A stretch of 64,000 nucleotides of DNA, from contig QCMQ01000001.1 in NCBI GenBank assembly GCA_003213615.1, positions 124,001 to 188,000 on the forward strand, read 5' to 3'. Below the pieces are notes generated by a model. The model saw only the letters and a list, made by a program, of their open reading frames with translations, did not search any database and had not been told where the DNA came from. Below, one piece after another: positions 1-64,000 of this stretch; within the stretch, counting starts at the first letter, position 1; the number at the start of each line of letters is the position of its first letter. The position numbers were made by a program, and so were the translations under genes. The stretch is from Pelagibacteraceae bacterium AG-422-D23 (GTDB lineage: Bacteria; Pseudomonadota; Alphaproteobacteria; Pelagibacterales; Pelagibacteraceae).

Positions 1-11
1 GTATATTTTTC

Positions 12-42
12 ATTGATTGCTAGATTAACTAGTATCAATTTT
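12..42 (+). terminator. Stem-loop at left edge, possible terminator
   Basis: ATTGAT (12-17) pairs with ATCAAT (34-39) and CTAG (20-23) with CTAG (29-32), giving a 10-pair stem with a small internal loop and the loop ATTAA. Only four T follow on the + strand, so it may end a gene left of the window, but it could be a chance inverted repeat in AT-rich DNA. Confidence 0.3.
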
Positions 43-47
43 AAAAA

Positions 48-398
48 TTAAAATGAATTAAAAAATTGATAAATTTGTCTAGAAATTTCACTCTCCAAAG
101 GAAATGATAACATTCCCATCACCGAATAGCCTAAGATCCAAGGCATTAGATAAAATCTAATCATGTAGAAAAACCAAGCAACATACAAAGGCACCAATGG
201 CCCAATGATAAATGAGGGTGTTATAGGTTTAAATAATTTTATTAGAGGATTGGTATATTTAACAAATACCTTCATGAAAAAAAATTGAGAATCTTCCTTT
301 TGAAAAATATTCATCGCTACTCTTCCAATAAGAGTCCACATGATAATCCCAAGCAAATAATCAACAAAATATATTAAAGGGTGAAAATTTGCTGACAT
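48..398 (-). CDS. YggT-family-like small integral membrane protein
   Basis: A 116-residue hydrophobic protein with two or three membrane segments (about residues 8-30, 55-80 and 83-100). The stretch around residues 48-70 (TNPLIKLFKPITPSFIIGPL) has the pattern of YggT proteins, where a short amphipathic Pro/Lys segment links two membrane helices. A second, clearer YggT member is at 12908-13198. YggT proteins are bacterial inner membrane proteins of poorly known role, linked to osmotic shock and cell division. It stands alone, downstream of the symporter operon but separated from it by a terminator. Family assignment is by eye and moderate. Confidence 0.55.
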   Translation of the reverse strand: MSANFHPLIYFVDYLLGIIMWTLIGRVAMNIFQKEDSQFFFMKVFVKYTNPLIKLFKPITPSFIIGPLVPLYVAWFFYMIRFYLMPWILGYSVMGMLSFPLESEISRQIYQFFNSF

Positions 399-424
399 TT
401 AAAGTTTATATTGGAAAATGTTTT

Positions 425-456
425 GAAATAAAAGGGGCGAAATTAATCGCCCCTTT
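425..456 (-). terminator. Rho-independent terminator of the symporter operon
   Basis: AAAGGGGCGA (431-440) and TCGCCCCTTT (447-456) form a perfect 10-pair stem with a six-base loop. Read on the minus strand it is followed by a T-rich run at 430-422 and lies 11 bases past the symporter stop, so it ends transcription from the DUF4212-symporter pair. Confidence 0.85.
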
Positions 457-466
457 AAAAGATTAT

Positions 467-2278
467 TTAGTGTGATTTACCAAGAATTGTTTTACCACTC
501 GGTACACGTACGTCATCAACCATTTTTTGAGTTGCTTTATCTGGTTCTGCAGTCATTAAACTAACTACTACCATTAAAACAAAACTAACAGCTGATCCGA
601 AGATACCAAATGTTAATTGTGTAATTCCTAGGAATCCACTTCCACCAGTTCGCACCCAAACTAAGTACCAAGTACCAGCAGCTAGACCTCCTAGCATACC
701 AGCAATTGCACCTTGTCTATTAGCTCTCTTCCACCATACACCAAGTACAAGTGGGAAGAATAATCCAGACATTGCAAAGTCAAATGCCCAGATAACCGAA
801 CCTAAGATTCCTTGAATCTCCATTGCTGCAATAGTTGCTCCAGCAAAACCAATTACTACAAGTAATACCCTTGCAACAAGTAGTCTCTTTGCAGTTTCCG
901 CTTTTGGATCAATGATTTTATAATAAACATCATGTGATATAGCGTTTGCAATCGCTAGAATCAAACCATCGGCAGTTGACATGGCAGCTGCCATACCTCC
1001 TGCAGCAACTAGACCTGAAATTACATAAGGTAATCCAGCTATCTCTGGAGTTGCTAATACAACGGCTTTACCACCCATGAAGAACTCATTTAATTCTAGA
1101 GTTCCATTTCCGTTAAAGTCGCTGACAAACATTAAGTTTGCTTGGTTCCAGTTTTGATACCAATCTATAGCTTGAACTTCTGCAATTGATTTACCGATAA
1201 TACCAGTTGGTAAATTCGGATCGATCAACGACAACTTAGACAGTGTAGCTAACATTGGAGCAGAAGAATAAAGTAGGAAGATAAAGAATAATGACCAACC
1301 TACTGATTTTCTAGCTGCTTTTACACTTGGAGTAGTAAAGTATCTCATCATCACGTGTGGTAATGAAGCTGTTCCCATCATCATCGCTAATGCTAATGAA
1401 ATAAATGCCCAAGGTGTAGCGTTAACTGCAGAGTGAGCTTTAGTTATTCCTGCTAAGCCTTTAGGTACAGTTTTTAGATCAGCAGCTGCGTTTTTAACAA
1501 AACCAAACTGTTGCTCTAATTCACCAATTCTAGCTACCTCGTCAGCTAACATAAAGTGAGGAAAGAAACCCGCACCCATTTTGTTACTGATCCAGAATAC
1601 TGGAAGTAGGTAAGCTATAATTAGTACAATGTATTGTGCAACCTGTGTCCAAGTTACCCCTCTCATACCACCTAACATTGAACATAATAAAATACTTATT
1701 AGTCCAATATAAACCGCGTATTGGAATGGGATATCAAGTGCAACAGATGCAATTGTACCTGTAGCGTTAATTTGTGCAGTCACATAAGTAAATGAAGCAA
1801 CAGTTAAAACTACAACTGCGCTAAATCTAGCTAAATTACCACCGTATCTAGTACCTATAAAATCTGGAACTGTATAACAGCCAAATTTTCTTAAGTATGG
1901 TGCTAATAAAGATGCAACAAGCACGTAACCACCAGTCCAACCTACAAGTAGAGCCATATAACCGTAACCTTTAAAGTAAATACCACCCGCCATTGCAACG
2001 AATGAAGCACCAGACATCCAGTCTGCTGCAGTCGCCATTCCGTTGAAGACCGTTGGTACTTGCCTACCAGCTACGTAATATGCATCTGCTTGGGCTGTTC
2101 TTGATAGCCAACCGATTAATGCATAGATGAATACAGTAAATGCAACGAAAGCGATACCGATCGCTTTAGCTGTCATACCCATCTGTTCAGCAATTGCCAT
2201 GATGATTATGAAACCTATAAATCCTCCAGTATAGATTCCATAAACCTTAGGCAAATTATCTATGAAATTACCTTTCAT
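467..2278 (-). CDS. Sodium:solute symporter, acetate/monocarboxylate type, large subunit
   Basis: A 603-residue SSS-family transporter with about 13 membrane helices, expected to couple Na+ to uptake of acetate or another short carboxylate across the inner membrane. Typical SSS segments are visible: the sheet-like start near residues 67-90 (AYYVAGRQVPTVFNG) and TAADWMSGASFVAMAG. It belongs to the subgroup that works with a DUF4212 small subunit, whose gene overlaps its start (TAATG). An extramembrane loop at residues 387-398 reads DFNGNGTLELNE, a good EF-hand-like calcium loop, as seen in relatives of this subgroup. Acetyl-CoA synthetase lies close by, which supports acetate as substrate; pyruvate or propionate remain possible. 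Confidence 0.88.
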   Translation of the reverse strand: MKGNFIDNLPKVYGIYTGGFIGFIIIMAIAEQMGMTAKAIGIAFVAFTVFIYALIGWLSRTAQADAYYVAGRQVPTVFNGMATAADWMSGASFVAMAGGIYFKGYGYMALLVGWTGGYVLVASLLAPYLRKFGCYTVPDFIGTRYGGNLARFSAVVVLTVASFTYVTAQINATGTIASVALDIPFQYAVYIGLISILLCSMLGGMRGVTWTQVAQYIVLIIAYLLPVFWISNKMGAGFFPHFMLADEVARIGELEQQFGFVKNAAADLKTVPKGLAGITKAHSAVNATPWAFISLALAMMMGTASLPHVMMRYFTTPSVKAARKSVGWSLFFIFLLYSSAPMLATLSKLSLIDPNLPTGIIGKSIAEVQAIDWYQNWNQANLMFVSDFNGNGTLELNEFFMGGKAVVLATPEIAGLPYVISGLVAAGGMAAAMSTADGLILAIANAISHDVYYKIIDPKAETAKRLLVARVLLVVIGFAGATIAAMEIQGILGSVIWAFDFAMSGLFFPLVLGVWWKRANRQGAIAGMLGGLAAGTWYLVWVRTGGSGFLGITQLTFGIFGSAVSFVLMVVVSLMTAEPDKATQKMVDDVRVPSGKTILGKSH

Positions 2279-2538
2279 TATTCGTCCTCTCTTTCGCTAA
2301 AGCCGAACTCTTCATCGATTTTTTCTTGTCTGTTCGCAAACCAGAAAATTAAGATTACGAAAGCACCAAGAGATCCCTGACACGTAAACCAATATGTCCA
2401 TGGATAACCGAAAGGTCCTGTGACCTCGTTCATTTCAGCTCCAAAGAGAAAGATGCCAATTGAGAAAACAAACCAAATTGCCAATGTTATAAATAACAAT
2501 GACCTGGTTTTTTCCCAGTGTTTTTGTTGATTTGACAT
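2278..2538 (-). CDS. DUF4212 small subunit of sodium/solute symporter
   Basis: An 86-residue protein with two membrane helices (about residues 13-35 and 48-68) and the Trp/Phe-rich motif GPFGYPWTYWFTCQG typical of DUF4212, followed by an acidic tail. DUF4212 proteins are encoded next to SSS transporters and are taken to be their small subunit. The stop codon overlaps the start of the large subunit. A strong purine-rich ribosomal binding site (AGAGAGG, about 2544-2550) lies a few bases upstream of the ATG, stronger than most in this window, which suggests high expression. Confidence 0.85.
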   Translation of the reverse strand: MSNQQKHWEKTRSLLFITLAIWFVFSIGIFLFGAEMNEVTGPFGYPWTYWFTCQGSLGAFVILIFWFANRQEKIDEEFGFSEREDE

Positions 2539-2647
2539 TTATACCTCTCTTTTTAGTTATAACTGGGTAAAACCATAACCATTATGAGAGCTTTGAAAAC
2601 CCTAAAAATTGATCATATTAGGTACTTATTTACTTACTTTTTTAAGA

Positions 2648-2653
2648 TATAAT
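2648..2653 (+). promoter_or_regulatory. -10 promoter box TATAAT
   Basis: A perfect TATAAT sits 20 bases before the ATG at 2674. No good -35 box is seen at 17 bases. It overlaps the alternative TTG start at 2653, which argues that translation starts at the ATG. Confidence 0.5.
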
Positions 2654-2673
2654 TGGCGCACTTACAAATTTAC

Positions 2674-3297
2674 ATGGGAAAATATAAATTAACTTGGAGA
2701 GACATAAAACTTGAGGATTTTAAAACATATTTATTCGCCATGTTTAAGGCGTTTATTCCAAAAAAAAAAATAAAAAATTTAGATGAACTAGAACAATTTA
2801 TCCAAACAAAATCTGCCTGGGCCACTCAAGTTACTTTATATAATTATCTAAAAACTAGAATGGGAACAAGATACGTTCTTCATTTTGATAATGATGAATT
2901 TATGTCATCAGTAAATCTTGCTAAATGGAATATTTATTCAGTTGCATTACAAGATTTAACTTTTTTTACTTTTTCATATTTAAAAGTTAATTTTAATTAT
3001 AAGGATATTCACAAAGCGAACGAAATTTTTAATAAAATTTTAGACGACGAAATTTCTAATAAGATGCCGTTAGATATTATTGATGAAGCTAGGAGAAGTT
3101 TTGATGAACGATTAGAGAAAATAAATTGGGATGGTTATTATGAAGACTTACCTTTTAATCCTAGTGCACTCTCTTTATATAAATGGGCTCCAATTGCAGA
3201 TGAATTAAAAACTTTAGATCGAAAGATCGTTTTAAATTCGATGATTTTAAAATGGGATGTTGTTAAACAAGAGTTTAAAGATTTAATTCAGTTTTAA
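2674..3297 (+). CDS. Conserved hypothetical protein, about 207 residues
   Basis: I do not recognise a family. The product is soluble, basic at the N terminus ([19 protein letters not shown]), rich in aromatic residues, with no signal peptide or membrane segment; it looks largely alpha-helical. A start at TTG 2653 would add seven residues, but that codon lies inside a TATAAT box, so the ATG at 2674 is preferred. It stands between the symporter operon (divergent) and acetyl-CoA synthetase (convergent, stop codons overlapping by a few bases), which hints at, but does not show, a link to acetate use. Confidence 0.7.
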
Positions 3298-5390
3298 ATA
3301 TTTTTTCTGTTTTCAACCAAACTATCAACAACACTTGGATCTGCTAGAGTGGTTGTGTCACCTAATTGACCATGTTCATTGGCAGCAATCTTTCTTAAAA
3401 TTCTTCTCATTATTTTTCCTGACCTTGTCTTAGGAAGACCAGGTGTAAAATGAATTAGATCTGGGGTTGCTAAAGGGCCTATTTGTTTTCTAACCCAAAG
3501 CTTAAGATCTCTTTCAAGTTCTCCAGTTTCAGTTTCTCCGGCATTAAGAGTTACATAACAATATAAGCCATTACCTTTAATATCATGAGGGTAACCAACT
3601 ACAGCGGCTTCAGCTACTTTTGGATGAGCAACGAATGCACTTTCAATCTCGGCAGTTCCAAGATTATGCCCCGAAACAATAATTACATCATCTACTCGAC
3701 CAGTGATCCAGTAATAACCATCTTTATCTCTTCGACATCCGTCACCAGTAAAATATTTTCCATTAAATTGAGAAAAATATGTATCAATAAATCTTTGATG
3801 GTCTCCGTATACTGTTCTCATTTGGCCAGGCCAAGACTGAGCAATACAAAGTCTTCCTTCACCAGCACCTTTTATCTCTTTACCATTTTTATCAACAAGC
3901 ACTGGCTTAATTCCATAGAAAGGTTTTGTTGCTGAACCAGGTTTTAAAGGAATAGCTCCCGTTTGTGGAGCAATCATTATACCTCCAGTCTCTGTTTGCC
4001 ACCAAGTATCTACAATCGGACACTTAGAATTTCCTACAGTTTTATAATACCACATCCAAGCTTCTGGATTTATTGGTTCTCCAACGGTTCCTAAAAGTTT
4101 AAGTGATTTCCTGGAGGTTTTTTTAACTGGTTTATCTCCCTCACGCATTAATGCTCTAATTGCAGTCGGTGCAGTGTAAAAAGTATTCACCTTGTATTTA
4201 TCTACTATTTGCCACCATCTTGAACTATCAGGATAATTTGGAATTCCTTCAAACATTATAGTTGTTGCACCATTCGAAAGTGGCCCATAAATAATATAAC
4301 TGTGTCCAGTTACCCAACCAATATCAGCAGTACACCAAAAAATATCTTTTGGTTTATAGTTGAAAATATATTGATGTGTCATTGACGCATAAACCATGTA
4401 ACCACCAGTAGTATGAAGAACCCCTTTAGGTTTTCCAGTTGAACCAGAAGTATACAAAATAAATAAAGGATCCTCTGCATTCATTTCTTCAGGTTCACAC
4501 TGATTAGGAACGTCTTTAATTAAATCATGATACCAAATATCTCTATTTTGATCCCAGTTGATGTAATTACCTGTTCGTTTAACAACAATACATTTCTTAA
4601 CATTTGGACAACTCATTAAAGCTTCATCGACTGTATATTTGAGTGGTATAGTTTTTCCACCTCGTACACCTTCATCGGCAGTTATGATGTATTCAGATTC
4701 ACAATCATTTACTCTTCCTGAAATAGAATCTGCTGAAAAACCTCCAAAAATAATTGAATGAACTGCACCAATTCTTACACAAGCTAACATTAAAATAGCT
4801 AACTCCGGTATCATTGTTAGATAAATTGTTACACGATCACCTTTTTTAATTCCTAATTTTTTTAAACCATTTGCAGCTTTAGAAACTTTTTGGTGAAGTT
4901 GTTTATAAGAAATTTTTTGACTATCTTTTGGATCATCACCCACCCAAATAATTGCAGTTTTATCTTTTTTATCTTTTAAATGTCTATCAATACAGTTTGC
5001 TGAAGCATTTAAAGTACCATCTTCAAACCATTTAATTTTGACTTCTTTTGTACTGTATTTCACATCTTTAATTTTTTTATAAGGTTTTATCCAAGTAATT
5101 CTTTTTCCCTCTTTTCTCCAAAATTCATCGTTACTCTTTATAGATTGAGAATATTTTTGATGGTACTTACTTTTATTTGCTAAACTACTTTTAATCCATT
5201 CTGGTTTAGTTTTAATAACAACCTCAGGGGGCGGATTTCCATTTTCTTTTTTTGCTTTAATTCTTTTTTTTATTTTTTTTGAAGATTTTTTTCTAACTTT
5301 AGATCTTCTCTTAACCTGCTTTGAGGTTTTCTTTCTTACTTTAGACTTTTTTTTTCTTACCTTGCTTTTCTTTTTCTTTTTTTTTGGCAT
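3294..5390 (-). CDS. acs: Acetyl-CoA synthetase with polybasic N-terminal tail
   Basis: AMP-forming acetate:CoA ligase of 698 residues (about 650 is usual). It makes acetyl-CoA from acetate, ATP and CoA by way of acetyl-AMP. Visible motifs are the nucleotide loop [11 protein letters not shown], the WWQTETGG segment, [20 protein letters not shown], and the C-terminal SGK loop with the catalytic Lys near residue 659, the lysine acetylated in regulated homologues. The first 48 residues are odd: 31 are Lys or Arg, with SKVRKK repeated three times. The enzyme body starts near residue 60. The extension is in frame and is preceded by no clear alternative start. With the nearby symporter it forms an acetate uptake and activation route. 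Confidence 0.93.
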
Positions 5391-5405
5391 AGGATAATTT
5401 TTATT

Positions 5406-5819
5406 TTAAATTCTACTCATGTTATTTATAATTTTCCAGCTTTTATAATCAACAGGCATTACAGAAAGCCTACTTTGCTTTATTAGAGCTAAGTGGCTTA
5501 AATCCTTATTTTTTTTAATATTTTCAAGTGTTATAGGCTTAGAAAATCTACTTTTAAATTGAACAGTGACAGCAACAAACCTTCCTGTTTTGTCTGTTTT
5601 ATCTAAATAAAACTCTTTTATAACCTTTACTATTCCAACTATCTCTTTTCCAATATTTGAATGATAAAAAAAACAAAGATCTCCTTTCCTCATACTTTTT
5701 AAATTCTTTGCAGCTTGATAATTTCTAACACCATCCCACGGAACACCATTTGCTCCAGCTTTTTTTTGTTGATCAATAGACCAAACATCTGGCTCAGATT
5801 TTAATAACCAGTATTTCAT
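5406..5819 (-). CDS. EVE domain-containing protein
   Basis: A 137-residue single-domain protein matching the EVE family (related to PUA, ASCH and YTH folds), which in other proteins binds modified bases in RNA or DNA. The family start MKYWLLKSEPDVWSID, the segment GVPWDGVRNYQAAKNL and the block KGDLCFFYHSN (around residues 45-55) are all clear. The aromatic residues that line the EVE pocket (Trp28, Tyr34) are present. It lies 15 bases upstream of acs on the same strand, so the two may be co-transcribed. The cellular substrate is unknown. Confidence 0.88.
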   Translation of the reverse strand: MKYWLLKSEPDVWSIDQQKKAGANGVPWDGVRNYQAAKNLKSMRKGDLCFFYHSNIGKEIVGIVKVIKEFYLDKTDKTGRFVAVTVQFKSRFSKPITLENIKKNKDLSHLALIKQSRLSVMPVDYKSWKIINNMSRI

Positions 5820-5841
5820 TATATTTAGACTTATAATTTTT

Positions 5842-7719
5842 TTATTTTATATAAACTACTTTACCTTCAGAAGGTACACCAAAACTTGTTATTGCAAAAA
5901 TTAAGTAGGTTCCATCAGCTATTATATTTTTATTTTCAGGAATAGTAATCTGTATTTCATCAGCATTTATTTTCGTAAAATCTAAATTTAAATATTTTAA
6001 TTCAGATGCTTGAGCATGAGTTGTAGAACCTGTACTAATTAAAGAAATTTTTTCAATAACTGAATTATCATCAACTTTTATCCTCTGATTATTTCTATCA
6101 TTTATTAGTCTATTAATTTCTTTAATCTCTGGTCTTTTTGCTAATATAGTTTTACCTTTGCTGTCTTTTGAGAAAAGATATGGTGGATAATACAATTGTG
6201 CATTCCAAACATCCCCACCACCAACAAAAATTCTTCCATCTGGTAGTAATAAAGATGATGAATGATAATTTCTTCTAAATTCTGATTTTGATAGTTTCTT
6301 CCATACGTCATCATTAGTTTTATATATTTCTGGTGTGAAAATACTAAAATCAAAATCTTCAAATGATGCATGATTAGAAGCTGATCCACCGTTAACAAAT
6401 ACATCACCATTAGGTAAAATCGTTGCATCTGCAAAAGCTCTTGGAAAGTGCATGCTCTGTTTTTTTGTAATTTTTGGATTAAAAGAATCTGAAATATCAA
6501 TTATTATAGCTCCATTAGATGCGGCGTACTCAGTTCCAGTTTGTTGTCCACCTATAAATAAAATTTTATCTTTACCAATCATTACTGCCGACCCTCTATC
6601 TCCAACTGGAGCACTGATAGTTTTTAGCGATAATTCTTTATAATCTTTCTCATCGTTGGGATTTTTGTGAATTATTTTTTCAGAAATACCCCCTGTAACC
6701 AAAGGTATTTCACCTACTTTAGAAATTTTATAATTATTTTTTTTATCCATTACCCAAAGTTTGTTATAAGATATTCCAAATGGATTTCCGTCAGATGATA
6801 AAAAGAATTTTGGATATGACCATTCCTCATTTTCATTTGTTCCAAGCAACTCTATACTTTTTCCATCTTCTAAAATTTTCCAACTTAAGGATCCATCTTC
6901 GTTAGTAGTTAAAATTTCAGGTATAGAGCTTATTTGGTCGTCCTGTAAAACTTGATGGGGGATTATTTTTGCTCCGCCAACCATAATAAATTCATTTTCA
7001 GAGTTTCTTACAATTGAACCATACCACCGATCATAATTTAAATTAGAACCTCTTGTAAATTTTTGTGTTTTGATGTTATAAAATGTGGTAGCATTTTGTG
7101 TATCAGGACTATTTTTTTTTGGTTCTTTATTTCCTCCTAAAATAAAAACTTTTTCATTATCAAAAACCCTCACAACAGCACAAAAAGCGTCTAAAACCAC
7201 TGGCCTATGAAAAATTTTTTGACTATTTTCATTTATTCCTTTTTTTGGATCCCAAATTACAAAATCAACTCCAGATAAAACATCATGATGCATCCATTGT
7301 TTACTTCCTTTATCTCTTTCTAATTCAAATCCGTCAGTAAGTTTTAATTTCTTATTTTCACTTATATGTTTTTCCTCTTCTTTTTCTTTAATTCCATATG
7401 ACCCAAAAGTCATTACAGTTTCATCTGGTAATAAAATTGAATGAACAGCTACCACAGGCCAATCAAATGAAGGACTCCAAAGTCCATTTACGTCTGCATC
7501 AAGAGGTAGATTGATTTTGTTTATATCTATATTTTCTGCAAATAGATCAAGTGGGTTAATTACTTTTTTAGCAGAGGCCTCCCTTTTAAAAACTGCTAAA
7601 AATGTTTCTTTACCTTTGAAATAGTTCCCTAAATACAAATTTACTACAGAGTTAGCCAATATTATTCCAAAACCAAATAAAAATGACAAAATCAAAAAAT
7701 ATTTAATTATTTTGCTCAT
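5842..7719 (-). CDS. Galactose oxidase/GlxA-like copper radical oxidase, membrane-anchored
   Basis: A 625-residue protein with an N-terminal hydrophobic segment (residues 7-29, signal anchor) followed by Kelch-like beta-propeller repeats and a C-terminal DUF1929 domain (about 525-625), the layout of galactose oxidase and bacterial GlxA. The residues needed for the Cys-Tyr radical copper site can be placed: Cys180 (DAFCAVV), Tyr233 (DRWYGSI), Tyr485-His486 (RRNYHSSSLLLPDGR) and His568 (STTHAQ). This predicts an envelope enzyme oxidising an alcohol or aldehyde with O2, giving H2O2. The substrate is unknown; GlxA-type enzymes act on glycans in the cell envelope. It is divergent from the sugar dehydrase gene at 7861. 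Confidence 0.8.
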   Translation of the reverse strand: MSKIIKYFLILSFLFGFGIILANSVVNLYLGNYFKGKETFLAVFKREASAKKVINPLDLFAENIDINKINLPLDADVNGLWSPSFDWPVVAVHSILLPDETVMTFGSYGIKEKEEEKHISENKKLKLTDGFELERDKGSKQWMHHDVLSGVDFVIWDPKKGINENSQKIFHRPVVLDAFCAVVRVFDNEKVFILGGNKEPKKNSPDTQNATTFYNIKTQKFTRGSNLNYDRWYGSIVRNSENEFIMVGGAKIIPHQVLQDDQISSIPEILTTNEDGSLSWKILEDGKSIELLGTNENEEWSYPKFFLSSDGNPFGISYNKLWVMDKKNNYKISKVGEIPLVTGGISEKIIHKNPNDEKDYKELSLKTISAPVGDRGSAVMIGKDKILFIGGQQTGTEYAASNGAIIIDISDSFNPKITKKQSMHFPRAFADATILPNGDVFVNGGSASNHASFEDFDFSIFTPEIYKTNDDVWKKLSKSEFRRNYHSSSLLLPDGRIFVGGGDVWNAQLYYPPYLFSKDSKGKTILAKRPEIKEINRLINDRNNQRIKVDDNSVIEKISLISTGSTTHAQASELKYLNLDFTKINADEIQITIPENKNIIADGTYLIFAITSFGVPSEGKVVYIK

Positions 7720-7860
7720 AAAATTTTTTAAATTTAATTTACATAATTAATCTTTTTAAATCAAAAATTTTAGTTATTTTGCTTTAAAAACCTCAATAAT
7801 ATAAAAATATTAACATATTTAATCAATTTACTTATAAAAGAAATATACTAAAAGCAGTTC

Positions 7861-9054
7861 ATGAAAAAAATTTATTATGGAAAAGCTGTATATGACAAAA
7901 GAGAAATTAATGCAGTAATAAAAGTTCTTAAAAATAAGAGTTTGAGCCTAGTAGATGGCGAGGAAGTTAAAAAATTAGAAAAAACAGTCTCAAAAATATT
8001 TGGTAAAAAATTTGGTTTAATGGTCAACTCAGGTTCATCGGCAAACCTTTTAGCTTTAGCCTCCTTTAATTTTAAAAAAGGGTCTGAGGTAATAACTCCA
8101 AACTTAACTTTCTCAACTACTGTTGCTCCAATTTATCAATTGGGATTGATACCACATTTTATTGGTGTTGAAAAAAATAAGTTTGTTGCAGATCCATCAG
8201 AGATTGAAAAGTGCATAAATAAAAAAACTGTAGCAATAATGATACCAAATCTTTTAGGTAACATAGCAGATTGGAAATCTATAAACAAAATTGCTAAAAA
8301 ATATAAGTTAAAAGTAATAGAAGACTCGGCAGATACGATTGGATATACATGTAACAATCAAATTGAAGGTAAATATTCAGACATTGTTACCAATAGTTTT
8401 TATGCTTCACATATTATTAATGGAGCAGGCACAGGTGGAATAGTCTGTTTCAACGATAATAAATTATATAAAAAAGCAAAATTGCTTAGAGGATGGGGCA
8501 GATCTTCAACATTATTTAATGAGTCAGAGGAGATAGAAAAAAGATTTAATATAAAAGTTTCTGGTATTGATTATGATGCAAAATATATTTTTTCAGAAAT
8601 AGGTTATAATTTTTTACCTTCTGAGATTTCTGCAGCATTTGCATTAGAACAAATAAAAAAATTAAAAAAAAATATTTTTGTAAGAAATAAAAATTTTAGC
8701 TATTTGAAGTCTTTTTTTGGAAAATATCCTAAATATTTTAATTTACCCGAGCAATACCCTGGTATCAAAACACCCTGGCTTGCTTTTCCTTTGGTTATAA
8801 AAAAAAATAAAAAATTTAACAGAAAAAAAATGCAAATATTTTTTGAGAGGAATCATATTCAGACAAGAACAATTTTTACTGGTAATATTTTAAAGCAACC
8901 TGTAATGAAAAATAAATTTTTTAAGAAAACATCCACGTGTAGTAAAGTTGCTGATGATGTAATGAAAAATGGTATTCTCTTAGGTTGTCATCATGGAATG
9001 AATAAAAGTGAATTAAAATATATTTGCAACACATTTAAAAAATTAATTAATTAA
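7861..9054 (+). CDS. DegT-family PLP sugar 3-dehydrase-like enzyme (active-site His)
   Basis: A 397-residue member of the DegT/DnrJ/EryC1/StrS fold. Asp155 (VIEDSAD) is placed to hold the PLP ring nitrogen, and 29 residues later the usual Schiff-base lysine is replaced by His184 (SFYASHIINGAGTGG). The same change is known in ColD and in RfbH/E1, which remove the 3-hydroxyl of 4-keto-6-deoxy sugars for O-antigen or antibiotic sugars. RfbH/E1 also carry cysteines for a [2Fe-2S] cluster after RDWGRD; here that region (LLRGWGRSSTLFNES) has none, so it is closer to ColD in mechanism. No other sugar-nucleotide gene is nearby, so the substrate cannot be named. Confidence 0.8.
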   Translation: MKKIYYGKAVYDKREINAVIKVLKNKSLSLVDGEEVKKLEKTVSKIFGKKFGLMVNSGSSANLLALASFNFKKGSEVITPNLTFSTTVAPIYQLGLIPHFIGVEKNKFVADPSEIEKCINKKTVAIMIPNLLGNIADWKSINKIAKKYKLKVIEDSADTIGYTCNNQIEGKYSDIVTNSFYASHIINGAGTGGIVCFNDNKLYKKAKLLRGWGRSSTLFNESEEIEKRFNIKVSGIDYDAKYIFSEIGYNFLPSEISAAFALEQIKKLKKNIFVRNKNFSYLKSFFGKYPKYFNLPEQYPGIKTPWLAFPLVIKKNKKFNRKKMQIFFERNHIQTRTIFTGNILKQPVMKNKFFKKTSTCSKVADDVMKNGILLGCHHGMNKSELKYICNTFKKLIN

Positions 9055-9077
9055 TTTTTATATTTTAAATTATGTAT

Positions 9078-10151
9078 TTATAGTTTAATACCAGATCCTT
9101 TAAGAAACTCAGCGTTTTCGTCTAAAGGCCATCTAGGTTTTGCTGGATAGTCCAAATTATTAAATTGATTTAATTTAAATTTTTCTAAACCTACCATTGC
9201 AATCATTGCTGCATTATCTCCACAGAGCTCTATAGGTGGAAAAATATTTTTATAATTATTTTCTTTGCATAGATTAATCAACATAGACCTAATTTTTTTA
9301 TTTGCTGCAACACCACCCGCAACTACAAAGATTTTTTCATTGAGTTTATTTAATTTTTCAAATTCATTAAAGGCAATTTTTGTTTTTTTGTATAAAATTT
9401 CTTCAATTGTTTTTTGAAAAGATGCTGCGATATCATATTTATCTTGTTCAGATTTAATAGTTTTACTTATTTTCATTACAGCAGTTTTTAGACCTGCAAA
9501 AGAAAGATTGCATCCTCCTTTGCTAAAAATTGGTTTAGGTAAATCATATTTTTTTGGATCACCTTTTTCAGCCAAAATTTCTATTTGAGGACCTCCAGGA
9601 AATTCTATGTCTAAAAGTTTTGCTGTTTTATCAAACGCCTCACCTAAAGCATCATCAATAGTCGTTCCTAATCTTTTATATTTACCGAGATTCTGAACAC
9701 TTAAATATTGTGAGTGCCCACCTGAAATTAAAAGAAGTAAATATGGATAATTTAGATTTGTATTTAGTTTTGGACTTAAGGCATGTCCCTCTAAATGATT
9801 AACAGCAATAAAAGGCTTATTCATTGCTGTTGCGAAAGCTTTACCAAAACTTAATCCAACTGATAGACAAACAATTAATCCAGGACCAGCAGTAGAAGCA
9901 ACCGCATCTATTTCTTCAATTTTTCTCCCACTTTCATAAATAGCTTTTTTAACAATCCAATCAATTTTTTCAATGTGTGAACGAGCTGCTAGTTCAGGAA
10001 CTACACCACCAAACTCTCTATGAACCTCCACTTGACTAGAAACAATATTCGATAAAACTACTGGTAATCCTTCTTCATTTTCAGTTATTAAAGAAGCTGC
10101 AGTTTCATCACAACTAGACTCTATTCCAAGAATTAAGGGTTTTTTGCTCAT
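9078..10151 (-). CDS. tsaD: tRNA threonylcarbamoyladenosine synthase subunit TsaD
   Basis: TsaD (Gcp/Kae1 family), 357 residues, transfers the threonylcarbamoyl group to A37 of ANN-decoding tRNAs, working with TsaB, TsaC and TsaE. The N-terminal GIESSCDETAASL, the metal-binding HLEGH near residue 121-125, the ISGGHSQYL block and the GGVAANKKIR motif near residue 288 are all present. Length is normal. It is divergently arranged with hemC across 54 bases, a pairing often seen in alphaproteobacteria. Confidence 0.97.
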   Translation of the reverse strand: MSKKPLILGIESSCDETAASLITENEEGLPVVLSNIVSSQVEVHREFGGVVPELAARSHIEKIDWIVKKAIYESGRKIEEIDAVASTAGPGLIVCLSVGLSFGKAFATAMNKPFIAVNHLEGHALSPKLNTNLNYPYLLLLISGGHSQYLSVQNLGKYKRLGTTIDDALGEAFDKTAKLLDIEFPGGPQIEILAEKGDPKKYDLPKPIFSKGGCNLSFAGLKTAVMKISKTIKSEQDKYDIAASFQKTIEEILYKKTKIAFNEFEKLNKLNEKIFVVAGGVAANKKIRSMLINLCKENNYKNIFPPIELCGDNAAMIAMVGLEKFKLNQFNNLDYPAKPRWPLDENAEFLKGSGIKL

Positions 10152-10205
10152 TCAAATAGTTTTTAATAATTGTACAATCTTAATACAAGTAAGAAATAAA
10201 TTTTT

Positions 10206-11123
10206 ATGAGAAAAAAAATAATAATTGGATCTAGAGGTAGCAAGCTTGCCTTACTTTATGCCCAACAAGCCAAAGATAAGATTATTGAAAATACTAGCCT
10301 TGGTAATGATGATATTTTAATTAAATCAATTACAACTAAAGGTGATGAGGTGCAGAATATAAGATTATCTGAGGTTGGTGGTAAAGGTTTATTTTCTAGC
10401 AATATTGAAAAAGAACTTCAGTTAAAAAATATTGATATTGCAGTTCATGCACTGAAAGATATGCCTGCCAATGAGACAGAAGGATTAAGGACAGACTCTT
10501 TTCTTGAAAGAAATGACCCTAGGGAAATTTTAATTTCAAAGGATAAAAAAAAACTTAAAGACTTAGATGAAAAGTCAATTATTGGAACCTCATCATATAG
10601 GAGAGAATTTCAAATTAAAAAAATTAGACAAGATTTAAACTGCAAATTAATTAGAGGAAATGTGGATACCAGAATCAGAAAATTAAATGATGGAATGTAT
10701 GATGCAATTATATTATCTTATACAGGTATCAAATTTTTAAAATTTGAAAATAAAATCTCTGAAATATTTTCAGCTGAGGAAATAATTCCTAGTGCAGGAC
10801 AAGGTGTAATTGCTCTTCAGTGCAGGGAGAATGATGACGAGACAATTTCTATTTTAAACAAAATTAATCATGAGGAAACACATAAAAGAGCTCACCTTGA
10901 GAGAAATATTTTAAAAGTTTTAGATGGAGATTGTGAAACAGCAATTGGTGCTCATTCATTGGTTGATGGAGATAAGATTATAGTAGAGGCTGAACTTTTT
11001 TCTTTAGATGGTAAACAAAGGTTTTATGAAAAAAAAGTTGGTAATTTGAATAAATTTAAGGAATTAGGTAAAGAAGTTGGGATACTTTTAAAAACAAAAT
11101 CAAATAATTCTTATAAAAGATAG
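10206..11123 (+). CDS. hemC: Hydroxymethylbilane synthase (porphobilinogen deaminase)
   Basis: A 305-residue HemC that joins four porphobilinogens into hydroxymethylbilane in haem synthesis. Family signatures are GSRGSKLALLYAQ at the start, VHALKDMPA (about residue 80) and the cofactor-binding Cys in the segment DGDCETAIGAHS (about residue 245), where the dipyrromethane cofactor is attached. The stop is followed one base later by the hemD start, so the two are translated from one message and make successive enzymes of the pathway. Confidence 0.97.
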   Translation: MRKKIIIGSRGSKLALLYAQQAKDKIIENTSLGNDDILIKSITTKGDEVQNIRLSEVGGKGLFSSNIEKELQLKNIDIAVHALKDMPANETEGLRTDSFLERNDPREILISKDKKKLKDLDEKSIIGTSSYRREFQIKKIRQDLNCKLIRGNVDTRIRKLNDGMYDAIILSYTGIKFLKFENKISEIFSAEEIIPSAGQGVIALQCRENDDETISILNKINHEETHKRAHLERNILKVLDGDCETAIGAHSLVDGDKIIVEAELFSLDGKQRFYEKKVGNLNKFKELGKEVGILLKTKSNNSYKR

Positions 11124-11124
11124 T

Positions 11125-11823
11125 ATGCATATTTTATTAACTAGACCATTGGAAGATTGTTCTGAAATGATATTGAAATTTCAATCGTTAGGACATCAAG
11201 TTTCTCATCTTCCATTAATAAGAATTGAAAAAGTTAATTATGAAGAAATTAACTTTTCTGAATATGATGGAATTGTTTTTACTAGCGCAAATGCAGTAAA
11301 ATTTTTAAATACAGTAAGACTAAATAAAAATATTAAATGCTTTTGTGTTGGTAACGCTACAGAAAATAAAGCAAGAAGTGTTGGTTTTCAAAATACAATT
11401 GCAGCTGAAGGAAATGTTACAAACTTAAAGGAGTTAATAATACAAAGTCATGAGTCTAAAAATAAAGAGTTACTTTACATTAGTGGTGAAACAATATCAG
11501 TTGATTTAGATCAACAGTTATTAAGTGATGGTTTTAGACTAAAAAGAATTATTAATTACAGAGTAGATCATAACCAAAAATTTAATGAGAAATTTGTTAA
11601 TGAATTAAAATTAAATATGCCTGATATGGTTTATGTTTACTCCCAAAATAGTGCGTCAAGTTTTTTAAATTTCATAAAGATTTACCAAACCGAAAATTTA
11701 TGGATGAATACAAATTTGATGTGTATAGGCGAAAAAACCTCGTCAATATTGAACGAAATCAAATGGAAAAAGATTTTTCTTTTTAATCCTGGAGAAGAAG
11801 AGTTTTTGTTATATAAAATTTAA
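11125..11823 (+). CDS. hemD: Uroporphyrinogen-III synthase
   Basis: A 232-residue HemD, the enzyme that closes hydroxymethylbilane with inversion of ring D. HemD sequences diverge strongly, but the start MHILLTRPLEDC, the FTSANAVKFL motif (about residues 52-62), the strand LLYISGE and the block YVYSQNSASSFL (around residues 171-182) follow the family pattern. Position directly after hemC supports it. The next gene, an MscS channel, begins two bases after the stop. Confidence 0.9.
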   Translation: MHILLTRPLEDCSEMILKFQSLGHQVSHLPLIRIEKVNYEEINFSEYDGIVFTSANAVKFLNTVRLNKNIKCFCVGNATENKARSVGFQNTIAAEGNVTNLKELIIQSHESKNKELLYISGETISVDLDQQLLSDGFRLKRIINYRVDHNQKFNEKFVNELKLNMPDMVYVYSQNSASSFLNFIKIYQTENLWMNTNLMCIGEKTSSILNEIKWKKIFLFNPGEEEFLLYKI

Positions 11824-11825
11824 AA

Positions 11826-12911
11826 ATGGAATTAATTAATAATTTTTCTGAGATATTTTTATCAGTATGGAATAAAGGAATTCTTGGTGTTGATATTTTT
11901 CAAATATTAATTGGTATTGGAATATTTTTACTATTCTTAATTTTTAGAGGTTTAATAAGCAAATTAGTTATTAAAAAATTAGAAATTATCTCGAAAAGAA
12001 CAACGAATAAATTAGATGATACTTTTGTTCAATCACTTGTAGGTCCAGCAAGATTTTTACCAATTGTATTAGGATTTTTTATTGCAAGCTACTACATGAC
12101 TTTCTCAATAGAAGGAAGAGAAGTGGTAGATACAATTAATAGAACGTTGATCACTATTTTAATTTTTTGGGTAATTCACCAAATCATAGAACCAATCTCA
12201 TACATACTTAGTGGTTTAGATAAATTATTAACAAGAGAACTTATTGGCTGGATAATTAAATCGTTAAAAATTTTAATTTTTATTTTAGGTTTAGCAGCAG
12301 TTTTAGAATTGTGGGGAATTAAAATAGGTCCAATCATTGCAGGTCTTGGACTGTTCGGTGTTGCTGTTGCATTAGGTGCACAAGATTTATTTAAAAATCT
12401 AATTTCAGGAATTTTAGTTTTAGTTGAAAAGAGATTTAAAATTGGAGACTGGATTGCGGTTGAGGGGATTATTGAAGGTATAGTAGAAAAGATCGGATTT
12501 AGATCAACAACGATTAGAAAGTTTGATAAGTCTCTTGCAATTATCCCTAATTTTCAGTTTGCAGAAAACGCAGTAATTAATGTAAGTGAAACTTCAAATT
12601 GGTTGATTAGTTGGATTATTACACTTCAATACGACACTACAATAGATCAATTGAAAAAAATTAGAGATGAAATAGAAAATCACATTAACTCAAGTGAAGA
12701 TTATAATACCTCTATTGGAGTTGCAGTAAGAGTTGATAAATTTTCTGATAGTTCCATAGATATGTATGTTAGGTGTTTTACTAAATCGGGAAGTTGGAAT
12801 AATTGGTTAGATGTTAAAGAAAGATTAGCAATTGCGATTAAAGAAATCGTTGAAAAAAATGGTGCTTCATTTGCATTCCCAAGTCAGTCGATTTATGTTG
12901 AGAAAAAATGA
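11826..12911 (+). CDS. MscS-type small-conductance mechanosensitive channel
   Basis: A 361-residue inner membrane channel that releases solutes on hypo-osmotic shock. There are four to five membrane helices in the first 190 residues; the pore helix is GPIIAGLGLFGVAVALGAQD (about 170-190) with the regular Gly/Ala spacing of MscS TM3, followed by the beta domain (VEKRFKIGDWIAVEGIIEGIVEKIG) and the alpha/beta vestibule. In this marine context it would protect against osmotic downshift. Its stop overlaps the next gene, a YggT protein also tied to osmotic shock in other bacteria. Confidence 0.93.
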   Translation: MELINNFSEIFLSVWNKGILGVDIFQILIGIGIFLLFLIFRGLISKLVIKKLEIISKRTTNKLDDTFVQSLVGPARFLPIVLGFFIASYYMTFSIEGREVVDTINRTLITILIFWVIHQIIEPISYILSGLDKLLTRELIGWIIKSLKILIFILGLAAVLELWGIKIGPIIAGLGLFGVAVALGAQDLFKNLISGILVLVEKRFKIGDWIAVEGIIEGIVEKIGFRSTTIRKFDKSLAIIPNFQFAENAVINVSETSNWLISWIITLQYDTTIDQLKKIRDEIENHINSSEDYNTSIGVAVRVDKFSDSSIDMYVRCFTKSGSWNNWLDVKERLAIAIKEIVEKNGASFAFPSQSIYVEKK

Positions 12912-13198
12912 TAGCTATTTTTTATTTAGTTTTACAAATTTTAAAATTGTACTCTTATGTTGTAATCGCCAATGTTATTGTAAGTTGGTTAATTGCTTTT
13001 AACGTTCTAAATACACAAAATAGATTTGTTTATGCAATTTTAGAGTTGAGTTACAAATTAACTGAGCCTTTTTTAAATAAAATCAGACGTTTTTTACCAA
13101 ATTTAGGTTCATTAGATATTTCTCCTATCATTCTTCTTTTATTGATTTGGTTTATTGAAATGTGTATGAAGCTGTACATCGCACCAATGATTTTTTAA
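12908..13198 (+). CDS. YggT family membrane protein
   Basis: A 96-residue protein with two membrane helices (about 3-30 and 68-92) and the YggT signature between them: LTEPFLNKIRRFLPNLGSLDISPIILLLLIW. The start overlaps the MscS stop by four bases, so the two are translationally coupled. The pairing of a mechanosensitive channel with YggT suggests a shared role in envelope or osmotic balance; this is inference from position. Confidence 0.88.
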   Translation: MIAIFYLVLQILKLYSYVVIANVIVSWLIAFNVLNTQNRFVYAILELSYKLTEPFLNKIRRFLPNLGSLDISPIILLLLIWFIEMCMKLYIAPMIF

Positions 13199-13207
13199 AA
13201 GAGAAAT

Positions 13208-14053
13208 ATGATTTTAATTGATGGAAAAAAAGTAGCTGCAGAACTAAGAAAAGAGTTGAAGCAAGAAGTTACAGAACTAAAAGCAAAACACAATAAAGTA
13301 CCAGGTTTAACAGTTATTCTTATTGGCGATTTAACACCTAGTCAGATCTATGTGAAAAATAAAGAGAAATCGGCAAATGAGGTAGGATTGAAATCTGAAG
13401 TTATTAAATATCCAGACTCAGTTGAAGAAAAGACTGTTTTAGAAAAAATTCAAGATTTGAATAATGATGAAACTGTTTCAGGTATTTTAGTTCAACTCCC
13501 TTTACCTAAACATATTGATAAACAAAAAGTTATAGAAGCAATTGACCCTTCAAAGGATGTAGATGGATTTCATCCAATGAATGTAGGTAATCTTTCGTCT
13601 GGTTATGAAAGTTCTATTCCTTGCACACCACTTGGCTGTTATTTGTTAATTAAAAAATTCGAACCCAATCTTAGTGGAAAGAAAGCTGTGGTTGTGGGTA
13701 GATCAAATTTAAATGGAAAACCTATGACGCAACTTCTTTTGAAAGAAAACTGTACTGTAACAATAACACATTCTAAAACTAAAGATTTAAAAGCTGAGTG
13801 TCTAGAGGCAGATATAATTGTAGCAGCTGTAGGCATACCTGAACTTGTTCGAGGAGATTGGGTTAAGAAAGATGCTATTGTTATTGATGTTGGTATAAAT
13901 AAAACTGACAACGGTATAGTTGGTGATGTTCATTTTGATGAAGTTTCAAAAAATGCAAAAGCACTTACACCAGTTCCAGGCGGTGTAGGTCCAATGACCA
14001 TTGCTTGTTTGCTTAAAAATACGATTGACTGTTTCAAAAGATCGCAAATTTAA
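13208..14053 (+). CDS. folD: Methylenetetrahydrofolate dehydrogenase/cyclohydrolase FolD
   Basis: Bifunctional FolD, 281 residues, converting 5,10-methylene-THF to 10-formyl-THF with NADP+. The catalytic region holds YVKNKEKSANEVG with the conserved Lys near residue 55, PLPKHI and DPSKDVDGFHP; the NADP site is VVGRSNLNGKPM (about residues 161-172) and the end has TPVPGGVGPMT. In this group of bacteria FolD feeds one-carbon units between serine/glycine, methyl-group oxidation and purine synthesis. It is the last of a tight run from hemC. Confidence 0.97.
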   Translation: MILIDGKKVAAELRKELKQEVTELKAKHNKVPGLTVILIGDLTPSQIYVKNKEKSANEVGLKSEVIKYPDSVEEKTVLEKIQDLNNDETVSGILVQLPLPKHIDKQKVIEAIDPSKDVDGFHPMNVGNLSSGYESSIPCTPLGCYLLIKKFEPNLSGKKAVVVGRSNLNGKPMTQLLLKENCTVTITHSKTKDLKAECLEADIIVAAVGIPELVRGDWVKKDAIVIDVGINKTDNGIVGDVHFDEVSKNAKALTPVPGGVGPMTIACLLKNTIDCFKRSQI

Positions 14054-14091
14054 TAATTAAACCATAAGCTGTAATCTGTTAATTTATTAGG

Positions 14092-14295
14092 ATGAAAAAA
14101 CCTAAAAGACCATACAGATTTGGTATAATTTTTTTGCTTCTTACAGTTCCACCTATTGGGGCAACTCAGTTAGGTTGGTATTTGCATGACAAGCAAACTG
14201 GTTTTGATTATGGTATGATTGTAGGTACTGTATCAGTAATATACGCTGCATATTTAATGTATGAAAAAAACTGGCGTGAAGAAGATGAAGATTAA
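14092..14295 (+). CDS. Small membrane protein of unknown function
   Basis: A 67-residue protein with two membrane helices (about residues 10-28 and 38-55) and charged ends (MKKPKRPYRFG at the start, NWREEDED at the end), which predicts an inner membrane hairpin. I do not recognise a family. The start follows folD by 38 bases and the stop precedes a second small membrane protein by three bases, so the two probably form a pair. Confidence 0.65.
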   Translation: MKKPKRPYRFGIIFLLLTVPPIGATQLGWYLHDKQTGFDYGMIVGTVSVIYAAYLMYEKNWREEDED

Positions 14296-14298
14296 ATT

Positions 14299-14574
14299 AT
14301 GGAAAAAATAATTTTTTTTGGATTGGTTATTCCTATTATGGCTTATGTTTTATACTTAGGTGGAATGGCAATTATGAATGGTTTTAAGTCTAAGGAAGCT
14401 AATAGAGCTGAGAAAGAGGAAGCTGAAAGTGATGGTAGGGAGACAAGCGAGACTTCTGATGAACAAAGCAGCAATTTAAGTGATGAATTTACTAAATTGA
14501 ATGATTTAAAAGAAAAAGGAATTATTTCTCAAGAGGAATTTGAAAAGGCGAAAAATAAACTATTAAATAATTAA
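14299..14574 (+). CDS. Membrane-anchored SHOCT-domain protein
   Basis: A 91-residue protein with one N-terminal membrane helix (about residues 4-26), an acidic, Ser-rich linker (residues 33-62) and a C-terminal SHOCT motif (residues 63-91: LNDLKEKGIISQEEFEKAK). SHOCT is a short helical motif found at protein ends and thought to mediate oligomerisation. It is coupled to the small membrane protein upstream. Function unknown. Confidence 0.75.
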   Translation: MEKIIFFGLVIPIMAYVLYLGGMAIMNGFKSKEANRAEKEEAESDGRETSETSDEQSSNLSDEFTKLNDLKEKGIISQEEFEKAKNKLLNN

Positions 14575-14585
14575 ATAGTTTAATC

Positions 14586-15458
14586 ATGTTTAATGGTTTT
14601 AAAAAAAAATTTGTTAAGGTAAACAAGGGTAAAATATTTTGTAGATTTAAAGGTAATGGTCCTCCTTTATTGCTACTTCACGGATATCCACAATCACATG
14701 CAATGTGGCACAAGACTGCCCCTGAACTTAGTAAATTTTTCACAGTAATAGTTGCTGATCTTAGAGGATACGGAGACAGTTTGGTTTTGCCTGGTGGAAT
14801 TAATCATAAAAATTATTCTAAAAGAGAAATGGCTAAAGATATGGTTCAATTGATGAGTAAATTAAATTTTAAAAAATTTTTTGTTGCAGGACATGATAGA
14901 GGCGGGAGAGTTGCACACAGAATGGCAAGAGATTATAGAAATAAAATTATGGCTTTAAGTGTATTAGATATTTGTCCAACTCTAGATATGTACGAGCATA
15001 CAGATATGAAATTTGCAAAAGGATATTTTCATTGGTTTTATTTAATACAGCCCGCACCTTTACCAGAGAAAATGATAATGGCAGACCCTAAAAGATGGTT
15101 ACATAGTCGGTTTAACAGGTCATCTAAACGTGCGATTGGAAGAGTTGAAGATGAATATTTTAGAGCCTTTAAACAAAGTAAAAGAATTCATGCAACATGT
15201 GAAGATTATAGAGCTGCGGCCACTATAGACTTAGAGCACGATAAAAAAGATAGAAATAAAAAATTAAATATTCCTATCCAAGTTTTGTGGGGAAAAAAAG
15301 GAGTAGTTGGAAAGCAATTTAATTCGATTAAAATTTGGCAAAAATATACAAATAAAAAAATTTATGGTGCAGAAATTAATTCAGATCATTTCATTCCAGA
15401 GGAAAGTCCTAAACAAACTATAAATCACCTAAAAAATTTTTTTCTCAAAAATGTTTAA
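14586..15458 (+). CDS. Haloacetate (fluoroacetate) dehalogenase-like alpha/beta hydrolase
   Basis: A 290-residue alpha/beta hydrolase with all the residues that define fluoroacetate dehalogenases: nucleophile Asp104, with Arg105 and Arg108 for the substrate carboxylate (GHDRGGRVAHR), acid Asp128, halide pocket His149, Trp150 and Tyr208 (FHWFYLIQPAPLPE and EDYRAA), and catalytic His268 (SDHFIPEE). The family displaces halide from haloacetates to give glycolate. Glycolate oxidase genes are in the same window (36.7-40.7 kb), so the product could be used, but natural substrate and activity are inference; some relatives act on other small esters or halides. It overlaps the following dioxygenase gene by eight bases. 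Confidence 0.85.
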   Translation: MFNGFKKKFVKVNKGKIFCRFKGNGPPLLLLHGYPQSHAMWHKTAPELSKFFTVIVADLRGYGDSLVLPGGINHKNYSKREMAKDMVQLMSKLNFKKFFVAGHDRGGRVAHRMARDYRNKIMALSVLDICPTLDMYEHTDMKFAKGYFHWFYLIQPAPLPEKMIMADPKRWLHSRFNRSSKRAIGRVEDEYFRAFKQSKRIHATCEDYRAAATIDLEHDKKDRNKKLNIPIQVLWGKKGVVGKQFNSIKIWQKYTNKKIYGAEINSDHFIPEESPKQTINHLKNFFLKNV

Positions 15459-16242
15459 AATAATTCCAAATAAAAAAAATGTTGGAGCAGAAATAATTGT
15501 AAACTTAAAAGATATTTCAAATAAAGATATTTCAAAAATCAAAAAAGCACTGAATAAATATGGAATGTTATATTTTAAGGAACAAAAATTAACTTCTAAA
15601 CTTTTCATTAAGTTTGCAAAATATTTTGGAAATTTAGCCAACTATCCAAGACTAAAAGGTTTAAATAAAAAATTTCCTCAAATTACAGTAGTGCAAAGAA
15701 AATCAACAGATAAAGGTCCAAGTTTTGGTGAACAATTTCATACAGACTCTATTTATACAAAAAAGCCACCAAGATTTACAATGTTGCTTTCAAAACTTGT
15801 GCCAAAAAAAGGAAAGGCTAATACAGAATTTTGTTCTCAATATCTTGCTTATAAAGAATTACCAAATCCAATAAAAAAAAAATTTAAAAATATTAAAGGT
15901 AAATATTCCTCTGAGGGTCCGATTTCGGTTACAACAAAAGAAAGAGTAAAAGAAAAAGGAAAAAATATTAAAGAACTTAAATCTTCACATAAAATAATTA
16001 GGAAAATCAGTACAAATTATTCGATTTATTGCAGTCCAGGACATTTTGTTGGTTTTAGTTCAAAGATAAAAAATCAAGAAAAGTTCAAAAAATTTTTATT
16101 TAATCATCAAATTAAGAAGAAGTTTCAATTTTCATTGCCTTGGGAAAAAAATCAATTGGCTATATGGGATAACAGATCTATGCTCCATCAGGCAACACCC
16201 TTCAAAGGAAATAGAATAATGCATAGAATAACAATTAAATAA
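15451..16242 (+). CDS. TauD/TfdA-family Fe(II)/2-oxoglutarate dioxygenase
   Basis: A 263-residue oxygenase. The iron ligands are the HxD pair His97/Asp99 (EQFHTDSIY) and the distal His246 (WDNRSMLHQATPF), with Arg255 or Arg259 for 2-oxoglutarate. Members hydroxylate taurine, alkylsulfonates, phenoxyacetates or other small acids, releasing sulfite, phenol or similar. It starts inside the dehalogenase gene and is followed four bases later by a permease, suggesting a three-gene catabolic unit for one class of small molecule. The exact substrate cannot be read from the sequence. Confidence 0.85.
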   Translation: MFKIIPNKKNVGAEIIVNLKDISNKDISKIKKALNKYGMLYFKEQKLTSKLFIKFAKYFGNLANYPRLKGLNKKFPQITVVQRKSTDKGPSFGEQFHTDSIYTKKPPRFTMLLSKLVPKKGKANTEFCSQYLAYKELPNPIKKKFKNIKGKYSSEGPISVTTKERVKEKGKNIKELKSSHKIIRKISTNYSIYCSPGHFVGFSSKIKNQEKFKKFLFNHQIKKKFQFSLPWEKNQLAIWDNRSMLHQATPFKGNRIMHRITIK

Positions 16243-16245
16243 TTT

Positions 16246-17172
16246 ATGTTCACAATTTTTTTAGGACTAACTCCATTTATATTTATTACTTTTTTAGGGT
16301 TTGTATTTGGTAAGTTAAAAGTTTTAGACCTTAGTCATGCAAAAATTTTAAATCTTTTTTTGTTCTATATTGCAGTTCCGGCATTGATAATTAAACTAAT
16401 AGCACAAAATGAAATTGGACAAGTAGATTTCAAACAAATTTTCTCTTATTTAATTATGCAATCGATATGTGGAATTATCGCTTACTTAATTACTTCAAAA
16501 TATTTTAAAAGATCAATCCCAGAGTCAATTATTTGGGCTTTAACAGTTGCATTATCAAACCATGTGACTTTGCTTTTGCCAATAACAGAAATTTATTTTC
16601 AACAAAATATAATCACACAAGTTGCAAGCATCATATTAATGGATGGGATAATTTTATTATCTATAATTGCTTTTTTTCTTGAGTTATCTACAAAACAAAA
16701 TGTAAATTTATTTAATTTTATTAAAAATTTATTTTTAAACCCATTTATTCTTTCAATAATTATAGGTCTATTATTTTTATTATTAAATTTTAATATTGAT
16801 CAAACACCTATTGAATATACTTTGTCTAAACTTGCAGCATGTGTTTCACCAGTTGGATTGTTTGCAATTGGCATAATTCTTTCGTTTTATACTAAAAATG
16901 TAATTAATAAATTATCTATTTCTATTTCAGTTTTAAAATTAGTCATTTCCCCGATAATTTTATTGTTAATTGGATTAGCGATCTTTAATGCAGGATTGCC
17001 AGCTGAAATACCAGGTGCTTTCTTTGTGAGTGTTGCGCCTTGCGGAGTTACTTCTATAGTTTTATGTGCTGCATATAATGTAAGTCCAGAAAATATAATT
17101 AAAGCAATTTTTATTTCTACTATTGCTTCTATAGGGACTATATTTTTTGCAATTAAGTATTTAACTCTATAA
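16246..17172 (+). CDS. AEC (auxin efflux carrier) family permease
   Basis: A 308-residue membrane protein with about ten helices in two five-helix repeats, the layout of AEC/YfdV/MdcF transporters, which move organic anions such as malonate, oxalate or lactate. The first repeat begins LTPFIFITFLGFVFGKL, and the crossover helix of the second repeat contains SVAPCGVTSIVLCAAYNV. Location directly behind the dehalogenase and dioxygenase points to transport of their substrate or product. Its end overlaps the convergent next gene by six bases. Confidence 0.85.
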   Translation: MFTIFLGLTPFIFITFLGFVFGKLKVLDLSHAKILNLFLFYIAVPALIIKLIAQNEIGQVDFKQIFSYLIMQSICGIIAYLITSKYFKRSIPESIIWALTVALSNHVTLLLPITEIYFQQNIITQVASIILMDGIILLSIIAFFLELSTKQNVNLFNFIKNLFLNPFILSIIIGLLFLLLNFNIDQTPIEYTLSKLAACVSPVGLFAIGIILSFYTKNVINKLSISISVLKLVISPIILLLIGLAIFNAGLPAEIPGAFFVSVAPCGVTSIVLCAAYNVSPENIIKAIFISTIASIGTIFFAIKYLTL

Positions 17173-18150
17173 AAATTTATCTAGAGGACTAACTTCTCCA
17201 ATTTTAAAAATAATAGCATCTTCTTTATTAAAACCATATTTTTCAGCACTATCTTTAAATCTAATTGGGGGTTCCATAATTGGCTCTAATGACAAAACAA
17301 ATGTTCCCCAATGCATTCCTAATACTTTTTTACTTTTTAGGTCTTTTGCAACATTCAGGGCTTCCTCTGGCGTAGTATGATATATAGTTTTATCAAACAT
17401 TGGTTTGAAATTATAAGCCCCAATATTAATCATTGTAAGATCTATAGGACCATATTTTTCACCCAGTTCTTTGTAGATTTCCCCATATCCAGTATCACAT
17501 GCAAATAAAATCTTTTTATTTTTATGTTCTATTAAAAAATTACCCCACAAAGTTTTATTAGTGTCTGTTAAACTTCTTTTTGACCAATGAACTGCAGGAA
17601 GTAAAGAAATTTTCAAATCCTCATTTATAATTATTTGATCATACCAATCCATTTCATTTACATCTTTATATCCTTTAAAATATTTACCGAGGTTTAATGG
17701 CGTTAATACTTTTGCCCCCTTAAAAGGAAAATTTCTAATTGTTGACATATCCTGATGATCATAATGATTATGAGTAAGTAAAAATATATCTGTTTGGGGT
17801 ATCTCATTTAATTTTATTGCGGGATTAGTAAATCTTTTTGGACCAAAGATAAGTGGTCCAGCATTCTTTGAAAATACAGGATCTGTTATAATTGTAGTTC
17901 CACCTAATTTTATAAGGTATGTTGCGTGACCTATCCAAGCAATATAATCATTATCTTTATATTTTTCTAAATCAGCTAATACTTTTTCTTTTTCAATCAC
18001 ATGTTCTTTTGGATAAGATAAATCAACTTTTTTTCTTAATTTACTGAAAGTTCTATAAGAAAATTTTCCTGATCTGGATATTATTACTGGAGATCCTTTT
18101 GGATTCCTGAAAGTACCATCAGGTAAATGATGATAAGGTCTTTCTTTCAT
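17167..18150 (-). CDS. MBL-fold hydrolase, NAPE-PLD/UlaG-like
   Basis: A 327-residue metallo-beta-lactamase-fold enzyme with the metal motif HNHYDH (His127, His129, Asp131, His132), a further ligand His in LLPAVHWSKRS and Asp in LFACDTGYGEIY. The N-terminal HHLPDGTFRNP and GHATYLIKLGGTTIITDPVF match proteins named N-acyl-phosphatidylethanolamine phospholipase D-like in bacteria. No signal peptide is seen. It precedes the sugar dehydrogenase start-to-stop by two bases and is probably the last gene of that unit. Activity on lipid is only a family label. Confidence 0.85.
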   Translation of the reverse strand: MKERPYHHLPDGTFRNPKGSPVIISRSGKFSYRTFSKLRKKVDLSYPKEHVIEKEKVLADLEKYKDNDYIAWIGHATYLIKLGGTTIITDPVFSKNAGPLIFGPKRFTNPAIKLNEIPQTDIFLLTHNHYDHQDMSTIRNFPFKGAKVLTPLNLGKYFKGYKDVNEMDWYDQIIINEDLKISLLPAVHWSKRSLTDTNKTLWGNFLIEHKNKKILFACDTGYGEIYKELGEKYGPIDLTMINIGAYNFKPMFDKTIYHTTPEEALNVAKDLKSKKVLGMHWGTFVLSLEPIMEPPIRFKDSAEKYGFNKEDAIIFKIGEVSPLDKFL

Positions 18151-18151
18151 A

Positions 18152-19219
18152 TTATTTTTTTTTCTCCATTAACCATAAACTGTTTCCCGCAAGAAAATAT
18201 ATTTTTCCATTAACTGGGTTAATCTGTATATCTCTTATTCTCCCAATTTTATCTTTGAAAATAATTGTTTCTTTAATCTTAGATGAATTTTTAAAGTTTA
18301 ATTTTCTCATTGATTTATCTTTTAAAGAAGTAATTAACGCTTCGCCATTCCATTCACTAAATTCTTTTCCCTTATAAATAGTTATAGCACTTGCTGCTAT
18401 TGAAGGTACCCAGTATTGGATTGCCTTGGTAAAACCTTGTTTCCATTTAGGTCCAATCTTTGAGCCTGAATAATTTGTTCCACCCCAACCTAAAATTTTC
18501 CAACCATAATTTTCTCCTTTTTTTATTTCACCAAACCAATCACCACCTTTTGCACCATGATTGCTTGCATAAATTTTTCCATCAAAAGAGGAATAGGTTA
18601 GGCCTTGAGGATTACGAACACCAATTTGATAAATTTCTGGTAACCAATTTGATTTACCTTCAAACTTAGGGTTATCTTTTGGAATACTACCATCTAAATA
18701 AATTCTGATAATACTTCCAGGATGATTTGTCGGATCTTGAGCAATCATACCACCACCTCTTTCACCAGCAGAAGCAAAAAGATAATTGTCTTTTATAGCT
18801 AGTCTTGAACCGAAATGATAACCAGATTCTATTGGTGGTTCAGCTTGAAATATATTTTTGAAATCTAAATTTTTTTTATTTAATTTAGCTTTTGCAATTG
18901 ATGTACTAGTTTTCCAATCCCCTCTATTTTCTGAATAAGAAATCCATAAGTAATTATCTTGGTAAATAATATCTAATAAACCTCCTTGTCCGTGAACAAA
19001 ATAATTTAAGTTATGTTCAACTTCATAAACTTCTTCAGAAATAATATTTACTATTTTTATTTTTCCAGTTTTTTCAGTGATAATAAGCTCTTCATTATTT
19101 ATAAAAGACGATCCCCATGGCTCGTTTAAATCTGCCAATTTTTTAAAAGTAAAATTTTCAGAAAAACTTTTCGATGAAAATATTAAAAAGAAAAATATCG
19201 ATATAAAATATTTGACCAC
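18152..19219 (-). CDS. Exported PQQ-dependent sugar dehydrogenase-like (GSDH/Yli family)
   Basis: A beta-propeller of the glucose/sorbosone dehydrogenase family, about 355 residues, predicted periplasmic. Motifs are LNEPWGSSFINNEELIITEK, HGQGGLLDI, RGGGMIAQDPTNHPGSIIRI and VRNPQGLTY. I prefer the GTG at 19219, one base after the upstream stop, since it gives a clean signal peptide (MVKYFISIFFFLIFSSKSFS); an ATG at 19246 would add nine polar residues ahead of it and overlap the SDR gene. PQQ-dependent members oxidise aldoses; whether this one binds PQQ is not shown, and no PQQ synthesis genes are in view. Confidence 0.82.
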   Translation of the reverse strand: MVKYFISIFFFLIFSSKSFSENFTFKKLADLNEPWGSSFINNEELIITEKTGKIKIVNIISEEVYEVEHNLNYFVHGQGGLLDIIYQDNYLWISYSENRGDWKTSTSIAKAKLNKKNLDFKNIFQAEPPIESGYHFGSRLAIKDNYLFASAGERGGGMIAQDPTNHPGSIIRIYLDGSIPKDNPKFEGKSNWLPEIYQIGVRNPQGLTYSSFDGKIYASNHGAKGGDWFGEIKKGENYGWKILGWGGTNYSGSKIGPKWKQGFTKAIQYWVPSIAASAITIYKGKEFSEWNGEALITSLKDKSMRKLNFKNSSKIKETIIFKDKIGRIRDIQINPVNGKIYFLAGNSLWLMEKKK

Positions 19220-19220
19220 T

Positions 19221-19931
19221 TTATGAAAGTTTAGATCTACCACCATCTACAGCAATTATTTGGCCTGTAACCCAAGAACTATCTTCTGTTAGTAAGAATT
19301 TAGCAAGAGCGGCAGAGTCTTTACCTTCGCCTAATCTTTTAAGGGGGTGTGCTTTTGCAATACCTTCGGCTATAGCAGTATTTTTTAACATTGGCTCTGC
19401 TATTTTAGATTTTGTTAAACTTGGTGCCACACAATTTACTCTTATGTTTGGAGCAAATTCTGCTGCAAGAGAAACCGTCAATCCTTCAACAGCAGCTTTT
19501 GCTGAGGCTATGATTGCATGGTTAGTAAAACCTCTTTGAGCAGCAACGGTTGAAAATAATACTATCGAACCTTTATTTTTTTTTAAACTTTCTTGAAATC
19601 CTTTAATAGCTTCTACAGCAGAATAAAGATTAAGTTTCATGCATTTTTGAAAGTCTTGTTCACTCACCATTCTTATTGGTTTTAAATCAATTGAACCCAC
19701 GCAATAAGCTAGGCCTTTAATTTCAGAAATATCTGATTTAACTTTTTCTATAAACCCATCCTCTAAAACATCTGCAACTGTATGTGAGCATCCAAGTTTT
19801 TCAGAGATAGAACTAAGTTCACTTTCATTTCTTCCAACTAAATGAATATTGTTTCCAGAGTTTTTTAATTGTTCCGCTAAACTTGATCCAATAGAACCTG
19901 TCGCACCAAAAATTACATATTTTTCTGACAT
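19221..19931 (-). CDS. Short-chain dehydrogenase/reductase (SDR)
   Basis: A 236-residue classical SDR oxidoreductase. The nucleotide site is GATGSIGSSLAEQL (residues 9-22), and the C-terminal half has the usual RVNCVAPSLTKS and VTGQIIAVDGGRS. The active-site region is altered: where SDRs have Ser...YxxxK, this one has VLFSTVAAQRGFTNHAIIASAKAAVEG, so the lysine is present but the catalytic Tyr looks replaced by His or Ile. That may change activity. It is the first gene of a three-gene minus-strand run with the sugar dehydrogenase and the MBL hydrolase, all adjacent within two bases. Confidence 0.85.
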   Translation of the reverse strand: MSEKYVIFGATGSIGSSLAEQLKNSGNNIHLVGRNESELSSISEKLGCSHTVADVLEDGFIEKVKSDISEIKGLAYCVGSIDLKPIRMVSEQDFQKCMKLNLYSAVEAIKGFQESLKKNKGSIVLFSTVAAQRGFTNHAIIASAKAAVEGLTVSLAAEFAPNIRVNCVAPSLTKSKIAEPMLKNTAIAEGIAKAHPLKRLGEGKDSAALAKFLLTEDSSWVTGQIIAVDGGRSKLS

Positions 19932-19958
19932 AAAAAATTTTATTAGTTATATTTAATT

Positions 19959-21449
19959 ATGAAGTTATTTTTTATACTTGGTAATCAATTATTTCCAATA
20001 AAATACCTAGACCGCTTCAAAAAAGACCACCTATTTTTTATGGCTGAAGATAAGGGTTTATGCACTTATGAAAAGCATCATAAACAAAAAATTTTATTAT
20101 TTTTATCTTCAATGCGTTCTTATGCTGACGGGTTAAGAAAAAACAAATTTAAATTAGATTATTTTAAAATTGAAGATAAAGAATTTAATGATGATTATTT
20201 AAGAAAATTAAAAAAAATAATTATACAAAAAAAAGTAAAAGAAATTTCAAGTTTTGAAGTAGAGGATAAATTTTTTGAAAAAAAAATTTCACAATTTTTA
20301 AAAAAAGAAAAAATACACTGGAATATTGTTCAAACTCCTATGTTTTTAAATTCAAGAGCTGAATTTAAAATTTATTTATCAAAATCAAAAAAACCTTTTA
20401 TGGCAACTTTCTATAAAGATGTTAGAAAAAAATCAGGGATATTGATGGGTTCGGATGGTAATCCAATCGGAGGGAAATGGAGCTTTGATGAAGATAACAG
20501 AAATAAATTACCTAAAAACATTTCAATTCCTAAATTTCCAAAAATAAATGAAACCAGTCATACAAAAAAACTAAAGCCTATTATTGAAAAGGAATTTAAA
20601 AATCACCCAGGGGGTACAAATAATTTTTGGTTTGCAACTGAATATGAGGACGTTGTTAAACTTTTAAATTTTTTTATAAAAGAAAAATCAAACTTATTTG
20701 GTGATTATGAGGATGCAGTTGATCAAAAAGATAATATTCTATTTCATAGTGCATTAAGTCCTTATATAAATTTAGGTTTAATTACTCCTGAATTTGTTAT
20801 CCAAAAAATTTTAGATTTTCATAAAAAAAATAAAATTAGAATGAATTCTTTAGAGGGCTACATTCGCCAGGTGATTGGTTGGCGAGAATTTATGCGTGGG
20901 ATTTATCAGTCCTATTCTCAAGAAATGGAAACTGGAAATTTTTTTAAACAAAATAGAAAAATGAAAAGTTCTTGGTATGATGGGACCACTGGTCTTCCAC
21001 CTTTGGATTATGCAATTAAAAATGCCGTTAATCATGGTTGGTCACATCACATTGAAAGGTTAATGATCTTATCCAACATTATGAACCTTTGTGAAATTAA
21101 GCCAACAATTGTTTACAAATGGTTCATGGAAATGTTCGTAGACTCTTCAGATTGGGTGATGGTTCCTAATGTTTATGGAATGGGATTATTTAGTGATGGA
21201 GGAATTTTTGCGACCAAACCTTATATTTGTGGATCTGCATATTTTATGAAAATGATGGATTTTAAAAAAGGTGAGTGGTGTAACACTATGGATGGTCTTT
21301 ATTGGAGATTTATTGACCGAAATAGAAAATTTTTTTTAAAAAATCCTCGTCTTTCGATGATGGTAAGAATATTTGATAAAATGAAATCTGATAGAAAAAA
21401 ATTAATTTTATCTGAAGCTGATAAATTTATTAAACTAAATACAATTTGA
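19959..21449 (+). CDS. Deoxyribodipyrimidine photolyase-related protein (PhrB/DPRP type)
   Basis: A 496-residue member of the DPRP branch of the photolyase/cryptochrome family, the bacterial (6-4) photolyase group. The N-terminal alpha/beta domain begins [13 protein letters not shown]; the helical FAD domain includes [18 protein letters not shown] (about 298-316), [16 protein letters not shown] with paired His363-His364 near the lesion site, and [15 protein letters not shown] (420-434). In Agrobacterium PhrB four cysteines hold a [4Fe-4S] cluster; by eye the matching positions here are not Cys (for example DFKKGEWC in place of DYCKDC), although Cys378, Cys424 and Cys441 exist. The stop overlaps the DUF2256 start. 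Confidence 0.87.
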
Positions 21450-21577
21450 TGAAAAAAGAAAATTTACCAACAAAAATTTGTCCAGTTTGTAAAAGACCAT
21501 TTACTTGGCGAAAAAAATGGAAGTTAAATTGGGATAGAGTAAAATATTGTTCCAAGAAGTGTTCTAAGCTAAGCTAA
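21449..21577 (+). CDS. DUF2256 zinc-ribbon-like small protein
   Basis: A 42-residue protein beginning at the ATG that overlaps the photolyase stop (ATGA). It has two Cys pairs, CPVC (residues 11-14) and CSKKC (34-38), flanking the conserved [18 protein letters not shown], which is the DUF2256 pattern. These peptides are often found beside photolyase or cryptochrome genes; their role is unknown, but the four cysteines suggest zinc binding. The last codons lie in a short direct repeat (CTAAG three times, 21564-21578). It is too short for many gene finders. Confidence 0.85.
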
Positions 21578-21582
21578 GCTTA

Positions 21583-22302
21583 GTGAACATAATAGTATTA
21601 CAACATATCAAAATAGAAGATCCAGGTTACATTAAAGATTTAATGTTAGCTGATGGATTTAACTTAACTACCATTGAGTTAGATGAAGGTGAAAAAATAC
21701 CAGACGATTTAAGTAAATTTGATGGAATGTTTTGTATGGGGGGTCCAATGGATACCTATATGGAACAAGAATATCCTTGGTTAATAGAAGAAAAGAAAAG
21801 AATTAAAGAATTTGTTGTGAATTTAAAAAAACCTTATTTAGGTTTTTGTTTAGGTTGTCAGCTTTTAGGAGAAGTAGTTGGTGGAAAAGTGGTTAAATCT
21901 AAACCAGCAGAAATAGGAATTATGGATATTAATTTTTCTAATGAAAAAGATGAAGATAAATTATTTTCAAAATTTCCTAATACGATTAAAAGTTTACAAT
22001 GGCATTCCTATGAGGTTCAAGGCATTGAAAATAATAAAGATGTAACTTTATTAGCTTCGTCCCCAATCACCAAGTATCAAATCTTTAAATATCAAAACCA
22101 TGCTTATGGAATTCAATTCCATATAGAAATAAAAGATTCTACTGTTAATGAATGGGGGTGTGTCCCGGAGTATAAAAAAGCTTTGGAAGATCAGCTTGGT
22201 AATGGTGCGTTAGAAAAGTTTGATCAATCTTCAAAAGATAACATGAAAGATATGAATAACTACTCTACAATCCTTTATAATAATTTTAAAAAACTTTTAT
22301 GA
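21583..22302 (+). CDS. Class I glutamine amidotransferase-like protein
   Basis: A 239-residue GATase1 domain protein starting at GTG 21583. The nucleophile motif is GFCLGCQLLG with Cys89, and the His-Glu pair lies in GIQFHIEIK, so the full Cys-His-Glu triad is present. It is a stand-alone domain of the GMP-synthase-like group, which in other bacteria includes glutamine hydrolases and peptidases; the acceptor is unknown. It sits five bases after the DUF2256 gene and overlaps the next small membrane protein by four bases, so it belongs to the photolyase transcript. Confidence 0.85.
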   Translation: MNIIVLQHIKIEDPGYIKDLMLADGFNLTTIELDEGEKIPDDLSKFDGMFCMGGPMDTYMEQEYPWLIEEKKRIKEFVVNLKKPYLGFCLGCQLLGEVVGGKVVKSKPAEIGIMDINFSNEKDEDKLFSKFPNTIKSLQWHSYEVQGIENNKDVTLLASSPITKYQIFKYQNHAYGIQFHIEIKDSTVNEWGCVPEYKKALEDQLGNGALEKFDQSSKDNMKDMNNYSTILYNNFKKLL

Positions 22303-22520
22303 ATAATAAAATTTTTGAATGGGCAGGAGTTATAACTGCAATATTGTATTCTTTGTTTGTCGCTTTAAATATAGGCATAGAATTTTTTGGGTTTTGTCTA
22401 CTGTTATTGTCAGCCATTTTAATTGGAATTTGGGCCTATAGAGGTGGTCATAGAGGAATTTTATTTTTGCAATTTTTTTATGCAACTGCTGGAATTATTG
22501 GTATGGTTCGTTGGTTTTAA
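22299..22520 (+). CDS. Small membrane protein of unknown function
   Basis: A 73-residue, very hydrophobic protein with two to three membrane helices (about 8-28, 30-47 and 54-70) split by the basic turn YRGGHRG. No family recognised. Translation is coupled to the amidotransferase by an ATGA-type overlap, and its end overlaps the convergent photolyase gene by four bases. Confidence 0.7.
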   Translation: MNNKIFEWAGVITAILYSLFVALNIGIEFFGFCLLLLSAILIGIWAYRGGHRGILFLQFFYATAGIIGMVRWF

Positions 22521-23656
22521 TCAAAGCTTGAAACTATTTTGGGAATATATTTTTTAAAATTAAAAAAACCTTTATTGCAGTATTGCCAAGCCAATTTATC
22601 AAGATTTCTATATAAAAAATCTATCTTTAAATTATTAGAATTTAAAAAATCTAAATTTTCACCTACTGTTGGATACAAACCGTAATAATTTTCAATATTT
22701 TTTAATTCACTTATATCTATAATTTGACAATCAATAGATTGATTTTTTAATCTTTGTTCTTGGTCTTCTATTAAATGAGATTTAAATTTAACTAATTTTT
22801 CACTGAGTTTTATTGCTCTATTTTCATTTTTATTAGAAACTAAGTAAATTTTCTTAAAATTGTTTTCCTTAAAATCAGTGATTTTAAACGAGAGATTATT
22901 TTCAAAAATTAAAAGATTCTTATTCTCAATATTTTGTGGGTTATTGAAATCCTGTTTAATTATTTGGTAAGATTTTTCAGATACTTTTGGAGGAGCATTT
23001 TCATTTAATTTTATATTTTGAAATCTATTGTTAGTGAATTTTTTAATATTCCATTCGCTTGCAAGGTAGTGTTTACCCTGAGTTTGAACTCCAGCCACCC
23101 ATCGCCACCCAAGAGTATTTGATGCTGAATCTCCATCATAAAGATGTTGCATAAAAAATTCCGCTCCCAATTGCCAAGGTAATTCTAGAGTAAAAATCCA
23201 GATACTAGCAAACCACATTCTTGTATGATTATGTAAATAATTATTTTCTTTTAGCTCTTTTACCCATTCATTGAAGCAATCTATTTTTGTTTTTCCTTCG
23301 ATTGCTGCAATATAATCTTTATTATCTCTAAATTCTTTTTTGATTTGATTTAATTCGATAAGATAATCAGCCCAAACATTTGGTCTAAGTTCTAACCAAC
23401 CTTTCCAATAAGTTCTCCACAGAACTTCTTGAATAAACTTTTCATTTTTTGAAAAAGAAAATTTACTCAGAGCTCTCTGAATGACTTCTTGTTCATTAAT
23501 TATTCCATGAGTTATGTATGGTGATAAGCAAGATATGTTGGATCTTTTTCCAGGTCCAAAATCAAAATTTCTTAATTTTGAATACTCTCCAAGATTATTC
23601 TCAACAAAATTATTTAATTGATTTAAGGCCTTAGCCCTTGAAGCTTCAAATATCAT
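22517..23656 (-). CDS. FAD-binding photolyase-like protein with C-terminal alpha/beta domain
   Basis: A 379-residue photolyase/cryptochrome relative. Residues 1-212 are the helical FAD-binding domain: FGPGKRSNISCLSPYITHG (33-51), EVLWRTYWKGWLELRPNVW (77-95), LHNHTRMWFASIWIF (141-155) and the flavin segment DGDSASNTLGWRW (174-186). The usual N-terminal antenna-binding domain is absent. Instead residues 245-355 look like an alternating alpha/beta domain with strands LLIFENN, KIYLVSN and DCQIIDI, then a conserved-looking end (LAWQYCNKGFFNFKKYIPK). Similar architecture exists in other alphaproteobacteria. It may repair DNA or act as a light sensor; it faces a second photolyase homologue 1 kb away. 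Confidence 0.85.
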   Translation of the reverse strand: MIFEASRAKALNQLNNFVENNLGEYSKLRNFDFGPGKRSNISCLSPYITHGIINEQEVIQRALSKFSFSKNEKFIQEVLWRTYWKGWLELRPNVWADYLIELNQIKKEFRDNKDYIAAIEGKTKIDCFNEWVKELKENNYLHNHTRMWFASIWIFTLELPWQLGAEFFMQHLYDGDSASNTLGWRWVAGVQTQGKHYLASEWNIKKFTNNRFQNIKLNENAPPKVSEKSYQIIKQDFNNPQNIENKNLLIFENNLSFKITDFKENNFKKIYLVSNKNENRAIKLSEKLVKFKSHLIEDQEQRLKNQSIDCQIIDISELKNIENYYGLYPTVGENLDFLNSNNLKIDFLYRNLDKLAWQYCNKGFFNFKKYIPKIVSSFD

Positions 23657-23662
23657 TTTAAA

Positions 23663-24043
23663 TTATTTTGATTTTTTTTTCTTCAGACCCAATTTGTCAC
23701 TATGTCTTAATCTTAAAACAACAATTGCTCCAGCGATTAATAAAATTGCAACTGCTTCATAAACAAGTGCAGTAGGGTCCATTTCTTTACCTTGCAAAAT
23801 AATGAATCGCGCTAGTGCGGTAATTGCAATAAGAAGTGGAAGGGTAATACTTATAGATTGTTGGCTCCAAAAAACTCTTACCATTGCTAGAACTTCTAAA
23901 TATAGAAACATTAAAAGCAAATCTGCTAACGTAACTGATTGGTTGGTGAACATGTTTTTAATTTCAATCCCAACAGCAATAACCGTACTGATTAAGATAA
24001 TAACCATTAAAGCTAACTGTAAGTTTTTTGCTATTTTGTCCAT
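23663..24043 (-). CDS. PsiE family membrane protein
   Basis: A 126-residue inner membrane protein with four predicted helices (about 9-28, 38-57, 66-84 and 92-110) and the PsiE pattern LLLMFLYLEVLAMVRVFW in the second helix, then a Lys-rich tail (KLGLKKKKSK). In E. coli psiE is induced by phosphate starvation; its biochemical role is unknown. It overlaps the stop of the preceding gene at one base (TAATG) and is probably co-transcribed with it. No Pho box could be recognised upstream. Confidence 0.82.
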   Translation of the reverse strand: MDKIAKNLQLALMVIILISTVIAVGIEIKNMFTNQSVTLADLLLMFLYLEVLAMVRVFWSQQSISITLPLLIAITALARFIILQGKEMDPTALVYEAVAILLIAGAIVVLRLRHSDKLGLKKKKSK

Positions 24044-24501
24044 TATTTATCTTTACTAAATGGTAGCCATTTTTCAATTGCAGATTTTAAGGGACCATCA
24101 TAAGGAATTGAATAAGAGTTTGGATTTGGACTAGTTAAAACTTCAATTCCTTTTGAAAATACAAATATAAATACTATTACAAACACGATGACCATGATTT
24201 TAAAAGGATCAAAATTTTTTGTTTGAAAAACACTAGCTGATTTTGCTTCTGCTTTATGAAATTGTTTAAAAGTCATATAGACAGCAAATATTAAACCAAT
24301 ATGGGCTAAAAAAAGTCCAGCCCATCCAAATGCAAAAGTTGTGTATGAAAAAATATATAAACTAAAAACTGTGGTCCAAATAAAACTTAAAACTAATAAA
24401 ATTTGTAGTCTAACTGTTTTCGGAAGTGCACGCAGATCATTTTTACTATCGTCAAATAAAATATTTGCAGCATCTTTCATCCAGTTCTTTATTGATTCCA
24501 T
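24043..24501 (-). CDS. Hypothetical membrane protein, three helices
   Basis: A 152-residue protein with membrane helices at about residues 30-50, 56-77 and 101-120, an N-terminal amphipathic segment (MESIKNWMKDAANILF) and a C-terminal part likely outside the membrane (PNPNSYSIPYDGPLKSAIEKW). No family recognised. Coupled to psiE by a one-base overlap, so possibly a functional partner. Confidence 0.65.
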   Translation of the reverse strand: MESIKNWMKDAANILFDDSKNDLRALPKTVRLQILLVLSFIWTTVFSLYIFSYTTFAFGWAGLFLAHIGLIFAVYMTFKQFHKAEAKSASVFQTKNFDPFKIMVIVFVIVFIFVFSKGIEVLTSPNPNSYSIPYDGPLKSAIEKWLPFSKDK

Positions 24502-24558
24502 ACAATGAGGATATAATTTTTGGTGATTTAAACAAATGTCAATTTGTCCTAAACCTAC

Positions 24559-25746
24559 CTATGAACGAAGCTTTTTTTTGTGAAAATTGATAAATCTTTC
24601 AACATTGGATTTATTAAATGACTTGTTTTCTTCAAATGAAACCTTCTTCATTGAATAAGCACTACTATTAGTAATTCTCGATTGAATTGTAATATTTCCT
24701 TTATACAATTTAAGTTTTACTGAGCCATTAACTTTACTTCTTTTTAAATCTACAATTTTTTGAAGTTTATATCTTTCTTTTGAATACCAATAACCATTGT
24801 AAATCAACTCTGCATATCTAGACATTACCTGATCTTTTTTATGCATAGTTTCTTTATCTAAAGTAACAGACTCAATTGCTCGATGAGCATTAATTAAAAG
24901 AGTTCCACCAGGTGTCTCATATACACCTCTAGATTTGATACCTAAAAATCTATTCTCTACTAAGTCAACTCTTCCAATTCCATTTTTTCCTGCTAGGTCA
25001 TTTAGCTTTGTTAATAATTTAGCTGGAGACATTTTTTTTCCATTAATTCCAAAAGGATCACCATTTTTAAAATTGATAGTAACAAACGATGGTTTGCTAG
25101 GTGCTTTTTCTGGAGAAACTGTTCGTTGAAAAATAAATTCTGGTGCAGAATTTTTTGGATTTTCTAAAACCTTGCCTTCAGTTGATGTATGAAATAAATT
25201 GTCATCCACAGAAAAAGGAGGTGCACCTTTTTTATCTTTAGGTATATCTATGCCATGTTTTTTTGCATAATTAATTAAGTCTGTTCTAGATTTTAGTTTC
25301 CAAATTCTCCATGGAGCTATGATTTTAATTTTAGGACCAAAATAATAATAGCCTAATTCAAATCTAACTTGGTCATTGCCTTTACCAGTTGCACCATGCG
25401 AAACTGCATAAGCCTTAAATTTTTTAGCTACTCTTATTTGATCTTTTGCAATAAGGGGTCTTGCTATTGATGTCCCTAATAAATAAATACCTTCATACAT
25501 CGCATGTCCTCTGATCATAGGATAAACGTAGTTCTTAATAAAAATATCTTTCAAATCTTTAATAATTATATTTTTAACACCAAATTTTTTTGCATTAGTT
25601 ATAATTTTTTTTCTATCAATTTCTTGACCTACATCTGCTGTATAACAAATTACATCTGCATCATAATTTTCTTGAAGCCATTTTAAAATTATAGAGGTAT
25701 CGAGCCCTCCAGAATAAGCTAGAACGATTTTCTTTTTTGATTTCAT
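24559..25746 (-). CDS. argG: Argininosuccinate synthase
   Basis: ArgG, 395 residues, joins citrulline and aspartate using ATP in arginine synthesis. The PP-loop is LAYSGGLDTSIILKWL (residues 9-24); later blocks include YLLGTSIARPLIAK, SHGATGKGNDQVRFE and PWRIWKLKSRTDLINYAKKHGI, all typical of the family. Length is normal. It is followed on the same strand, going downstream, by the PsiE pair after a short gap and preceded by the IalB-like gene by four bases. Confidence 0.97.
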   Translation of the reverse strand: MKSKKKIVLAYSGGLDTSIILKWLQENYDADVICYTADVGQEIDRKKIITNAKKFGVKNIIIKDLKDIFIKNYVYPMIRGHAMYEGIYLLGTSIARPLIAKDQIRVAKKFKAYAVSHGATGKGNDQVRFELGYYYFGPKIKIIAPWRIWKLKSRTDLINYAKKHGIDIPKDKKGAPPFSVDDNLFHTSTEGKVLENPKNSAPEFIFQRTVSPEKAPSKPSFVTINFKNGDPFGINGKKMSPAKLLTKLNDLAGKNGIGRVDLVENRFLGIKSRGVYETPGGTLLINAHRAIESVTLDKETMHKKDQVMSRYAELIYNGYWYSKERYKLQKIVDLKRSKVNGSVKLKLYKGNITIQSRITNSSAYSMKKVSFEENKSFNKSNVERFINFHKKKLRS

Positions 25747-25750
25747 TGAA

Positions 25751-26263
25751 TTAACTACAAGCTTTTCTTGAAGCGTTATAAGCTTTAGTAAATCCTAATA
25801 ATGAGTAATGATCAATTGTTTGAGAACCTTGTTGATTGTATCCAGTAATCATAATTCTAGATCCTTTTCTCATTTGTTTGATCATTTTTAATTCAATTTT
25901 ATTGTCAGCAATCCATGCAAAACCTTGTTCTTTAATATCAAATTTAAATTTATTTTTTCCTGAAGCAGCTGTTACCGAATTATTTTTATTAAATTCATAG
26001 CCTGGAGTAACACTTACTTCATTTGAAATATTGTCATTTGGTCTGAAAGCTACAAATAATTTTGCATCTCTTTTATTGGTTTTGGGTGCTTGTAAAATAG
26101 GCAGTGATTGAGCAAAGCATACTTTGCCATCAGAATCAGAAACTACCATTACCTCCCAATCTTTATATTTACCAATCTTTTTAATTTCCTGGGCTGAAAG
26201 TTGGGTAATACCACTTATAAAAAATATTCCTAAAAATATTGTAATTTTTTTAATTATGGACAT
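25751..26263 (-). CDS. Invasion-associated locus B (IalB) family exported protein
   Basis: A 170-residue protein with a signal peptide (MSIIKKITIFLGIFFISGITQLSAQ) and an IalB-like domain: YKDWEVMVVSDSDGKVCFAQS, the central VTPGYEF..., and the C-terminal GSRIMITGYNQQGSQTIDHYSLLGFTKAYNASRKAC, where two cysteines (Cys54 or so and Cys169) may form a disulfide. IalB proteins are common periplasmic proteins of alphaproteobacteria; despite the name no invasion role is implied here. It overlaps the aldo/keto reductase end by ten bases. Confidence 0.82.
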   Translation of the reverse strand: MSIIKKITIFLGIFFISGITQLSAQEIKKIGKYKDWEVMVVSDSDGKVCFAQSLPILQAPKTNKRDAKLFVAFRPNDNISNEVSVTPGYEFNKNNSVTAASGKNKFKFDIKEQGFAWIADNKIELKMIKQMRKGSRIMITGYNQQGSQTIDHYSLLGFTKAYNASRKACS

Positions 26264-27288
26264 GGATTTGGATAAATGGTTTGTACTTGGTTAATTTCTT
26301 TAATGACATCATCAGATAAGTTTACATTTACACTTTCTATATTTGTTTTCAACTGCTCCATTGTAGTTGCTCCAATTATTACACTAGTCATAAAGTCCTG
26401 GATTTCACAAAATTTTAAAGACATTTGAGCTATATCAAGATTATATTTTTTACTTATTTTAAAATATTGTTCAACAGCATCCTCAGTATTTGGTTTTCTA
26501 TACCTTGTCCAGAAATCCCAATCTCTTTCCATTCTTGATCCTTTAGGAAAATTTTTGTTTCTATATTTTCCACTTAAATATCCACTAGCAAGCGGAGAGT
26601 AAGCTAAGCAGCCAATGTTTTCTCTTATCGATACTTCTGACAAGCCAATTTCATAAGTTCTATTTAATAAATTATAAGGATTTTGAATAGATAACATTCT
26701 TGGTAATTTTTTGTCTTTAGATAATTGAAGATAATTTAAAACTCCCCACGGGGTTTCATTTGATAAACCAACATATCTTATTTTACCCTGATCAATATAT
26801 TTATTCAACTCTTCAAGAACATCTTCAAATTTATTCCACTCATTTTCTTTATGAACATAACCAAGTCTTCCAAAATTATTTACATTTCTTTCTGGCCAAT
26901 GCAGTTGATATAAATCTATATAATCAGTTTTAAGTCTTTTAAGACTGTCATTTAAAGCAGATTCTAAATTTGGACCTGTAAAACTATTTTCCCCACTTCT
27001 TAAATAATCTCTCGCTGGGCCAGCAACTTTTGTTGCAAGAATGACTTTGTCTCTTTTTTTAGTTTTTTCAAACCAGTTCCCAATTATTTCTTCTGTATCA
27101 CCATAGGTTTCTTTTCTAGGAGGTACTGCATATAATTCGGCAGTGTCCCAAAAGTTTACTCCTTGATCTAAAGCAAAATCCATTTGTTCAAATGCCTCAA
27201 GTTCAGTATTTTGCTCTCCCCAAGTCATAGTACCGAGACAAATTGTACTTACTTTAATATCAGTATTACCTAAATTTTTGTAATTCAT
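26254..27288 (-). CDS. Aldo/keto reductase, Tas-like
   Basis: A 344-residue NADPH-dependent aldo/keto reductase with a TIM barrel. The catalytic tetrad positions are visible: Asp49 and Tyr54 region in VNFWDTAELYAVPPR, Lys in VILATKVAGPARDY, His in LYQLHWPERN. The C-terminal NADP site has VIIGATTMEQLKTNIES. E. coli Tas and related enzymes reduce small aldehydes and ketones; the true substrate is unknown. It overlaps the downstream IalB gene by ten bases. Confidence 0.92.
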   Translation of the reverse strand: MNYKNLGNTDIKVSTICLGTMTWGEQNTELEAFEQMDFALDQGVNFWDTAELYAVPPRKETYGDTEEIIGNWFEKTKKRDKVILATKVAGPARDYLRSGENSFTGPNLESALNDSLKRLKTDYIDLYQLHWPERNVNNFGRLGYVHKENEWNKFEDVLEELNKYIDQGKIRYVGLSNETPWGVLNYLQLSKDKKLPRMLSIQNPYNLLNRTYEIGLSEVSIRENIGCLAYSPLASGYLSGKYRNKNFPKGSRMERDWDFWTRYRKPNTEDAVEQYFKISKKYNLDIAQMSLKFCEIQDFMTSVIIGATTMEQLKTNIESVNVNLSDDVIKEINQVQTIYPNPCP

Positions 27289-27367
27289 TTGAAATATTAA
27301 GTTAAATTTTTGTTAATCTTTTATGGTATCTTGAATAATTAGTAAAAGAATATATATATTACTTATT

Positions 27368-28129
27368 ATGGAATTTAATAAAAAAGGAATACTAAATAGA
27401 TCAAAAGCAGCACAACAAACAGCTGCTGTAATGGATGAAGGCTTAAGAGCCTACATGCTAAAAGTTTATAATTACATGGCAACAGGTATATTGCTTACTG
27501 GAATAGTAGCACTATTAACATTCAAAATGTCGGTTGTTACTAATGATGCAGGTTCAATCGTTGGTCTAACGCAGTTGGGGAATGCAATTTATTTATCAGG
27601 TCTTAAGTGGCTTGTAATGCTAGCACCTCTAGGTATCGTTTTTTACATGAGTTTTGGAATAAATAAGATGAGTGCATCAAAGGCACAAACTACGTTTTGG
27701 GTTTTTGCAGCTTTGATGGGGCTATCATTATCTTCAATATTATTAGTTTACACTGGAATGAGTGTGACTAGAGTTTTCTTCATTACATCTGCAACATTTG
27801 GAGCGATGAGTATCTATGGATACACAACTAAAAGAGATCTTACAAAATTTGGATCTTTTTTAATGATGGGCCTAATTGGAATAATTATAGCTTCAATTGT
27901 TAATATCTTTTTAAAATCTTCAATGATGTATTTTGTGATTTCAATTTTAGGTGTTTTAATATTTGTTGGTTTAACAGCTTATGATACTCAGAAAATCAAA
28001 AATATGTATGTTGCGTCAGATTCAGGAGAGTTAATGGGCAAGAAAGCTGTAATGGGCGCTTTAACTTTATATCTAGATTTTATCAATCTATTTATAATGT
28101 TGTTAAGATTATTTGGTCAAAGAAGATAA
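27368..28129 (+). CDS. Bax inhibitor-1 / YccA family membrane protein
   Basis: A 253-residue protein with seven predicted membrane helices and the BI-1 pattern: LRAYMLKVYNYMATGILLTGIVALLTF at the start of the membrane part, VFFITSATFGAMSIYGYTTKRDL in the middle, and GLTAYDTQKIKNMY (about 208-221) with the two-aspartate region that gates a calcium leak in the Bacillus homologue. In E. coli the relatives YccA and YbhL touch FtsH-mediated membrane protein control. Transcribed alone, facing the AKR gene across 79 bases. Confidence 0.92.
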   Translation: MEFNKKGILNRSKAAQQTAAVMDEGLRAYMLKVYNYMATGILLTGIVALLTFKMSVVTNDAGSIVGLTQLGNAIYLSGLKWLVMLAPLGIVFYMSFGINKMSASKAQTTFWVFAALMGLSLSSILLVYTGMSVTRVFFITSATFGAMSIYGYTTKRDLTKFGSFLMMGLIGIIIASIVNIFLKSSMMYFVISILGVLIFVGLTAYDTQKIKNMYVASDSGELMGKKAVMGALTLYLDFINLFIMLLRLFGQRR

Positions 28130-28131
28130 AT

Positions 28132-28479
28132 TTATTTTTGAAGTTTCTTCCAGTTGGTATTTTTTAATAAAATTCTAAGATCGTAAGAATTTTTTAGTAT
28201 TTTACCACTTATATCAGTTATTAAATATTTTAGATTTTTATTTTTAGGTTTAAAATTTTTACAAATTTTATAGAGAGCATTTTCTGTAGCATTTCTAAAA
28301 ACACTAAACCCCACTTGTTTACTTGATATACTTAAACCATAATCTTTCCAAGATCCTTCAGAAACCATCTTAGCATATAAGTCTAATATAATTTTTAGCT
28401 CATCTTTTTCAAAAAAGTGTTTTTCTTCAATTTTATTATGAGGATTATTTACTACTAATTTTAAATTACTACGCATCAA
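28132..28479 (-). CDS. DUF2794 protein
   Basis: A 115-residue soluble protein of the alphaproteobacterial DUF2794 family. The key pattern is FEKDELKIILDLYAKMVSEGSWKDYGLSI, then VGFSVFRNATENALYKI and a C-terminal YDLRILLKN. Function is unknown. It overlaps the yciB end by eleven bases, so the two are coupled. Confidence 0.82.
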   Translation of the reverse strand: MMRSNLKLVVNNPHNKIEEKHFFEKDELKIILDLYAKMVSEGSWKDYGLSISSKQVGFSVFRNATENALYKICKNFKPKNKNLKYLITDISGKILKNSYDLRILLKNTNWKKLQK

Positions 28480-29023
28480 TCTTATGTTTATTAATTAATG
28501 GTACTTGGAAACCTGTGAATATTATTGTGATTGGAAGCATTCCCCACACTTTAAAATTAACCCAAAATTCTTCTGTTTGTGTTCTCCAAATAAATTCATT
28601 TAATAAAGCAAGGCCAAAGAAAAAATACATCCATCGTTTATTAAGAATTTCCCACCCAATATCAGTTAGAGGAATAGATTTACCCATAATTTTTTTAAGA
28701 ATAGGTTCATTGGTAAAATATTTCCCAAAAAATAATGCAAGAGCAAACATAATGTTGATGATTGTTGGTTTTACATAAATAAATATAGGATCATTAAAGT
28801 AGATTGTTAATCCACCAAAAAAAGTAATTAAAATTCCACTTACCAAAGGCATTGGAGGAATTTTTTTTTCAAAAAACCAAACTACTGCTAATGCAACTAA
28901 AGTTGCAACTATCAGTGGAGGTATTGCTACTGATAAATTCTTACCACTATTGTAATAATAGAAAAAAAATATTGCTAAAGGACCGAAATCAGTAACAAAT
29001 TTTAAAAAAGATTTATTCACCAA
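28469..29023 (-). CDS. yciB: Inner membrane septation protein A family (YciB/IspZ)
   Basis: A 184-residue membrane protein with five to six helices. The start FLKFVTDFGPLAIFFFYYY, the loop EKKIPPMPLVSGILITFFGGLTIYFNDPIFIYVKPT and the segment GWEILNKRWMYFFFGLALLNEFIW are signatures of YciB. In E. coli it interacts with cell elongation and division proteins and affects the envelope. In many alphaproteobacteria it follows ftsY; here ftsY is 26 kb away. Confidence 0.92.
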   Translation of the reverse strand: MVNKSFLKFVTDFGPLAIFFFYYYNSGKNLSVAIPPLIVATLVALAVVWFFEKKIPPMPLVSGILITFFGGLTIYFNDPIFIYVKPTIINIMFALALFFGKYFTNEPILKKIMGKSIPLTDIGWEILNKRWMYFFFGLALLNEFIWRTQTEEFWVNFKVWGMLPITIIFTGFQVPLINKHKIDA

Positions 29024-29107
29024 AAAGATATTAACATATTTGCCACATCACAAAACATTTATATTTTTAGCATTGATTTTTATTTCTAAATACCCATACT
29101 AAGATCA

Positions 29108-29428
29108 ATGCCAGTTCAAAAAGCCAAATTTTCAATTGGAGACATCGTAAAGCATAAGCACTTTGAATTTAGAGGAGTTATTTATGATGTTGATTTTGAA
29201 TTTAATAATTCTGAAGAATGGTATCAATCTATTCCAAAAAACGTGAGACCAAGAAAAGATCAACCATTTTATCATCTATTAGCTGAAAATGATGAGATAA
29301 CTTATGAAGCTTATGTTTCTGAGCAAAACTTACTGATGGATGACTCTGATGAACCAATAAAACATCCTTTAATTGAAGAGATTTTTTCAGGAAAAAAAGG
29401 CTCTAGTTATTTCAAGCTTTCTAATTAA
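29108..29428 (+). CDS. hspQ: Heat shock protein HspQ (YccV)
   Basis: A 106-residue HspQ, known in E. coli to bind hemimethylated oriC DNA and to act as a specificity factor for Lon protease. The start KFSIGDIVKHKHFEFRGVIYDVDFEFNNSEEWYQ and the middle KDQPFYHLLAENDEITYEAYVSEQNL follow the family closely. It stands alone between yciB (divergent) and the ccm operon. Confidence 0.93.
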   Translation: MPVQKAKFSIGDIVKHKHFEFRGVIYDVDFEFNNSEEWYQSIPKNVRPRKDQPFYHLLAENDEITYEAYVSEQNLLMDDSDEPIKHPLIEEIFSGKKGSSYFKLSN

Positions 29429-29494
29429 GGCAACCATCATTCAACCACATTTAGCTCAAATCTAGGCCATACAAATTAGCTATATTTTAGTATC

Positions 29495-29560
29495 TTCTGG
29501 TCAAGAGTGTTAAACGTTAATTTCAATCTTATTATCTCCCCTCTGCATTCTTGATCAGAG
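29495..29560 (+). promoter_or_regulatory. Inverted repeat in the hspQ-ccmC gap, possible RNA structure
   Basis: The 178-base gap from 29429 to 29606 holds no gene. Within it 29495-29510 (TTCTGGTCAAGAGTGT) pairs with 29545-29560 (GCATTCTTGATCAGAG) over 16 positions, 12 Watson-Crick and 4 G-U, closing a 34-base loop. G-U pairs on the + strand suggest RNA rather than a DNA-binding site. A smaller hairpin, CTATT/AATAG (29563-29576), follows. It could be a leader of the ccm operon or a small RNA; no T-run follows. Confidence 0.4.
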
Positions 29561-29606
29561 AACTATTTCATAATAGAAATCACCAAAAAAAATTCTAAAT
29601 TAAAAT

Positions 29607-30314
29607 ATGTTTAAACTTTTTGAACCTAACAAGATTTTCAAAATTACGTCAAAAGCACCCAAGTACGTTTTATTTTTGTTTATTGTTGTATTAAGTGTTG
29701 GTTTACTTGAAGCATTAGTCATATCTCCTGAAGATTACAAACAAAGTGATGCAGTTAGGATTATGTATGTTCATGTTCCTGCTGCTTGGATTTCACTTGG
29801 AATATTTTCTTCTATAACTTTGTTATCTATTTGTGGTTTCGTATTTAGAAATAAAAACTTTTTTTTAATTTCTAAAAGTTTAGCTCCTTCGGGATTTGTT
29901 TTTAATATTATAGCTTTAGTTACAGGTTCAATCTGGGGAAAACCAACTTGGGGAACATGGTGGGCCTGGGATGCAAGAATTACTTCAATGTTAATATTAG
30001 CTTTGTTCTATGCAATGTATTTAATTGTATGGAGAATTTATGATAAGGAAGAAAAAGTCTATAAGATTTCAACTTTTATTACTATTTTAGGAATTATTAA
30101 TGTTCCAATAATAAAGTACTCAGTTGATTGGTGGAATACACTCCACCAACCTGCATCAATTAATATTTTGTCAAAAAGCTCAATTCATTCATCAATGCTT
30201 TACCCATTACTGATAATGACTGCGGCATTTGCTCTTTTTTCATTGTTAATTTTCTTAATGAAATATAATACAGAACTGATAAAAATTAAAAATAAAGGTC
30301 TAGATAGATTATGA
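29607..30314 (+). CDS. ccmC: Cytochrome c maturation haem-handling protein CcmC
   Basis: CcmC, 235 residues, six membrane helices. It loads haem onto CcmE in the periplasm. The tryptophan-rich haem motif WGTWWAWDARITS (around residues 114-126) is intact, and the flanking histidines are present (VMYVHVPAAW and NTLHQPAS). First gene of ccmCDEFGH; the usual preceding ccmA and ccmB are not in this window. The next gene overlaps by four bases. Confidence 0.95.
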   Translation: MFKLFEPNKIFKITSKAPKYVLFLFIVVLSVGLLEALVISPEDYKQSDAVRIMYVHVPAAWISLGIFSSITLLSICGFVFRNKNFFLISKSLAPSGFVFNIIALVTGSIWGKPTWGTWWAWDARITSMLILALFYAMYLIVWRIYDKEEKVYKISTFITILGIINVPIIKYSVDWWNTLHQPASINILSKSSIHSSMLYPLLIMTAAFALFSLLIFLMKYNTELIKIKNKGLDRL

Positions 30315-30538
30315 TAAATGAATTACTTTTTATGAATGGATATGCAGTCTATGTGTTATCTGCTTTTAGCTTTACCTTATTAAGTTTCTTAGGTTTATAT
30401 TTGGTAACTAAAATGCAATTTGTTAAAGAACAAAACAAATTTGTTGCTAAATTTGGATCACTTACTAATGAGCAAGCTAATTCTGCAAAATCACAAAGAA
30501 TAAATAAAGAAATTTTAGCAAACGTAACAAATAATTAA
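30311..30538 (+). CDS. ccmD: Haem exporter accessory protein CcmD
   Basis: A 75-residue protein with one membrane helix (about residues 11-32) preceded by GYAVYVLSAFSFTLL, matching the short CcmD family, which helps release holo-CcmE from the CcmABCD complex. The C-terminal half is a charged cytoplasmic tail, longer than in many CcmD proteins. Identification rests on size, topology and place between ccmC and ccmE. Confidence 0.8.
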   Translation: MINELLFMNGYAVYVLSAFSFTLLSFLGLYLVTKMQFVKEQNKFVAKFGSLTNEQANSAKSQRINKEILANVTNN

Positions 30539-30548
30539 CTTTTAAACC

Positions 30549-30968
30549 ATGTATGGTCGAAAAGTTAAATTAAGATTTCTGTTTATAGTAATAATCTTAA
30601 TTACTTTAATTTTAACAACATTTTTGATTTTAAAATCATTAGAGGAAAATGTTGTATATTTTCAATCGCCTTCTGAAATAAAATCACTTACTGAAATAGA
30701 TAAAAGCAAAATAAGAGTTGGAGGTATGGTTAAAAAAAATTCTATTTCTATAAACTCAAATGAAGTTAACTTTATAATTACAGACTTTAAAAATGAAATA
30801 AATGTTACTTATTCTGGTGCAGTACCAAATTTATTTGCTGAGGAAAAAGGTGTTGTTGCAGAAGGTTTTTTAAAAGATAGAAACTTTTTCTCTGCAACAA
30901 AAATTTTAGCAAAGCATGATGAAAATTATATGCCACCAGAAGTAAAAGAAGCGTTAGGGGAAAAATAA
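30549..30968 (+). CDS. ccmE: Cytochrome c haem chaperone CcmE
   Basis: A 139-residue haem chaperone with an N-terminal membrane anchor (residues 8-28) and a periplasmic OB-fold. The haem-binding His123 and Tyr127 lie in [13 protein letters not shown] with the family spacing. Family motifs [11 protein letters not shown] and [18 protein letters not shown] are present. It carries haem from CcmC to the CcmFGH ligase. Confidence 0.95.
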
Positions 30969-30969
30969 A

Positions 30970-32391
30970 TTGATCTATAGTCTTGTTGGATATTATTCGT
31001 TAATATTAGGATTAATTATTGGATTATCGTTATTTTATTTTTCATATAAAAATTTTAATAATTCAAACATATTAGATACTAAAATAGTATCATTTACATT
31101 TTTACAATTATTTTTTGTTGTCATAAGTTTTTTGTGTTTGATCTTTTCTTTCGTTGTTTCGGATTTTAGCAATGAAACAGTATTTAATAATTCTCATACT
31201 ACTAAACCATTATTTTACAAAATAAGTGGAACCTGGGGGAATCATGAAGGTAGTTTATTATTATGGTTACTTGTTTTAACTTTATTTATTTTCATATTTT
31301 TAGTACGAACAAAAAATCAAACAGTAAAATACAAAATTTTAACTTTAGTTTTTCAACAAATAATAATAATTGGATTCTTTTTATTTTTAATAAAAACATC
31401 AAATCCATTTAATTATATTTTCCCAATACCTACCGAGGGTCTCGGATTAAACCCAATTTTACAAGACCCAGCTTTAGCAATTCATCCACCTATTTTATAT
31501 TTAGGCTATGTTGGTTCTTCAATCATTTTTTCATCTGTCTTGGCAGCAACAAGTTTAAAAATTATTTCTACCAGTTGGGCATCACATATAAAAAAATGGA
31601 TCTTAATTTCATGGATATTTTTGACTTTAGGAATACTGCTCGGATCAATTTGGGCTTATTATGAATTAGGCTGGGGAGGTTTTTGGTTTTGGGATCCAGT
31701 TGAGAATGTTTCTCTAATGCCGTGGCTTGCATTAACCACTCTTTTACACTGCATTTTAGTATTAGAGAAAAAATCTATTTTAACTTCGTGGGTAATAATT
31801 CTTTCAATTGCAACATTTACATTAAGTATGTGTGGAACATTTTTAGTAAGATCAGGAATATTAAATTCAGTTCATACATTTGCTAATGATCCTGAAAGGG
31901 GTTTGTTTATTCTTGTTTTTTTATTCATTTTAATTTTTTTATCTATTTTAATTTTTTTCTTTTTTCATAAAGATACAGACAAAAAATCTTCTAGTTTTTT
32001 TTGGTTGAGCAAAGAAACTTCAATATTAATTAATAACTGGTTTATGATGTATTTTTTATCAGTTGTATTAATAGGTACCGTTTATCCAATTTTTTTAGAT
32101 GTAATTTCTTCTCAAAAAATATCTGTCGGACCACCATTTTATCATAAATTGATAATTCCATTTTTAATTCCATTTTTATTTATGATGGCGATTGGTCCAA
32201 AATTAAAATGGATCAAATCTCAACTAGAAGACAAAATATATTTAATTTCTTTTTTGATCATCTCAATTTTATTATCATTTTTAGTATTAAAAAATTTTAA
32301 TCAAAATGTTTTAATAAATACAATTTTGATATCGAGTGCCTTTTATTTATTCTTTATGACGCTGAGAGATTTTTTTTGTAAAAAAATATAA
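30970..32391 (+). CDS. ccmF: Haem lyase CcmF, N-terminal part (frameshifted)
   Basis: This frame encodes 473 residues from a TTG start two bases after ccmE and holds most of CcmF, which attaches haem to apocytochrome c. The haem-handling motif WGGFWFWDPVENVSLMPW (about residues 235-252) and the ligand-type histidines are present. CcmF is usually 600-650 residues; this frame stops at 32391 after LRDFFCKKI. The rest continues in another frame up to 32845, and the joined protein would be about 624 residues. Confidence 0.92.
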   Translation: MIYSLVGYYSLILGLIIGLSLFYFSYKNFNNSNILDTKIVSFTFLQLFFVVISFLCLIFSFVVSDFSNETVFNNSHTTKPLFYKISGTWGNHEGSLLLWLLVLTLFIFIFLVRTKNQTVKYKILTLVFQQIIIIGFFLFLIKTSNPFNYIFPIPTEGLGLNPILQDPALAIHPPILYLGYVGSSIIFSSVLAATSLKIISTSWASHIKKWILISWIFLTLGILLGSIWAYYELGWGGFWFWDPVENVSLMPWLALTTLLHCILVLEKKSILTSWVIILSIATFTLSMCGTFLVRSGILNSVHTFANDPERGLFILVFLFILIFLSILIFFFFHKDTDKKSSSFFWLSKETSILINNWFMMYFLSVVLIGTVYPIFLDVISSQKISVGPPFYHKLIIPFLIPFLFMMAIGPKLKWIKSQLEDKIYLISFLIISILLSFLVLKNFNQNVLINTILISSAFYLFFMTLRDFFCKKI

Positions 32392-32845
32392 AAATATTTC
32401 ACAAAATATAGCTCATTTTGGATTTAGTTTTTTAATCCTAAGTATTTTGTTTAACAATTTATTTGCAACTGAAATTATAACAAATCTTAAGGTTGGTGAA
32501 ACTTTTGAAAATTCAAAAACTAAGATAGTTTTTGAAAGCATTGATCAGAAAAAAGAACAAAATTATAATGCTATTATTGCAAATTTTTTTATAAGTAATT
32601 CAAATGGTGAAGAAGATAGACTTACGCCAGAATTGAGAATTTATAATCAACCTGTCATTGCCACAAGTGAAGCTGATATTAAAACAACTTTGATGTCAGA
32701 TAAATTTATCGTAATTAATCTGGTTCAAAATCAAGATTTTTTCAACGTAAGATATCAAGTTAAACCATTTATGTTATGGATTTGGTTATCAGTAATTCTA
32801 ATATCTTTTGGGGGAATTGTTAGCTTTTTACAAAAAAAATCATGA
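32366..32845 (+). CDS. ccmF: CcmF, C-terminal part in shifted frame
   Basis: The frame is open from 32366 and reads through NISQNIAHFGFSFLILSILF, which matches the conserved AHxG membrane helix of CcmF, then a periplasmic beta-rich part (LKVGETFENSKTKIVFESI) and a last membrane helix (LWIWLSVILISFGGIVSFL). A gene finder would report only 132 residues from TTG 32447, but that start lies inside the helix and is not natural. It overlaps the ccmG start by four bases. Confidence 0.85.
   Translation, partial: EIFFVKKYKNISQNIAHFGFSFLILSILFNNLFATEIITNLKVGETFENSKTKIVFESIDQKKEQNYNAIIANFFISNSNGEEDRLTPELRIYNQPVIATSEADIKTTLMSDKFIVINLVQNQDFFNVRYQVKPFMLWIWLSVILISFGGIVSFLQKKS
32369..32387 (+). other. One-base frameshift site within ccmF (T8 and A7 runs)
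   Basis: The two ccmF frames meet in a run of eight T (32370-32377) followed by gta and seven A (32380-32386). Moving to the downstream frame needs one extra base to be skipped. A one-base homopolymer gain, a sequencing or assembly error, or slippage on the run could each explain it. Confidence 0.85.
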
Positions 32846-33360
32846 AAAATAAAATATTACCTTTTTCAGTTATTATTATTTTTGGAATAATATTTTTTAT
32901 TTTTTACAAAGGTTTAGAAGACTCAAAAATTTACACTCCAGATGTTAATACAAAAAAAGAGATACCAGTGTTTAATACTAAAGAATTTTTTTCTGGAGAA
33001 AATGTGAAGTCATCAAGTATCTTTGAGTTAGATAAGATTTATTTATTAAATATTTGGTCATCTTGGTGCGTACCATGTCGACAAGAGCATCCTTTTTTAA
33101 TGAATTTAAATTTAGATAATAAAGTAAATATTATTGGGATGAATTATAAAGATAATTTAAAAAATGCAGAAAATTTTTTAGAAGAACTAGGAAACCCATA
33201 TAAAGAAATCTTTATTGACATAGATGGAACAATTGCAATTGAATGGGGAGCTTATGGGGTTCCCGAATCATTTTTAATTTATAAAAATAAAATTATTAAA
33301 AAATATATTGGACCTCTTAACCAAGAATTAGTTGATGAAATTAATTTATTGATAAAATGA
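32842..33360 (+). CDS. ccmG: Thiol:disulfide interchange protein CcmG/DsbE
   Basis: A 172-residue membrane-anchored thioredoxin-like protein. One N-terminal helix (residues 5-22) is followed by the thioredoxin fold with active site WCVPCR (Cys76, Cys79) and the cis-Pro loop YGVPESFLIY. It reduces apocytochrome c cysteines ahead of haem attachment. Overlaps ccmF and ccmH by four bases on each side. Confidence 0.94.
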   Translation: MKNKILPFSVIIIFGIIFFIFYKGLEDSKIYTPDVNTKKEIPVFNTKEFFSGENVKSSSIFELDKIYLLNIWSSWCVPCRQEHPFLMNLNLDNKVNIIGMNYKDNLKNAENFLEELGNPYKEIFIDIDGTIAIEWGAYGVPESFLIYKNKIIKKYIGPLNQELVDEINLLIK

Positions 33361-33719
33361 AATTTCTAAGATTTTTTTTAATTTTTATATTATTATTACC
33401 ATTAAGCAGTCTTAATGCTGAGGAATACGATAAAAGAAATAAAATAACTAAAAATTTACGATGTCTTATATGCCAAGGTCAATCGGTTTATGACTCAGAC
33501 TCTGAATTTGCAAACAGTTTAAAAATTGTAGTTGATAAAAAGCTTAAAGAAGGTCTTTCTGAAGAACAAATATATGAATATTTTAAAACTAAATATGGAG
33601 AATGGATACTTTACGATCCTGGTATAAATAAAAACACATATATTCTTTGGTTATTGCCGATATTGATATTTTTAATCGGAGGTGCAATAATCTACAAAAG
33701 CTTTATAGTTAGAAAATAA
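33357..33719 (+). CDS. ccmH: Cytochrome c maturation protein CcmH (short form)
   Basis: A 120-residue protein with signal peptide (residues 1-21), the CcmH motif LRCLICQGQS (Cys36, Cys39), and a C-terminal membrane helix (about 97-114). This is the short CcmH, which lacks the TPR part called CcmI in other alphaproteobacteria; no ccmI gene follows here. It forms the reductant relay with CcmG. Confidence 0.93.
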   Translation: MKFLRFFLIFILLLPLSSLNAEEYDKRNKITKNLRCLICQGQSVYDSDSEFANSLKIVVDKKLKEGLSEEQIYEYFKTKYGEWILYDPGINKNTYILWLLPILIFLIGGAIIYKSFIVRK

Positions 33720-33727
33720 ATTAATTA

Positions 33728-34243
33728 GTGATGTATTTAAAAAAATTTATAATCAATTTGTTATTTATAACATATGTTTTTTCTGCAATTGCAGAGGAAA
33801 AAGTTTTAAAAGATCAAAATACAGAATTTAGTGTTTACACAGGTATGTTTGATTTTAGTGATGATGGAAAAAAATCAACTTTAATTGGTTTTCAACATCA
33901 AAATGAAAATTTAAATAGAGATACCTTTTTAGGAAATCTTTCTCCAATAACAGGATTTTTAATTACAGCAGATAATGCAGGATATGTTTATACAGGTGTT
34001 CAGGCTCAATATAAATTAGGAGCACTAAATTTAACACCCAGCTTTACACCTGGATTATATCATGAGGGAGACGGTAAAGATTTAGGTCATTTAATTGAAT
34101 TTAAAAGTGAACTTCAAATTTCACTCGATCTATCAAAAACAAGTCAATTAGGTTTTTCTTACAATCATATATCTAATGCAAGTATAGGAGATAAAAATCC
34201 TGGGGCAAATAGTTATATGTTTAATTTCTTTAAAAACTTTTAA
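33728..34243 (+). CDS. PagL-like outer membrane protein (acyloxyacyl hydrolase family)
   Basis: A 171-residue exported protein (signal peptide about residues 1-22) predicted as a small beta barrel ending in Phe (MFNFFKNF), the usual outer-membrane insertion signal. The C-terminal part contains YNHISNASIGDKNPGANSY; His147-x-Ser149-Asn150 matches the catalytic motif of lipid A 3-O-deacylase PagL. The acidic residue of the PagL triad, expected twelve residues after the Ser, is Asn161 here. It follows ccmH by eight bases. It may trim lipid A, or be a catalytically changed relative. Confidence 0.65.
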   Translation: MMYLKKFIINLLFITYVFSAIAEEKVLKDQNTEFSVYTGMFDFSDDGKKSTLIGFQHQNENLNRDTFLGNLSPITGFLITADNAGYVYTGVQAQYKLGALNLTPSFTPGLYHEGDGKDLGHLIEFKSELQISLDLSKTSQLGFSYNHISNASIGDKNPGANSYMFNFFKNF

Positions 34244-34255
34244 TAAAGATACATC

Positions 34256-35407
34256 ATGAATATCAATGACTGTTATAATTTTGATGATTTTAGAAAATTA
34301 GCTAAAAAAAAATTACCAGCTCCTATTTTTCATTATATTGATGGTGGAGCAGATGATGAAGTTACTTTAAATAGAAATACAGATGCTTTTAATGATTGTG
34401 ATTTAGTCCCCAATATTCTTAATAGTGTTGGTGAGCCAGATTTATCCACCACAGTTTTTGGTAGAAAAATTAGTATGCCATTATTTTTATCTCCTACGGC
34501 AATGCAAAGTTTGTATGACCCTGAGGGTGATAAAGCTTCTGCTAGAGCTGCAGAGAAGTTTGATACAATTTATAGTATGTCCACAATGGCATCTTTTTCA
34601 ATTGAAGAGGTCGCAAATGTTTCTAGTGGGCCAAAACTTTTTCAACTTTATATTCATAAAGATAAATCAATTACTGACGATTTGATTGAAAGATGTAGTA
34701 GAGCTAATTTTGATGGAATGTGTATTACTGTTGATACTCTTGTTGCTGGAAATAGAGAAAGAGATCATAGAACAGGATTTACTACACCACCTAAATTTAC
34801 TTTGGATAGTTTATTGAGTTTTGCAATGAGACCTGGATGGGTTTTCAAATATTTTACAAATAAAAAATTTGAATTAGCAAACATAAAAAACAAAACTGAT
34901 AAAGGTACTAATATTGCAAAATCAGTTATGGATTATATTAATGAACAATACGATCCAGCAATGAATTGGAAAGATGCAGAATATTGCATAAAAAAATGGA
35001 ATAAGCCTATGGCATTAAAAGGTGTAATGTCAGTAGAAGATGCTAAAAGAGCAATAGATATTGGTTGTACAGCAATTATGATTTCAAATCATGGAGGAAG
35101 ACAACTTGATGGATCAAGATCTCCATTTGATCAAGTTAAAGCAATTTCAGATGCAGTTGGTGATAAATTAGAAATTATTCTTGATGGTGGTGTAAGAAGA
35201 GGAACACATGTTCTTAAAGCTTTAGCCGCAGGAGCAACTGCATGTAGTTTTGGAAAAGCATTTCTTTTTAGCTTAGGTGCTGGTGGGCAAAAAGGTGTTG
35301 AAAGACTTTTAGAAAATATGCAAAAAGAAATTAGAAGAAATATGATTTTAATGGGCTGTAAGTCTGTTAAAGATCTTGATGCGTCAAAAATAATATATAG
35401 AGACTAA
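34256..35407 (+). CDS. lldD: FMN-dependent L-lactate dehydrogenase / 2-hydroxyacid oxidase
   Basis: A 383-residue member of the LldD/glycolate oxidase/mandelate dehydrogenase family, which oxidises L-2-hydroxyacids with FMN at the membrane. The start has FRKLAKKKLPAPIFHYIDGGADDE, FMN contacts include SPTAMQSLYDPEGD, and the catalytic His lies in ISNHGGRQLDGS with the C-terminal DGGVRRGTHVLKAL. L-lactate is the most likely substrate by similarity; other hydroxyacids are possible. A weak terminator-like hairpin follows it at 35460. Confidence 0.92.
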   Translation: MNINDCYNFDDFRKLAKKKLPAPIFHYIDGGADDEVTLNRNTDAFNDCDLVPNILNSVGEPDLSTTVFGRKISMPLFLSPTAMQSLYDPEGDKASARAAEKFDTIYSMSTMASFSIEEVANVSSGPKLFQLYIHKDKSITDDLIERCSRANFDGMCITVDTLVAGNRERDHRTGFTTPPKFTLDSLLSFAMRPGWVFKYFTNKKFELANIKNKTDKGTNIAKSVMDYINEQYDPAMNWKDAEYCIKKWNKPMALKGVMSVEDAKRAIDIGCTAIMISNHGGRQLDGSRSPFDQVKAISDAVGDKLEIILDGGVRRGTHVLKALAAGATACSFGKAFLFSLGAGGQKGVERLLENMQKEIRRNMILMGCKSVKDLDASKIIYRD

Positions 35408-35459
35408 AATATAAGAATTTTAAGCATTTATTTGATAAATTAAACTTTTAAACTAAATA

Positions 35460-35489
35460 GACAAAAAACTAATTTTCGTTTAGTTTGTC
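35460..35489 (+). terminator. Terminator-like hairpin after lldD
   Basis: GACAAA (35460-35465) pairs with TTTGTC (35484-35489), and CTAA (35469-35472) with TTAG (35480-35483), with a three-base bulge of A on the 5' side and a seven-base loop. A T-rich stretch follows. Weak because of the bulge. Confidence 0.4.
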
Positions 35490-35510
35490 GATTTTAATTT
35501 TTAAATTGTT

Positions 35511-36674
35511 ATGAAACTTGCAAAATCTTTAAATAGGCTTGGAACTGAAAGCGCTTTTTCTGTTTTAGCTGAAGCAAAAAAACTTGAAGCTCAAGGTAAA
35601 CCGATGATTCATTTAGGTCTAGGTCAACCTGATTTCAAAACTCCAAAACATGTGGTTGACGCAGCGAAAAAAGCTCTAGATGATGGACATCACGGATATG
35701 TTCTTTCGAATGGTATTTTAGAGTGTAGACAGGCAGTCACTAGATGGATAAAGAAACGTTATAGTACAGAGGTAGATCCTGAAAGAATTATTATTATGCC
35801 AGGTGGAAAACCAACAATGCATTATGCAATTCAGTGTTTTGGTGAACCAGGAGCAGAGATAATTCATCCAACTCCAGCGTTTCCTATTTATGAGTCAATG
35901 ATTAACTATACTGGTTCTACTGCAGTGCCTTATGATCTAACTGAAGATAAAGATTTAAAGTTTAGTGCAGATAAAATTTTATCTCTAATTACCGATAAAA
36001 CTAGATTATTAATTTTAATAAATCCAAATAATCCTACTGGAAGTTTTGTAGAAAAATCAGAAATAGATAAATTGGCTGAGGGTTTAAAAAAACATCCTCA
36101 TGTTACTATTTTAAGTGATGAAATTTATAGTAGACAAGTTTTTGATAATAAAGAAATGCCAACATTCTTTAATTATCCTGAGTTAAGAGAAAGATTAATA
36201 GTTTTAGAAGGTTGGAGTAAAGCTTACTCAATGACAGGTTGGAGACTTGGTTGGAGTTTTTGGCCGGAAAATTTAGTTGAACATGTAAATAAATTATTAA
36301 TTAATAGTGTATCATGTGTGAATGCTGCTGCTCAGTTTGCAGGTATTGCTGCCCTAGATGGACCCGATGAATCAATTGATGAGATGATGGAAAAGTTCAC
36401 ATTAAGAAGAAAATTAATTCATGAAGGTTTGAATAGTTTACCTGGTGTAGAGTGTAGTTTACCTGGTGGAGCATTTTATGCATTCCCTAAAGTTATTGGA
36501 ACTGGAATGGATGGTAGTGAATTTTGTAAAAGAGCTATGCATGAGGCGGGTGTTGCTATAGTTCCCGGTACAGCTTTTGGAAAAACATGCAAAGATTATG
36601 TAAGATTTAGCTTTGCAGCCTCTCGAGATAACATTTCTAACGCATTGGAAAATATCAAAAAAATGTTAGGCTAG
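35511..36674 (+). CDS. Class I/II PLP aminotransferase
   Basis: A 387-residue fold-type I aminotransferase of the aspartate aminotransferase group. The PLP region shows INPNNPTGSFVEKSEID, LSDEIYSRQVF and the Schiff-base Lys in LEGWSKAYSMTGWRLGW; Arg for the substrate carboxylate is in YVRFSFAASRDNI. It is the first gene of a run that continues into glcDEF, so an amino-acid:glyoxylate aminotransferase making glycine is an attractive role, but this is inference from position. Confidence 0.9.
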   Translation: MKLAKSLNRLGTESAFSVLAEAKKLEAQGKPMIHLGLGQPDFKTPKHVVDAAKKALDDGHHGYVLSNGILECRQAVTRWIKKRYSTEVDPERIIIMPGGKPTMHYAIQCFGEPGAEIIHPTPAFPIYESMINYTGSTAVPYDLTEDKDLKFSADKILSLITDKTRLLILINPNNPTGSFVEKSEIDKLAEGLKKHPHVTILSDEIYSRQVFDNKEMPTFFNYPELRERLIVLEGWSKAYSMTGWRLGWSFWPENLVEHVNKLLINSVSCVNAAAQFAGIAALDGPDESIDEMMEKFTLRRKLIHEGLNSLPGVECSLPGGAFYAFPKVIGTGMDGSEFCKRAMHEAGVAIVPGTAFGKTCKDYVRFSFAASRDNISNALENIKKMLG

Positions 36675-36677
36675 GCT

Positions 36678-38174
36678 ATGTCTGAAATAGCTTTACCAAA
36701 AATTGATAGTTCTATTTTAAATAGAAAAAGTGAAATAGTAAAAAAACTTTCAAAGTTAACCAATATAGAAAATGTATTGAGTGAGGCTGATGAATTGAGA
36801 CCATATGAAACTGATGCTTTATCAGTTTATACGCAAACACCATTAGCAGTAGTACTTCCAGAAAACACAGAAGAAGTAAGCGAGATATTAAAATATTGTC
36901 ATAGTGAAAATATTAAAGTTGTACCAAGAGGTGCAGGCACAGGATTGTCCGGCGGAGCATTACCTCTTCAAGATGCTATTCTTCTTGGTTTAGGAAAATT
37001 TAATAAAATATTAGAAATTGATTACGAAAATAAATGTGTTGTAACTCAGCCAGGAGTTACAAATCTAGGTATTACTCATGCAGTTCAACACAAAGGATTT
37101 TATTATGCGCCAGACCCTTCGAGCCAGTTAGCATGTTCTATAGGTGGAAATGTTGCTGAAAATTCTGGTGGAGTTCATTCATTAAAGTATGGAACGACCA
37201 CAAATAATATTTTAGGTGTACAAATGGTTATGATGGATGGAACTATTTGTAGATTTGGAGGAAAATCTTTTGATCAAGAGGGATATGATCTTATGGGTTT
37301 AATTTGTGGTTCAGAGGGATTATTGGGAGTTGTCACTGAGGTTACAGTTAAAATTTTAAAAACACCAGAAGTAGTAAGAGCTGCTTTGATAGGTTTTCCA
37401 TCTATTAAAGAAGGTGGAGATGCAGCTTCAGAAATTATTTCAAGTGGAATAGTGCCTGCAGGAATGGAAATAATGGATAAAGCTTTAATTGAGGCAACAG
37501 ATAATTTTAGTAAAGCAGGATATCCACGAGACGCAGAATTATTATTAATAGTGGAACTTGATGGTACGGAATCAGAGGTTAATGAGTTAATTAAAAAAGT
37601 AGAGGTAATCTGTAAAAAAAATAATTGCTCTAGTCTTAAACTTAGCAATAGTGAGAAAGAAAGACTTTCATTCTGGGCTGGAAGAAAAGCAGCTTTTCCT
37701 GCATGTGGAGCTATGGCACCTGATTACTATTGTATGGATGGTTCCATTCCAAGAGGCAAGCTTGCTGAAGCATTATTAGAAATAAAAAAATTATCTGAAA
37801 AATATGAACTACCAGTGGCAAATTGTTTTCACGCAGGTGATGGGAATTTACATCCACTTATTATGTTTGATGGAAATGATAAAGAACAACTTAGAAAAAC
37901 TGAAGAGTTTGGTTCGGAAATATTAAAAACATGCGTGAGACTTGGTGGAGTAATTACAGGAGAGCATGGTGTTGGTATAGAAAAGCGAGAACTTATGTGT
38001 GAAATGTTCAATGATAACGACATTCAACAACAATTGAGTATCAAAAAGTCATTAGATGAAAAAAATTTATTAAATCCTGGAAAAGTTTATCCTATACTTA
38101 GAAAATGTGCAGAGGAAGGAAGGGTTCATGTCCACAAAAATAAAGATAAATTCCCAGATCTTCCAAGATTCTAA
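36678..38174 (+). CDS. glcD: Glycolate oxidase FAD subunit GlcD
   Basis: A 498-residue flavoprotein of the GlcD type. The FAD_binding_4 domain contains VVPRGAGTGLSGGALPL (about residues 78-94) and DPSSQLACSIGGNVAENSGG; the C-terminal domain has NCFHAGDGNLHP with metal-binding histidines and GVITGEHGVGIEKR. With GlcE and GlcF it oxidises glycolate to glyoxylate and feeds electrons to the respiratory chain. Glycolate is abundant from phytoplankton. Confidence 0.95.
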   Translation: MSEIALPKIDSSILNRKSEIVKKLSKLTNIENVLSEADELRPYETDALSVYTQTPLAVVLPENTEEVSEILKYCHSENIKVVPRGAGTGLSGGALPLQDAILLGLGKFNKILEIDYENKCVVTQPGVTNLGITHAVQHKGFYYAPDPSSQLACSIGGNVAENSGGVHSLKYGTTTNNILGVQMVMMDGTICRFGGKSFDQEGYDLMGLICGSEGLLGVVTEVTVKILKTPEVVRAALIGFPSIKEGGDAASEIISSGIVPAGMEIMDKALIEATDNFSKAGYPRDAELLLIVELDGTESEVNELIKKVEVICKKNNCSSLKLSNSEKERLSFWAGRKAAFPACGAMAPDYYCMDGSIPRGKLAEALLEIKKLSEKYELPVANCFHAGDGNLHPLIMFDGNDKEQLRKTEEFGSEILKTCVRLGGVITGEHGVGIEKRELMCEMFNDNDIQQQLSIKKSLDEKNLLNPGKVYPILRKCAEEGRVHVHKNKDKFPDLPRF

Positions 38175-39408
38175 TAACATCTATTATCCCAAAGATGAGT
38201 CGGAAGTTTCAGATTTAATTAGGGAACTATATAAACAAGATTCTCCAACAGAAATTATCGGTAACAATTCAAAAAGTTTTATTGGAAATAAAACGCAGTC
38301 AGCTAATACTACGTCTTTATCTAAAATCTCAGGTATTATCGATTATAGACCTGAAGAATTGTATATTAAAGTTAAAGCCTGTACACCAATCAATGAAATC
38401 GAGCAGGTCTTAAGCGAAAATAATCAAGAGCTAGCTTTTGAACCAATAGACTTTGGATATATTAAAGAAGGTAAGTCAAATAAAGGGACAATAGCAGGAT
38501 ACTTATCTTGCAATTATGCAGGTTCACGAAGATTTAAAGTTGGTAGTGTGAGAGATCATGTCCTAGGTTTTAAGGGAGTTAATGGAAAAGGAGATATAAT
38601 TAAATCAGGTGGTACTGTTGTTAAGAACGTTACAGGTTATGATTTATCAAAACTTATAGCTGGTTCGTTTGGTACTCTTGTTGTTTTAACCGAAATTACA
38701 TTAAAGGTGCTACCTAAGAAAGATTCTTCTAAAACTGTAATAATTTATCCTAGTAATTTCGAACAAATTTATGATTTTTTTAATAAACTATCTAGCTCAA
38801 GTAGCGAAATTTCTGGTGCCGTTTTTGTTCCCGAACAATCAAAGGATAAAGATTTTGTTACTAAAAAAAATTCTGTTTTTAAGTTTAATGATCTTAAATC
38901 AAATATTTCATTTATAGCATTTAGAGTTGAAGGTGACAAAATTTCAATTGAAGAAAAAATTAACAATTTAAAAAAAGAACTTAAATTAAGTAATTCAGAT
39001 ATTTCTACTCTTGATGTTTATCAATCAGAACCATTTTGGAAAAAAGTGAATAATTTAGAGGTATTTGAAAAGACTGAGCATAATTTAATACGAATGGTGA
39101 TACCACCTGCAAATGGTTCAAAACTATGCAAACATCTAGAAAACAACCATAACTATTTTGTTGATTGGTGTGGGTCGTTATTCTGGATTGAAGTTAATAG
39201 TAAAAAAGAAGAAAAGATTAAAGACTTAAAAAAAATGGCAAAAGATTTTGGAGGTTATTTGACAGTAATTAAAACTTCATCCGAATATGATTATGGAGAA
39301 GCTATTTTTACTGTTGATAAAGTACGTTTAATGATTTCTGAAAAAGTAAAACAAAGTTTTGATCCTAAAAGGATTTTAAACCCAGGGAAAATGTATAGAG
39401 GAGTTTAA
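38128..39408 (+). CDS. glcE: Glycolate oxidase FAD-binding subunit GlcE
   Basis: About 426 residues, a second FAD_binding_4 protein of the glycolate oxidase complex. I place the start at ATG 38128, which has a good ribosomal binding site AGGAAGG at 38113-38119 inside the glcD end; an upstream GTG at 38107 would add seven residues without a site. Motifs are EIIGNNSKSF, NKGTIAGYLSCNYAGSRRF and VVKNVTGYDLSKLIAGSFGTL. It overlaps glcD by 47 bases and glcF by one base. Confidence 0.93.
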   Translation: MSTKIKINSQIFQDSNNIYYPKDESEVSDLIRELYKQDSPTEIIGNNSKSFIGNKTQSANTTSLSKISGIIDYRPEELYIKVKACTPINEIEQVLSENNQELAFEPIDFGYIKEGKSNKGTIAGYLSCNYAGSRRFKVGSVRDHVLGFKGVNGKGDIIKSGGTVVKNVTGYDLSKLIAGSFGTLVVLTEITLKVLPKKDSSKTVIIYPSNFEQIYDFFNKLSSSSSEISGAVFVPEQSKDKDFVTKKNSVFKFNDLKSNISFIAFRVEGDKISIEEKINNLKKELKLSNSDISTLDVYQSEPFWKKVNNLEVFEKTEHNLIRMVIPPANGSKLCKHLENNHNYFVDWCGSLFWIEVNSKKEEKIKDLKKMAKDFGGYLTVIKTSSEYDYGEAIFTVDKVRLMISEKVKQSFDPKRILNPGKMYRGV

Positions 39409-40697
39409 TGCAAACAAAATTTACAGAAGAACAGCTTAGAGATCCTGACAATTTTTCAAACGAAAAAGTTTTTAAAAAATGTGTGCATTGTGGAATGTGT
39501 AATGCTACTTGCCCTACGCATCAACTTCTAGGTGATGAGTTAGATGGTCCTAGAGGACGTATTTATCTTATTAAAGATATGCTTGAAAATAATAGGAAAC
39601 CTACCGAAAAAGTTGTAAAGCATATCGATCGATGCCTCTCATGTTACAGCTGTATGACTACTTGTCCTGCAGGAGTAAATTACATGCATATAATTGACCA
39701 TGGAAAAAAATATATTGAAAAAAATTATCAAAGATCTTTCTTTGATAAACTAATAAGGTATTTTTTATCTATTACTCTTCCAAATACAAAAGTTTTTCGA
39801 TTATCAAGTTTATTAGTAAAATTATCAAAGCCTTTCAAATTCTTAATGCCATCAAAAATTAAGGATATGATTGAATTAATGCCTACAAATTTTCCTAAAA
39901 AAAGTTTACCAATAAAAGAAGTTTATAAATCCTCCACTAAAAAAAGAATTGCTAGGGTTGCTCTTTTAACAGGATGTGTACAAAAAGAAATATCTCCTCA
40001 AATTAATGAAGCAACAATAAGGTTATTAAACAGACACGGTGTAGAAGTAGTTGTTCCTAAAAAAATTCGTTGTTGTGGATCTTTAAATCATCATCTTGGA
40101 AAAGAGGAGGATGCTCATCAAGATTTTAAAAACAATATAAACACTTGGTATGAGGAGCATCAAAAAGGAAATTTGGATGCAATTTTATCAAATACGTCCG
40201 GTTGTGGAACAACCATGAAAGATTATGGATTTATTTTTCGTGAAGATAAAGAGCTAAGTAAAAAAGCCAAAGTAATATCAGAACTTACAAAAGATATATC
40301 AGAATATATATTCGAAAGTTTGAAACTTGATATTAAAGATAAAGGAAAAAAATATAAAGTAGCATATCACTCTGCGTGTTCAATGCAGCATGGTCAAAAG
40401 GTTCATTCGCAGCCAGTTTCATTACTTGAGAAAACTAATAATGAAATTATGGAAATTCCAGAAGGCCATATATGTTGTGGATCAGCTGGTACTTATAACA
40501 TTTTGCAATCAAAAATTGCAAAACAATTATTAAAGAAAAAAGTAAATAATATTGAAAGCTTAAATCCAGATTTTATCTCTACAGGAAATATTGGTTGTAT
40601 TACCCAAATCGCTCATGGTACTAAAGTTCCAATATTACATACAATTGAAGTTTTAGATTGGTACACTGGAGGACCAAAACCTGAAATTTTAAAATAA
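39408..40697 (+). CDS. glcF: Glycolate oxidase iron-sulfur subunit GlcF
   Basis: A 429-residue protein with two [4Fe-4S] ferredoxin motifs, CVHCGMCNATCPT (about residues 25-37) and CLSCYSCMTTCPAG (about 75-88), followed by two CCG domains (IRCCGSLNHHLG and HICCGSAGTYNI). It passes electrons from the GlcD/GlcE flavins to the quinone pool. The start overlaps the glcE stop (TAATG). Confidence 0.96.
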   Translation: MQTKFTEEQLRDPDNFSNEKVFKKCVHCGMCNATCPTHQLLGDELDGPRGRIYLIKDMLENNRKPTEKVVKHIDRCLSCYSCMTTCPAGVNYMHIIDHGKKYIEKNYQRSFFDKLIRYFLSITLPNTKVFRLSSLLVKLSKPFKFLMPSKIKDMIELMPTNFPKKSLPIKEVYKSSTKKRIARVALLTGCVQKEISPQINEATIRLLNRHGVEVVVPKKIRCCGSLNHHLGKEEDAHQDFKNNINTWYEEHQKGNLDAILSNTSGCGTTMKDYGFIFREDKELSKKAKVISELTKDISEYIFESLKLDIKDKGKKYKVAYHSACSMQHGQKVHSQPVSLLEKTNNEIMEIPEGHICCGSAGTYNILQSKIAKQLLKKKVNNIESLNPDFISTGNIGCITQIAHGTKVPILHTIEVLDWYTGGPKPEILK

Positions 40698-40702
40698 AAA
40701 TT

Positions 40703-41656
40703 ATGAAAAAGGTTTTAATTACAAGACGTTTAATAAGAGAAAGTGAAGACAAAGCATCTAAATTATTTGATGCAAAATTTAATACTAATGATGAACTTTA
40801 TTCACAAAAAAAAATTATTGAAATGAGTGAAGGATTTGACGGTATATTATCATCATTAACTGAAAAATTAGATGCAGAAACAATTAATCAATTACCTGAC
40901 TCTGTAAAAATTATTTCAAATTTTGCAGTTGGATTTGGAAACATTGATTTAGAAGCAGCAAAGAATAGGGGTATAGCAGTAACAAATACACCAGAAGTTT
41001 TGTCAGATGCTACAGCAGAAATCGGAATTTTATTAATTTTAGGAGCGTGCAGAAGAGCTTCCGAAGGAATAGATTCTGCAAAAGAAGGTGGATGGAAATG
41101 GTCTGCTGATTATTTAATTGGAAAACAATTAACAGGTACAAGATTAGGAATTTTAGGTATGGGTCGTATTGGCCAAAAAATTGCAAAAATTGCAAAATCT
41201 TTGGGTATGGTTATTCATTATCATAATCGTTCAAAATTAAGTGAAGATAAAGAGCAAGGTGCAACTTATCATGATAGTATAAAAAGTCTTTTTTCAGTTT
41301 CAGATGTTTTATCAATTTGTTGTCCAGCAACTAAAGAAACCGAGAACCTAATTAATAAAGAGACTGTTGAGTATTTTCCAAAAGGTGCTGTGATAACTAA
41401 CGTTGCTAGAGGCGATATAGTTGATGATGAAGCTTTAATTGATGCCTTGAATAGAAGAAAAATTTATGCAGCAGGATTAGATGTTTATAAAAATGAACCA
41501 AATTTAAATCCTGGCTATTTAAAAATACCAAGTGCTTTCGTTTTACCCCATCTCGGGAGCGCTACAAAAGATACAAGAATTGCAATGGGAAATTTAGCAA
41601 TTGATAATTTAGATGAGTTTTTTAGAACTGGAAATTGTATCAATAAAGTAAATTAA
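40703..41656 (+). CDS. D-2-hydroxyacid dehydrogenase (glyoxylate/hydroxypyruvate reductase-like)
   Basis: A 317-residue NAD(P)-dependent D-2-hydroxyacid dehydrogenase. The Rossmann motif is LGILGMGRIGQKIAKIAKSLG (about residues 147-167); the catalytic Arg is in NVARGDIVDDEAL and the His in LPHLGSATKDTR. Glyoxylate and hydroxypyruvate reductases have this form. Its place behind glcDEF suggests that it handles glyoxylate or hydroxypyruvate made in glycolate use. Confidence 0.92.
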   Translation: MKKVLITRRLIRESEDKASKLFDAKFNTNDELYSQKKIIEMSEGFDGILSSLTEKLDAETINQLPDSVKIISNFAVGFGNIDLEAAKNRGIAVTNTPEVLSDATAEIGILLILGACRRASEGIDSAKEGGWKWSADYLIGKQLTGTRLGILGMGRIGQKIAKIAKSLGMVIHYHNRSKLSEDKEQGATYHDSIKSLFSVSDVLSICCPATKETENLINKETVEYFPKGAVITNVARGDIVDDEALIDALNRRKIYAAGLDVYKNEPNLNPGYLKIPSAFVLPHLGSATKDTRIAMGNLAIDNLDEFFRTGNCINKVN

Positions 41657-41657
41657 A

Positions 41658-42572
41658 ATGTCTAAATCGATAGCTTTTATTGGTGTTGGCAACATGGGTT
41701 GTCCAATGGCTGAAAATTTAATGAAGGCAGGTAAATCTGTAAAAGTTTTTGACGTTTCAAAAAAAATGCTAGATATTGCAAAAGATAAAAATCTTGAAAC
41801 AGTATCGAACTTAGATAACTTAATCACAGCTGATGTTGAAACAGTCATTACCATGCTTCCAGAAGGTAAGCATTCTAAGGAAGTTTATTTAGGAGAAAAT
41901 GGAATAATAAACAAAGTTTCAAAAAATTGTTTACTAATTGATTGTTCAACAATTGATATTCAAACTTCTATTGAAATTGGAAAAAAAGCTTCTGAATTAG
42001 GAATTAAAATGATTGATGCTCCAGTTAGTGGCGGAGTAATGGGAGCCCAAAACGCAACTTTAAATATAATGGTTGGTGGATCAAAAGAAGCATTTGGAAA
42101 AGCCCTTCCTTTATTAAAAATTATGGGAAAAAATATATTTCATGCAGGTGATTTAGGTAGTGGGAATGGTGCCAAAATTTGTAACAATATGGCTTTAGGG
42201 ATTGCAATGATTGCTGCTTCAGAGTCATTAATGTTAGCAAAAAGATTAAATATAGATATCAAAAAAGTTCATGAAATCATGAAAAATGCATCAGGTAACA
42301 GTTGGCCAATTTCTGTTTATCCACCTTTACCAGGTTTGATTGAAGGAACACCCTCAAATAATAATTATAAACCTGGTTTCTCTGCAGGAATGATGAATAA
42401 AGATCTTAAACTTGCAAATGATTGTGCGAAAAGCGTAAATGCAGAAACACCATTGGGAAAAATGGCTTTAGAAATTTATGATCAATTTTGTAAAGAAGGA
42501 AATGATGCTAAAGATTTTTCTGCTATTTCAAAAGTTATAGGTGGTAATGCTTGGGATTATCCAATTGATTAA
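41658..42572 (+). CDS. 3-hydroxyisobutyrate / tartronate semialdehyde reductase-type dehydrogenase
   Basis: A 304-residue beta-hydroxyacid dehydrogenase with the NAD(P) motif AFIGVGNMGCPMAENLMKAG (residues 5-24), the substrate motif DAPVSGGVMGAQNATL (about 119-134), the catalytic Lys in GNGAKICNNM and GFSAGMMNKDLKLA. Valine breakdown (3-hydroxyisobutyrate) and glyoxylate use (tartronate semialdehyde) both employ this family and sequence alone does not settle it; the neighbouring glycolate genes favour the second, while the C-terminal pattern resembles the first. Confidence 0.9.
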   Translation: MSKSIAFIGVGNMGCPMAENLMKAGKSVKVFDVSKKMLDIAKDKNLETVSNLDNLITADVETVITMLPEGKHSKEVYLGENGIINKVSKNCLLIDCSTIDIQTSIEIGKKASELGIKMIDAPVSGGVMGAQNATLNIMVGGSKEAFGKALPLLKIMGKNIFHAGDLGSGNGAKICNNMALGIAMIAASESLMLAKRLNIDIKKVHEIMKNASGNSWPISVYPPLPGLIEGTPSNNNYKPGFSAGMMNKDLKLANDCAKSVNAETPLGKMALEIYDQFCKEGNDAKDFSAISKVIGGNAWDYPID

Positions 42573-42658
42573 ATAAATTTGTTAGTTTGCATTATTAATT
42601 CTACTCTCAATTGAATTTTTTTTTAAATTTGTTCAATATGGGTCATTTTGGCACAGAT

Positions 42659-42724
42659 TTTAGAAAGACTCTAAAGTGAATCTATGTTTAAATTTCTACA
42701 GTTAATTAACTAAGAGGAGAATAA
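42659..42724 (+). promoter_or_regulatory. Leader of first TRAP binding protein: hairpin, palindrome, strong RBS
   Basis: The 152-base gap 42573-42724 has no gene. It contains TTTAGA/TCTAAA (42659-42664, 42670-42675), the perfect palindrome GTTAATTAAC (42701-42710), and a strong ribosomal binding site AGAGGAGA just before the ATG. The palindrome and the purine-rich site are repeated before the second TRAP binding-protein gene. Confidence 0.55.
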
Positions 42725-43882
42725 ATGATTAAAAATAAAAAATCATTGAAGGGTTCTAAAACTCCTTCAAGAAGAAAGTTCTTCAAAGCAGCAGCAGCAA
42801 CTGGTGCGGCGGCGGCTACAGCAGTAGCAATGCCTAATGTTGCTTTTGGTGCTCCATTAACATTAAAAATGCAAGCAGCTTGGCCTTCAGGCGCAAACAT
42901 CTTTTTTGAAATGGCAGGAGACTACGCAAAAATGGTTAGTGACATGTCTGGAGGATCATTAAAAATTGATCTTCAGCCTGTTGGTGCCGTTGTAAAAACT
43001 TCAGAAATTGGACAAGCAGTAAGTTCAGGAGTAGTAGATATGGGTCACTGGGTGACTGCATACTGGTATGGAAAAAATGCTGCAGCTTCACTTTTTGGAA
43101 CTGGTCCTTCATACGGAATGTCATCTCAAGAAGTAATGGGATGGATGGAGTATGGTGGAGGAAGAGCATTATACGAAGAAGCAGTAAAAAGTGTTGGATT
43201 TAATTACACTGGTTTCTTCCATATGCCAATGCCAGCACAACCATTTGGTTGGTTCAAAAAGAACGTAACAAAAGTATCTGATGTAAAAGGTATGAAGTAT
43301 AGAACAGTTGGTCTTGCGACTAACGTTTTAACTGCTATGGGAATGGTCGTAAGACAATTACCAGGTGGTGAGATCCAACCAGCAATGAAAACTGGTTTGA
43401 TTGATGCTGCAGAGTTTAACAACCCAACGTCAGACTCACAGTTTGGAATGCAAGATGTCTCTAAACACTATCACTTAGGAAGTTTCCACCAATCTCAGGA
43501 AATGTTTGAAATTCCTGTGAACACTAAGAGACTAAACAGCCTTTCACCTGCTCATCAAGCTATCTTGAAGAATGCTGCATACGCTGCAAACTCAGATAAC
43601 TACTTTAAAGCTTTAGTTAGATATTCAGCTGACTTAGCTAAGTTAATGAATGAGCATAAGGTAAATGTTTACCAAACTTCTGATGCTATCTTAGCCGAGC
43701 AATTAAAAGGTTGGGATAAAATCATTGGTGAGTTTTCTGGTAAGGATGCTTTCTTTAAGAAGGTAGTAGACTCACAAAAAGCATACGCTAAGAGAACTAT
43801 GAAGTATCTGTTGATGAATCAACCGAACTACAAATTAGCTTATGAAAATGAGTTTGGACCAATTGAGAAAGTTAAAATCTAA
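42725..43882 (+). CDS. TRAP transporter substrate-binding protein, Tat-exported (first cluster)
   Basis: A 385-residue periplasmic binding protein of the DctP/TakP group. The Tat signal is clear: SRRKFFK at residues 15-21, then an Ala-rich helix and a cleavage site near residue 42 (AFGA). The ligand region includes KGMKYRTVGLATNVLTAMG and LPGGEIQPAMKTGLIDAAEF, where the Arg and the E/D-A-A-E motif contact a carboxylate ligand in known structures. Relatives bind 2-oxoacids, lactate or other carboxylates. The gene ends in a strong terminator, so the binding protein is likely made in excess over the permease. Confidence 0.94.
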   Translation: MIKNKKSLKGSKTPSRRKFFKAAAATGAAAATAVAMPNVAFGAPLTLKMQAAWPSGANIFFEMAGDYAKMVSDMSGGSLKIDLQPVGAVVKTSEIGQAVSSGVVDMGHWVTAYWYGKNAAASLFGTGPSYGMSSQEVMGWMEYGGGRALYEEAVKSVGFNYTGFFHMPMPAQPFGWFKKNVTKVSDVKGMKYRTVGLATNVLTAMGMVVRQLPGGEIQPAMKTGLIDAAEFNNPTSDSQFGMQDVSKHYHLGSFHQSQEMFEIPVNTKRLNSLSPAHQAILKNAAYAANSDNYFKALVRYSADLAKLMNEHKVNVYQTSDAILAEQLKGWDKIIGEFSGKDAFFKKVVDSQKAYAKRTMKYLLMNQPNYKLAYENEFGPIEKVKI

Positions 43883-43900
43883 TTAACTTTAGTAAATTCA

Positions 43901-43933
43901 AAAAAAGGGGGTTTAAAAACCCCCTTTTTTTTT
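43901..43933 (+). terminator. Terminator between binding protein and DctQ (first cluster)
   Basis: GGGGG (43907-43911) pairs with CCCCC (43920-43924) across an eight-base loop, flanked by seven A before and nine T after, a textbook rho-independent terminator. Because the permease genes follow on the same strand 20 bases later, it probably lets a fraction of transcripts through. Confidence 0.92.
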
Positions 43934-43953
43934 AGTTTAATTTAATATACTTT

Positions 43954-44544
43954 TTGATGATGGAAACTTTCATTAAATTTGCGGATACACTTAGCACTTC
44001 AATGGGTAAAGCATTTTCTTGGTGTATTGTGATTTTAATGGGTGGAACAGTTTACGAAGTTGTTATGGCTTATGTTTTTAATAAGCCAACTTTATGGAAT
44101 TTTGATTTTAGTATGCAAATGTATGGAGCAATACTAATGATGTCGGGTGCATATTGTTTAGCGACCGAAGCCCATGTAAGAGGTGATGTAATTTATCGAT
44201 TATTTAAACAAAGAACTCAAGCTTGGATAGATTTAGTCCTTTATTTTATCTTCTTTTTTCCAGGCGTCGTTGCTTTAGCTTTTTACGGATATGAATACGC
44301 TGCAATTGCTTGGAAAATAAAAGAGACAAGTTGGAGTAGTCCAGCTCAAATACAAATTTACATGGTTAAATCTATGATACCTGCTGCAGGCACATTGTTA
44401 GTTATTCAGGGAATTGCAGAAGTTTTTAGATCTATTATTTGTATCAAAACAGGACAATGGCCTATGCGAATGGTAGTTGCTGAGGAAACAGAACAAATGC
44501 TGATGAGAACATCACAAGAGGAAGATAAATCAAATGTTATTTAG
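43954..44544 (+). CDS. TRAP transporter small permease DctQ (first cluster)
   Basis: A 196-residue protein with four membrane helices, the DctQ form. Motifs are FDFSMQMYGAILMMSGAYCLATEAHVRGDVIYRLF (the conserved HVRxD around residues 69-73) and SSPAQIQIYMVKSMIPAAGTLLVIQGIAEVFRSI. Two tandem ATG codons at 43954 and 43957 are possible starts. The end overlaps dctM by eleven bases. Confidence 0.93.
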   Translation: MMMETFIKFADTLSTSMGKAFSWCIVILMGGTVYEVVMAYVFNKPTLWNFDFSMQMYGAILMMSGAYCLATEAHVRGDVIYRLFKQRTQAWIDLVLYFIFFFPGVVALAFYGYEYAAIAWKIKETSWSSPAQIQIYMVKSMIPAAGTLLVIQGIAEVFRSIICIKTGQWPMRMVVAEETEQMLMRTSQEEDKSNVI

Positions 44545-45895
44545 TCTTTCAAATCCAGAAGTTGCAATTTTAATGATGGGTATATTTCTATTTGCTGTTC
44601 TTTTAGGTTTTCCAATTGCATTTACATTAATGGCGATGGGTATTGTCTTTGGTTATTACGCTTACTACGACGCGACCATGATGGAACACATTTTTGATAA
44701 TAGAATTTTTCAATTATTTGTTCAAAACACCTATACTGTTATGGATAATAATGTTCTGACAGCTGTACCTTTATTCTTGTTCATGGGTTATTTAGTTGAG
44801 AGAGCGGGAATTGTTGCAAAATTATTTTTTGCCATAAGATTAGCCGCACATAGACTCCCAGCATCTATGGCTGTTGCTGCATTAATCACTTGTACACTGT
44901 TTTCTACAGCAACAGGAATTATTGGTGCGGTAGTGACGTTGATGGGATTATTAGCTTGGCCAGCAATGGTAAAAGCTGGTTACGATAAAAAATTTGCATC
45001 AGGAATAATATGTTCCGGAGGATGTTTGGGTATTCTAATACCACCAAGCATTATGTTGATTGTTTACTCCGTTATTGCTCAATTATCACCTCTAAGACTT
45101 TTTGCAGCTGCTATCTTTCCAGGTTTACTTTTGGCAGGATTGTACATTGGCTATGCGGTTATAAGAGCATGGCTGAATCCATCCATCGCACCTAGACCTC
45201 CAAAAGAAGATATTCCACCTCGTGCAGAAATTTTAAAAGAGGTATTAGTTTCTTTTGTACCTCTTTTTGGATTAATTATGTTAGTGCTTGGAACAATTTT
45301 AGCTGGAATAGCAACACCAGCAGAGGCTGCGGCAGCAGGAGCCTTTGGAGCATTGATTTTATCTTGGTTCTATAAAACCCTTAAATGGCAAAACTTTAAA
45401 GAGTCTGTTTTTTTAACTGCCAAAACAACAGCTATGATTATGTGGTTATTTATTGGATCTTGGACTTTTTCATCAGTATTTTCTTACCTAGGTGGACATG
45501 AAGTTTTTGAACATTTTTTTACTTCTATAAATATTTCAACTTGGCAATTTCTAGTAATTACACAAATTATAATTTTCCTTTTAGGATGGCCATTAGAGTG
45601 GACTGAAATTTTAATTATTTTTGTTCCAATTTTTTTACCGCTATTAGAAATTTTTGGAGTTAATCCATATTTTTTTGCAATGTTAATAGCTTTAAATTTA
45701 CAAACCTCTTTTTTAACGCCGCCAATGGCAATGTCGGCTTATTATTTAAAAGGAGTTCAAAAAACTAACGTTGAATTAATGGATATTTTTAGAGGAATTA
45801 TGCCGTTTTTAGCAATTGTGATTTTCGCTATGTTTTTAATGTATATGTTTCCTGCAATTGCTTTATGGCTACCAGAAACTTTATTTGCTAACTAA
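44534..45895 (+). CDS. TRAP transporter large permease DctM (first cluster)
   Basis: A 453-residue, twelve-helix permease of the ion transporter superfamily that couples Na+ to solute uptake. Landmarks are AVPLFLFMGYLVERAG, ATGIIGAVVTLMGLLAWP, SGGCLGILIPPSIMLIVYSVIAQLS with the PPS motif, ATPAEAAAAGAFGALIL and LQTSFLTPPMAMSAYYLKG. Length is close to the family norm, unlike the DctM in the second cluster. Confidence 0.95.
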   Translation: MLFSLSNPEVAILMMGIFLFAVLLGFPIAFTLMAMGIVFGYYAYYDATMMEHIFDNRIFQLFVQNTYTVMDNNVLTAVPLFLFMGYLVERAGIVAKLFFAIRLAAHRLPASMAVAALITCTLFSTATGIIGAVVTLMGLLAWPAMVKAGYDKKFASGIICSGGCLGILIPPSIMLIVYSVIAQLSPLRLFAAAIFPGLLLAGLYIGYAVIRAWLNPSIAPRPPKEDIPPRAEILKEVLVSFVPLFGLIMLVLGTILAGIATPAEAAAAGAFGALILSWFYKTLKWQNFKESVFLTAKTTAMIMWLFIGSWTFSSVFSYLGGHEVFEHFFTSINISTWQFLVITQIIIFLLGWPLEWTEILIIFVPIFLPLLEIFGVNPYFFAMLIALNLQTSFLTPPMAMSAYYLKGVQKTNVELMDIFRGIMPFLAIVIFAMFLMYMFPAIALWLPETLFAN

Positions 45896-45900
45896 AAGAA

Positions 45901-47229
45901 ATGATAGATATTTTTTCTCTTAAAGCCGAAGAGCTCGCTTTAAAAATAAAAGATTCTCAATTAACTTCAGTAGAAATATGTGAAAAGTATATAGAAAGAA
46001 TTAATAAATTTGAAAAAGATGTAAAGGCTTGGGCACACTTTGATAAAAAACTTCTACTAGAAAAAGCAGTAGAAGCTGACGAATATAGAAGGTCAGGTAA
46101 ACCTTTGGGACCATTGCATGGTGTCCCTGTAGCTGTAAAAGACATAGTTGGAACTCTTGATATGCCAACCGAATGTGGAACTGTAATTAGAAAGGGAAAA
46201 TCTTATTCACAAAATGCAGAAATAGTTGATTTATTATTAGCAGCTGGTGCAATTGTAATGGGTAAAACAGCTACAGCTGAATTAGCATATCTTGGCCCTC
46301 CCAAAACAACTAATCCACACGATCATTCTAGAACTCCAGGTGGTTCTTCAAGTGGATCTGCAGCTGCTGTTGCTTCGTTTATGGCACCTTTATCAATAGG
46401 TTCACAAACAGGTGGTTCAATAATAAGACCAGCATCATATTGTGGAGTTGTAGGTTACAAACCAACTTACGGGTTAATTTCACGAAATGGTGTACTTAAA
46501 ACTTCAGAAAAATTAGATCATATAGGTGTATTTGGAAGATCAGTAGAAGACGTTGCATTACTTTCAAAAGTTTTAATTAAAAAAGATAATTTTGACTCTG
46601 CAACTGTTCATTATTCAGCTGAGAATATGCTTGAAGAAACAAAAAAAGGTCCCTTGTTTGAACCTAAATTTATTTTTTATAAAACAGATTATTGGAAAAA
46701 TATTGAAAAAAAATCCAGAGAAGCCTTTGAATATTTTATAAAATCTTTTAAAAAAAATATTGAGGTTTTTGATAACCCTTCTTATTTTAAAGATATTCAT
46801 AAATATCATCAAATTATGTATGAAACTGATTTAGCAAATAATTTTGGATTATATTATAAAAAGTATAAAAAAAAATTATCTAAGCCAATGCAAGATGCAA
46901 TTGTTAAAGGTAATAAACATTCAGCAAAAGAGTATGCTGAGGCCCTGGATTTTATGAAAAGAAGTTATGAGTCTTATGAAGAAGTATTTGAAGATTATCA
47001 TGGAGTTTTATCACCTGCCAGTCCTGGTGTTGCTCCCAAAAGTTTAAAAACAACTGGTTCTGCAGAATTTAATAAAGTTTGGTCTTATCTTGGAACTCCA
47101 TGTATATCACTTCCATTGTTACAAGGTGATGCAAATATGCCTCTAGGAGTCCAATTAACTGGTGCTAAGTACGATGATCATAGATTTTTAGGTATTGCTA
47201 ATTGGTTAGAAAAGGAATGTAATAATTAA
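45901..47229 (+). CDS. Amidase (GatA-like, amidase signature family)
   Basis: A 442-residue amidase-signature hydrolase. The Ser-cisSer-Lys triad is visible: Lys in GVPVAVKDIVG (about residue 80), the cis-Ser in TPGGSSSGSAAAVAS, and the nucleophile Ser in GSQTGGSIIRPASYCGVVGYKPTYG. It hydrolyses an amide, releasing ammonia. No GatB or GatC is adjacent, so it is a catabolic enzyme rather than part of Glu-tRNA amidotransferase. Being packed between two TRAP systems it may act on an imported amide. Confidence 0.9.
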   Translation: MIDIFSLKAEELALKIKDSQLTSVEICEKYIERINKFEKDVKAWAHFDKKLLLEKAVEADEYRRSGKPLGPLHGVPVAVKDIVGTLDMPTECGTVIRKGKSYSQNAEIVDLLLAAGAIVMGKTATAELAYLGPPKTTNPHDHSRTPGGSSSGSAAAVASFMAPLSIGSQTGGSIIRPASYCGVVGYKPTYGLISRNGVLKTSEKLDHIGVFGRSVEDVALLSKVLIKKDNFDSATVHYSAENMLEETKKGPLFEPKFIFYKTDYWKNIEKKSREAFEYFIKSFKKNIEVFDNPSYFKDIHKYHQIMYETDLANNFGLYYKKYKKKLSKPMQDAIVKGNKHSAKEYAEALDFMKRSYESYEEVFEDYHGVLSPASPGVAPKSLKTTGSAEFNKVWSYLGTPCISLPLLQGDANMPLGVQLTGAKYDDHRFLGIANWLEKECNN

Positions 47230-47406
47230 ATGCAAAAATTTACAACATTTTTAGGAACTTTACTTGCGACAGCTTTTTTAGTTGGCTTAGCTACGACACT
47301 TACAAGATCAACAATGATAGGTTTTTTTGATGTATTGCCAGTTTATATATTGATGGCAATCGCAATCTTCATGATGGTTTATGAAGCATTTTTTGATAAA
47401 AAATAA
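47230..47406 (+). CDS. Small two-helix membrane protein
   Basis: A 58-residue protein starting at the ATG that directly follows the amidase stop. It has two membrane helices (about residues 5-24 and 32-50) and a short charged end (FFDKK). No family recognised. The good reading frame, immediate adjacency to the amidase and clear two-helix profile support it as a real gene that size cut-offs would miss. Confidence 0.65.
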   Translation: MQKFTTFLGTLLATAFLVGLATTLTRSTMIGFFDVLPVYILMAIAIFMMVYEAFFDKK

Positions 47407-47505
47407 TTTTATATAATCTAAAATTTACTACCTCAGATTGTAATACAATAGTTTACAGTTATTTTAATCTAGACTTAAACGCACATTTGTAATTTACTCT
47501 TTACT

Positions 47506-47533
47506 GTTAATTAACAAAGAAGAGGAGAGAGTA
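47506..47533 (+). promoter_or_regulatory. Leader of second TRAP binding protein: palindrome and strong RBS
   Basis: GTTAATTAAC (47506-47515) followed by AAAGAAGAGGAGAGAG repeats the leader seen at 42701-42724. The gap 47407-47533 is otherwise AT-rich without a gene. The palindrome ends 18 bases before the ATG here and 14 before it in the first cluster. Confidence 0.55.
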
Positions 47534-48658
47534 ATGATTAAAGAAAAAAAATCATTGAAGGTTTCTAAATCACCTTCAAGACGTAAGTTCTTTAAAACTG
47601 CAGCTGCAACTGGTGTTGCTGCTGTTGCTTTATCTGCTCCAGCAGTTGCCAAAGAAAGAGTCGAAGCTTCTATGGTAGCTACTTGGCCTAGAGATTTTCC
47701 AGGCCTAGGAACTGGCGCACAAAGACTTGCTCAAAGATTAAGTGATATGAGTGACGGTAGAATTCAAGTTACTTATTATGCTGCTAACGAGAGGGTAAAA
47801 GCATTTGACTCATTTGACGAAGTTGCATCTGGTAACTCTCAAATGTATCATGGTGCTGATTACTACTGGGTTAAAAAACACCCTGCATTTGGATATTTTA
47901 CTGCCGTTCCATTTGGTTTCACATATGCTGAAATGAATGCGTGGTTAAAATTTGCTGGTGGACAAGAGTTGTGGGATGAATTGACTGATGATTTTGGAAC
48001 ACAAAGTTTTGCTGCTGGTAATACTGGAGTGCAAATGGGTGGTTGGTTTAACAAAAAAATTAGATCAGCTAATGACTTTAAAGGTTTAAAAATGCGTATG
48101 CCTGGTTTAGGTGGACAAGTACTTGGAAAACTAGGTGGTTCTCCAATTTCACTTCCTGGTGGACAAATTTATGAAAACCTTGTGTCAGGTGCAATTGATG
48201 CAACTGAATGGGTAGGACCTTGGAACGATGAAGCTATGAAGTTCCAGGAAGCTGCTAAGTATTATTACTATCCAGGAATGCATGAACCAGGATCTACACT
48301 AGCTTGTGGAGTTAACAAATCTTGGTTTACTAGTTTGTCAAAATCAGATCAGTTAATTATTAAAACTGCATGTGATTGGGCTGACACAACTACAATGGCT
48401 GAATACAATGCTAAAAACGGAGCTGCACTAGCGCGATTAGTTAACGAAAGTGGAGTTAAACTAGAGAAGTTTAACGATAAAGTTTACGATGCTTTCGCTA
48501 AAGGTGCTGCAGAAGTTTTTGATGAAGTTCAACAACATAGTGCTCTTGCTAAGAAAGTACATGCTGCCTTTGTTAAAGGTCGTAAGGAAATCGGTGCTTG
48601 GACTAACTTGTCTGACGGGCCATATGTTGCTCAAAGAAATAGAGCATTAGGAGTATAA
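47534..48658 (+). CDS. TRAP transporter substrate-binding protein, Tat-exported (second cluster)
   Basis: A 374-residue TakP-type binding protein. The Tat signal (SRRKFFK, residues 15-21) and the first 25 residues are nearly the same as in the first cluster, but the mature protein differs. Ligand segments are GNTGVQMGGWFNKKI, FKGLKMRMPGLGGQVLGKLGG, LPGGQIYENLVSGAIDATEWVGPW and YYYPGMHEPGS, matching the 2-oxoacid-binding TakP pattern (Gln, Arg and Trp/Glu positions). A strong terminator follows. Confidence 0.94.
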   Translation: MIKEKKSLKVSKSPSRRKFFKTAAATGVAAVALSAPAVAKERVEASMVATWPRDFPGLGTGAQRLAQRLSDMSDGRIQVTYYAANERVKAFDSFDEVASGNSQMYHGADYYWVKKHPAFGYFTAVPFGFTYAEMNAWLKFAGGQELWDELTDDFGTQSFAAGNTGVQMGGWFNKKIRSANDFKGLKMRMPGLGGQVLGKLGGSPISLPGGQIYENLVSGAIDATEWVGPWNDEAMKFQEAAKYYYYPGMHEPGSTLACGVNKSWFTSLSKSDQLIIKTACDWADTTTMAEYNAKNGAALARLVNESGVKLEKFNDKVYDAFAKGAAEVFDEVQQHSALAKKVHAAFVKGRKEIGAWTNLSDGPYVAQRNRALGV

Positions 48659-48677
48659 CTTAATTCTAATTATTACT

Positions 48678-48705
48678 AGAGGGCCCTTAAATGGGCCCTC
48701 TTTTT
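48678..48705 (+). terminator. Terminator between binding protein and DctQ (second cluster)
   Basis: AGAGGGCCC (48678-48686) pairs perfectly with GGGCCCTCT (48693-48701) around a six-base loop, followed by T (48701-48705). Same position in the operon as the terminator of the first TRAP cluster, though with a different sequence. Confidence 0.93.
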
Positions 48706-48727
48706 ATATATCAATAAAAGATTTAAT

Positions 48728-49711
48728 ATGGTGGCGAAAAATAACTTATCTATTTTAATAAGAATATTTAGTTATTCTATTTTAGCCTTAACATTAGTTT
48801 TTCTAATCAATAATGTTTTAACTGTTTGGTTTGATTGGCCCGGAGTTAAAAAACTTTTTGCTAATTATGAATTATTTGGATTTAAAAAATTAAATAAGCC
48901 TTTAGAGGGGCTAGCAATAAACTTATCATATATTCAATTACTATTTTATTTTGCTTCTCTCATAGGAGTTATATTTTTTGTTTTGAAATCTATAAAACAA
49001 ACATTACAGACAGACTCTGAGATCTTAACAAAAATTACAGCTTACGTTGTGAGATCTTCTTTCTGGGCTGTATTAATTGTTGGAGTAGCAGATTTTTTAA
49101 TCTCATTTATGGTTGTGGAAAAACTAGTTGAGCCAATTTTTGGCGAACAACTTAAAATTAATTTAGTAATACCTGCTTTTAGAATTACATATATACACTT
49201 TCCTTTAATATTAGCTTCTTTTGTAATTGGTTATTTTACAAGATCTGTTGGCTTTATTTGGTTAGCAGTTTTAGTAGTTGGAAGTGAATTTTTAATTGTA
49301 TTATCAAGATTTATTTTTCAATATGAGCAAGCATTCCAAGGAGATTTAGTTCGTTTTTGGTATGCAGCACTTTATTTATTTGCAAGCGCTTATGCATTAA
49401 TTCACGAGGGCCATGTTAGAGTTGATGTTCTTTATACTGGTTTTAGCGAACGTAAAAAAGCATGGACTAATGCAATCGGGTCATTAATTCTAGGAATTCC
49501 TTTATGTTTGATTGTAATATTTTTAGGCATGGGCGGTAAAGCTAGTATCATTAATGGCCCTGTAATTTCTTTTGAAATTACGCAACAAGGTTCAAACGGA
49601 TTATATTTACTTTATCTAATGGCAGTTTATTTGGCTGTGTTTGCAGTAAGTATGTTAACTCAATTCACAAGCTTCTTTATGAGTAGCAGTTATAAACTTT
49701 TAAAAAATTAA
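48728..49711 (+). CDS. TRAP transporter small permease DctQ, enlarged (second cluster)
   Basis: A 327-residue protein, longer than the usual 160-200 for DctQ. The C-terminal half (about residues 195-327) contains the DctQ core with four helices: RFWYAALYLFASAYALIHEGHVRVDVLYTGF (conserved HVRxD) and a last helix near 295-318. The N-terminal half adds four helices (about 12-30, 60-83, 105-130, 145-180). The large-permease gene starts three bases after the stop. Long DctQ forms with extra helices are known in TakP-type systems. Confidence 0.88.
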   Translation: MVAKNNLSILIRIFSYSILALTLVFLINNVLTVWFDWPGVKKLFANYELFGFKKLNKPLEGLAINLSYIQLLFYFASLIGVIFFVLKSIKQTLQTDSEILTKITAYVVRSSFWAVLIVGVADFLISFMVVEKLVEPIFGEQLKINLVIPAFRITYIHFPLILASFVIGYFTRSVGFIWLAVLVVGSEFLIVLSRFIFQYEQAFQGDLVRFWYAALYLFASAYALIHEGHVRVDVLYTGFSERKKAWTNAIGSLILGIPLCLIVIFLGMGGKASIINGPVISFEITQQGSNGLYLLYLMAVYLAVFAVSMLTQFTSFFMSSSYKLLKN

Positions 49712-49714
49712 ATA

Positions 49715-52366
49715 ATGGAACATTTATTTTTAGCTTTACTTGTAATTATAATGATTGGAGCATTAGCTTCTGGTTTTCCAGTAGCTTTCGCATTACCCGG
49801 ATCGGCAATCATTTCAATCGGACTTGCAGCTTTTTTTGGTTATTTGTTTGCAGGAGATAGCAGCGCTTATTTTGCTGTTGATGGTCCAAAGGAATGGTTA
49901 ACCGCTGGTATTACTAACTTTAGGAGTAACTACTGGGATGTAGAAACCGATACATTAATTGCTATCCCTTTATTTATTTTTATGGGGATTATGTTGCAAA
50001 AATCAAAAATAGCAGAAGATCTGTTAGTTACAATGGGACAGTTATTTGGACCGATCCCTGGGGGACTTGGAATATCAGTAATTTTTGTCGGAGCATTACT
50101 TGCTGCTACGACAGGTATCGTTGGCGCTACTGTAATAGCAATGGGATTAATATCACTACCAACAATGCTTAATAATAAATATGATAAAAGCCTTGCAAGC
50201 GGAATTGTTTGTTCCTCTGGAACCCTTGGGCAAATTATACCTCCTTCAATTGTACTAATTATTATAGCTGATCAATTAGCTAGTGCAGCAGACGTTGCAA
50301 ATACTATGCGTCAGACTGATTACAAAATTTTAACTGGTGAATTTAATATGCCTGGAGAATTTAGAGTGGGCTCAACTTCGGCAGGAGATATGTTTTTGGG
50401 GGCACTACTACCAGGATTAGTTTTAGTTGGTTTGTATATGATTTATGTATTTGTGTACGCAAGATTAAATCCTAAGGCAGCTCCTCCTGTTCCATTTAGA
50501 GGAAATTTTGATTCAAAATTTTGGATTAGAGTTTTGATGGTAATTATTCCACCTCTTGCATTAATTTTTGCCGTTCTAGGATCTATACTTTTAGGTATTG
50601 CAACTGTTAATCAGGCTGGATCTATTGGAGCAATAGGTGCAACTATGATGGCAGGTTATCGTTTACACAAAGGAAAAAAAGATGCTTATTATCCAATTAT
50701 AATTGCAATTTTATCTATCATTCCAATTTATATTTTATCTAAGAATTATAATTTAAATATTAAGGCTGTAGAAACTAGAGATCTTACAGCAATTTTTATT
50801 ACGGGATTTTTTACAATTACTTTTTTAATAGGAATTATTTGGAGTTTTTGGAGAGCATATAAAGTTGAAAATGTTTTAAGAGAAGTTGTTACAGAAACAT
50901 GCGTAACTACTTCAATGGTATTTATAATTTTATTGGGTGCAGCAATGTTAACCTCTGGATTTAGAGCATTTGGAGGTGAAGAGCTAGTAAGAGATTTTCT
51001 TCAAGATTTACCAGGAGGATTTTGGACTCAGTTCATTGTTGTAATGGCAGTGATTTTTTTATTAGGTTTCTTTCTTGATTTTATTGAAATAGCTGTGGTT
51101 GTTGTCCCTATCATTGCTCCTATATTATTAGCTGAACCAGGAGCGAATATAAGTGCAATTTGGCTTGGTGTGATGATTGGGGTAAATTTGCAAACTTCAT
51201 TTTTAACCCCTCCATTTGGTTTTGCTCTATTTTATTTGAAGGGTGTAGCTTCAAAACTTGTTACCACTTTAAATATTTGGAAAGGTGTGGTTCCATTTAT
51301 AATTTTACAATTGATAGGTCTTGGAATCGTTGGTTTTTATCCATCATTAGTAAATTACTTACCAGCAAGAACATATTTAACATCGAATGTCGCTCCACCA
51401 CCGATGAATCCAAAGCTTCAATATTGCTTACAAGAGTACAAATTTGCGATTTACAATACTGATGAACAAAGAATTACAAATGCAATAAAAGATATGCAGA
51501 AATTAACTCCCACAAATCTTCCAATGGATAAATTAGATATTTTTGAAGAGCATTTTGATAATGCTCTTGGGACTTTTACTATTGTAAAAAAACTTCAAAA
51601 AACGGAAGAAGAATATGAATTATTTACAAAAGATTATAGGGACTTGCATTTCAATGTAAGAAAAATTGAGAAAAAAATTAGAAAAATAGACCAGAAAATT
51701 AAAAAAACAAAAGCTGAAATTAGAAATTTAGATGATGATAACTCATCAGATAAAAACAAATTAGAATTAAAGATCGAAAATTACGAGCTAGAAATTAAAG
51801 AACTTCAAAATAAAGTTCCTGAAAATTGGAAAGCTAAAAATGGAGAGTTTGAAATATTGCACAAAGCAAAAAACACAAGAACTAAAAGATATAGAAAAAA
51901 CGTTGATGAAGCTTATGAAACTCTGGATCAAATAGTAATGTTTATAAATGATAATGAAAAATTAAAAGAACTTTCACCAGAAATAACAGAATTAAAATAT
52001 AATATTGATAATAAAAATTACGAAAACACATTATCAATAATTGACAGTCTTTTTGAAAAACTAGGAGAAATTTCTGGAACTGAAGAATTTGCAAATAAAT
52101 TAGACGACCTAATATCTGTTATAGATAATGATGTGGTAGATGAGCAAAAATTAATTGAAGTAAGTTCTGAAACTTTTGATCTTTTCAATTTAGAAGTTTC
52201 ATGGAGAGATGATGCTAACAAGAATTTGATGCCTGAATTAATTAAATATAATGATGTTATCAAACATAATATTGGTCTAAGACTTCAAAACAGATTAACT
52301 AAAGAACAAGCTAAATTTGTTGCAAGGTGTAACTCAGTTCATAGAGATATATCTTTAAACTTTTAA
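49715..52366 (+). CDS. TRAP transporter large permease DctM with long coiled-coil extension
   Basis: An 883-residue protein, about twice the size of a normal DctM. Residues 1 to about 550 are the permease: LIAIPLFIFMGIMLQKSKIAEDL, ATTGIVGATVIAMGLISLP, SSGTLGQIIPPSIVLIIIADQLA, GVNLQTSFLTPPFGFALFYLKG, with extra loops and two added helices around 335-390. From about 555 to 883 a soluble, highly charged, helical region follows, with a strong heptad-like coiled coil around 625-705 (KIEKKIRKIDQKIKKTKAE). The reading frame is continuous and codon use looks the same throughout. The role of the extension, presumably cytoplasmic, is unknown. Confidence 0.92.
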   Translation: MEHLFLALLVIIMIGALASGFPVAFALPGSAIISIGLAAFFGYLFAGDSSAYFAVDGPKEWLTAGITNFRSNYWDVETDTLIAIPLFIFMGIMLQKSKIAEDLLVTMGQLFGPIPGGLGISVIFVGALLAATTGIVGATVIAMGLISLPTMLNNKYDKSLASGIVCSSGTLGQIIPPSIVLIIIADQLASAADVANTMRQTDYKILTGEFNMPGEFRVGSTSAGDMFLGALLPGLVLVGLYMIYVFVYARLNPKAAPPVPFRGNFDSKFWIRVLMVIIPPLALIFAVLGSILLGIATVNQAGSIGAIGATMMAGYRLHKGKKDAYYPIIIAILSIIPIYILSKNYNLNIKAVETRDLTAIFITGFFTITFLIGIIWSFWRAYKVENVLREVVTETCVTTSMVFIILLGAAMLTSGFRAFGGEELVRDFLQDLPGGFWTQFIVVMAVIFLLGFFLDFIEIAVVVVPIIAPILLAEPGANISAIWLGVMIGVNLQTSFLTPPFGFALFYLKGVASKLVTTLNIWKGVVPFIILQLIGLGIVGFYPSLVNYLPARTYLTSNVAPPPMNPKLQYCLQEYKFAIYNTDEQRITNAIKDMQKLTPTNLPMDKLDIFEEHFDNALGTFTIVKKLQKTEEEYELFTKDYRDLHFNVRKIEKKIRKIDQKIKKTKAEIRNLDDDNSSDKNKLELKIENYELEIKELQNKVPENWKAKNGEFEILHKAKNTRTKRYRKNVDEAYETLDQIVMFINDNEKLKELSPEITELKYNIDNKNYENTLSIIDSLFEKLGEISGTEEFANKLDDLISVIDNDVVDEQKLIEVSSETFDLFNLEVSWRDDANKNLMPELIKYNDVIKHNIGLRLQNRLTKEQAKFVARCNSVHRDISLNF

Positions 52367-52369
52367 TTA

Positions 52370-53608
52370 ATGGAAAATTATATTTTACCAAAAAAACAGG
52401 CTATTGTTGTTTTTTTTGTATTTGCATTTGGTTATTTTTTATCTTGTTTGTTGCGTGCAATTACTGCAACACTTTCCCCTGTATTAACTTCAGAATTTAA
52501 TTTGTTAGCAGCTGATTTAGGTTTGTTAGCTGGGGGTTATTTTTTAGGTTTTGCTTGTATGCAAATACCCCTTGGATATTTGTTAGATAAATATGGACCA
52601 AAAAAAATTGTTTCTTCTTTTTTATTAATTGCATTAGTTGGAACAGGATCATTTGCTTTAGCTGAAAGTTTTTCTGGATTATTAATTTCGCGAATTCTAA
52701 TTGGAGTAGGTGTTAGTGCTTGTTTAATGGCTCCATTAACTGGTTACAGAATATGGTATGCAGAAAATCAACAACAAAGAGCAAACTCATGGATGCTAAT
52801 GATTGCATCATTAGGTTTTTTGTCATCCACATTGCCTGTACAACTTTTATTGCCTAGTTTCGGATGGAGATGGATATTTGGTGGTATTGCTATCTTAATT
52901 GTAATTAGTATTTTTTTAATGTTAGTTTTCATTCCAAAATGGAATTTAAATAAAAATAAAGAGTCAGATGAGCCAAGTAATAATGGGACTTTATCAGAAG
53001 TTTGGAAAAATAGATTTTTTATAAGCGTAATTCCAATGGGTTTATTTAATTATGGGGGCTTAATGGCTATACAAACTTTATGGGCAGGCCCATGGATGAC
53101 TAGAGTTGCTGGTTATACACCACTTCAGAGCGCTACAGGATTATTTTGGATCAATGTTACTATGTTGACATCCTTTTTTTTGTGGGGTTATTTTTTACCA
53201 AAAATTTCAGGTATAGGTTTTAGTGCAAAAAGAATACTTAAATTAGGTTTACCAATTAGTTTTTCTGTAATGTTTGTGATTATATTGCTAGGCCCAAAAG
53301 CAGGTGCCTTCTACATAACTCTATTTATTTTAAGTTCAATTTTTTTATCAGTTACACAGCCAGCTGTGGGCCTTTCTTTTTCAGGTTATTCTGCTGGTAA
53401 AGCACTAACTTCATTCAATTTGTTAATATTTGCAGGAACATTTGTAATGCAATGGTTAATGGGCTTTGTGATAGATATTATTAAAAGTATGGGCCACTCA
53501 GAAATATTTGCATTTAAATCAGCTTTTTCAGTTTTTTTAATCTTAAGCATTATTTCTTATATATTTTTTTTAATATTAAATAGAAAAAAATATGAAAATA
53601 AAACGTAG
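52370..53608 (+). CDS. Major facilitator superfamily transporter
   Basis: A 412-residue protein with twelve membrane helices. The loop between helices 2 and 3 reads GYLLDKYGPKKIVS, the MFS motif A, and RILIGVGVSACLMAPLTGYRIWY is the fourth-helix region. A central cytoplasmic loop lies near residue 195-212. Substrate unknown. It begins three bases after the extended DctM and may belong to that operon. Its end overlaps the next gene by 17 bases. Confidence 0.9.
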   Translation: MENYILPKKQAIVVFFVFAFGYFLSCLLRAITATLSPVLTSEFNLLAADLGLLAGGYFLGFACMQIPLGYLLDKYGPKKIVSSFLLIALVGTGSFALAESFSGLLISRILIGVGVSACLMAPLTGYRIWYAENQQQRANSWMLMIASLGFLSSTLPVQLLLPSFGWRWIFGGIAILIVISIFLMLVFIPKWNLNKNKESDEPSNNGTLSEVWKNRFFISVIPMGLFNYGGLMAIQTLWAGPWMTRVAGYTPLQSATGLFWINVTMLTSFFLWGYFLPKISGIGFSAKRILKLGLPISFSVMFVIILLGPKAGAFYITLFILSSIFLSVTQPAVGLSFSGYSAGKALTSFNLLIFAGTFVMQWLMGFVIDIIKSMGHSEIFAFKSAFSVFLILSIISYIFFLILNRKKYENKT

Positions 53609-54410
53609 GAATTTTTTTTTGGAAATATTTATTGGTATTGTTGCTATTTACTTAATTGTTTTAATTTTCTTATTCTTTTTCCAAAGAAATTTAATGTATC
53701 ATCCTGATGAGAATAATTATTCTGGAGATAATTTAGAGGTTAACATTGAAAAAGTTACCATCAAAACAACAGATAATATTAATCTTTTAGGCTGGTTTCA
53801 TAATAAAAATTTAAAAAGTTATAAAACAATAGTTTATTTTCATGGAAATGCAGGGACACTTGAAAACAGAATCCATAAGTTAAATCATTTTAAAGACATG
53901 GATGTTAATTTTTTAATTATTGCATGGAGAGGGTTTAGCGGCAATAAAGGAAAACCAAGTGAGGAGGGTCTTTATACAGATGGTGCTAGTGCAATAAACT
54001 GGCTTAAAGAAAAAGGTCTAAAAGAGGAAGATATAATAATCTATGGAGAGTCATTGGGAACTGGAATTGCTACCGAAATTACCCAGAATAAAAATTTTGC
54101 AGGATTAATCTTAGAAACTCCCTTTACATCAATGATAGAGTCTGCAAAAAATTTTTATCCATATATTCCAGTAAGTTTAATTTTAAAAGATAAATATGAA
54201 AATGATGAAAAAATTAAAAATATTAATATCCCAGTATTAGTAATGCATGGTGAGGCTGATCAAATAGTTCCATTTTGGATGGGTAAAAAAATTTTTAAAT
54301 TAGCTAGTGAACCTAAATATTCATATTTTACAAAATATGACGATCATATGATGGAATATGATGATAAACTTGTATTAGCTCTTAAATCATTTGTCGATAG
54401 TTTAAATTAA
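53592..54410 (+). CDS. Membrane-anchored alpha/beta hydrolase (BEM46/ABHD13-like)
   Basis: A 272-residue hydrolase with an N-terminal membrane anchor (residues 9-31). The catalytic triad can be placed: Ser154 in IYGESLGTG, Asp223 in HGEADQIVP and His252 in YDDHMMEY; the oxyanion region is VYFHGNAGT. This matches the BEM46/ABHD13/YtmA-like group, serine hydrolases of unknown natural substrate. It overlaps the MFS gene by 17 bases. Confidence 0.9.
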   Translation: MKIKRRNFFLEIFIGIVAIYLIVLIFLFFFQRNLMYHPDENNYSGDNLEVNIEKVTIKTTDNINLLGWFHNKNLKSYKTIVYFHGNAGTLENRIHKLNHFKDMDVNFLIIAWRGFSGNKGKPSEEGLYTDGASAINWLKEKGLKEEDIIIYGESLGTGIATEITQNKNFAGLILETPFTSMIESAKNFYPYIPVSLILKDKYENDEKIKNINIPVLVMHGEADQIVPFWMGKKIFKLASEPKYSYFTKYDDHMMEYDDKLVLALKSFVDSLN

Positions 54411-54458
54411 GCCATAATCTAAACAAAGATAATTCAAATTTTTTTTTTAGGTTAATTT

Positions 54459-55022
54459 ATGAAAAATTTTTTCATATTTTTTATTGTCATGTTTTCTTTA
54501 AATAATTTATCAAATGCCAAAGAAAATTTAGCATCTATAGACAGTCTTTTTCATATCGATCAAATGAATTCGCATGATGAAAGTTTTGCATTATATTTTA
54601 AAACTCGTGAAAAAGCTGTCTTAGCTCGAGGAGAAAATTCAAATTATATTAATGATTTTCCAAAGGATCTTTATATTTACAACTACAAAACAAAAGAGTC
54701 TTTACCACTGATCTCCTATGAATGGTTTCCTAAAACAGCAAAATATTTTTTGCAGGAGTATGATTTTCCTGTTTTCCCAGATGACTTTGCATATTATCTT
54801 TTAAAAGATAATAAAACTCTGGTGATGATTAGCGCTGTAAAAAGTTTAAAGGCTAATCTTAAATTTGATATTATTGAAAAAAAACTAGAACTTTATCCTT
54901 TAAATGGAAAATTTGATTTTATTATTTCTTCGATAGCTAAAAATTGTGGACATTATGAATTTAAAGAACACTACAAATGTAGTTTTTATAAACCTTTAAT
55001 TTCTAGTACCTTAATTAATTAA
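54459..55022 (+). CDS. Exported protein of unknown function
   Basis: A 187-residue protein with a signal peptide (MKNFFIFFIVMFSLNNLSNA, residues 1-20). The mature part has no family I recognise; it is mixed alpha/beta, has two cysteines near the C terminus (CGHYEFKEHYKC) that could form a disulfide. It starts 48 bases after the hydrolase and its end overlaps the convergent ftsY by eight bases. Confidence 0.7.
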   Translation: MKNFFIFFIVMFSLNNLSNAKENLASIDSLFHIDQMNSHDESFALYFKTREKAVLARGENSNYINDFPKDLYIYNYKTKESLPLISYEWFPKTAKYFLQEYDFPVFPDDFAYYLLKDNKTLVMISAVKSLKANLKFDIIEKKLELYPLNGKFDFIISSIAKNCGHYEFKEHYKCSFYKPLISSTLIN

Positions 55023-55932
55023 TTTGAGTAAATGCCTCTGCAAATTTTTCAGCCTCAAAAATTTGTAAATCATCTTCTTTTTCACCTAATCCAAGGGCAA
55101 TAATTGGTAGTTTATATTTTTTAGCAACAGCTAAAAGAATACCTCCTTTAGCTGTACCATCTAATTTTGTCATAATAAGACCAGTTATTGGAATGATTTT
55201 ATTAAATTCTTCAACTTGATTAATTACATTTTGTCCCGAAGTTGCATCCAAAACTAAAATAACATCATGTGGAGCATCAGGATCAATTTTTTTAGTAACG
55301 TTTGCTATTTTTTTATATTCTTCCATCAAATTTTTTTTATTTTGTAATCTTCCAGCTGTATCAATTAAAACTTGGTTAAAATTATTATTTAATGCTTCTT
55401 CAATAGCTTTGTAAGCAACTGATGCAGGATCAGAGCCTTGAGATGATTTTGTAATTTGAACATCAACTTTGTTTGCCCAATTTTCTAGTTGTTCTATAGC
55501 TGCTGCTCTAAAAGTATCTGATGCAGCTAGCATTACTTTATTTCCATTACTCTTTAATATTTTGCTTATTTTTCCAATAGTAGTTGTCTTTCCAACACCA
55601 TTGACACCTGAAATTAATGTTGCATTTAATTTTTCTTTTTTTTTGAAGAATTCAATATTTTCTAAAGGTTTCATAATTGAAATAATATAATTTTTTAAAA
55701 TATTATTTATTTCATCAGTTAAATCTTTATTGGGATCAATTTTTGTTTGAGAAATTATTTCTCTTATTTCTGAAGCAGAAACAATACCAACATCGGATTG
55801 AATTAAGTAATCTTCAATTTTATCTAATGTTTTGTCATCAATCTCTTTTTTTACAACTATATCTCTTAAACCCGTTGTAAAAGCTGAGGCACTTTTTTTA
55901 AAACCTGATTTAAATTTTTCAAAAATTCCCAT
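55015..55932 (-). CDS. ftsY: Signal recognition particle receptor FtsY
   Basis: A 305-residue SRP GTPase without the long acidic A domain of E. coli FtsY, as is common in this class. The N-terminal amphipathic start MGIFEKFKSGFKKSASAF probably binds membrane lipid. GTPase motifs are GVNGVGKTTTIGK (P-loop, about 113-125), DTFRAAA, DTAGR and TKLDGTAKGG. It works with Ffh, encoded 1 kb away on the other strand, in targeting membrane proteins. Its start overlaps the dapF stop. Confidence 0.97.
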   Translation of the reverse strand: MGIFEKFKSGFKKSASAFTTGLRDIVVKKEIDDKTLDKIEDYLIQSDVGIVSASEIREIISQTKIDPNKDLTDEINNILKNYIISIMKPLENIEFFKKKEKLNATLISGVNGVGKTTTIGKISKILKSNGNKVMLAASDTFRAAAIEQLENWANKVDVQITKSSQGSDPASVAYKAIEEALNNNFNQVLIDTAGRLQNKKNLMEEYKKIANVTKKIDPDAPHDVILVLDATSGQNVINQVEEFNKIIPITGLIMTKLDGTAKGGILLAVAKKYKLPIIALGLGEKEDDLQIFEAEKFAEAFTQIN

Positions 55933-56756
55933 TAAATTTTAAAATTTATCTCCTCAATATCTGAAACTGGTCCTTTCATATGAATACTATTGTTTTCATC
56001 AATTGAAATTGTCAATCTACCTGTAGAAAATTCAATATCAACTTTATCATTTACCAGTCCGTTTTGTTTTGCGGCAAAAGCTGTTGCGCAAGCTGCAGTT
56101 CCACAAGCTTTGGTAAGTCCAGCTCCTCTTTCCCACACTCTAACTTTTATCAATTCTTTGTTTACAACAGTTGCTAAAGTAACATTACATTTTTCTGGAA
56201 ATAGAGAGTGGGTTTCGATTTTTGGTCCAATTTTTTCAATTTCAAAATTTTCGTTATTATCAACAAAAAAAACTACATGTGGGTTTCCAACATTTACAGC
56301 AGTTCCGCCAGAAAATTCGTTATTATTTTTGTCATTAATTTTAATTCCTAAATTATTTGTATTTAATTCTTTAGACAATGGAATCTCATCCCATTTTGTT
56401 TTTGCAACACCTATTTCTGTAGAAACCATTTTTTCTCCAACAATATTTGATTTTAATTTGCCAGATAAAGTTGTTAGGACAATTTCTTTTTTGTTATTTT
56501 CTTTGCCTAATAAATCAGCAATACATCGCGTACCATTTCCACACGCACCTGACATTCCTCCATCTGAATTATAAAATTCTAGTGAAGCATCTGAAATATC
56601 ATTTTTTTTAATCAATATTAGTTGGTCACAACCAATAAATTTTCTGTCACAAATCTTTATTATTTGCTCTTTCGTCAAATTTGTAATTGTTTGCCTATTA
56701 TCTATGATGACAAAATCATTACCTAAACCGTCCATTTTAAAAGCTTTAATATCCAT
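55932..56756 (-). CDS. dapF: Diaminopimelate epimerase
   Basis: A 274-residue DapF that interconverts LL- and meso-diaminopimelate for lysine and peptidoglycan. Both catalytic cysteines are present: one in GGMSGACGNGTRC (about residue 72) and one in GLTKACGTAACA (about residue 218). Start MDIKAFKMDGLGNDFVIID is typical. It is upstream of ftsY with a one-base overlap; many alphaproteobacteria have a tRNA methylthiotransferase gene between the two, which is absent here. Confidence 0.97.
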   Translation of the reverse strand: MDIKAFKMDGLGNDFVIIDNRQTITNLTKEQIIKICDRKFIGCDQLILIKKNDISDASLEFYNSDGGMSGACGNGTRCIADLLGKENNKKEIVLTTLSGKLKSNIVGEKMVSTEIGVAKTKWDEIPLSKELNTNNLGIKINDKNNNEFSGGTAVNVGNPHVVFFVDNNENFEIEKIGPKIETHSLFPEKCNVTLATVVNKELIKVRVWERGAGLTKACGTAACATAFAAKQNGLVNDKVDIEFSTGRLTISIDENNSIHMKGPVSDIEEINFKI

Positions 56757-56789
56757 ATATAGATATTTAACTTATTTATTGACTTTTTG

Positions 56790-56806
56790 AACCTCTATTA
56801 TAGGTT
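56790..56806. promoter_or_regulatory. 17-bp near-perfect palindrome in the dapF/ffh divergent promoter region
   Basis: AACCTCTATTATAGGTT is symmetric except for one pair and carries a -10-like box on both strands (TATTAT on +, TATAAT on -). A TTGACT lies at 56779-56784. It could be a shared operator or two overlapping back-to-back promoters. Confidence 0.45.
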
Positions 56807-56816
56807 GTTGCCGTTT

Positions 56817-56911
56817 CCGCAAAAACATTAACTTTGCGGTGTCTTTGGAAACAAAGAGATCGACACTAGTCAGCGAGGGTTCGCCCACTAGTGCGTTACT
56901 GCTATGCGTAA
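56817..56911 (+). ncRNA. Unidentified structured RNA or ffh leader, four stem-loops
   Basis: This GC-rich stretch between dapF and ffh folds into consecutive hairpins: CCGCAAA/TTTGCGG (56817-56823, 56833-56839), TCTTTG-GAAA-CAAAGA with a GNRA loop (56842-56857), CACTAGT/ACTAGTG (56864-56870, 56887-56893) enclosing GCGA/TCGC (56873-56884), and TTAC/GTAA (56896-56911). GTGTC (56839-56843) can also pair with GACAC (56862-56866), which would exclude parts of the first and third stems. It ends five bases before the ffh ATG and no ribosomal binding site is visible there. It lacks the SRP RNA loop sequence. Strand is + by proximity to ffh; the boundaries are approximate. Confidence 0.6.
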
Positions 56912-56916
56912 TAAAT

Positions 56917-58275
56917 ATGTTTGAAAATTTAACAAATAAATTTGAAGAAATTTTTTCTTCTCTGAAAAAGGCGCCTTCACTTGATGAAGCTCAAGTAGAT
57001 GAAGGTTTAAGAGGTATTAGGCAAGCCTTACTTGAAGCAGATGTCTCTTTGGATGTTGCAAAAGATTTTATTGAAAAAGTTAAGCCAAAGGCATTAGGCC
57101 AAGAGATAATAAGGTCTACCTCTCCTGGGGATATGGTTGTTAAAATTGTTTATGATGAGCTCGTAGACTTATTAGGTGCAACAAATAATGAGATAAACTT
57201 AAACGCAGTACCGCCTGTGCCAATGATGTTAGTTGGGTTACAAGGTTCTGGTAAAACAACAACAACAGCAAAATTAGCAAAATTTTTAGAAAATAATAAA
57301 AAGAAAAAAGTAATGATGGTCAGTCTAGATATTTACAGACCAGCTGCACAAGAACAACTTAGATCTTTAGGAGAGCAAAATAATATTTTAACTTTACCTA
57401 TTATAGAAGGTCAGCAACCTGCTGATATTTGTAGAAGAGCAATAAGTGCTGCTAATTTAAATGGAGCTGAAATAATTTTATTTGATACTGCTGGTAGAAC
57501 TCAAATCGATTTACAAATGATGAGTGAGATTAAGCAAATTGAAGCTGTCATTAACCCAACAGAAACTTTTTTAGTTGCAGACTCTCTAACAGGTCAAGTT
57601 GCAGCCTCAGTGGCAAAAGAATTTAAAAATACAGTTAATTTATCAGGAATTATTTTAACTAGGGCTGATGGTGATGCAAGAGGTGGTGCTGCAGTGAGTA
57701 TGAAATATGTTTCTAACGTTCCAATTAAATTCTTAGGGATAGGAGAAAAAATAGATAATCTTGAAGTATTCCATCCAGATAGAATTGCAAACAGAATACT
57801 TGGTATGGGGGATATTGTATCCCTTGTAGAAAAGGCGGCTCAAGATTTAGGAGAAGAAAATCTTAAAAAAGCAGAGGAAAATTTAAAAAAAGGTCAATTC
57901 TCTATGGAAGATTATTTGTCTCAATTAAGACAGATGAAAAAAATGGGTGGCATTGAGGGAATTATGTCTTTTATGCCAGGAGTTTCTAAAATTAAATCTC
58001 AAATGGACTCAGCGGGAATTGACGAAAGTATAATTACTAAAAATGAAGCTATTATTTTATCAATGACAAAAAAAGAAAGAGAGAACCCAAAAATAATAGA
58101 TGGTTCTAGAAAAAAAAGAATTGCTAATGGCTCTGGCTCAGATCCAGCCACTATCAATAAATTGCTTAAGCAATTTAAAATGATGTCTGAAATGATGAAA
58201 AAGATGTCTAAAGGAAATCTGAAAGGTATGTCTGACAAGGGTATACCGCCAGAGCTATTTAACCAATTAAAGTAA
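56917..58275 (+). CDS. ffh: Signal recognition particle protein Ffh
   Basis: Ffh of 452 residues from ATG 56917, the start that gives the family N terminus [18 protein letters not shown]; an in-frame ATG at 56839 would add 26 residues translated from the structured region and is rejected. GTPase motifs: [47 protein letters not shown]. The Met-rich M domain (about 300-452) ends with [17 protein letters not shown]. It binds signal sequences and 4.5S RNA and docks on FtsY. First gene of ffh-rpsP-trmD-rplS. Confidence 0.97.
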
Positions 58276-58289
58276 AAAAAGGAGAAGAA

Positions 58290-58769
58290 ATGTTAAAATT
58301 AAGATTATCAAGAGGTGGAACAAAAAAACGTCCTGTTTATAAGGTTGTTGTTGCCGACAGTCGTTTTGCAAGGGACGGAAGATTTATAGAGAAGGTTGGT
58401 TTTTTTAACCCTCTACTACCAAAAGAGAAAAAAGAAAGAGTGGGCCTAGAAGCTGAGAGAATTAAATATTGGCTTGGTCAAGGAGCTCAACCAACAACTA
58501 GAGTAGCAAGAATTTTAGGTGAGAACGAACTAATGCCTATGCCTGCAAATGGAAATAATCCAAATAAAGCAGTGCCAAAAAAAGAGAGAAATAAAAAAGA
58601 AGAGGATAATAAAGAAGCTCCAAAAGCAGAAGCAGCTCCAGCAGCTCCAGCAGCAGAAGCAGCTCCAGCAGCAGAAGCAGCTCCAGCAGCAGAAGCTCCT
58701 AAGGAAGAAGCTCCAAAAGCAGAAGCTCCTAAAGAAAAAGAAGAAGCTCCAGCAGAGGAAAAAAAATAA
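58290..58769 (+). CDS. rpsP: Ribosomal protein S16 with long Ala/Glu/Lys/Pro tail
   Basis: Residues 1 to about 82 are a normal S16 ([51 protein letters not shown]). The protein then continues to residue 159 with a Lys-rich linker ([13 protein letters not shown]) and a low-complexity tail of Ala, Pro, Glu and Lys. Three exact copies of an 18-base unit (58641-58694) code AAPAAE three times. A good ribosomal binding site (AGGAGAAG) precedes the start. S16 in most bacteria is 80-90 residues. L19 in the same operon has a similar tail. Confidence 0.96.
58641..58694 (+). repeat. 18-bp tandem repeat, three exact copies, in rpsP
   Basis: The unit GCAGCTCCAGCAGCAGAA occurs at 58641-58658, 58659-58676 and 58677-58694, in frame, coding AAPAAE. 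The last copy with its flank matches the rplS repeat at 25 of 26 bases. Confidence 0.95.
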
Positions 58770-58783
58770 TTTAAAGATTATTT

Positions 58784-59470
58784 ATGTGGCAAGCTCAAGT
58801 GTTTACACTTTATCCAGAGGTTTTTCCTGGTCCTTTATCTAAAGGACTTTATGGAAAAGCTTTATCAAATAATTTATGGAAACTTAAAGTTGTAAACATA
58901 AGAGATGCAGCTGATGACAAACATAAAACAGTAGATGACACACCTTATGGGGGTGGTTCAGGGATGTTGTTAAAAGCAGATGTTCTTGCAAAGTCTTTAG
59001 ATGAAAACAAAAATGAGAGTGAGAGAATTTTATACTTATCACCAAAAGGAAAAAAATTTGATCAAAATTTAGCAAAAGAGCTAGCTAATGAAAAATCTCT
59101 GTCTTTAATTTGTGGTCATTTTGAAGGTGTGGATGAAAGAATACTTTCAACAAGAAATATTGAGGAAATTAGTATTGGAGATTATGTTTTGTCAGGCGGG
59201 GAGTCAGCCGCATATGTAGTTATAGATAGTATTTTAAGATTGCTGCCAGGTGTATTAGGAAATGAAAACTCTAAATTAGATGAAACCTTTGAAAATGGTC
59301 TTCTAGAGTACCCTCAGTATACAAAACCTCAAATTTGGGAGGAAAAAGCTGTGCCAGACGTGCTATTATCAGGTGATCATAATAAAATTAAACACTGGCG
59401 TTTATCTCAATCTGAGGCTATAACACGCGTCCGAAGACCAGATTTATGGGAAAAATATAAGAAGAATTAA
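58784..59470 (+). CDS. trmD: tRNA (guanine37-N1)-methyltransferase TrmD
   Basis: A 228-residue TrmD that makes m1G37 in tRNAs with G36, preventing +1 frameshifts. The trefoil-knot AdoMet motifs are present: [23 protein letters not shown] and [14 protein letters not shown]. The N terminus ([21 protein letters not shown]) and the [10 protein letters not shown] loop are typical. It starts 14 bases after rpsP; rimM, which normally lies between the two, is not here. Slightly shorter than the E. coli enzyme. Confidence 0.96.
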
Positions 59471-59486
59471 CTTGATAAATATTAAC

Positions 59487-60080
59487 ATGAAAACAATTGA
59501 AGAAATAAACCAGCAAAACGTTAAAAAAATAATTTCAGAGAAAAAAATTCCAGAATTTTATCCTGGAGATGTTGTTAAGGTTGGTGTGAGAATTACCGAG
59601 GGTAAAAAAGAAAGAATTCAATATTTTGAGGGAGTATGTATTGCTAAAAAAAGCAGAGACTTAAACTCATCTTTTACGGTTAGAAAAATTTCATTTGGAG
59701 AGGGTGTTGAGAGAACTTTTCCTTTATTTGGAACTTTAATTGATTCAATTAAGGTTATTAGATCAGGTAAAGTAAGAAGAGCAAAACTTTATTATCTAAG
59801 AGACAGAACTGGTAAATCAGCTAGGATTGCTGAAAAAATTAGAAAAAAAATTGGTATTGATATCGAAGCAAAACCAGAAACAGTTACAGAGGAAAATGTA
59901 GCTCCTGCAGTAGAAGCAACAAATGAAGAAGCTTCTAAAGCAGAAGCGAAACCTAAAGAAGAAGCAGCTCCAGCAGCAGAGGCTCCTAAAGCAGAAGCGG
60001 CACCTAAAGAAGAAGCAGCTCCAGCAGCAGAGGCTCCTAAAGAAGAACAAAAATCAGAAAGCTCTACAGAAAAAAAATAA
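59487..60080 (+). CDS. rplS: Ribosomal protein L19 with long Ala/Glu/Lys/Pro tail
   Basis: I choose ATG 59487 ([11 protein letters not shown]), 17 bases after trmD; a TTG at 59472 would add five residues. Residues 1 to about 122 are a standard L19 ([62 protein letters not shown]). Residues from about 128 to 197 are a low-complexity tail made partly of a duplicated 17-residue unit. L19 is usually about 115-130 residues. The tail resembles that of S16 in the same operon at protein and DNA level. Confidence 0.95.
59940..60041 (+). repeat. 51-bp tandem duplication in rplS tail
   Basis: Unit one (59940-59990) and unit two (59991-60041) match at 49 of 51 bases, and each codes 17 residues ([17 protein letters not shown] and [17 protein letters not shown]). 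Confidence 0.95.
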
Positions 60081-60091
60081 TTTTTTTTTCA

Positions 60092-61495
60092 ATGTCTACA
60101 ACAATATACGATAAAATTTGGAACGATCATCTAGTTGATCAACAAGATGACGGCACATCTTTGCTTTTTGTAGATAGACATTTAATTCATGAGGTGACAA
60201 GCCCCCAAGCTTTTGAAGGATTGAGAAATTCTAATAGAAAAGTTAGACACCCAAATTTAACTCTAGCAGTTGCAGACCATAATGTTCCAACAACTAACAG
60301 ATCAAAAGGTATTTCAGATGAAGAATCAAAAATTCAAGTAGATACTTTAGAGTCAAATTGTAAAGAATTTGGCGTTCAGTTATTTGGTATGGATGATAAG
60401 AGACAAGGTATCGTTCACATAATAGGACCTGAACAAGGTTTTACTCAACCAGGTACAGTTATTGTTTGTGGAGACAGTCATACTGCAACGCATGGAGCAT
60501 TTGGTGCCTTAGCATTTGGAATAGGAACTTCAGAAGTCGAACATGTTTTAGCAACCCAAACACTAGTTCAGAAGAAAGCTAAAAATTTTAGAATTAATGT
60601 TAATGGCGAACTTCCTGTGGGAGTTACTTCTAAAGATGTAATTCTTCAAATAATTGGAAAAATAGGTACAGCAGGTGGAACAGGATCGGTTGTGGAATAT
60701 GCTGGAGATTTAATAAGATCTTTAAGTGTTGAGCAAAGAATGACCATTTGTAATATGACAATTGAAGGTGGTGCAAGAGCAGGATTAATTGCACCAGATG
60801 AAAAAATTTTTGAATATCTAAAAGGAAAACCAATGTCTCCAAAAGGTGAAAATTGGGATAAAGCTTTGAATTATTGGGAAACTTTAAAAACAGATGCTGA
60901 TGCTAGTTTTGATAAAGAAATTAGCCTTAATGCAAATGAAATTTTACCCATGATTACATGGGGCACGTCACCACAAGATGTAATAACAATTGATGGAAAA
61001 GTTCCAAATCCAAATAATGAGACCGATGAAGATAAAAAAAATTCAATTGAAAGAGCTTTAAAGTATATGGGTCTAAAACCTGACATGGCAGCCACAGATA
61101 TAAAAATAGATAAAGTATTTATTGGTAGTTGTACTAATGGCAGAATAGAAGATTTGAGAGAAGCAGCAAAGATCTTAAAAGATAAAAAAGTATCATCGCA
61201 TGTTAATGCTATCGTAGTTCCAGGCTCAGGCTTGGTTAAAGAACAAGCAGAGCAAGAGGGACTAGATAAAATTTTTGTTAGCTCAGGGTTTGAATGGAGA
61301 GAACCAGGTTGCTCTATGTGTTTAGCGATGAATGCTGATAAATTAAAGCCAGAAGAAAGATGTGCCTCTACATCAAATAGAAATTTTGAGGGAAGACAAG
61401 GTAGAGGCGGCAGAACCCATCTAGTTAGTCCAGGAATGGCTGCAGCAGCTGCAATTTCAGGTAATTTAGATGATGTCAGAAAGTATCAAAATTAA
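60092..61495 (+). CDS. leuC: 3-isopropylmalate dehydratase large subunit
   Basis: LeuC, 467 residues, an aconitase-family [4Fe-4S] enzyme that isomerises isopropylmalate in leucine synthesis together with LeuD. Cluster cysteines are in [13 protein letters not shown] (about residue 347) and [11 protein letters not shown] (two Cys, about 407-410). Other blocks are [12 protein letters not shown] and [15 protein letters not shown]. It starts eleven bases after rplS, so leucine genes may share transcription with the ribosomal operon. Confidence 0.97.
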
Positions 61496-62101
61496 ATGCA
61501 AAAATTTAATAAATTAAAAAGTATCCCAGCTTATTTACCAATTGTAAATATTGATACAGATATGATAATTCCAAAACAGTTTTTAAAAACTATCAAAAGA
61601 ACTGGTCTTGGAAAAAATTTATTTTTTGAAATGAGATATGATGATCAAGGCAAAGAAATAAATGATTTTGTATTAAATAAAGATCCATTTAATCAATCTA
61701 AAATTTTAATTGCTGGAAAAAACTTTGGATGTGGTTCATCAAGAGAACATGCTCCTTGGGCTTTATTAGATTTTGGAATTACTTGCGTAATAAGTTCAAG
61801 TTATGCAGATATTTTTTTTAGCAATTGTTTTAAAAACGGAATTTTGCCAATAATACTTGAAGAAGAAAAAATAAAAGAGTTATCCGAATACGCAAATAGA
61901 CAAGAAGAAATTTCTATTGATTTGAATGAAGAAAAAATAGTTTATGGAAACAATGAGCTAAAATTTGAAGTTGATCCGTTTAAGAAAAAATGTTTGTTAG
62001 AAGGACTTGATGATATCGCTTTATCATTAAAAAAATCAGAAAAAATAGAAAAGTTTGAAACAAATTTAAAAAACGAAAAGCCTTGGGTATTTAATGATTA
62101 A
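61496..62101 (+). CDS. leuD: 3-isopropylmalate dehydratase small subunit
   Basis: LeuD, 201 residues, the swivel domain partner of LeuC. Motifs are [22 protein letters not shown] (about residues 18-39) and [20 protein letters not shown] (about 72-91). It begins directly after the leuC stop, and its end overlaps the leuB start by eight bases. Confidence 0.97.
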
Positions 62102-63200
62102 AGTAAAAAAAAGAAAAATACTTTTACTTCCTGGTGATGGTATTGGTCCAGAGGTAATAGCGGAGGTAAAAAAAATCATTAACTGGTTTAATGATAAAAA
62201 ATCTTTAGATTTTGAAATAGATCAGGAGCTAGTTGGTGGTTGTTCTTATGATAAACACGGCACCCCTATCACTGATGAGGTTTTTTATAAAGCACTAGAA
62301 AGTGAAGTAATTATGCTTGGAGCAGTTGGTGGTCCTACATGGGATAATCTTGAATTTTCCAAAAAACCAGAAAGAGCATTATTAAAACTTAGGAAAGAAT
62401 TAAAACTTTTTGCAAATTTAAGGCCTGCAATTTGTTTCAAACAATTAGTCGATGCTTCAACCCTTAAGCCAGAGGTAGTTTCAGGACTAGATATAATGAT
62501 AGTAAGAGAATTAACGGGCGGTATATATTTTGGTGAACCTAGAGGAATTAAGCCAATTGAAAATGGAGAAAGAAAAGGAATTAATACACACACTTATACG
62601 ACTAGTGAAATTACTAGAGTAGCTAGGATCGCTTTTGAATTAGCTAGAAAAAGATCAAATAAGGTTACTTCTTGTGAAAAATCAAATGTGATGGAGGCAG
62701 GACAATTGTGGAAAGAAGAAGTTCAAGAACTTCATGAAAAAGAATACAAAGATGTAGAACTAAGTCACATGTTAGCAGACAATTGTGCTATGCAGCTTTT
62801 AAGAAACCCAAAACAATTTGATGTAATTGTAACAGATAATTTGTTTGGAGATATGTTGTCAGACCAAGCTTCAATGTTAACAGGATCTTTAGGTCTTTTG
62901 CCCTCAGCATCTTTAGGTGCAAAAAATAAAGATGGTGAGATGAGAGCGATGTACGAGCCTATACACGGGTCAGCTCCAGATATAGCTGGTAAAGGGATAG
63001 CAAATCCAATTGCTTCTATTTTGAGCTTTGCTATGGCCCTGAGGTATTCTTTAGATCTTGATAAAGAAGCAGATATTTTAGAAAAAGCAGTTCAAGATGT
63101 TTTAAATGATGGGTTAAGAACTAAAGACACAATGTCAGAAGGCATGAAAGAGACTTCCACCTCAGCAATGGGTGATGCGATAATTTCAAAATTGCAATAA
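62094..63200 (+). CDS. leuB: 3-isopropylmalate dehydrogenase
   Basis: LeuB, 368 residues, oxidatively decarboxylates 3-isopropylmalate with NAD+. Motifs are [15 protein letters not shown] at the start, [16 protein letters not shown] with the catalytic Tyr, [28 protein letters not shown] (metal-binding Asp residues) and [19 protein letters not shown]. Alternative in-frame starts upstream are not needed; the ATG at 62094 overlaps leuD. Confidence 0.97.
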
Positions 63201-63226
63201 AACTAGAATTATTCTAAGCTATTAAT

Positions 63227-64000
63227 ATGCCAACTTATACCGCTCCGTTAGATGACATGTTATTTCTCTTTGAAAAATTAAGAGATAATAAAAATTATAA
63301 TGAATTAGAAAAATACAGTGAAGTTAACCTAGATTTAGTTAAGGATATTTTACAAGAAGCTGCAAAAATAAATCAAAATTTGTTATTACCATTAGCAATA
63401 GCTGGAGATGAAAATCCTGCTAAATTAGAGAATGGTATTGTAAGGACACCACCAGGTTATAAAGAAGCTTATAATAAATACATTGAAGATGGATGGATAT
63501 CATTATCTTGTGATCCAAAATATGGAGGTCAAGGAATGCCTAAAACAGTGAGTGCCTTTTTTGATGAAATGATGTCTTCAACCTCATTAGCATTTAAACT
63601 TTATAGTGAATTAACTATAGGCGCTTATAATTGTCTTTTACGTCACGCAACCGATGAAATGAAAGATAAATATCTTCCAAAAATGGTTGAGGGAAAATGG
63701 AGTGGCACGATGTGTTTAACAGAACCAGTATGTGGGACTGATTTAGGAATGTTAAAAACTAAAGCTGTAGAACAAAAAGATGGAACTTATAAAATTAGTG
63801 GTCAAAAAATTTTTATTACTTCAGGTGATCATGATCTAACAGAAAACATTATACATTTAGTTATAGCTAGAGCGACCGACTCTCCTCCAGGTACAAAAGG
63901 GATAAGTTTATTTCTTGTTCCTAAATTTATTGTAAACGAAGATGGATCTATTGGTCCTAGAAATGGAGTATCTACTGGTTCGGTTGAGCACAAAATGGGT
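63227..64000 (+). CDS. Acyl-CoA dehydrogenase, DmdC-like, cut by window end
   Basis: The first 258 residues of an acyl-CoA dehydrogenase that runs past base 64000. The start MPTYTAPLDDMLFLFEKLRD, the segment SCDPKYGGQGMPKTVSAFFDEMMSS, the FAD-binding CLTEPVCGTDLGMLKTKA and SGQKIFITSGDHDLTENIIH match the long (about 590-residue) DmdC type, which acts on methylmercaptopropionyl-CoA in DMSP breakdown. Some close relatives act on ordinary acyl-CoAs, so the DMSP role is an inference. It begins 26 bases after leuB. Confidence 0.85.
   Translation, partial: MPTYTAPLDDMLFLFEKLRDNKNYNELEKYSEVNLDLVKDILQEAAKINQNLLLPLAIAGDENPAKLENGIVRTPPGYKEAYNKYIEDGWISLSCDPKYGGQGMPKTVSAFFDEMMSSTSLAFKLYSELTIGAYNCLLRHATDEMKDKYLPKMVEGKWSGTMCLTEPVCGTDLGMLKTKAVEQKDGTYKISGQKIFITSGDHDLTENIIHLVIARATDSPPGTKGISLFLVPKFIVNEDGSIGPRNGVSTGSVEHKMG

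Follow-up and report, generated by a model that had tools for sequence, protein, structure and literature searches.

A SAR11 genome, that of Pelagibacteraceae bacterium AG-422-D23, was found to encode a protein that is very probably a genuine copper radical oxidase, with its cross-link, copper content, and activity predicted from sequence and a structural model. The gene lies in a 64,000-nucleotide stretch of DNA, analyzed here as a whole and referred to as the window, in which an earlier note had correctly placed it at positions 5842–7719; the strand, absent from that note, is minus. Most of the copper radical oxidases characterized so far come from fungi, the bacterial reference being GlxA of Streptomyces, and the SAR11 clade would represent a bacterial version having both a membrane anchor and a second-sphere Trp of the aldehyde-oxidase type. 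Few known genomes are as streamlined as those of SAR11, and since this accessory copper enzyme—probably a peroxide-making one—is kept intact there in copies differing by half of their residues, it probably pays its way. Within the openly accessible literature, a copper radical oxidase appears to be new for SAR11, while the protein itself belongs to a known kind of enzyme whose chemistry should be predictable. Indeed, no report of a SAR11 copper radical oxidase was found in openly accessible full-text literature, which does not imply absence from print, and the available portions of two articles mention none (PMC4585252; PMC7597016).

The residues expected for the copper center, namely Cys180, Tyr233, Tyr485, His486, and His568, sit at exactly the numbers assigned to them in the earlier note. 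Galactose oxidases are the PDB matches of the window protein in phmmer searches (E 7e-32 to 2e-28), as well as the best solved relatives of a profile made from five SAR11 sequences (E 7e-40). In the phmmer alignment with the galactose oxidase structure 1gof, Tyr485 and His486 fall on Tyr495 and His496, and His568 falls on His581. In the alignment of the five-sequence profile, these three residues are within a stretch of approximately 129 bits, and Cys180 and Tyr233 fall on Cys228 and Tyr272 of 1gof, the N-terminal stretch alone contributing only approximately 7 bits. Homologues without these residues, named beforehand as evidence that would count against the assignment, were looked for, and all five residues proved to be invariant in the five SAR11 proteins, that is, in the window protein and four homologues 48–72% identical to it, and in all of the 23 aligned homologues. 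This alignment comprises five SAR11 sequences, five from viral contigs, eight from other Pseudomonadota genomes, and five from plasmids; a Nostoc sequence (L069) was left out, its frame having been missed by the motif search.

The domain content and the predicted fold point to the same enzyme group. In Pfam scans, the window protein matched the galactose-oxidase-like early-set domain (PF09118; E 1.5e-14), together with kelch motifs, and passed the cut-off of Glyoxal_oxid_N (PF07250) marginally, with 37.9 bits against 37.5 (E 1.5e-9). The latter family scored 42.9–48.7 bits in three other SAR11 proteins, its cut-off being passed in all four scanned; it also matches the bacterial/viral-contig proteins L055 and L056 and is therefore not specific for AA5_1. 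An AlphaFold2 model calculated from seven sequences (mean pLDDT 69.2, pTM 0.76) was used for structural comparison, and a two-sequence model (pLDDT 45.6) was discarded. A copper radical oxidase-like fold was borne out when this model was compared with galactose oxidase and GlxA structures. AA5-type enzymes occupied Foldseek ranks 1–27 (E 2e-36 to 3e-24), followed by Kelch domains (4e-11). In VIA-align, the top match was a bacterial galactose oxidase (Z 44.1, rmsd 2.5, 444 residues aligned), with galactose oxidases at Z 41–44 (1gof at 42.1), GlxA at 39–40, FgrAldOx at 38.2, and the first unrelated propeller at 22.9. Thus, by Pfam, Foldseek, and VIA-align, a kelch propeller with a C-terminal early-set architecture spans approximately residues 72–625. 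Model confidence is low near Cys180, with residues 173–177 below a pLDDT of 50 and a mean of 53 for block 171–180. Because Kelch propellers without activity are common, the protein might be a catalytically dead propeller whose fold is kept as a binding protein; this is quite improbable given first-shell residues that are invariant in all 23 sequences, even between SAR11 copies with as little as 48% identity. The features of the locus are collected in Table 1.

Table 1. Positions in the window of the oxidase gene, its predicted functional residues and segments, and the neighboring genes.
Feature	Position	Strand	Basis
Copper radical oxidase-like protein, 625 aa	5842..7719	-	ORF, ATG start, PF09118, PF07250, PDB and fold matches
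N-terminal hydrophobic segment, residues 8-26	7642..7698	-	Hydropathy; model helix 2-33
Insertion, approximately residues 110-150	7270..7392	-	Alignments; mostly low pLDDT
Cys180, predicted thioether partner (Cys228 of galactose oxidase)	7180..7182	-	Profile alignment, 23/23, codon checked
Trp232, predicted second-sphere Trp of GlxA/AA5_1 type (GlxA Trp288, FgrAldOx Trp509)	7024..7026	-	RWY motif
Tyr233, predicted radical tyrosine (Tyr272 of galactose oxidase)	7021..7023	-	Profile alignment, 23/23
Lys251, at galactose oxidase Trp290 position	6967..6969	-	Alignment; K/K/K/D/D across five SAR11 proteins
Tyr485-His486, predicted copper ligands (Tyr495-His496)	6262..6267	-	phmmer, profile alignment, 23/23
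His568, predicted copper ligand (His581)	6016..6018	-	phmmer, profile alignment, 23/23
C-terminal GO-like early-set domain, residues 529-624	5848..6135	-	PF09118
EVE-domain protein, flank of insertion site	5406..5819	-	PF01878; position across genomes
RfbH/E1-type sugar 3-dehydrase-like protein	7861..9054	+	NF011936, closest PDB 3bcx, His184
TsaD-like protein, other flank of insertion site (marker tsaD)	9078..10151	-	Sequence; 2-bp gap to EVE in 13 of 23 EVE loci

The second coordination sphere bears on the type of enzyme. In galactose oxidase, the second-sphere Trp290 is located on another loop than the radical Tyr. The structure sequences of GlxA, in which the W288A variant reads arAyptl and the wild type arWyptl, indicate that Trp288 adjoins the Tyr in that enzyme. 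In the AA5_1 aldehyde oxidase FgrAldOx, Trp509 immediately precedes the radical Tyr510, and GlxA Trp288 occupies the same flipped place (PMC13094651, 2026). Among the 23 aligned homologues, 15, including all five SAR11 proteins, carry a Trp immediately before the radical Tyr but lack one at the Trp290 column; six have a Trp at the Trp290 column with Gly or Ala before the radical Tyr; two (L055 and L007) have a Tyr before the radical Tyr; and both Trp placements occur together in none. The GlxA/AA5_1-type arrangement was thus found in five of five SAR11 proteins, as read from the alignment and not from geometry. The Trp290/Arg330 pair has been described as a key indicator of galactose 6-oxidase activity (PMC11267884), and in the alignment the SAR11 proteins contain neither Trp290 nor an Arg330 loop of the YRSDN type. 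AA5_1 enzymes and GlxA have been reported to have a common aldehyde-oxidizing profile and Trp placement (PMC13094651). Because the SAR11 proteins show that placement and lack the Trp290/Arg330 pair, an aldehyde, or a sugar end that bears one, would be the likelier substrate, with galactose being unlikely.

Phylogeny qualifies this comparison. In a tree constructed without fungal AA5_1 sequences, the Trp290-type proteins have as their sister L008 (97/95), itself a protein with the RWY motif, and it is to these that the SAR11 proteins plus L007 are joined (90/88, not starred), with the GlxA-like L058 placed elsewhere. With RWY in L008 and Tyr in L007, the Trp motif and the tree agree only in part, and the comparison with GlxA and AA5_1 therefore concerns active-site arrangement, not descent. 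It is also counterbalanced by the best sequence and fold matches, which are galactose oxidases, and by the finding that Phe or Tyr may take the place of Trp290 in AA5_2 enzymes (PMC13094651).

A membrane anchor had also been claimed for the protein, and a hydrophobic N-terminus was found in all five SAR11 copies, the best 19-residue hydropathy being 2.3 at residues 8–26 in the window protein and 2.4–3.1 in the four homologues. This segment is probably an uncleaved signal anchor that would leave the catalytic part in the periplasm, a topology suggested by Lys3 and Lys6 and by the fact that no cleavage site was seen. An insertion at approximately residues 110–150 is common to the five copies and, according to the alignment, is not present in their nearest relative, L007. 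In the mechanism proposed here, the uncleaved helix would hold the protein in the inner membrane, with the propeller and early-set domain on the periplasmic side, and Cu(II) would be bound by Tyr233 (linked to Cys180), Tyr485, His486, and His568. The Tyr233–Cys180 radical, shielded by Trp232, would withdraw two electrons from its substrate, a primary alcohol or hydrated aldehyde, and O2 would then re-oxidize the center, yielding H2O2.

The oxidase gene is rare, being present, always as an intact frame, in 5 of 397 genomes sampled from the order, and in 3 of 399 sampled from the genus; some genomes are common to the two samples, among them that of the window. It was found in only the window's own genome in a sample of 385 from the class, and in 9 of 398 genomes, again including that of the window, from the phylum. 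Such rarity (5/397) might reflect contamination of an assembly or a misread frame, an explanation with a practically negligible chance of being correct, since five genomes have the frame intact and bordered on either side by SAR11 genes, and the G+C content of the gene (29.5%) is close to that of the window (30.5%). One of these genomes is that of the uncultured Pelagibacteraceae bacterium AG-447-O14 (source of homologue L006), for which plate AG-447 is listed in a table of a single-cell study (PMC6122165); AG-447-O14 itself was not found in open full-text literature. The gene is on a 416-kb contig, four further genomes from its genus have homologues flanked by SAR11 genes, and the locus is, as far as can be seen, chromosomal SAR11 DNA.

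A single clade (100/100) unites the five SAR11 proteins in a tree in which the letter composition of the SAR11 rows is unlike that of the remaining rows, and the oxidase gene is a rare accessory gene that probably moved laterally. A viral or plasmid origin was considered and rejected. No match was obtained in 50,697 phage records, the 24 matches among 72,556 plasmid records were all below 60% identity, and no relative emerged from viral contigs when these were scanned with the alignment of the SAR11 proteins. Motif scans did detect copper radical oxidase-like proteins in five IMG/VR contigs (L053–L057) and in one more (L058), none of them belonging to the SAR11 clade; L059–L061 were chance motif matches and were dropped, and neither L053 nor L054, a partial frame on the contig of L063, was taken further.

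A dehydrase-like gene starting at 7861 lies head to head with the oxidase gene in the window, which had been read as a hint of glycan modification at the cell surface, with co-occurrence of the two genes proposed as a check. The nearest solved structure of the 7861 product is CDP-6-deoxy-hexulose 3-dehydrase (3bcx); the product has His184 at the position of the PLP lysine and scores 304.7 bits with NF011936 (RfbH), below the cut-off of 423. Orthologues with 73–81% identity were found in 6 of 24 other genomes searched, among which only G243 has the oxidase; the other five are G003, G013, G028, G036 (a partial match at a contig end), and G048. No dehydrase accompanies the oxidase at its locus in G243 or G360, genomes in which a 79% orthologue and a 52% homologue, respectively, are on contigs other than that of the oxidase, while G329 has only a 30% homologue and G130 has none at the limit used. 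This distribution and synteny contradict a co-occurrence of the two genes; the head-to-head partnership was therefore rejected, and the dehydrase is no conserved partner of the oxidase. In G048, G013, and G243, for which its surroundings were inspected, the dehydrase orthologue adjoins genes of nucleotide-sugar type, recognized from ORFs and, for two of those in G013, checked by Pfam, so the copy in the window looks displaced. A 79% relative of the G013 nucleotidyltransferase is present in the window's genome on another contig.

The glycan idea thus loses its basis in the dehydrase, and it is retained here on the strength of the insertion site. The oxidase and dehydrase genes of the window lie between an EVE-domain gene and a gene whose product is TsaD-like, as judged from its sequence. 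The EVE gene is present in 23 of the 25 genomes examined (all 5 carriers of the oxidase and 18 of 20 non-carriers), and at 13 of these 23 loci it is 2 bp from the tsaD-like gene, so that the junction is empty. Two of the 13 empty junctions belong to the carriers G130 and G329, in which the oxidase is instead located between groEL- and typA-like genes, in opposite orientations, with a helicase-like gene between oxidase and typA in G130 (all names read from sequences); no glycan gene was recognized beside the oxidase in either genome. There are thus two chromosomal sites for the oxidase, tsaD–EVE and groEL/typA-like. The tsaD–EVE gap of G243 and that of G360 hold the oxidase and no other gene.

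Among the 18 non-carriers with an EVE locus, the junction is empty in 11 and occupied in 7, and a glycan-type gene is present in each of the 7, one match being weak. Four of the genomes (G017, G026, G028, and G036) carry GT41 proteins with TPR repeats, to which G028 adds a TPR-sulfotransferase; G011 carries a sulfotransferase and G046 a carbamoyltransferase, and G042 shows no more than a weak match to an NDP-sugar transferase (26.6 bits versus 22). Mainly because of this cargo pattern, which gives indirect support and is not applicable to G130 and G329, a surface-glycan role is favored. Against it, surface-glycan genes are a common cargo of SAR11 flexible regions. In addition, the tsaD–EVE exchange site could serve to track the turnover of glycan-modifying genes in Pelagibacter.

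As judged by gene position, the oxidase may tailor an envelope glycan, a tentative assignment given somewhat less than an even chance and placed level with the oxidation of small aldehydes. In the latter case, the same enzyme would oxidize small aldehydes or alcohols, such as methylglyoxal, glycolaldehyde, and glyceraldehyde, in the periplasm, for detoxification or carbon gain, and this job is held equally tentatively. The aldehyde-oxidizing profile reported for AA5_1 enzymes and GlxA, with the Trp placement seen here, speaks for it (PMC13094651), as does the oxidase of G243 and G360 being in line with tsaD-like, EVE, and acetyl-CoA-synthetase-like genes, a row that exists without the oxidase in 13 of 23 loci. 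However, the tsaD–EVE site holds glycan-type cargo in other genomes, and no other gene was observed moving along with the oxidase between the two sites (in 1.5-kb flanks for L002 and L003 and in longer ones for L006, L080, and L081). The envelope-glycan role can be extended to a fuller proposal, in which the oxidase is exchangeable cargo at a site where Pelagibacter swaps glycosyl-, sulfo-, and carbamoyl-transferases, and oxidizes sugar ends at the cell surface, perhaps altering phage receptors, in lineages without KatG; taken as a whole, this proposal is speculative and rather unlikely to hold in every part.

The lineage had been described as usually lacking catalase, which does not hold for the genus, as a KatG-type peroxidase (PF00141, mostly two matches in one frame of approximately 745 aa) is encoded in 173 of 299 genus genomes at least 80% complete, but does hold for the carriers, none of which (0/5) has a KatG-type or heme catalase gene. 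KatG-type genes are present in 12 of 20 non-carriers, and heme catalase (PF00199) was found in none of the 25 genomes, carriers included. The p value for KatG versus the oxidase is 0.039 in Fisher's test, and 0.013 when the genus rate is taken as the expectation for the five carriers, in a comparison in which the carriers are related and three of them are 83–87% complete, with the 20 controls, non-carriers from the order listing, being 97–100% complete. A mutual exclusion of the oxidase and KatG is thus suggestive only, and the finding points to it as a testable relationship. A catalase gene has been noted in SAR11 HTCC7211 (PMC6775983), and catalase has been noted in some SAR11 sub-populations (PMC6122165).

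These observations bear on whether the protein is instead a deliberate source of H2O2 outside the cytoplasm, used as a weapon or in metal chemistry, with the substrate incidental. H2O2 is indeed the co-product of copper radical oxidases (PMC13094651). However, self-harm by H2O2 would be more likely in carriers that have neither KatG-type nor heme catalase genes, and the window's genome has five AhpC-TSA-family matches, some of which may be peroxidases; a dedicated H2O2 source is therefore regarded as improbable. A redoxin-like protein encoded at 32842–33357, two ORFs after a CcmF-like gene, is outside these five matches and is taken for a cytochrome-c-maturation thioredoxin, not a peroxidase.

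Among known systems, the closest in the tree is L007 (genome G905, same class as the window's genome), the sister of the SAR11 clade (99/95), which differs from the SAR11 copies in having 28–33% identity, no insertion at residues 110–150, a long C-terminal extension, and Tyr instead of Trp before the radical Tyr. The AA5_2 galactose oxidases (Fusarium graminearum 1gof; Pseudoarthrobacter siccitolerans 9g43) share the five first-shell residues and provide the best sequence and fold matches, whereas the window protein is without Trp290 and the Arg330-type loop and has a hydrophobic anchor instead; unlike in galactose oxidase, Pfam detected no additional carbohydrate-binding domain at its N-terminus. 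FgrAldOx (PDB 9n3u), representing the AA5_1 fungal glyoxal/aldehyde oxidases, has the fold (Z 38.2), the Trp–Tyr arrangement, and the PF07250 match in common with the window protein. However, the window protein is bacterial, the identity in the structural alignment is 18%, the lowest among the AA5-type rows, and, unlike in the AA5_1 fungal enzymes, Pfam detected no WSC domains in the window protein. Finally, GlxA of Streptomyces lividans/coelicolor (PDB 4unm) is likewise bacterial and is cell-surface associated (PMC3543389). The window protein scores 127.6 bits with the GlxA equivalog NF052501, below its cut-off of 800, the beta-barrel domain of GlxA (PF21110) gave no match in the four scanned SAR11 proteins, and the insertion at approximately residues 110–150 is SAR11-only; nevertheless, GlxA and the SAR11 protein share the five first-shell residues, the Trp before the radical Tyr, and the fold (Z 39–40).

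The content of the junction between the tsaD-like gene and the EVE-domain gene was observed to vary among the loci compared, with a 2-bp gap and no cargo in 13 of the 23, the copper radical oxidase-like gene as cargo in 3, and genes for GT41, sulfotransferase, carbamoyltransferase or sugar-transferase-like proteins in the other 7. Overall, in Pelagibacter this junction appears to be a place where genes are exchanged. At the EVE locus of genome G036, the EVE match in one stretch (L050) was reported to contain a single in-frame TGA, probably because the match extends beyond the stop; another stretch of the same locus (L083) shows a 134-aa ORF.

Features of the junction and of two further oxidase-bearing sequences
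Feature	Sequence	Coordinates (strand)	Remarks
tsaD-EVE junction	window	5820-9077	loci compared include L044, L052, L077-L079, L082 and L083
Open frame with copper-oxidase domain	L056, IMG/VR viral contig	4-3105 (-)	single frame, 1034 aa
SCO family-annotated gene	L068, Paraburkholderia plasmid	152-796	immediately precedes a copper radical oxidase-like gene

A KatG-type (PF00141) peroxidase gene was found in none of the five oxidase carriers (G000, the genome of the window, and G130, G243, G329 and G360), as against 173 of the 299 genus genomes at least 80% complete, a comparison uncorrected for kinship and completeness; with that qualification, the oxidase and the KatG-type gene are possibly mutually exclusive.

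On the viral contig, the open frame ends in a copper-oxidase domain, and its first part, as read from the sequence, appears to resemble a multicopper oxidase or cupredoxin. On the plasmid, the position of the gene annotated as SCO family, a family of the copper chaperone type, provides a hint as to how bacterial copies of the copper radical oxidase may be loaded with copper.
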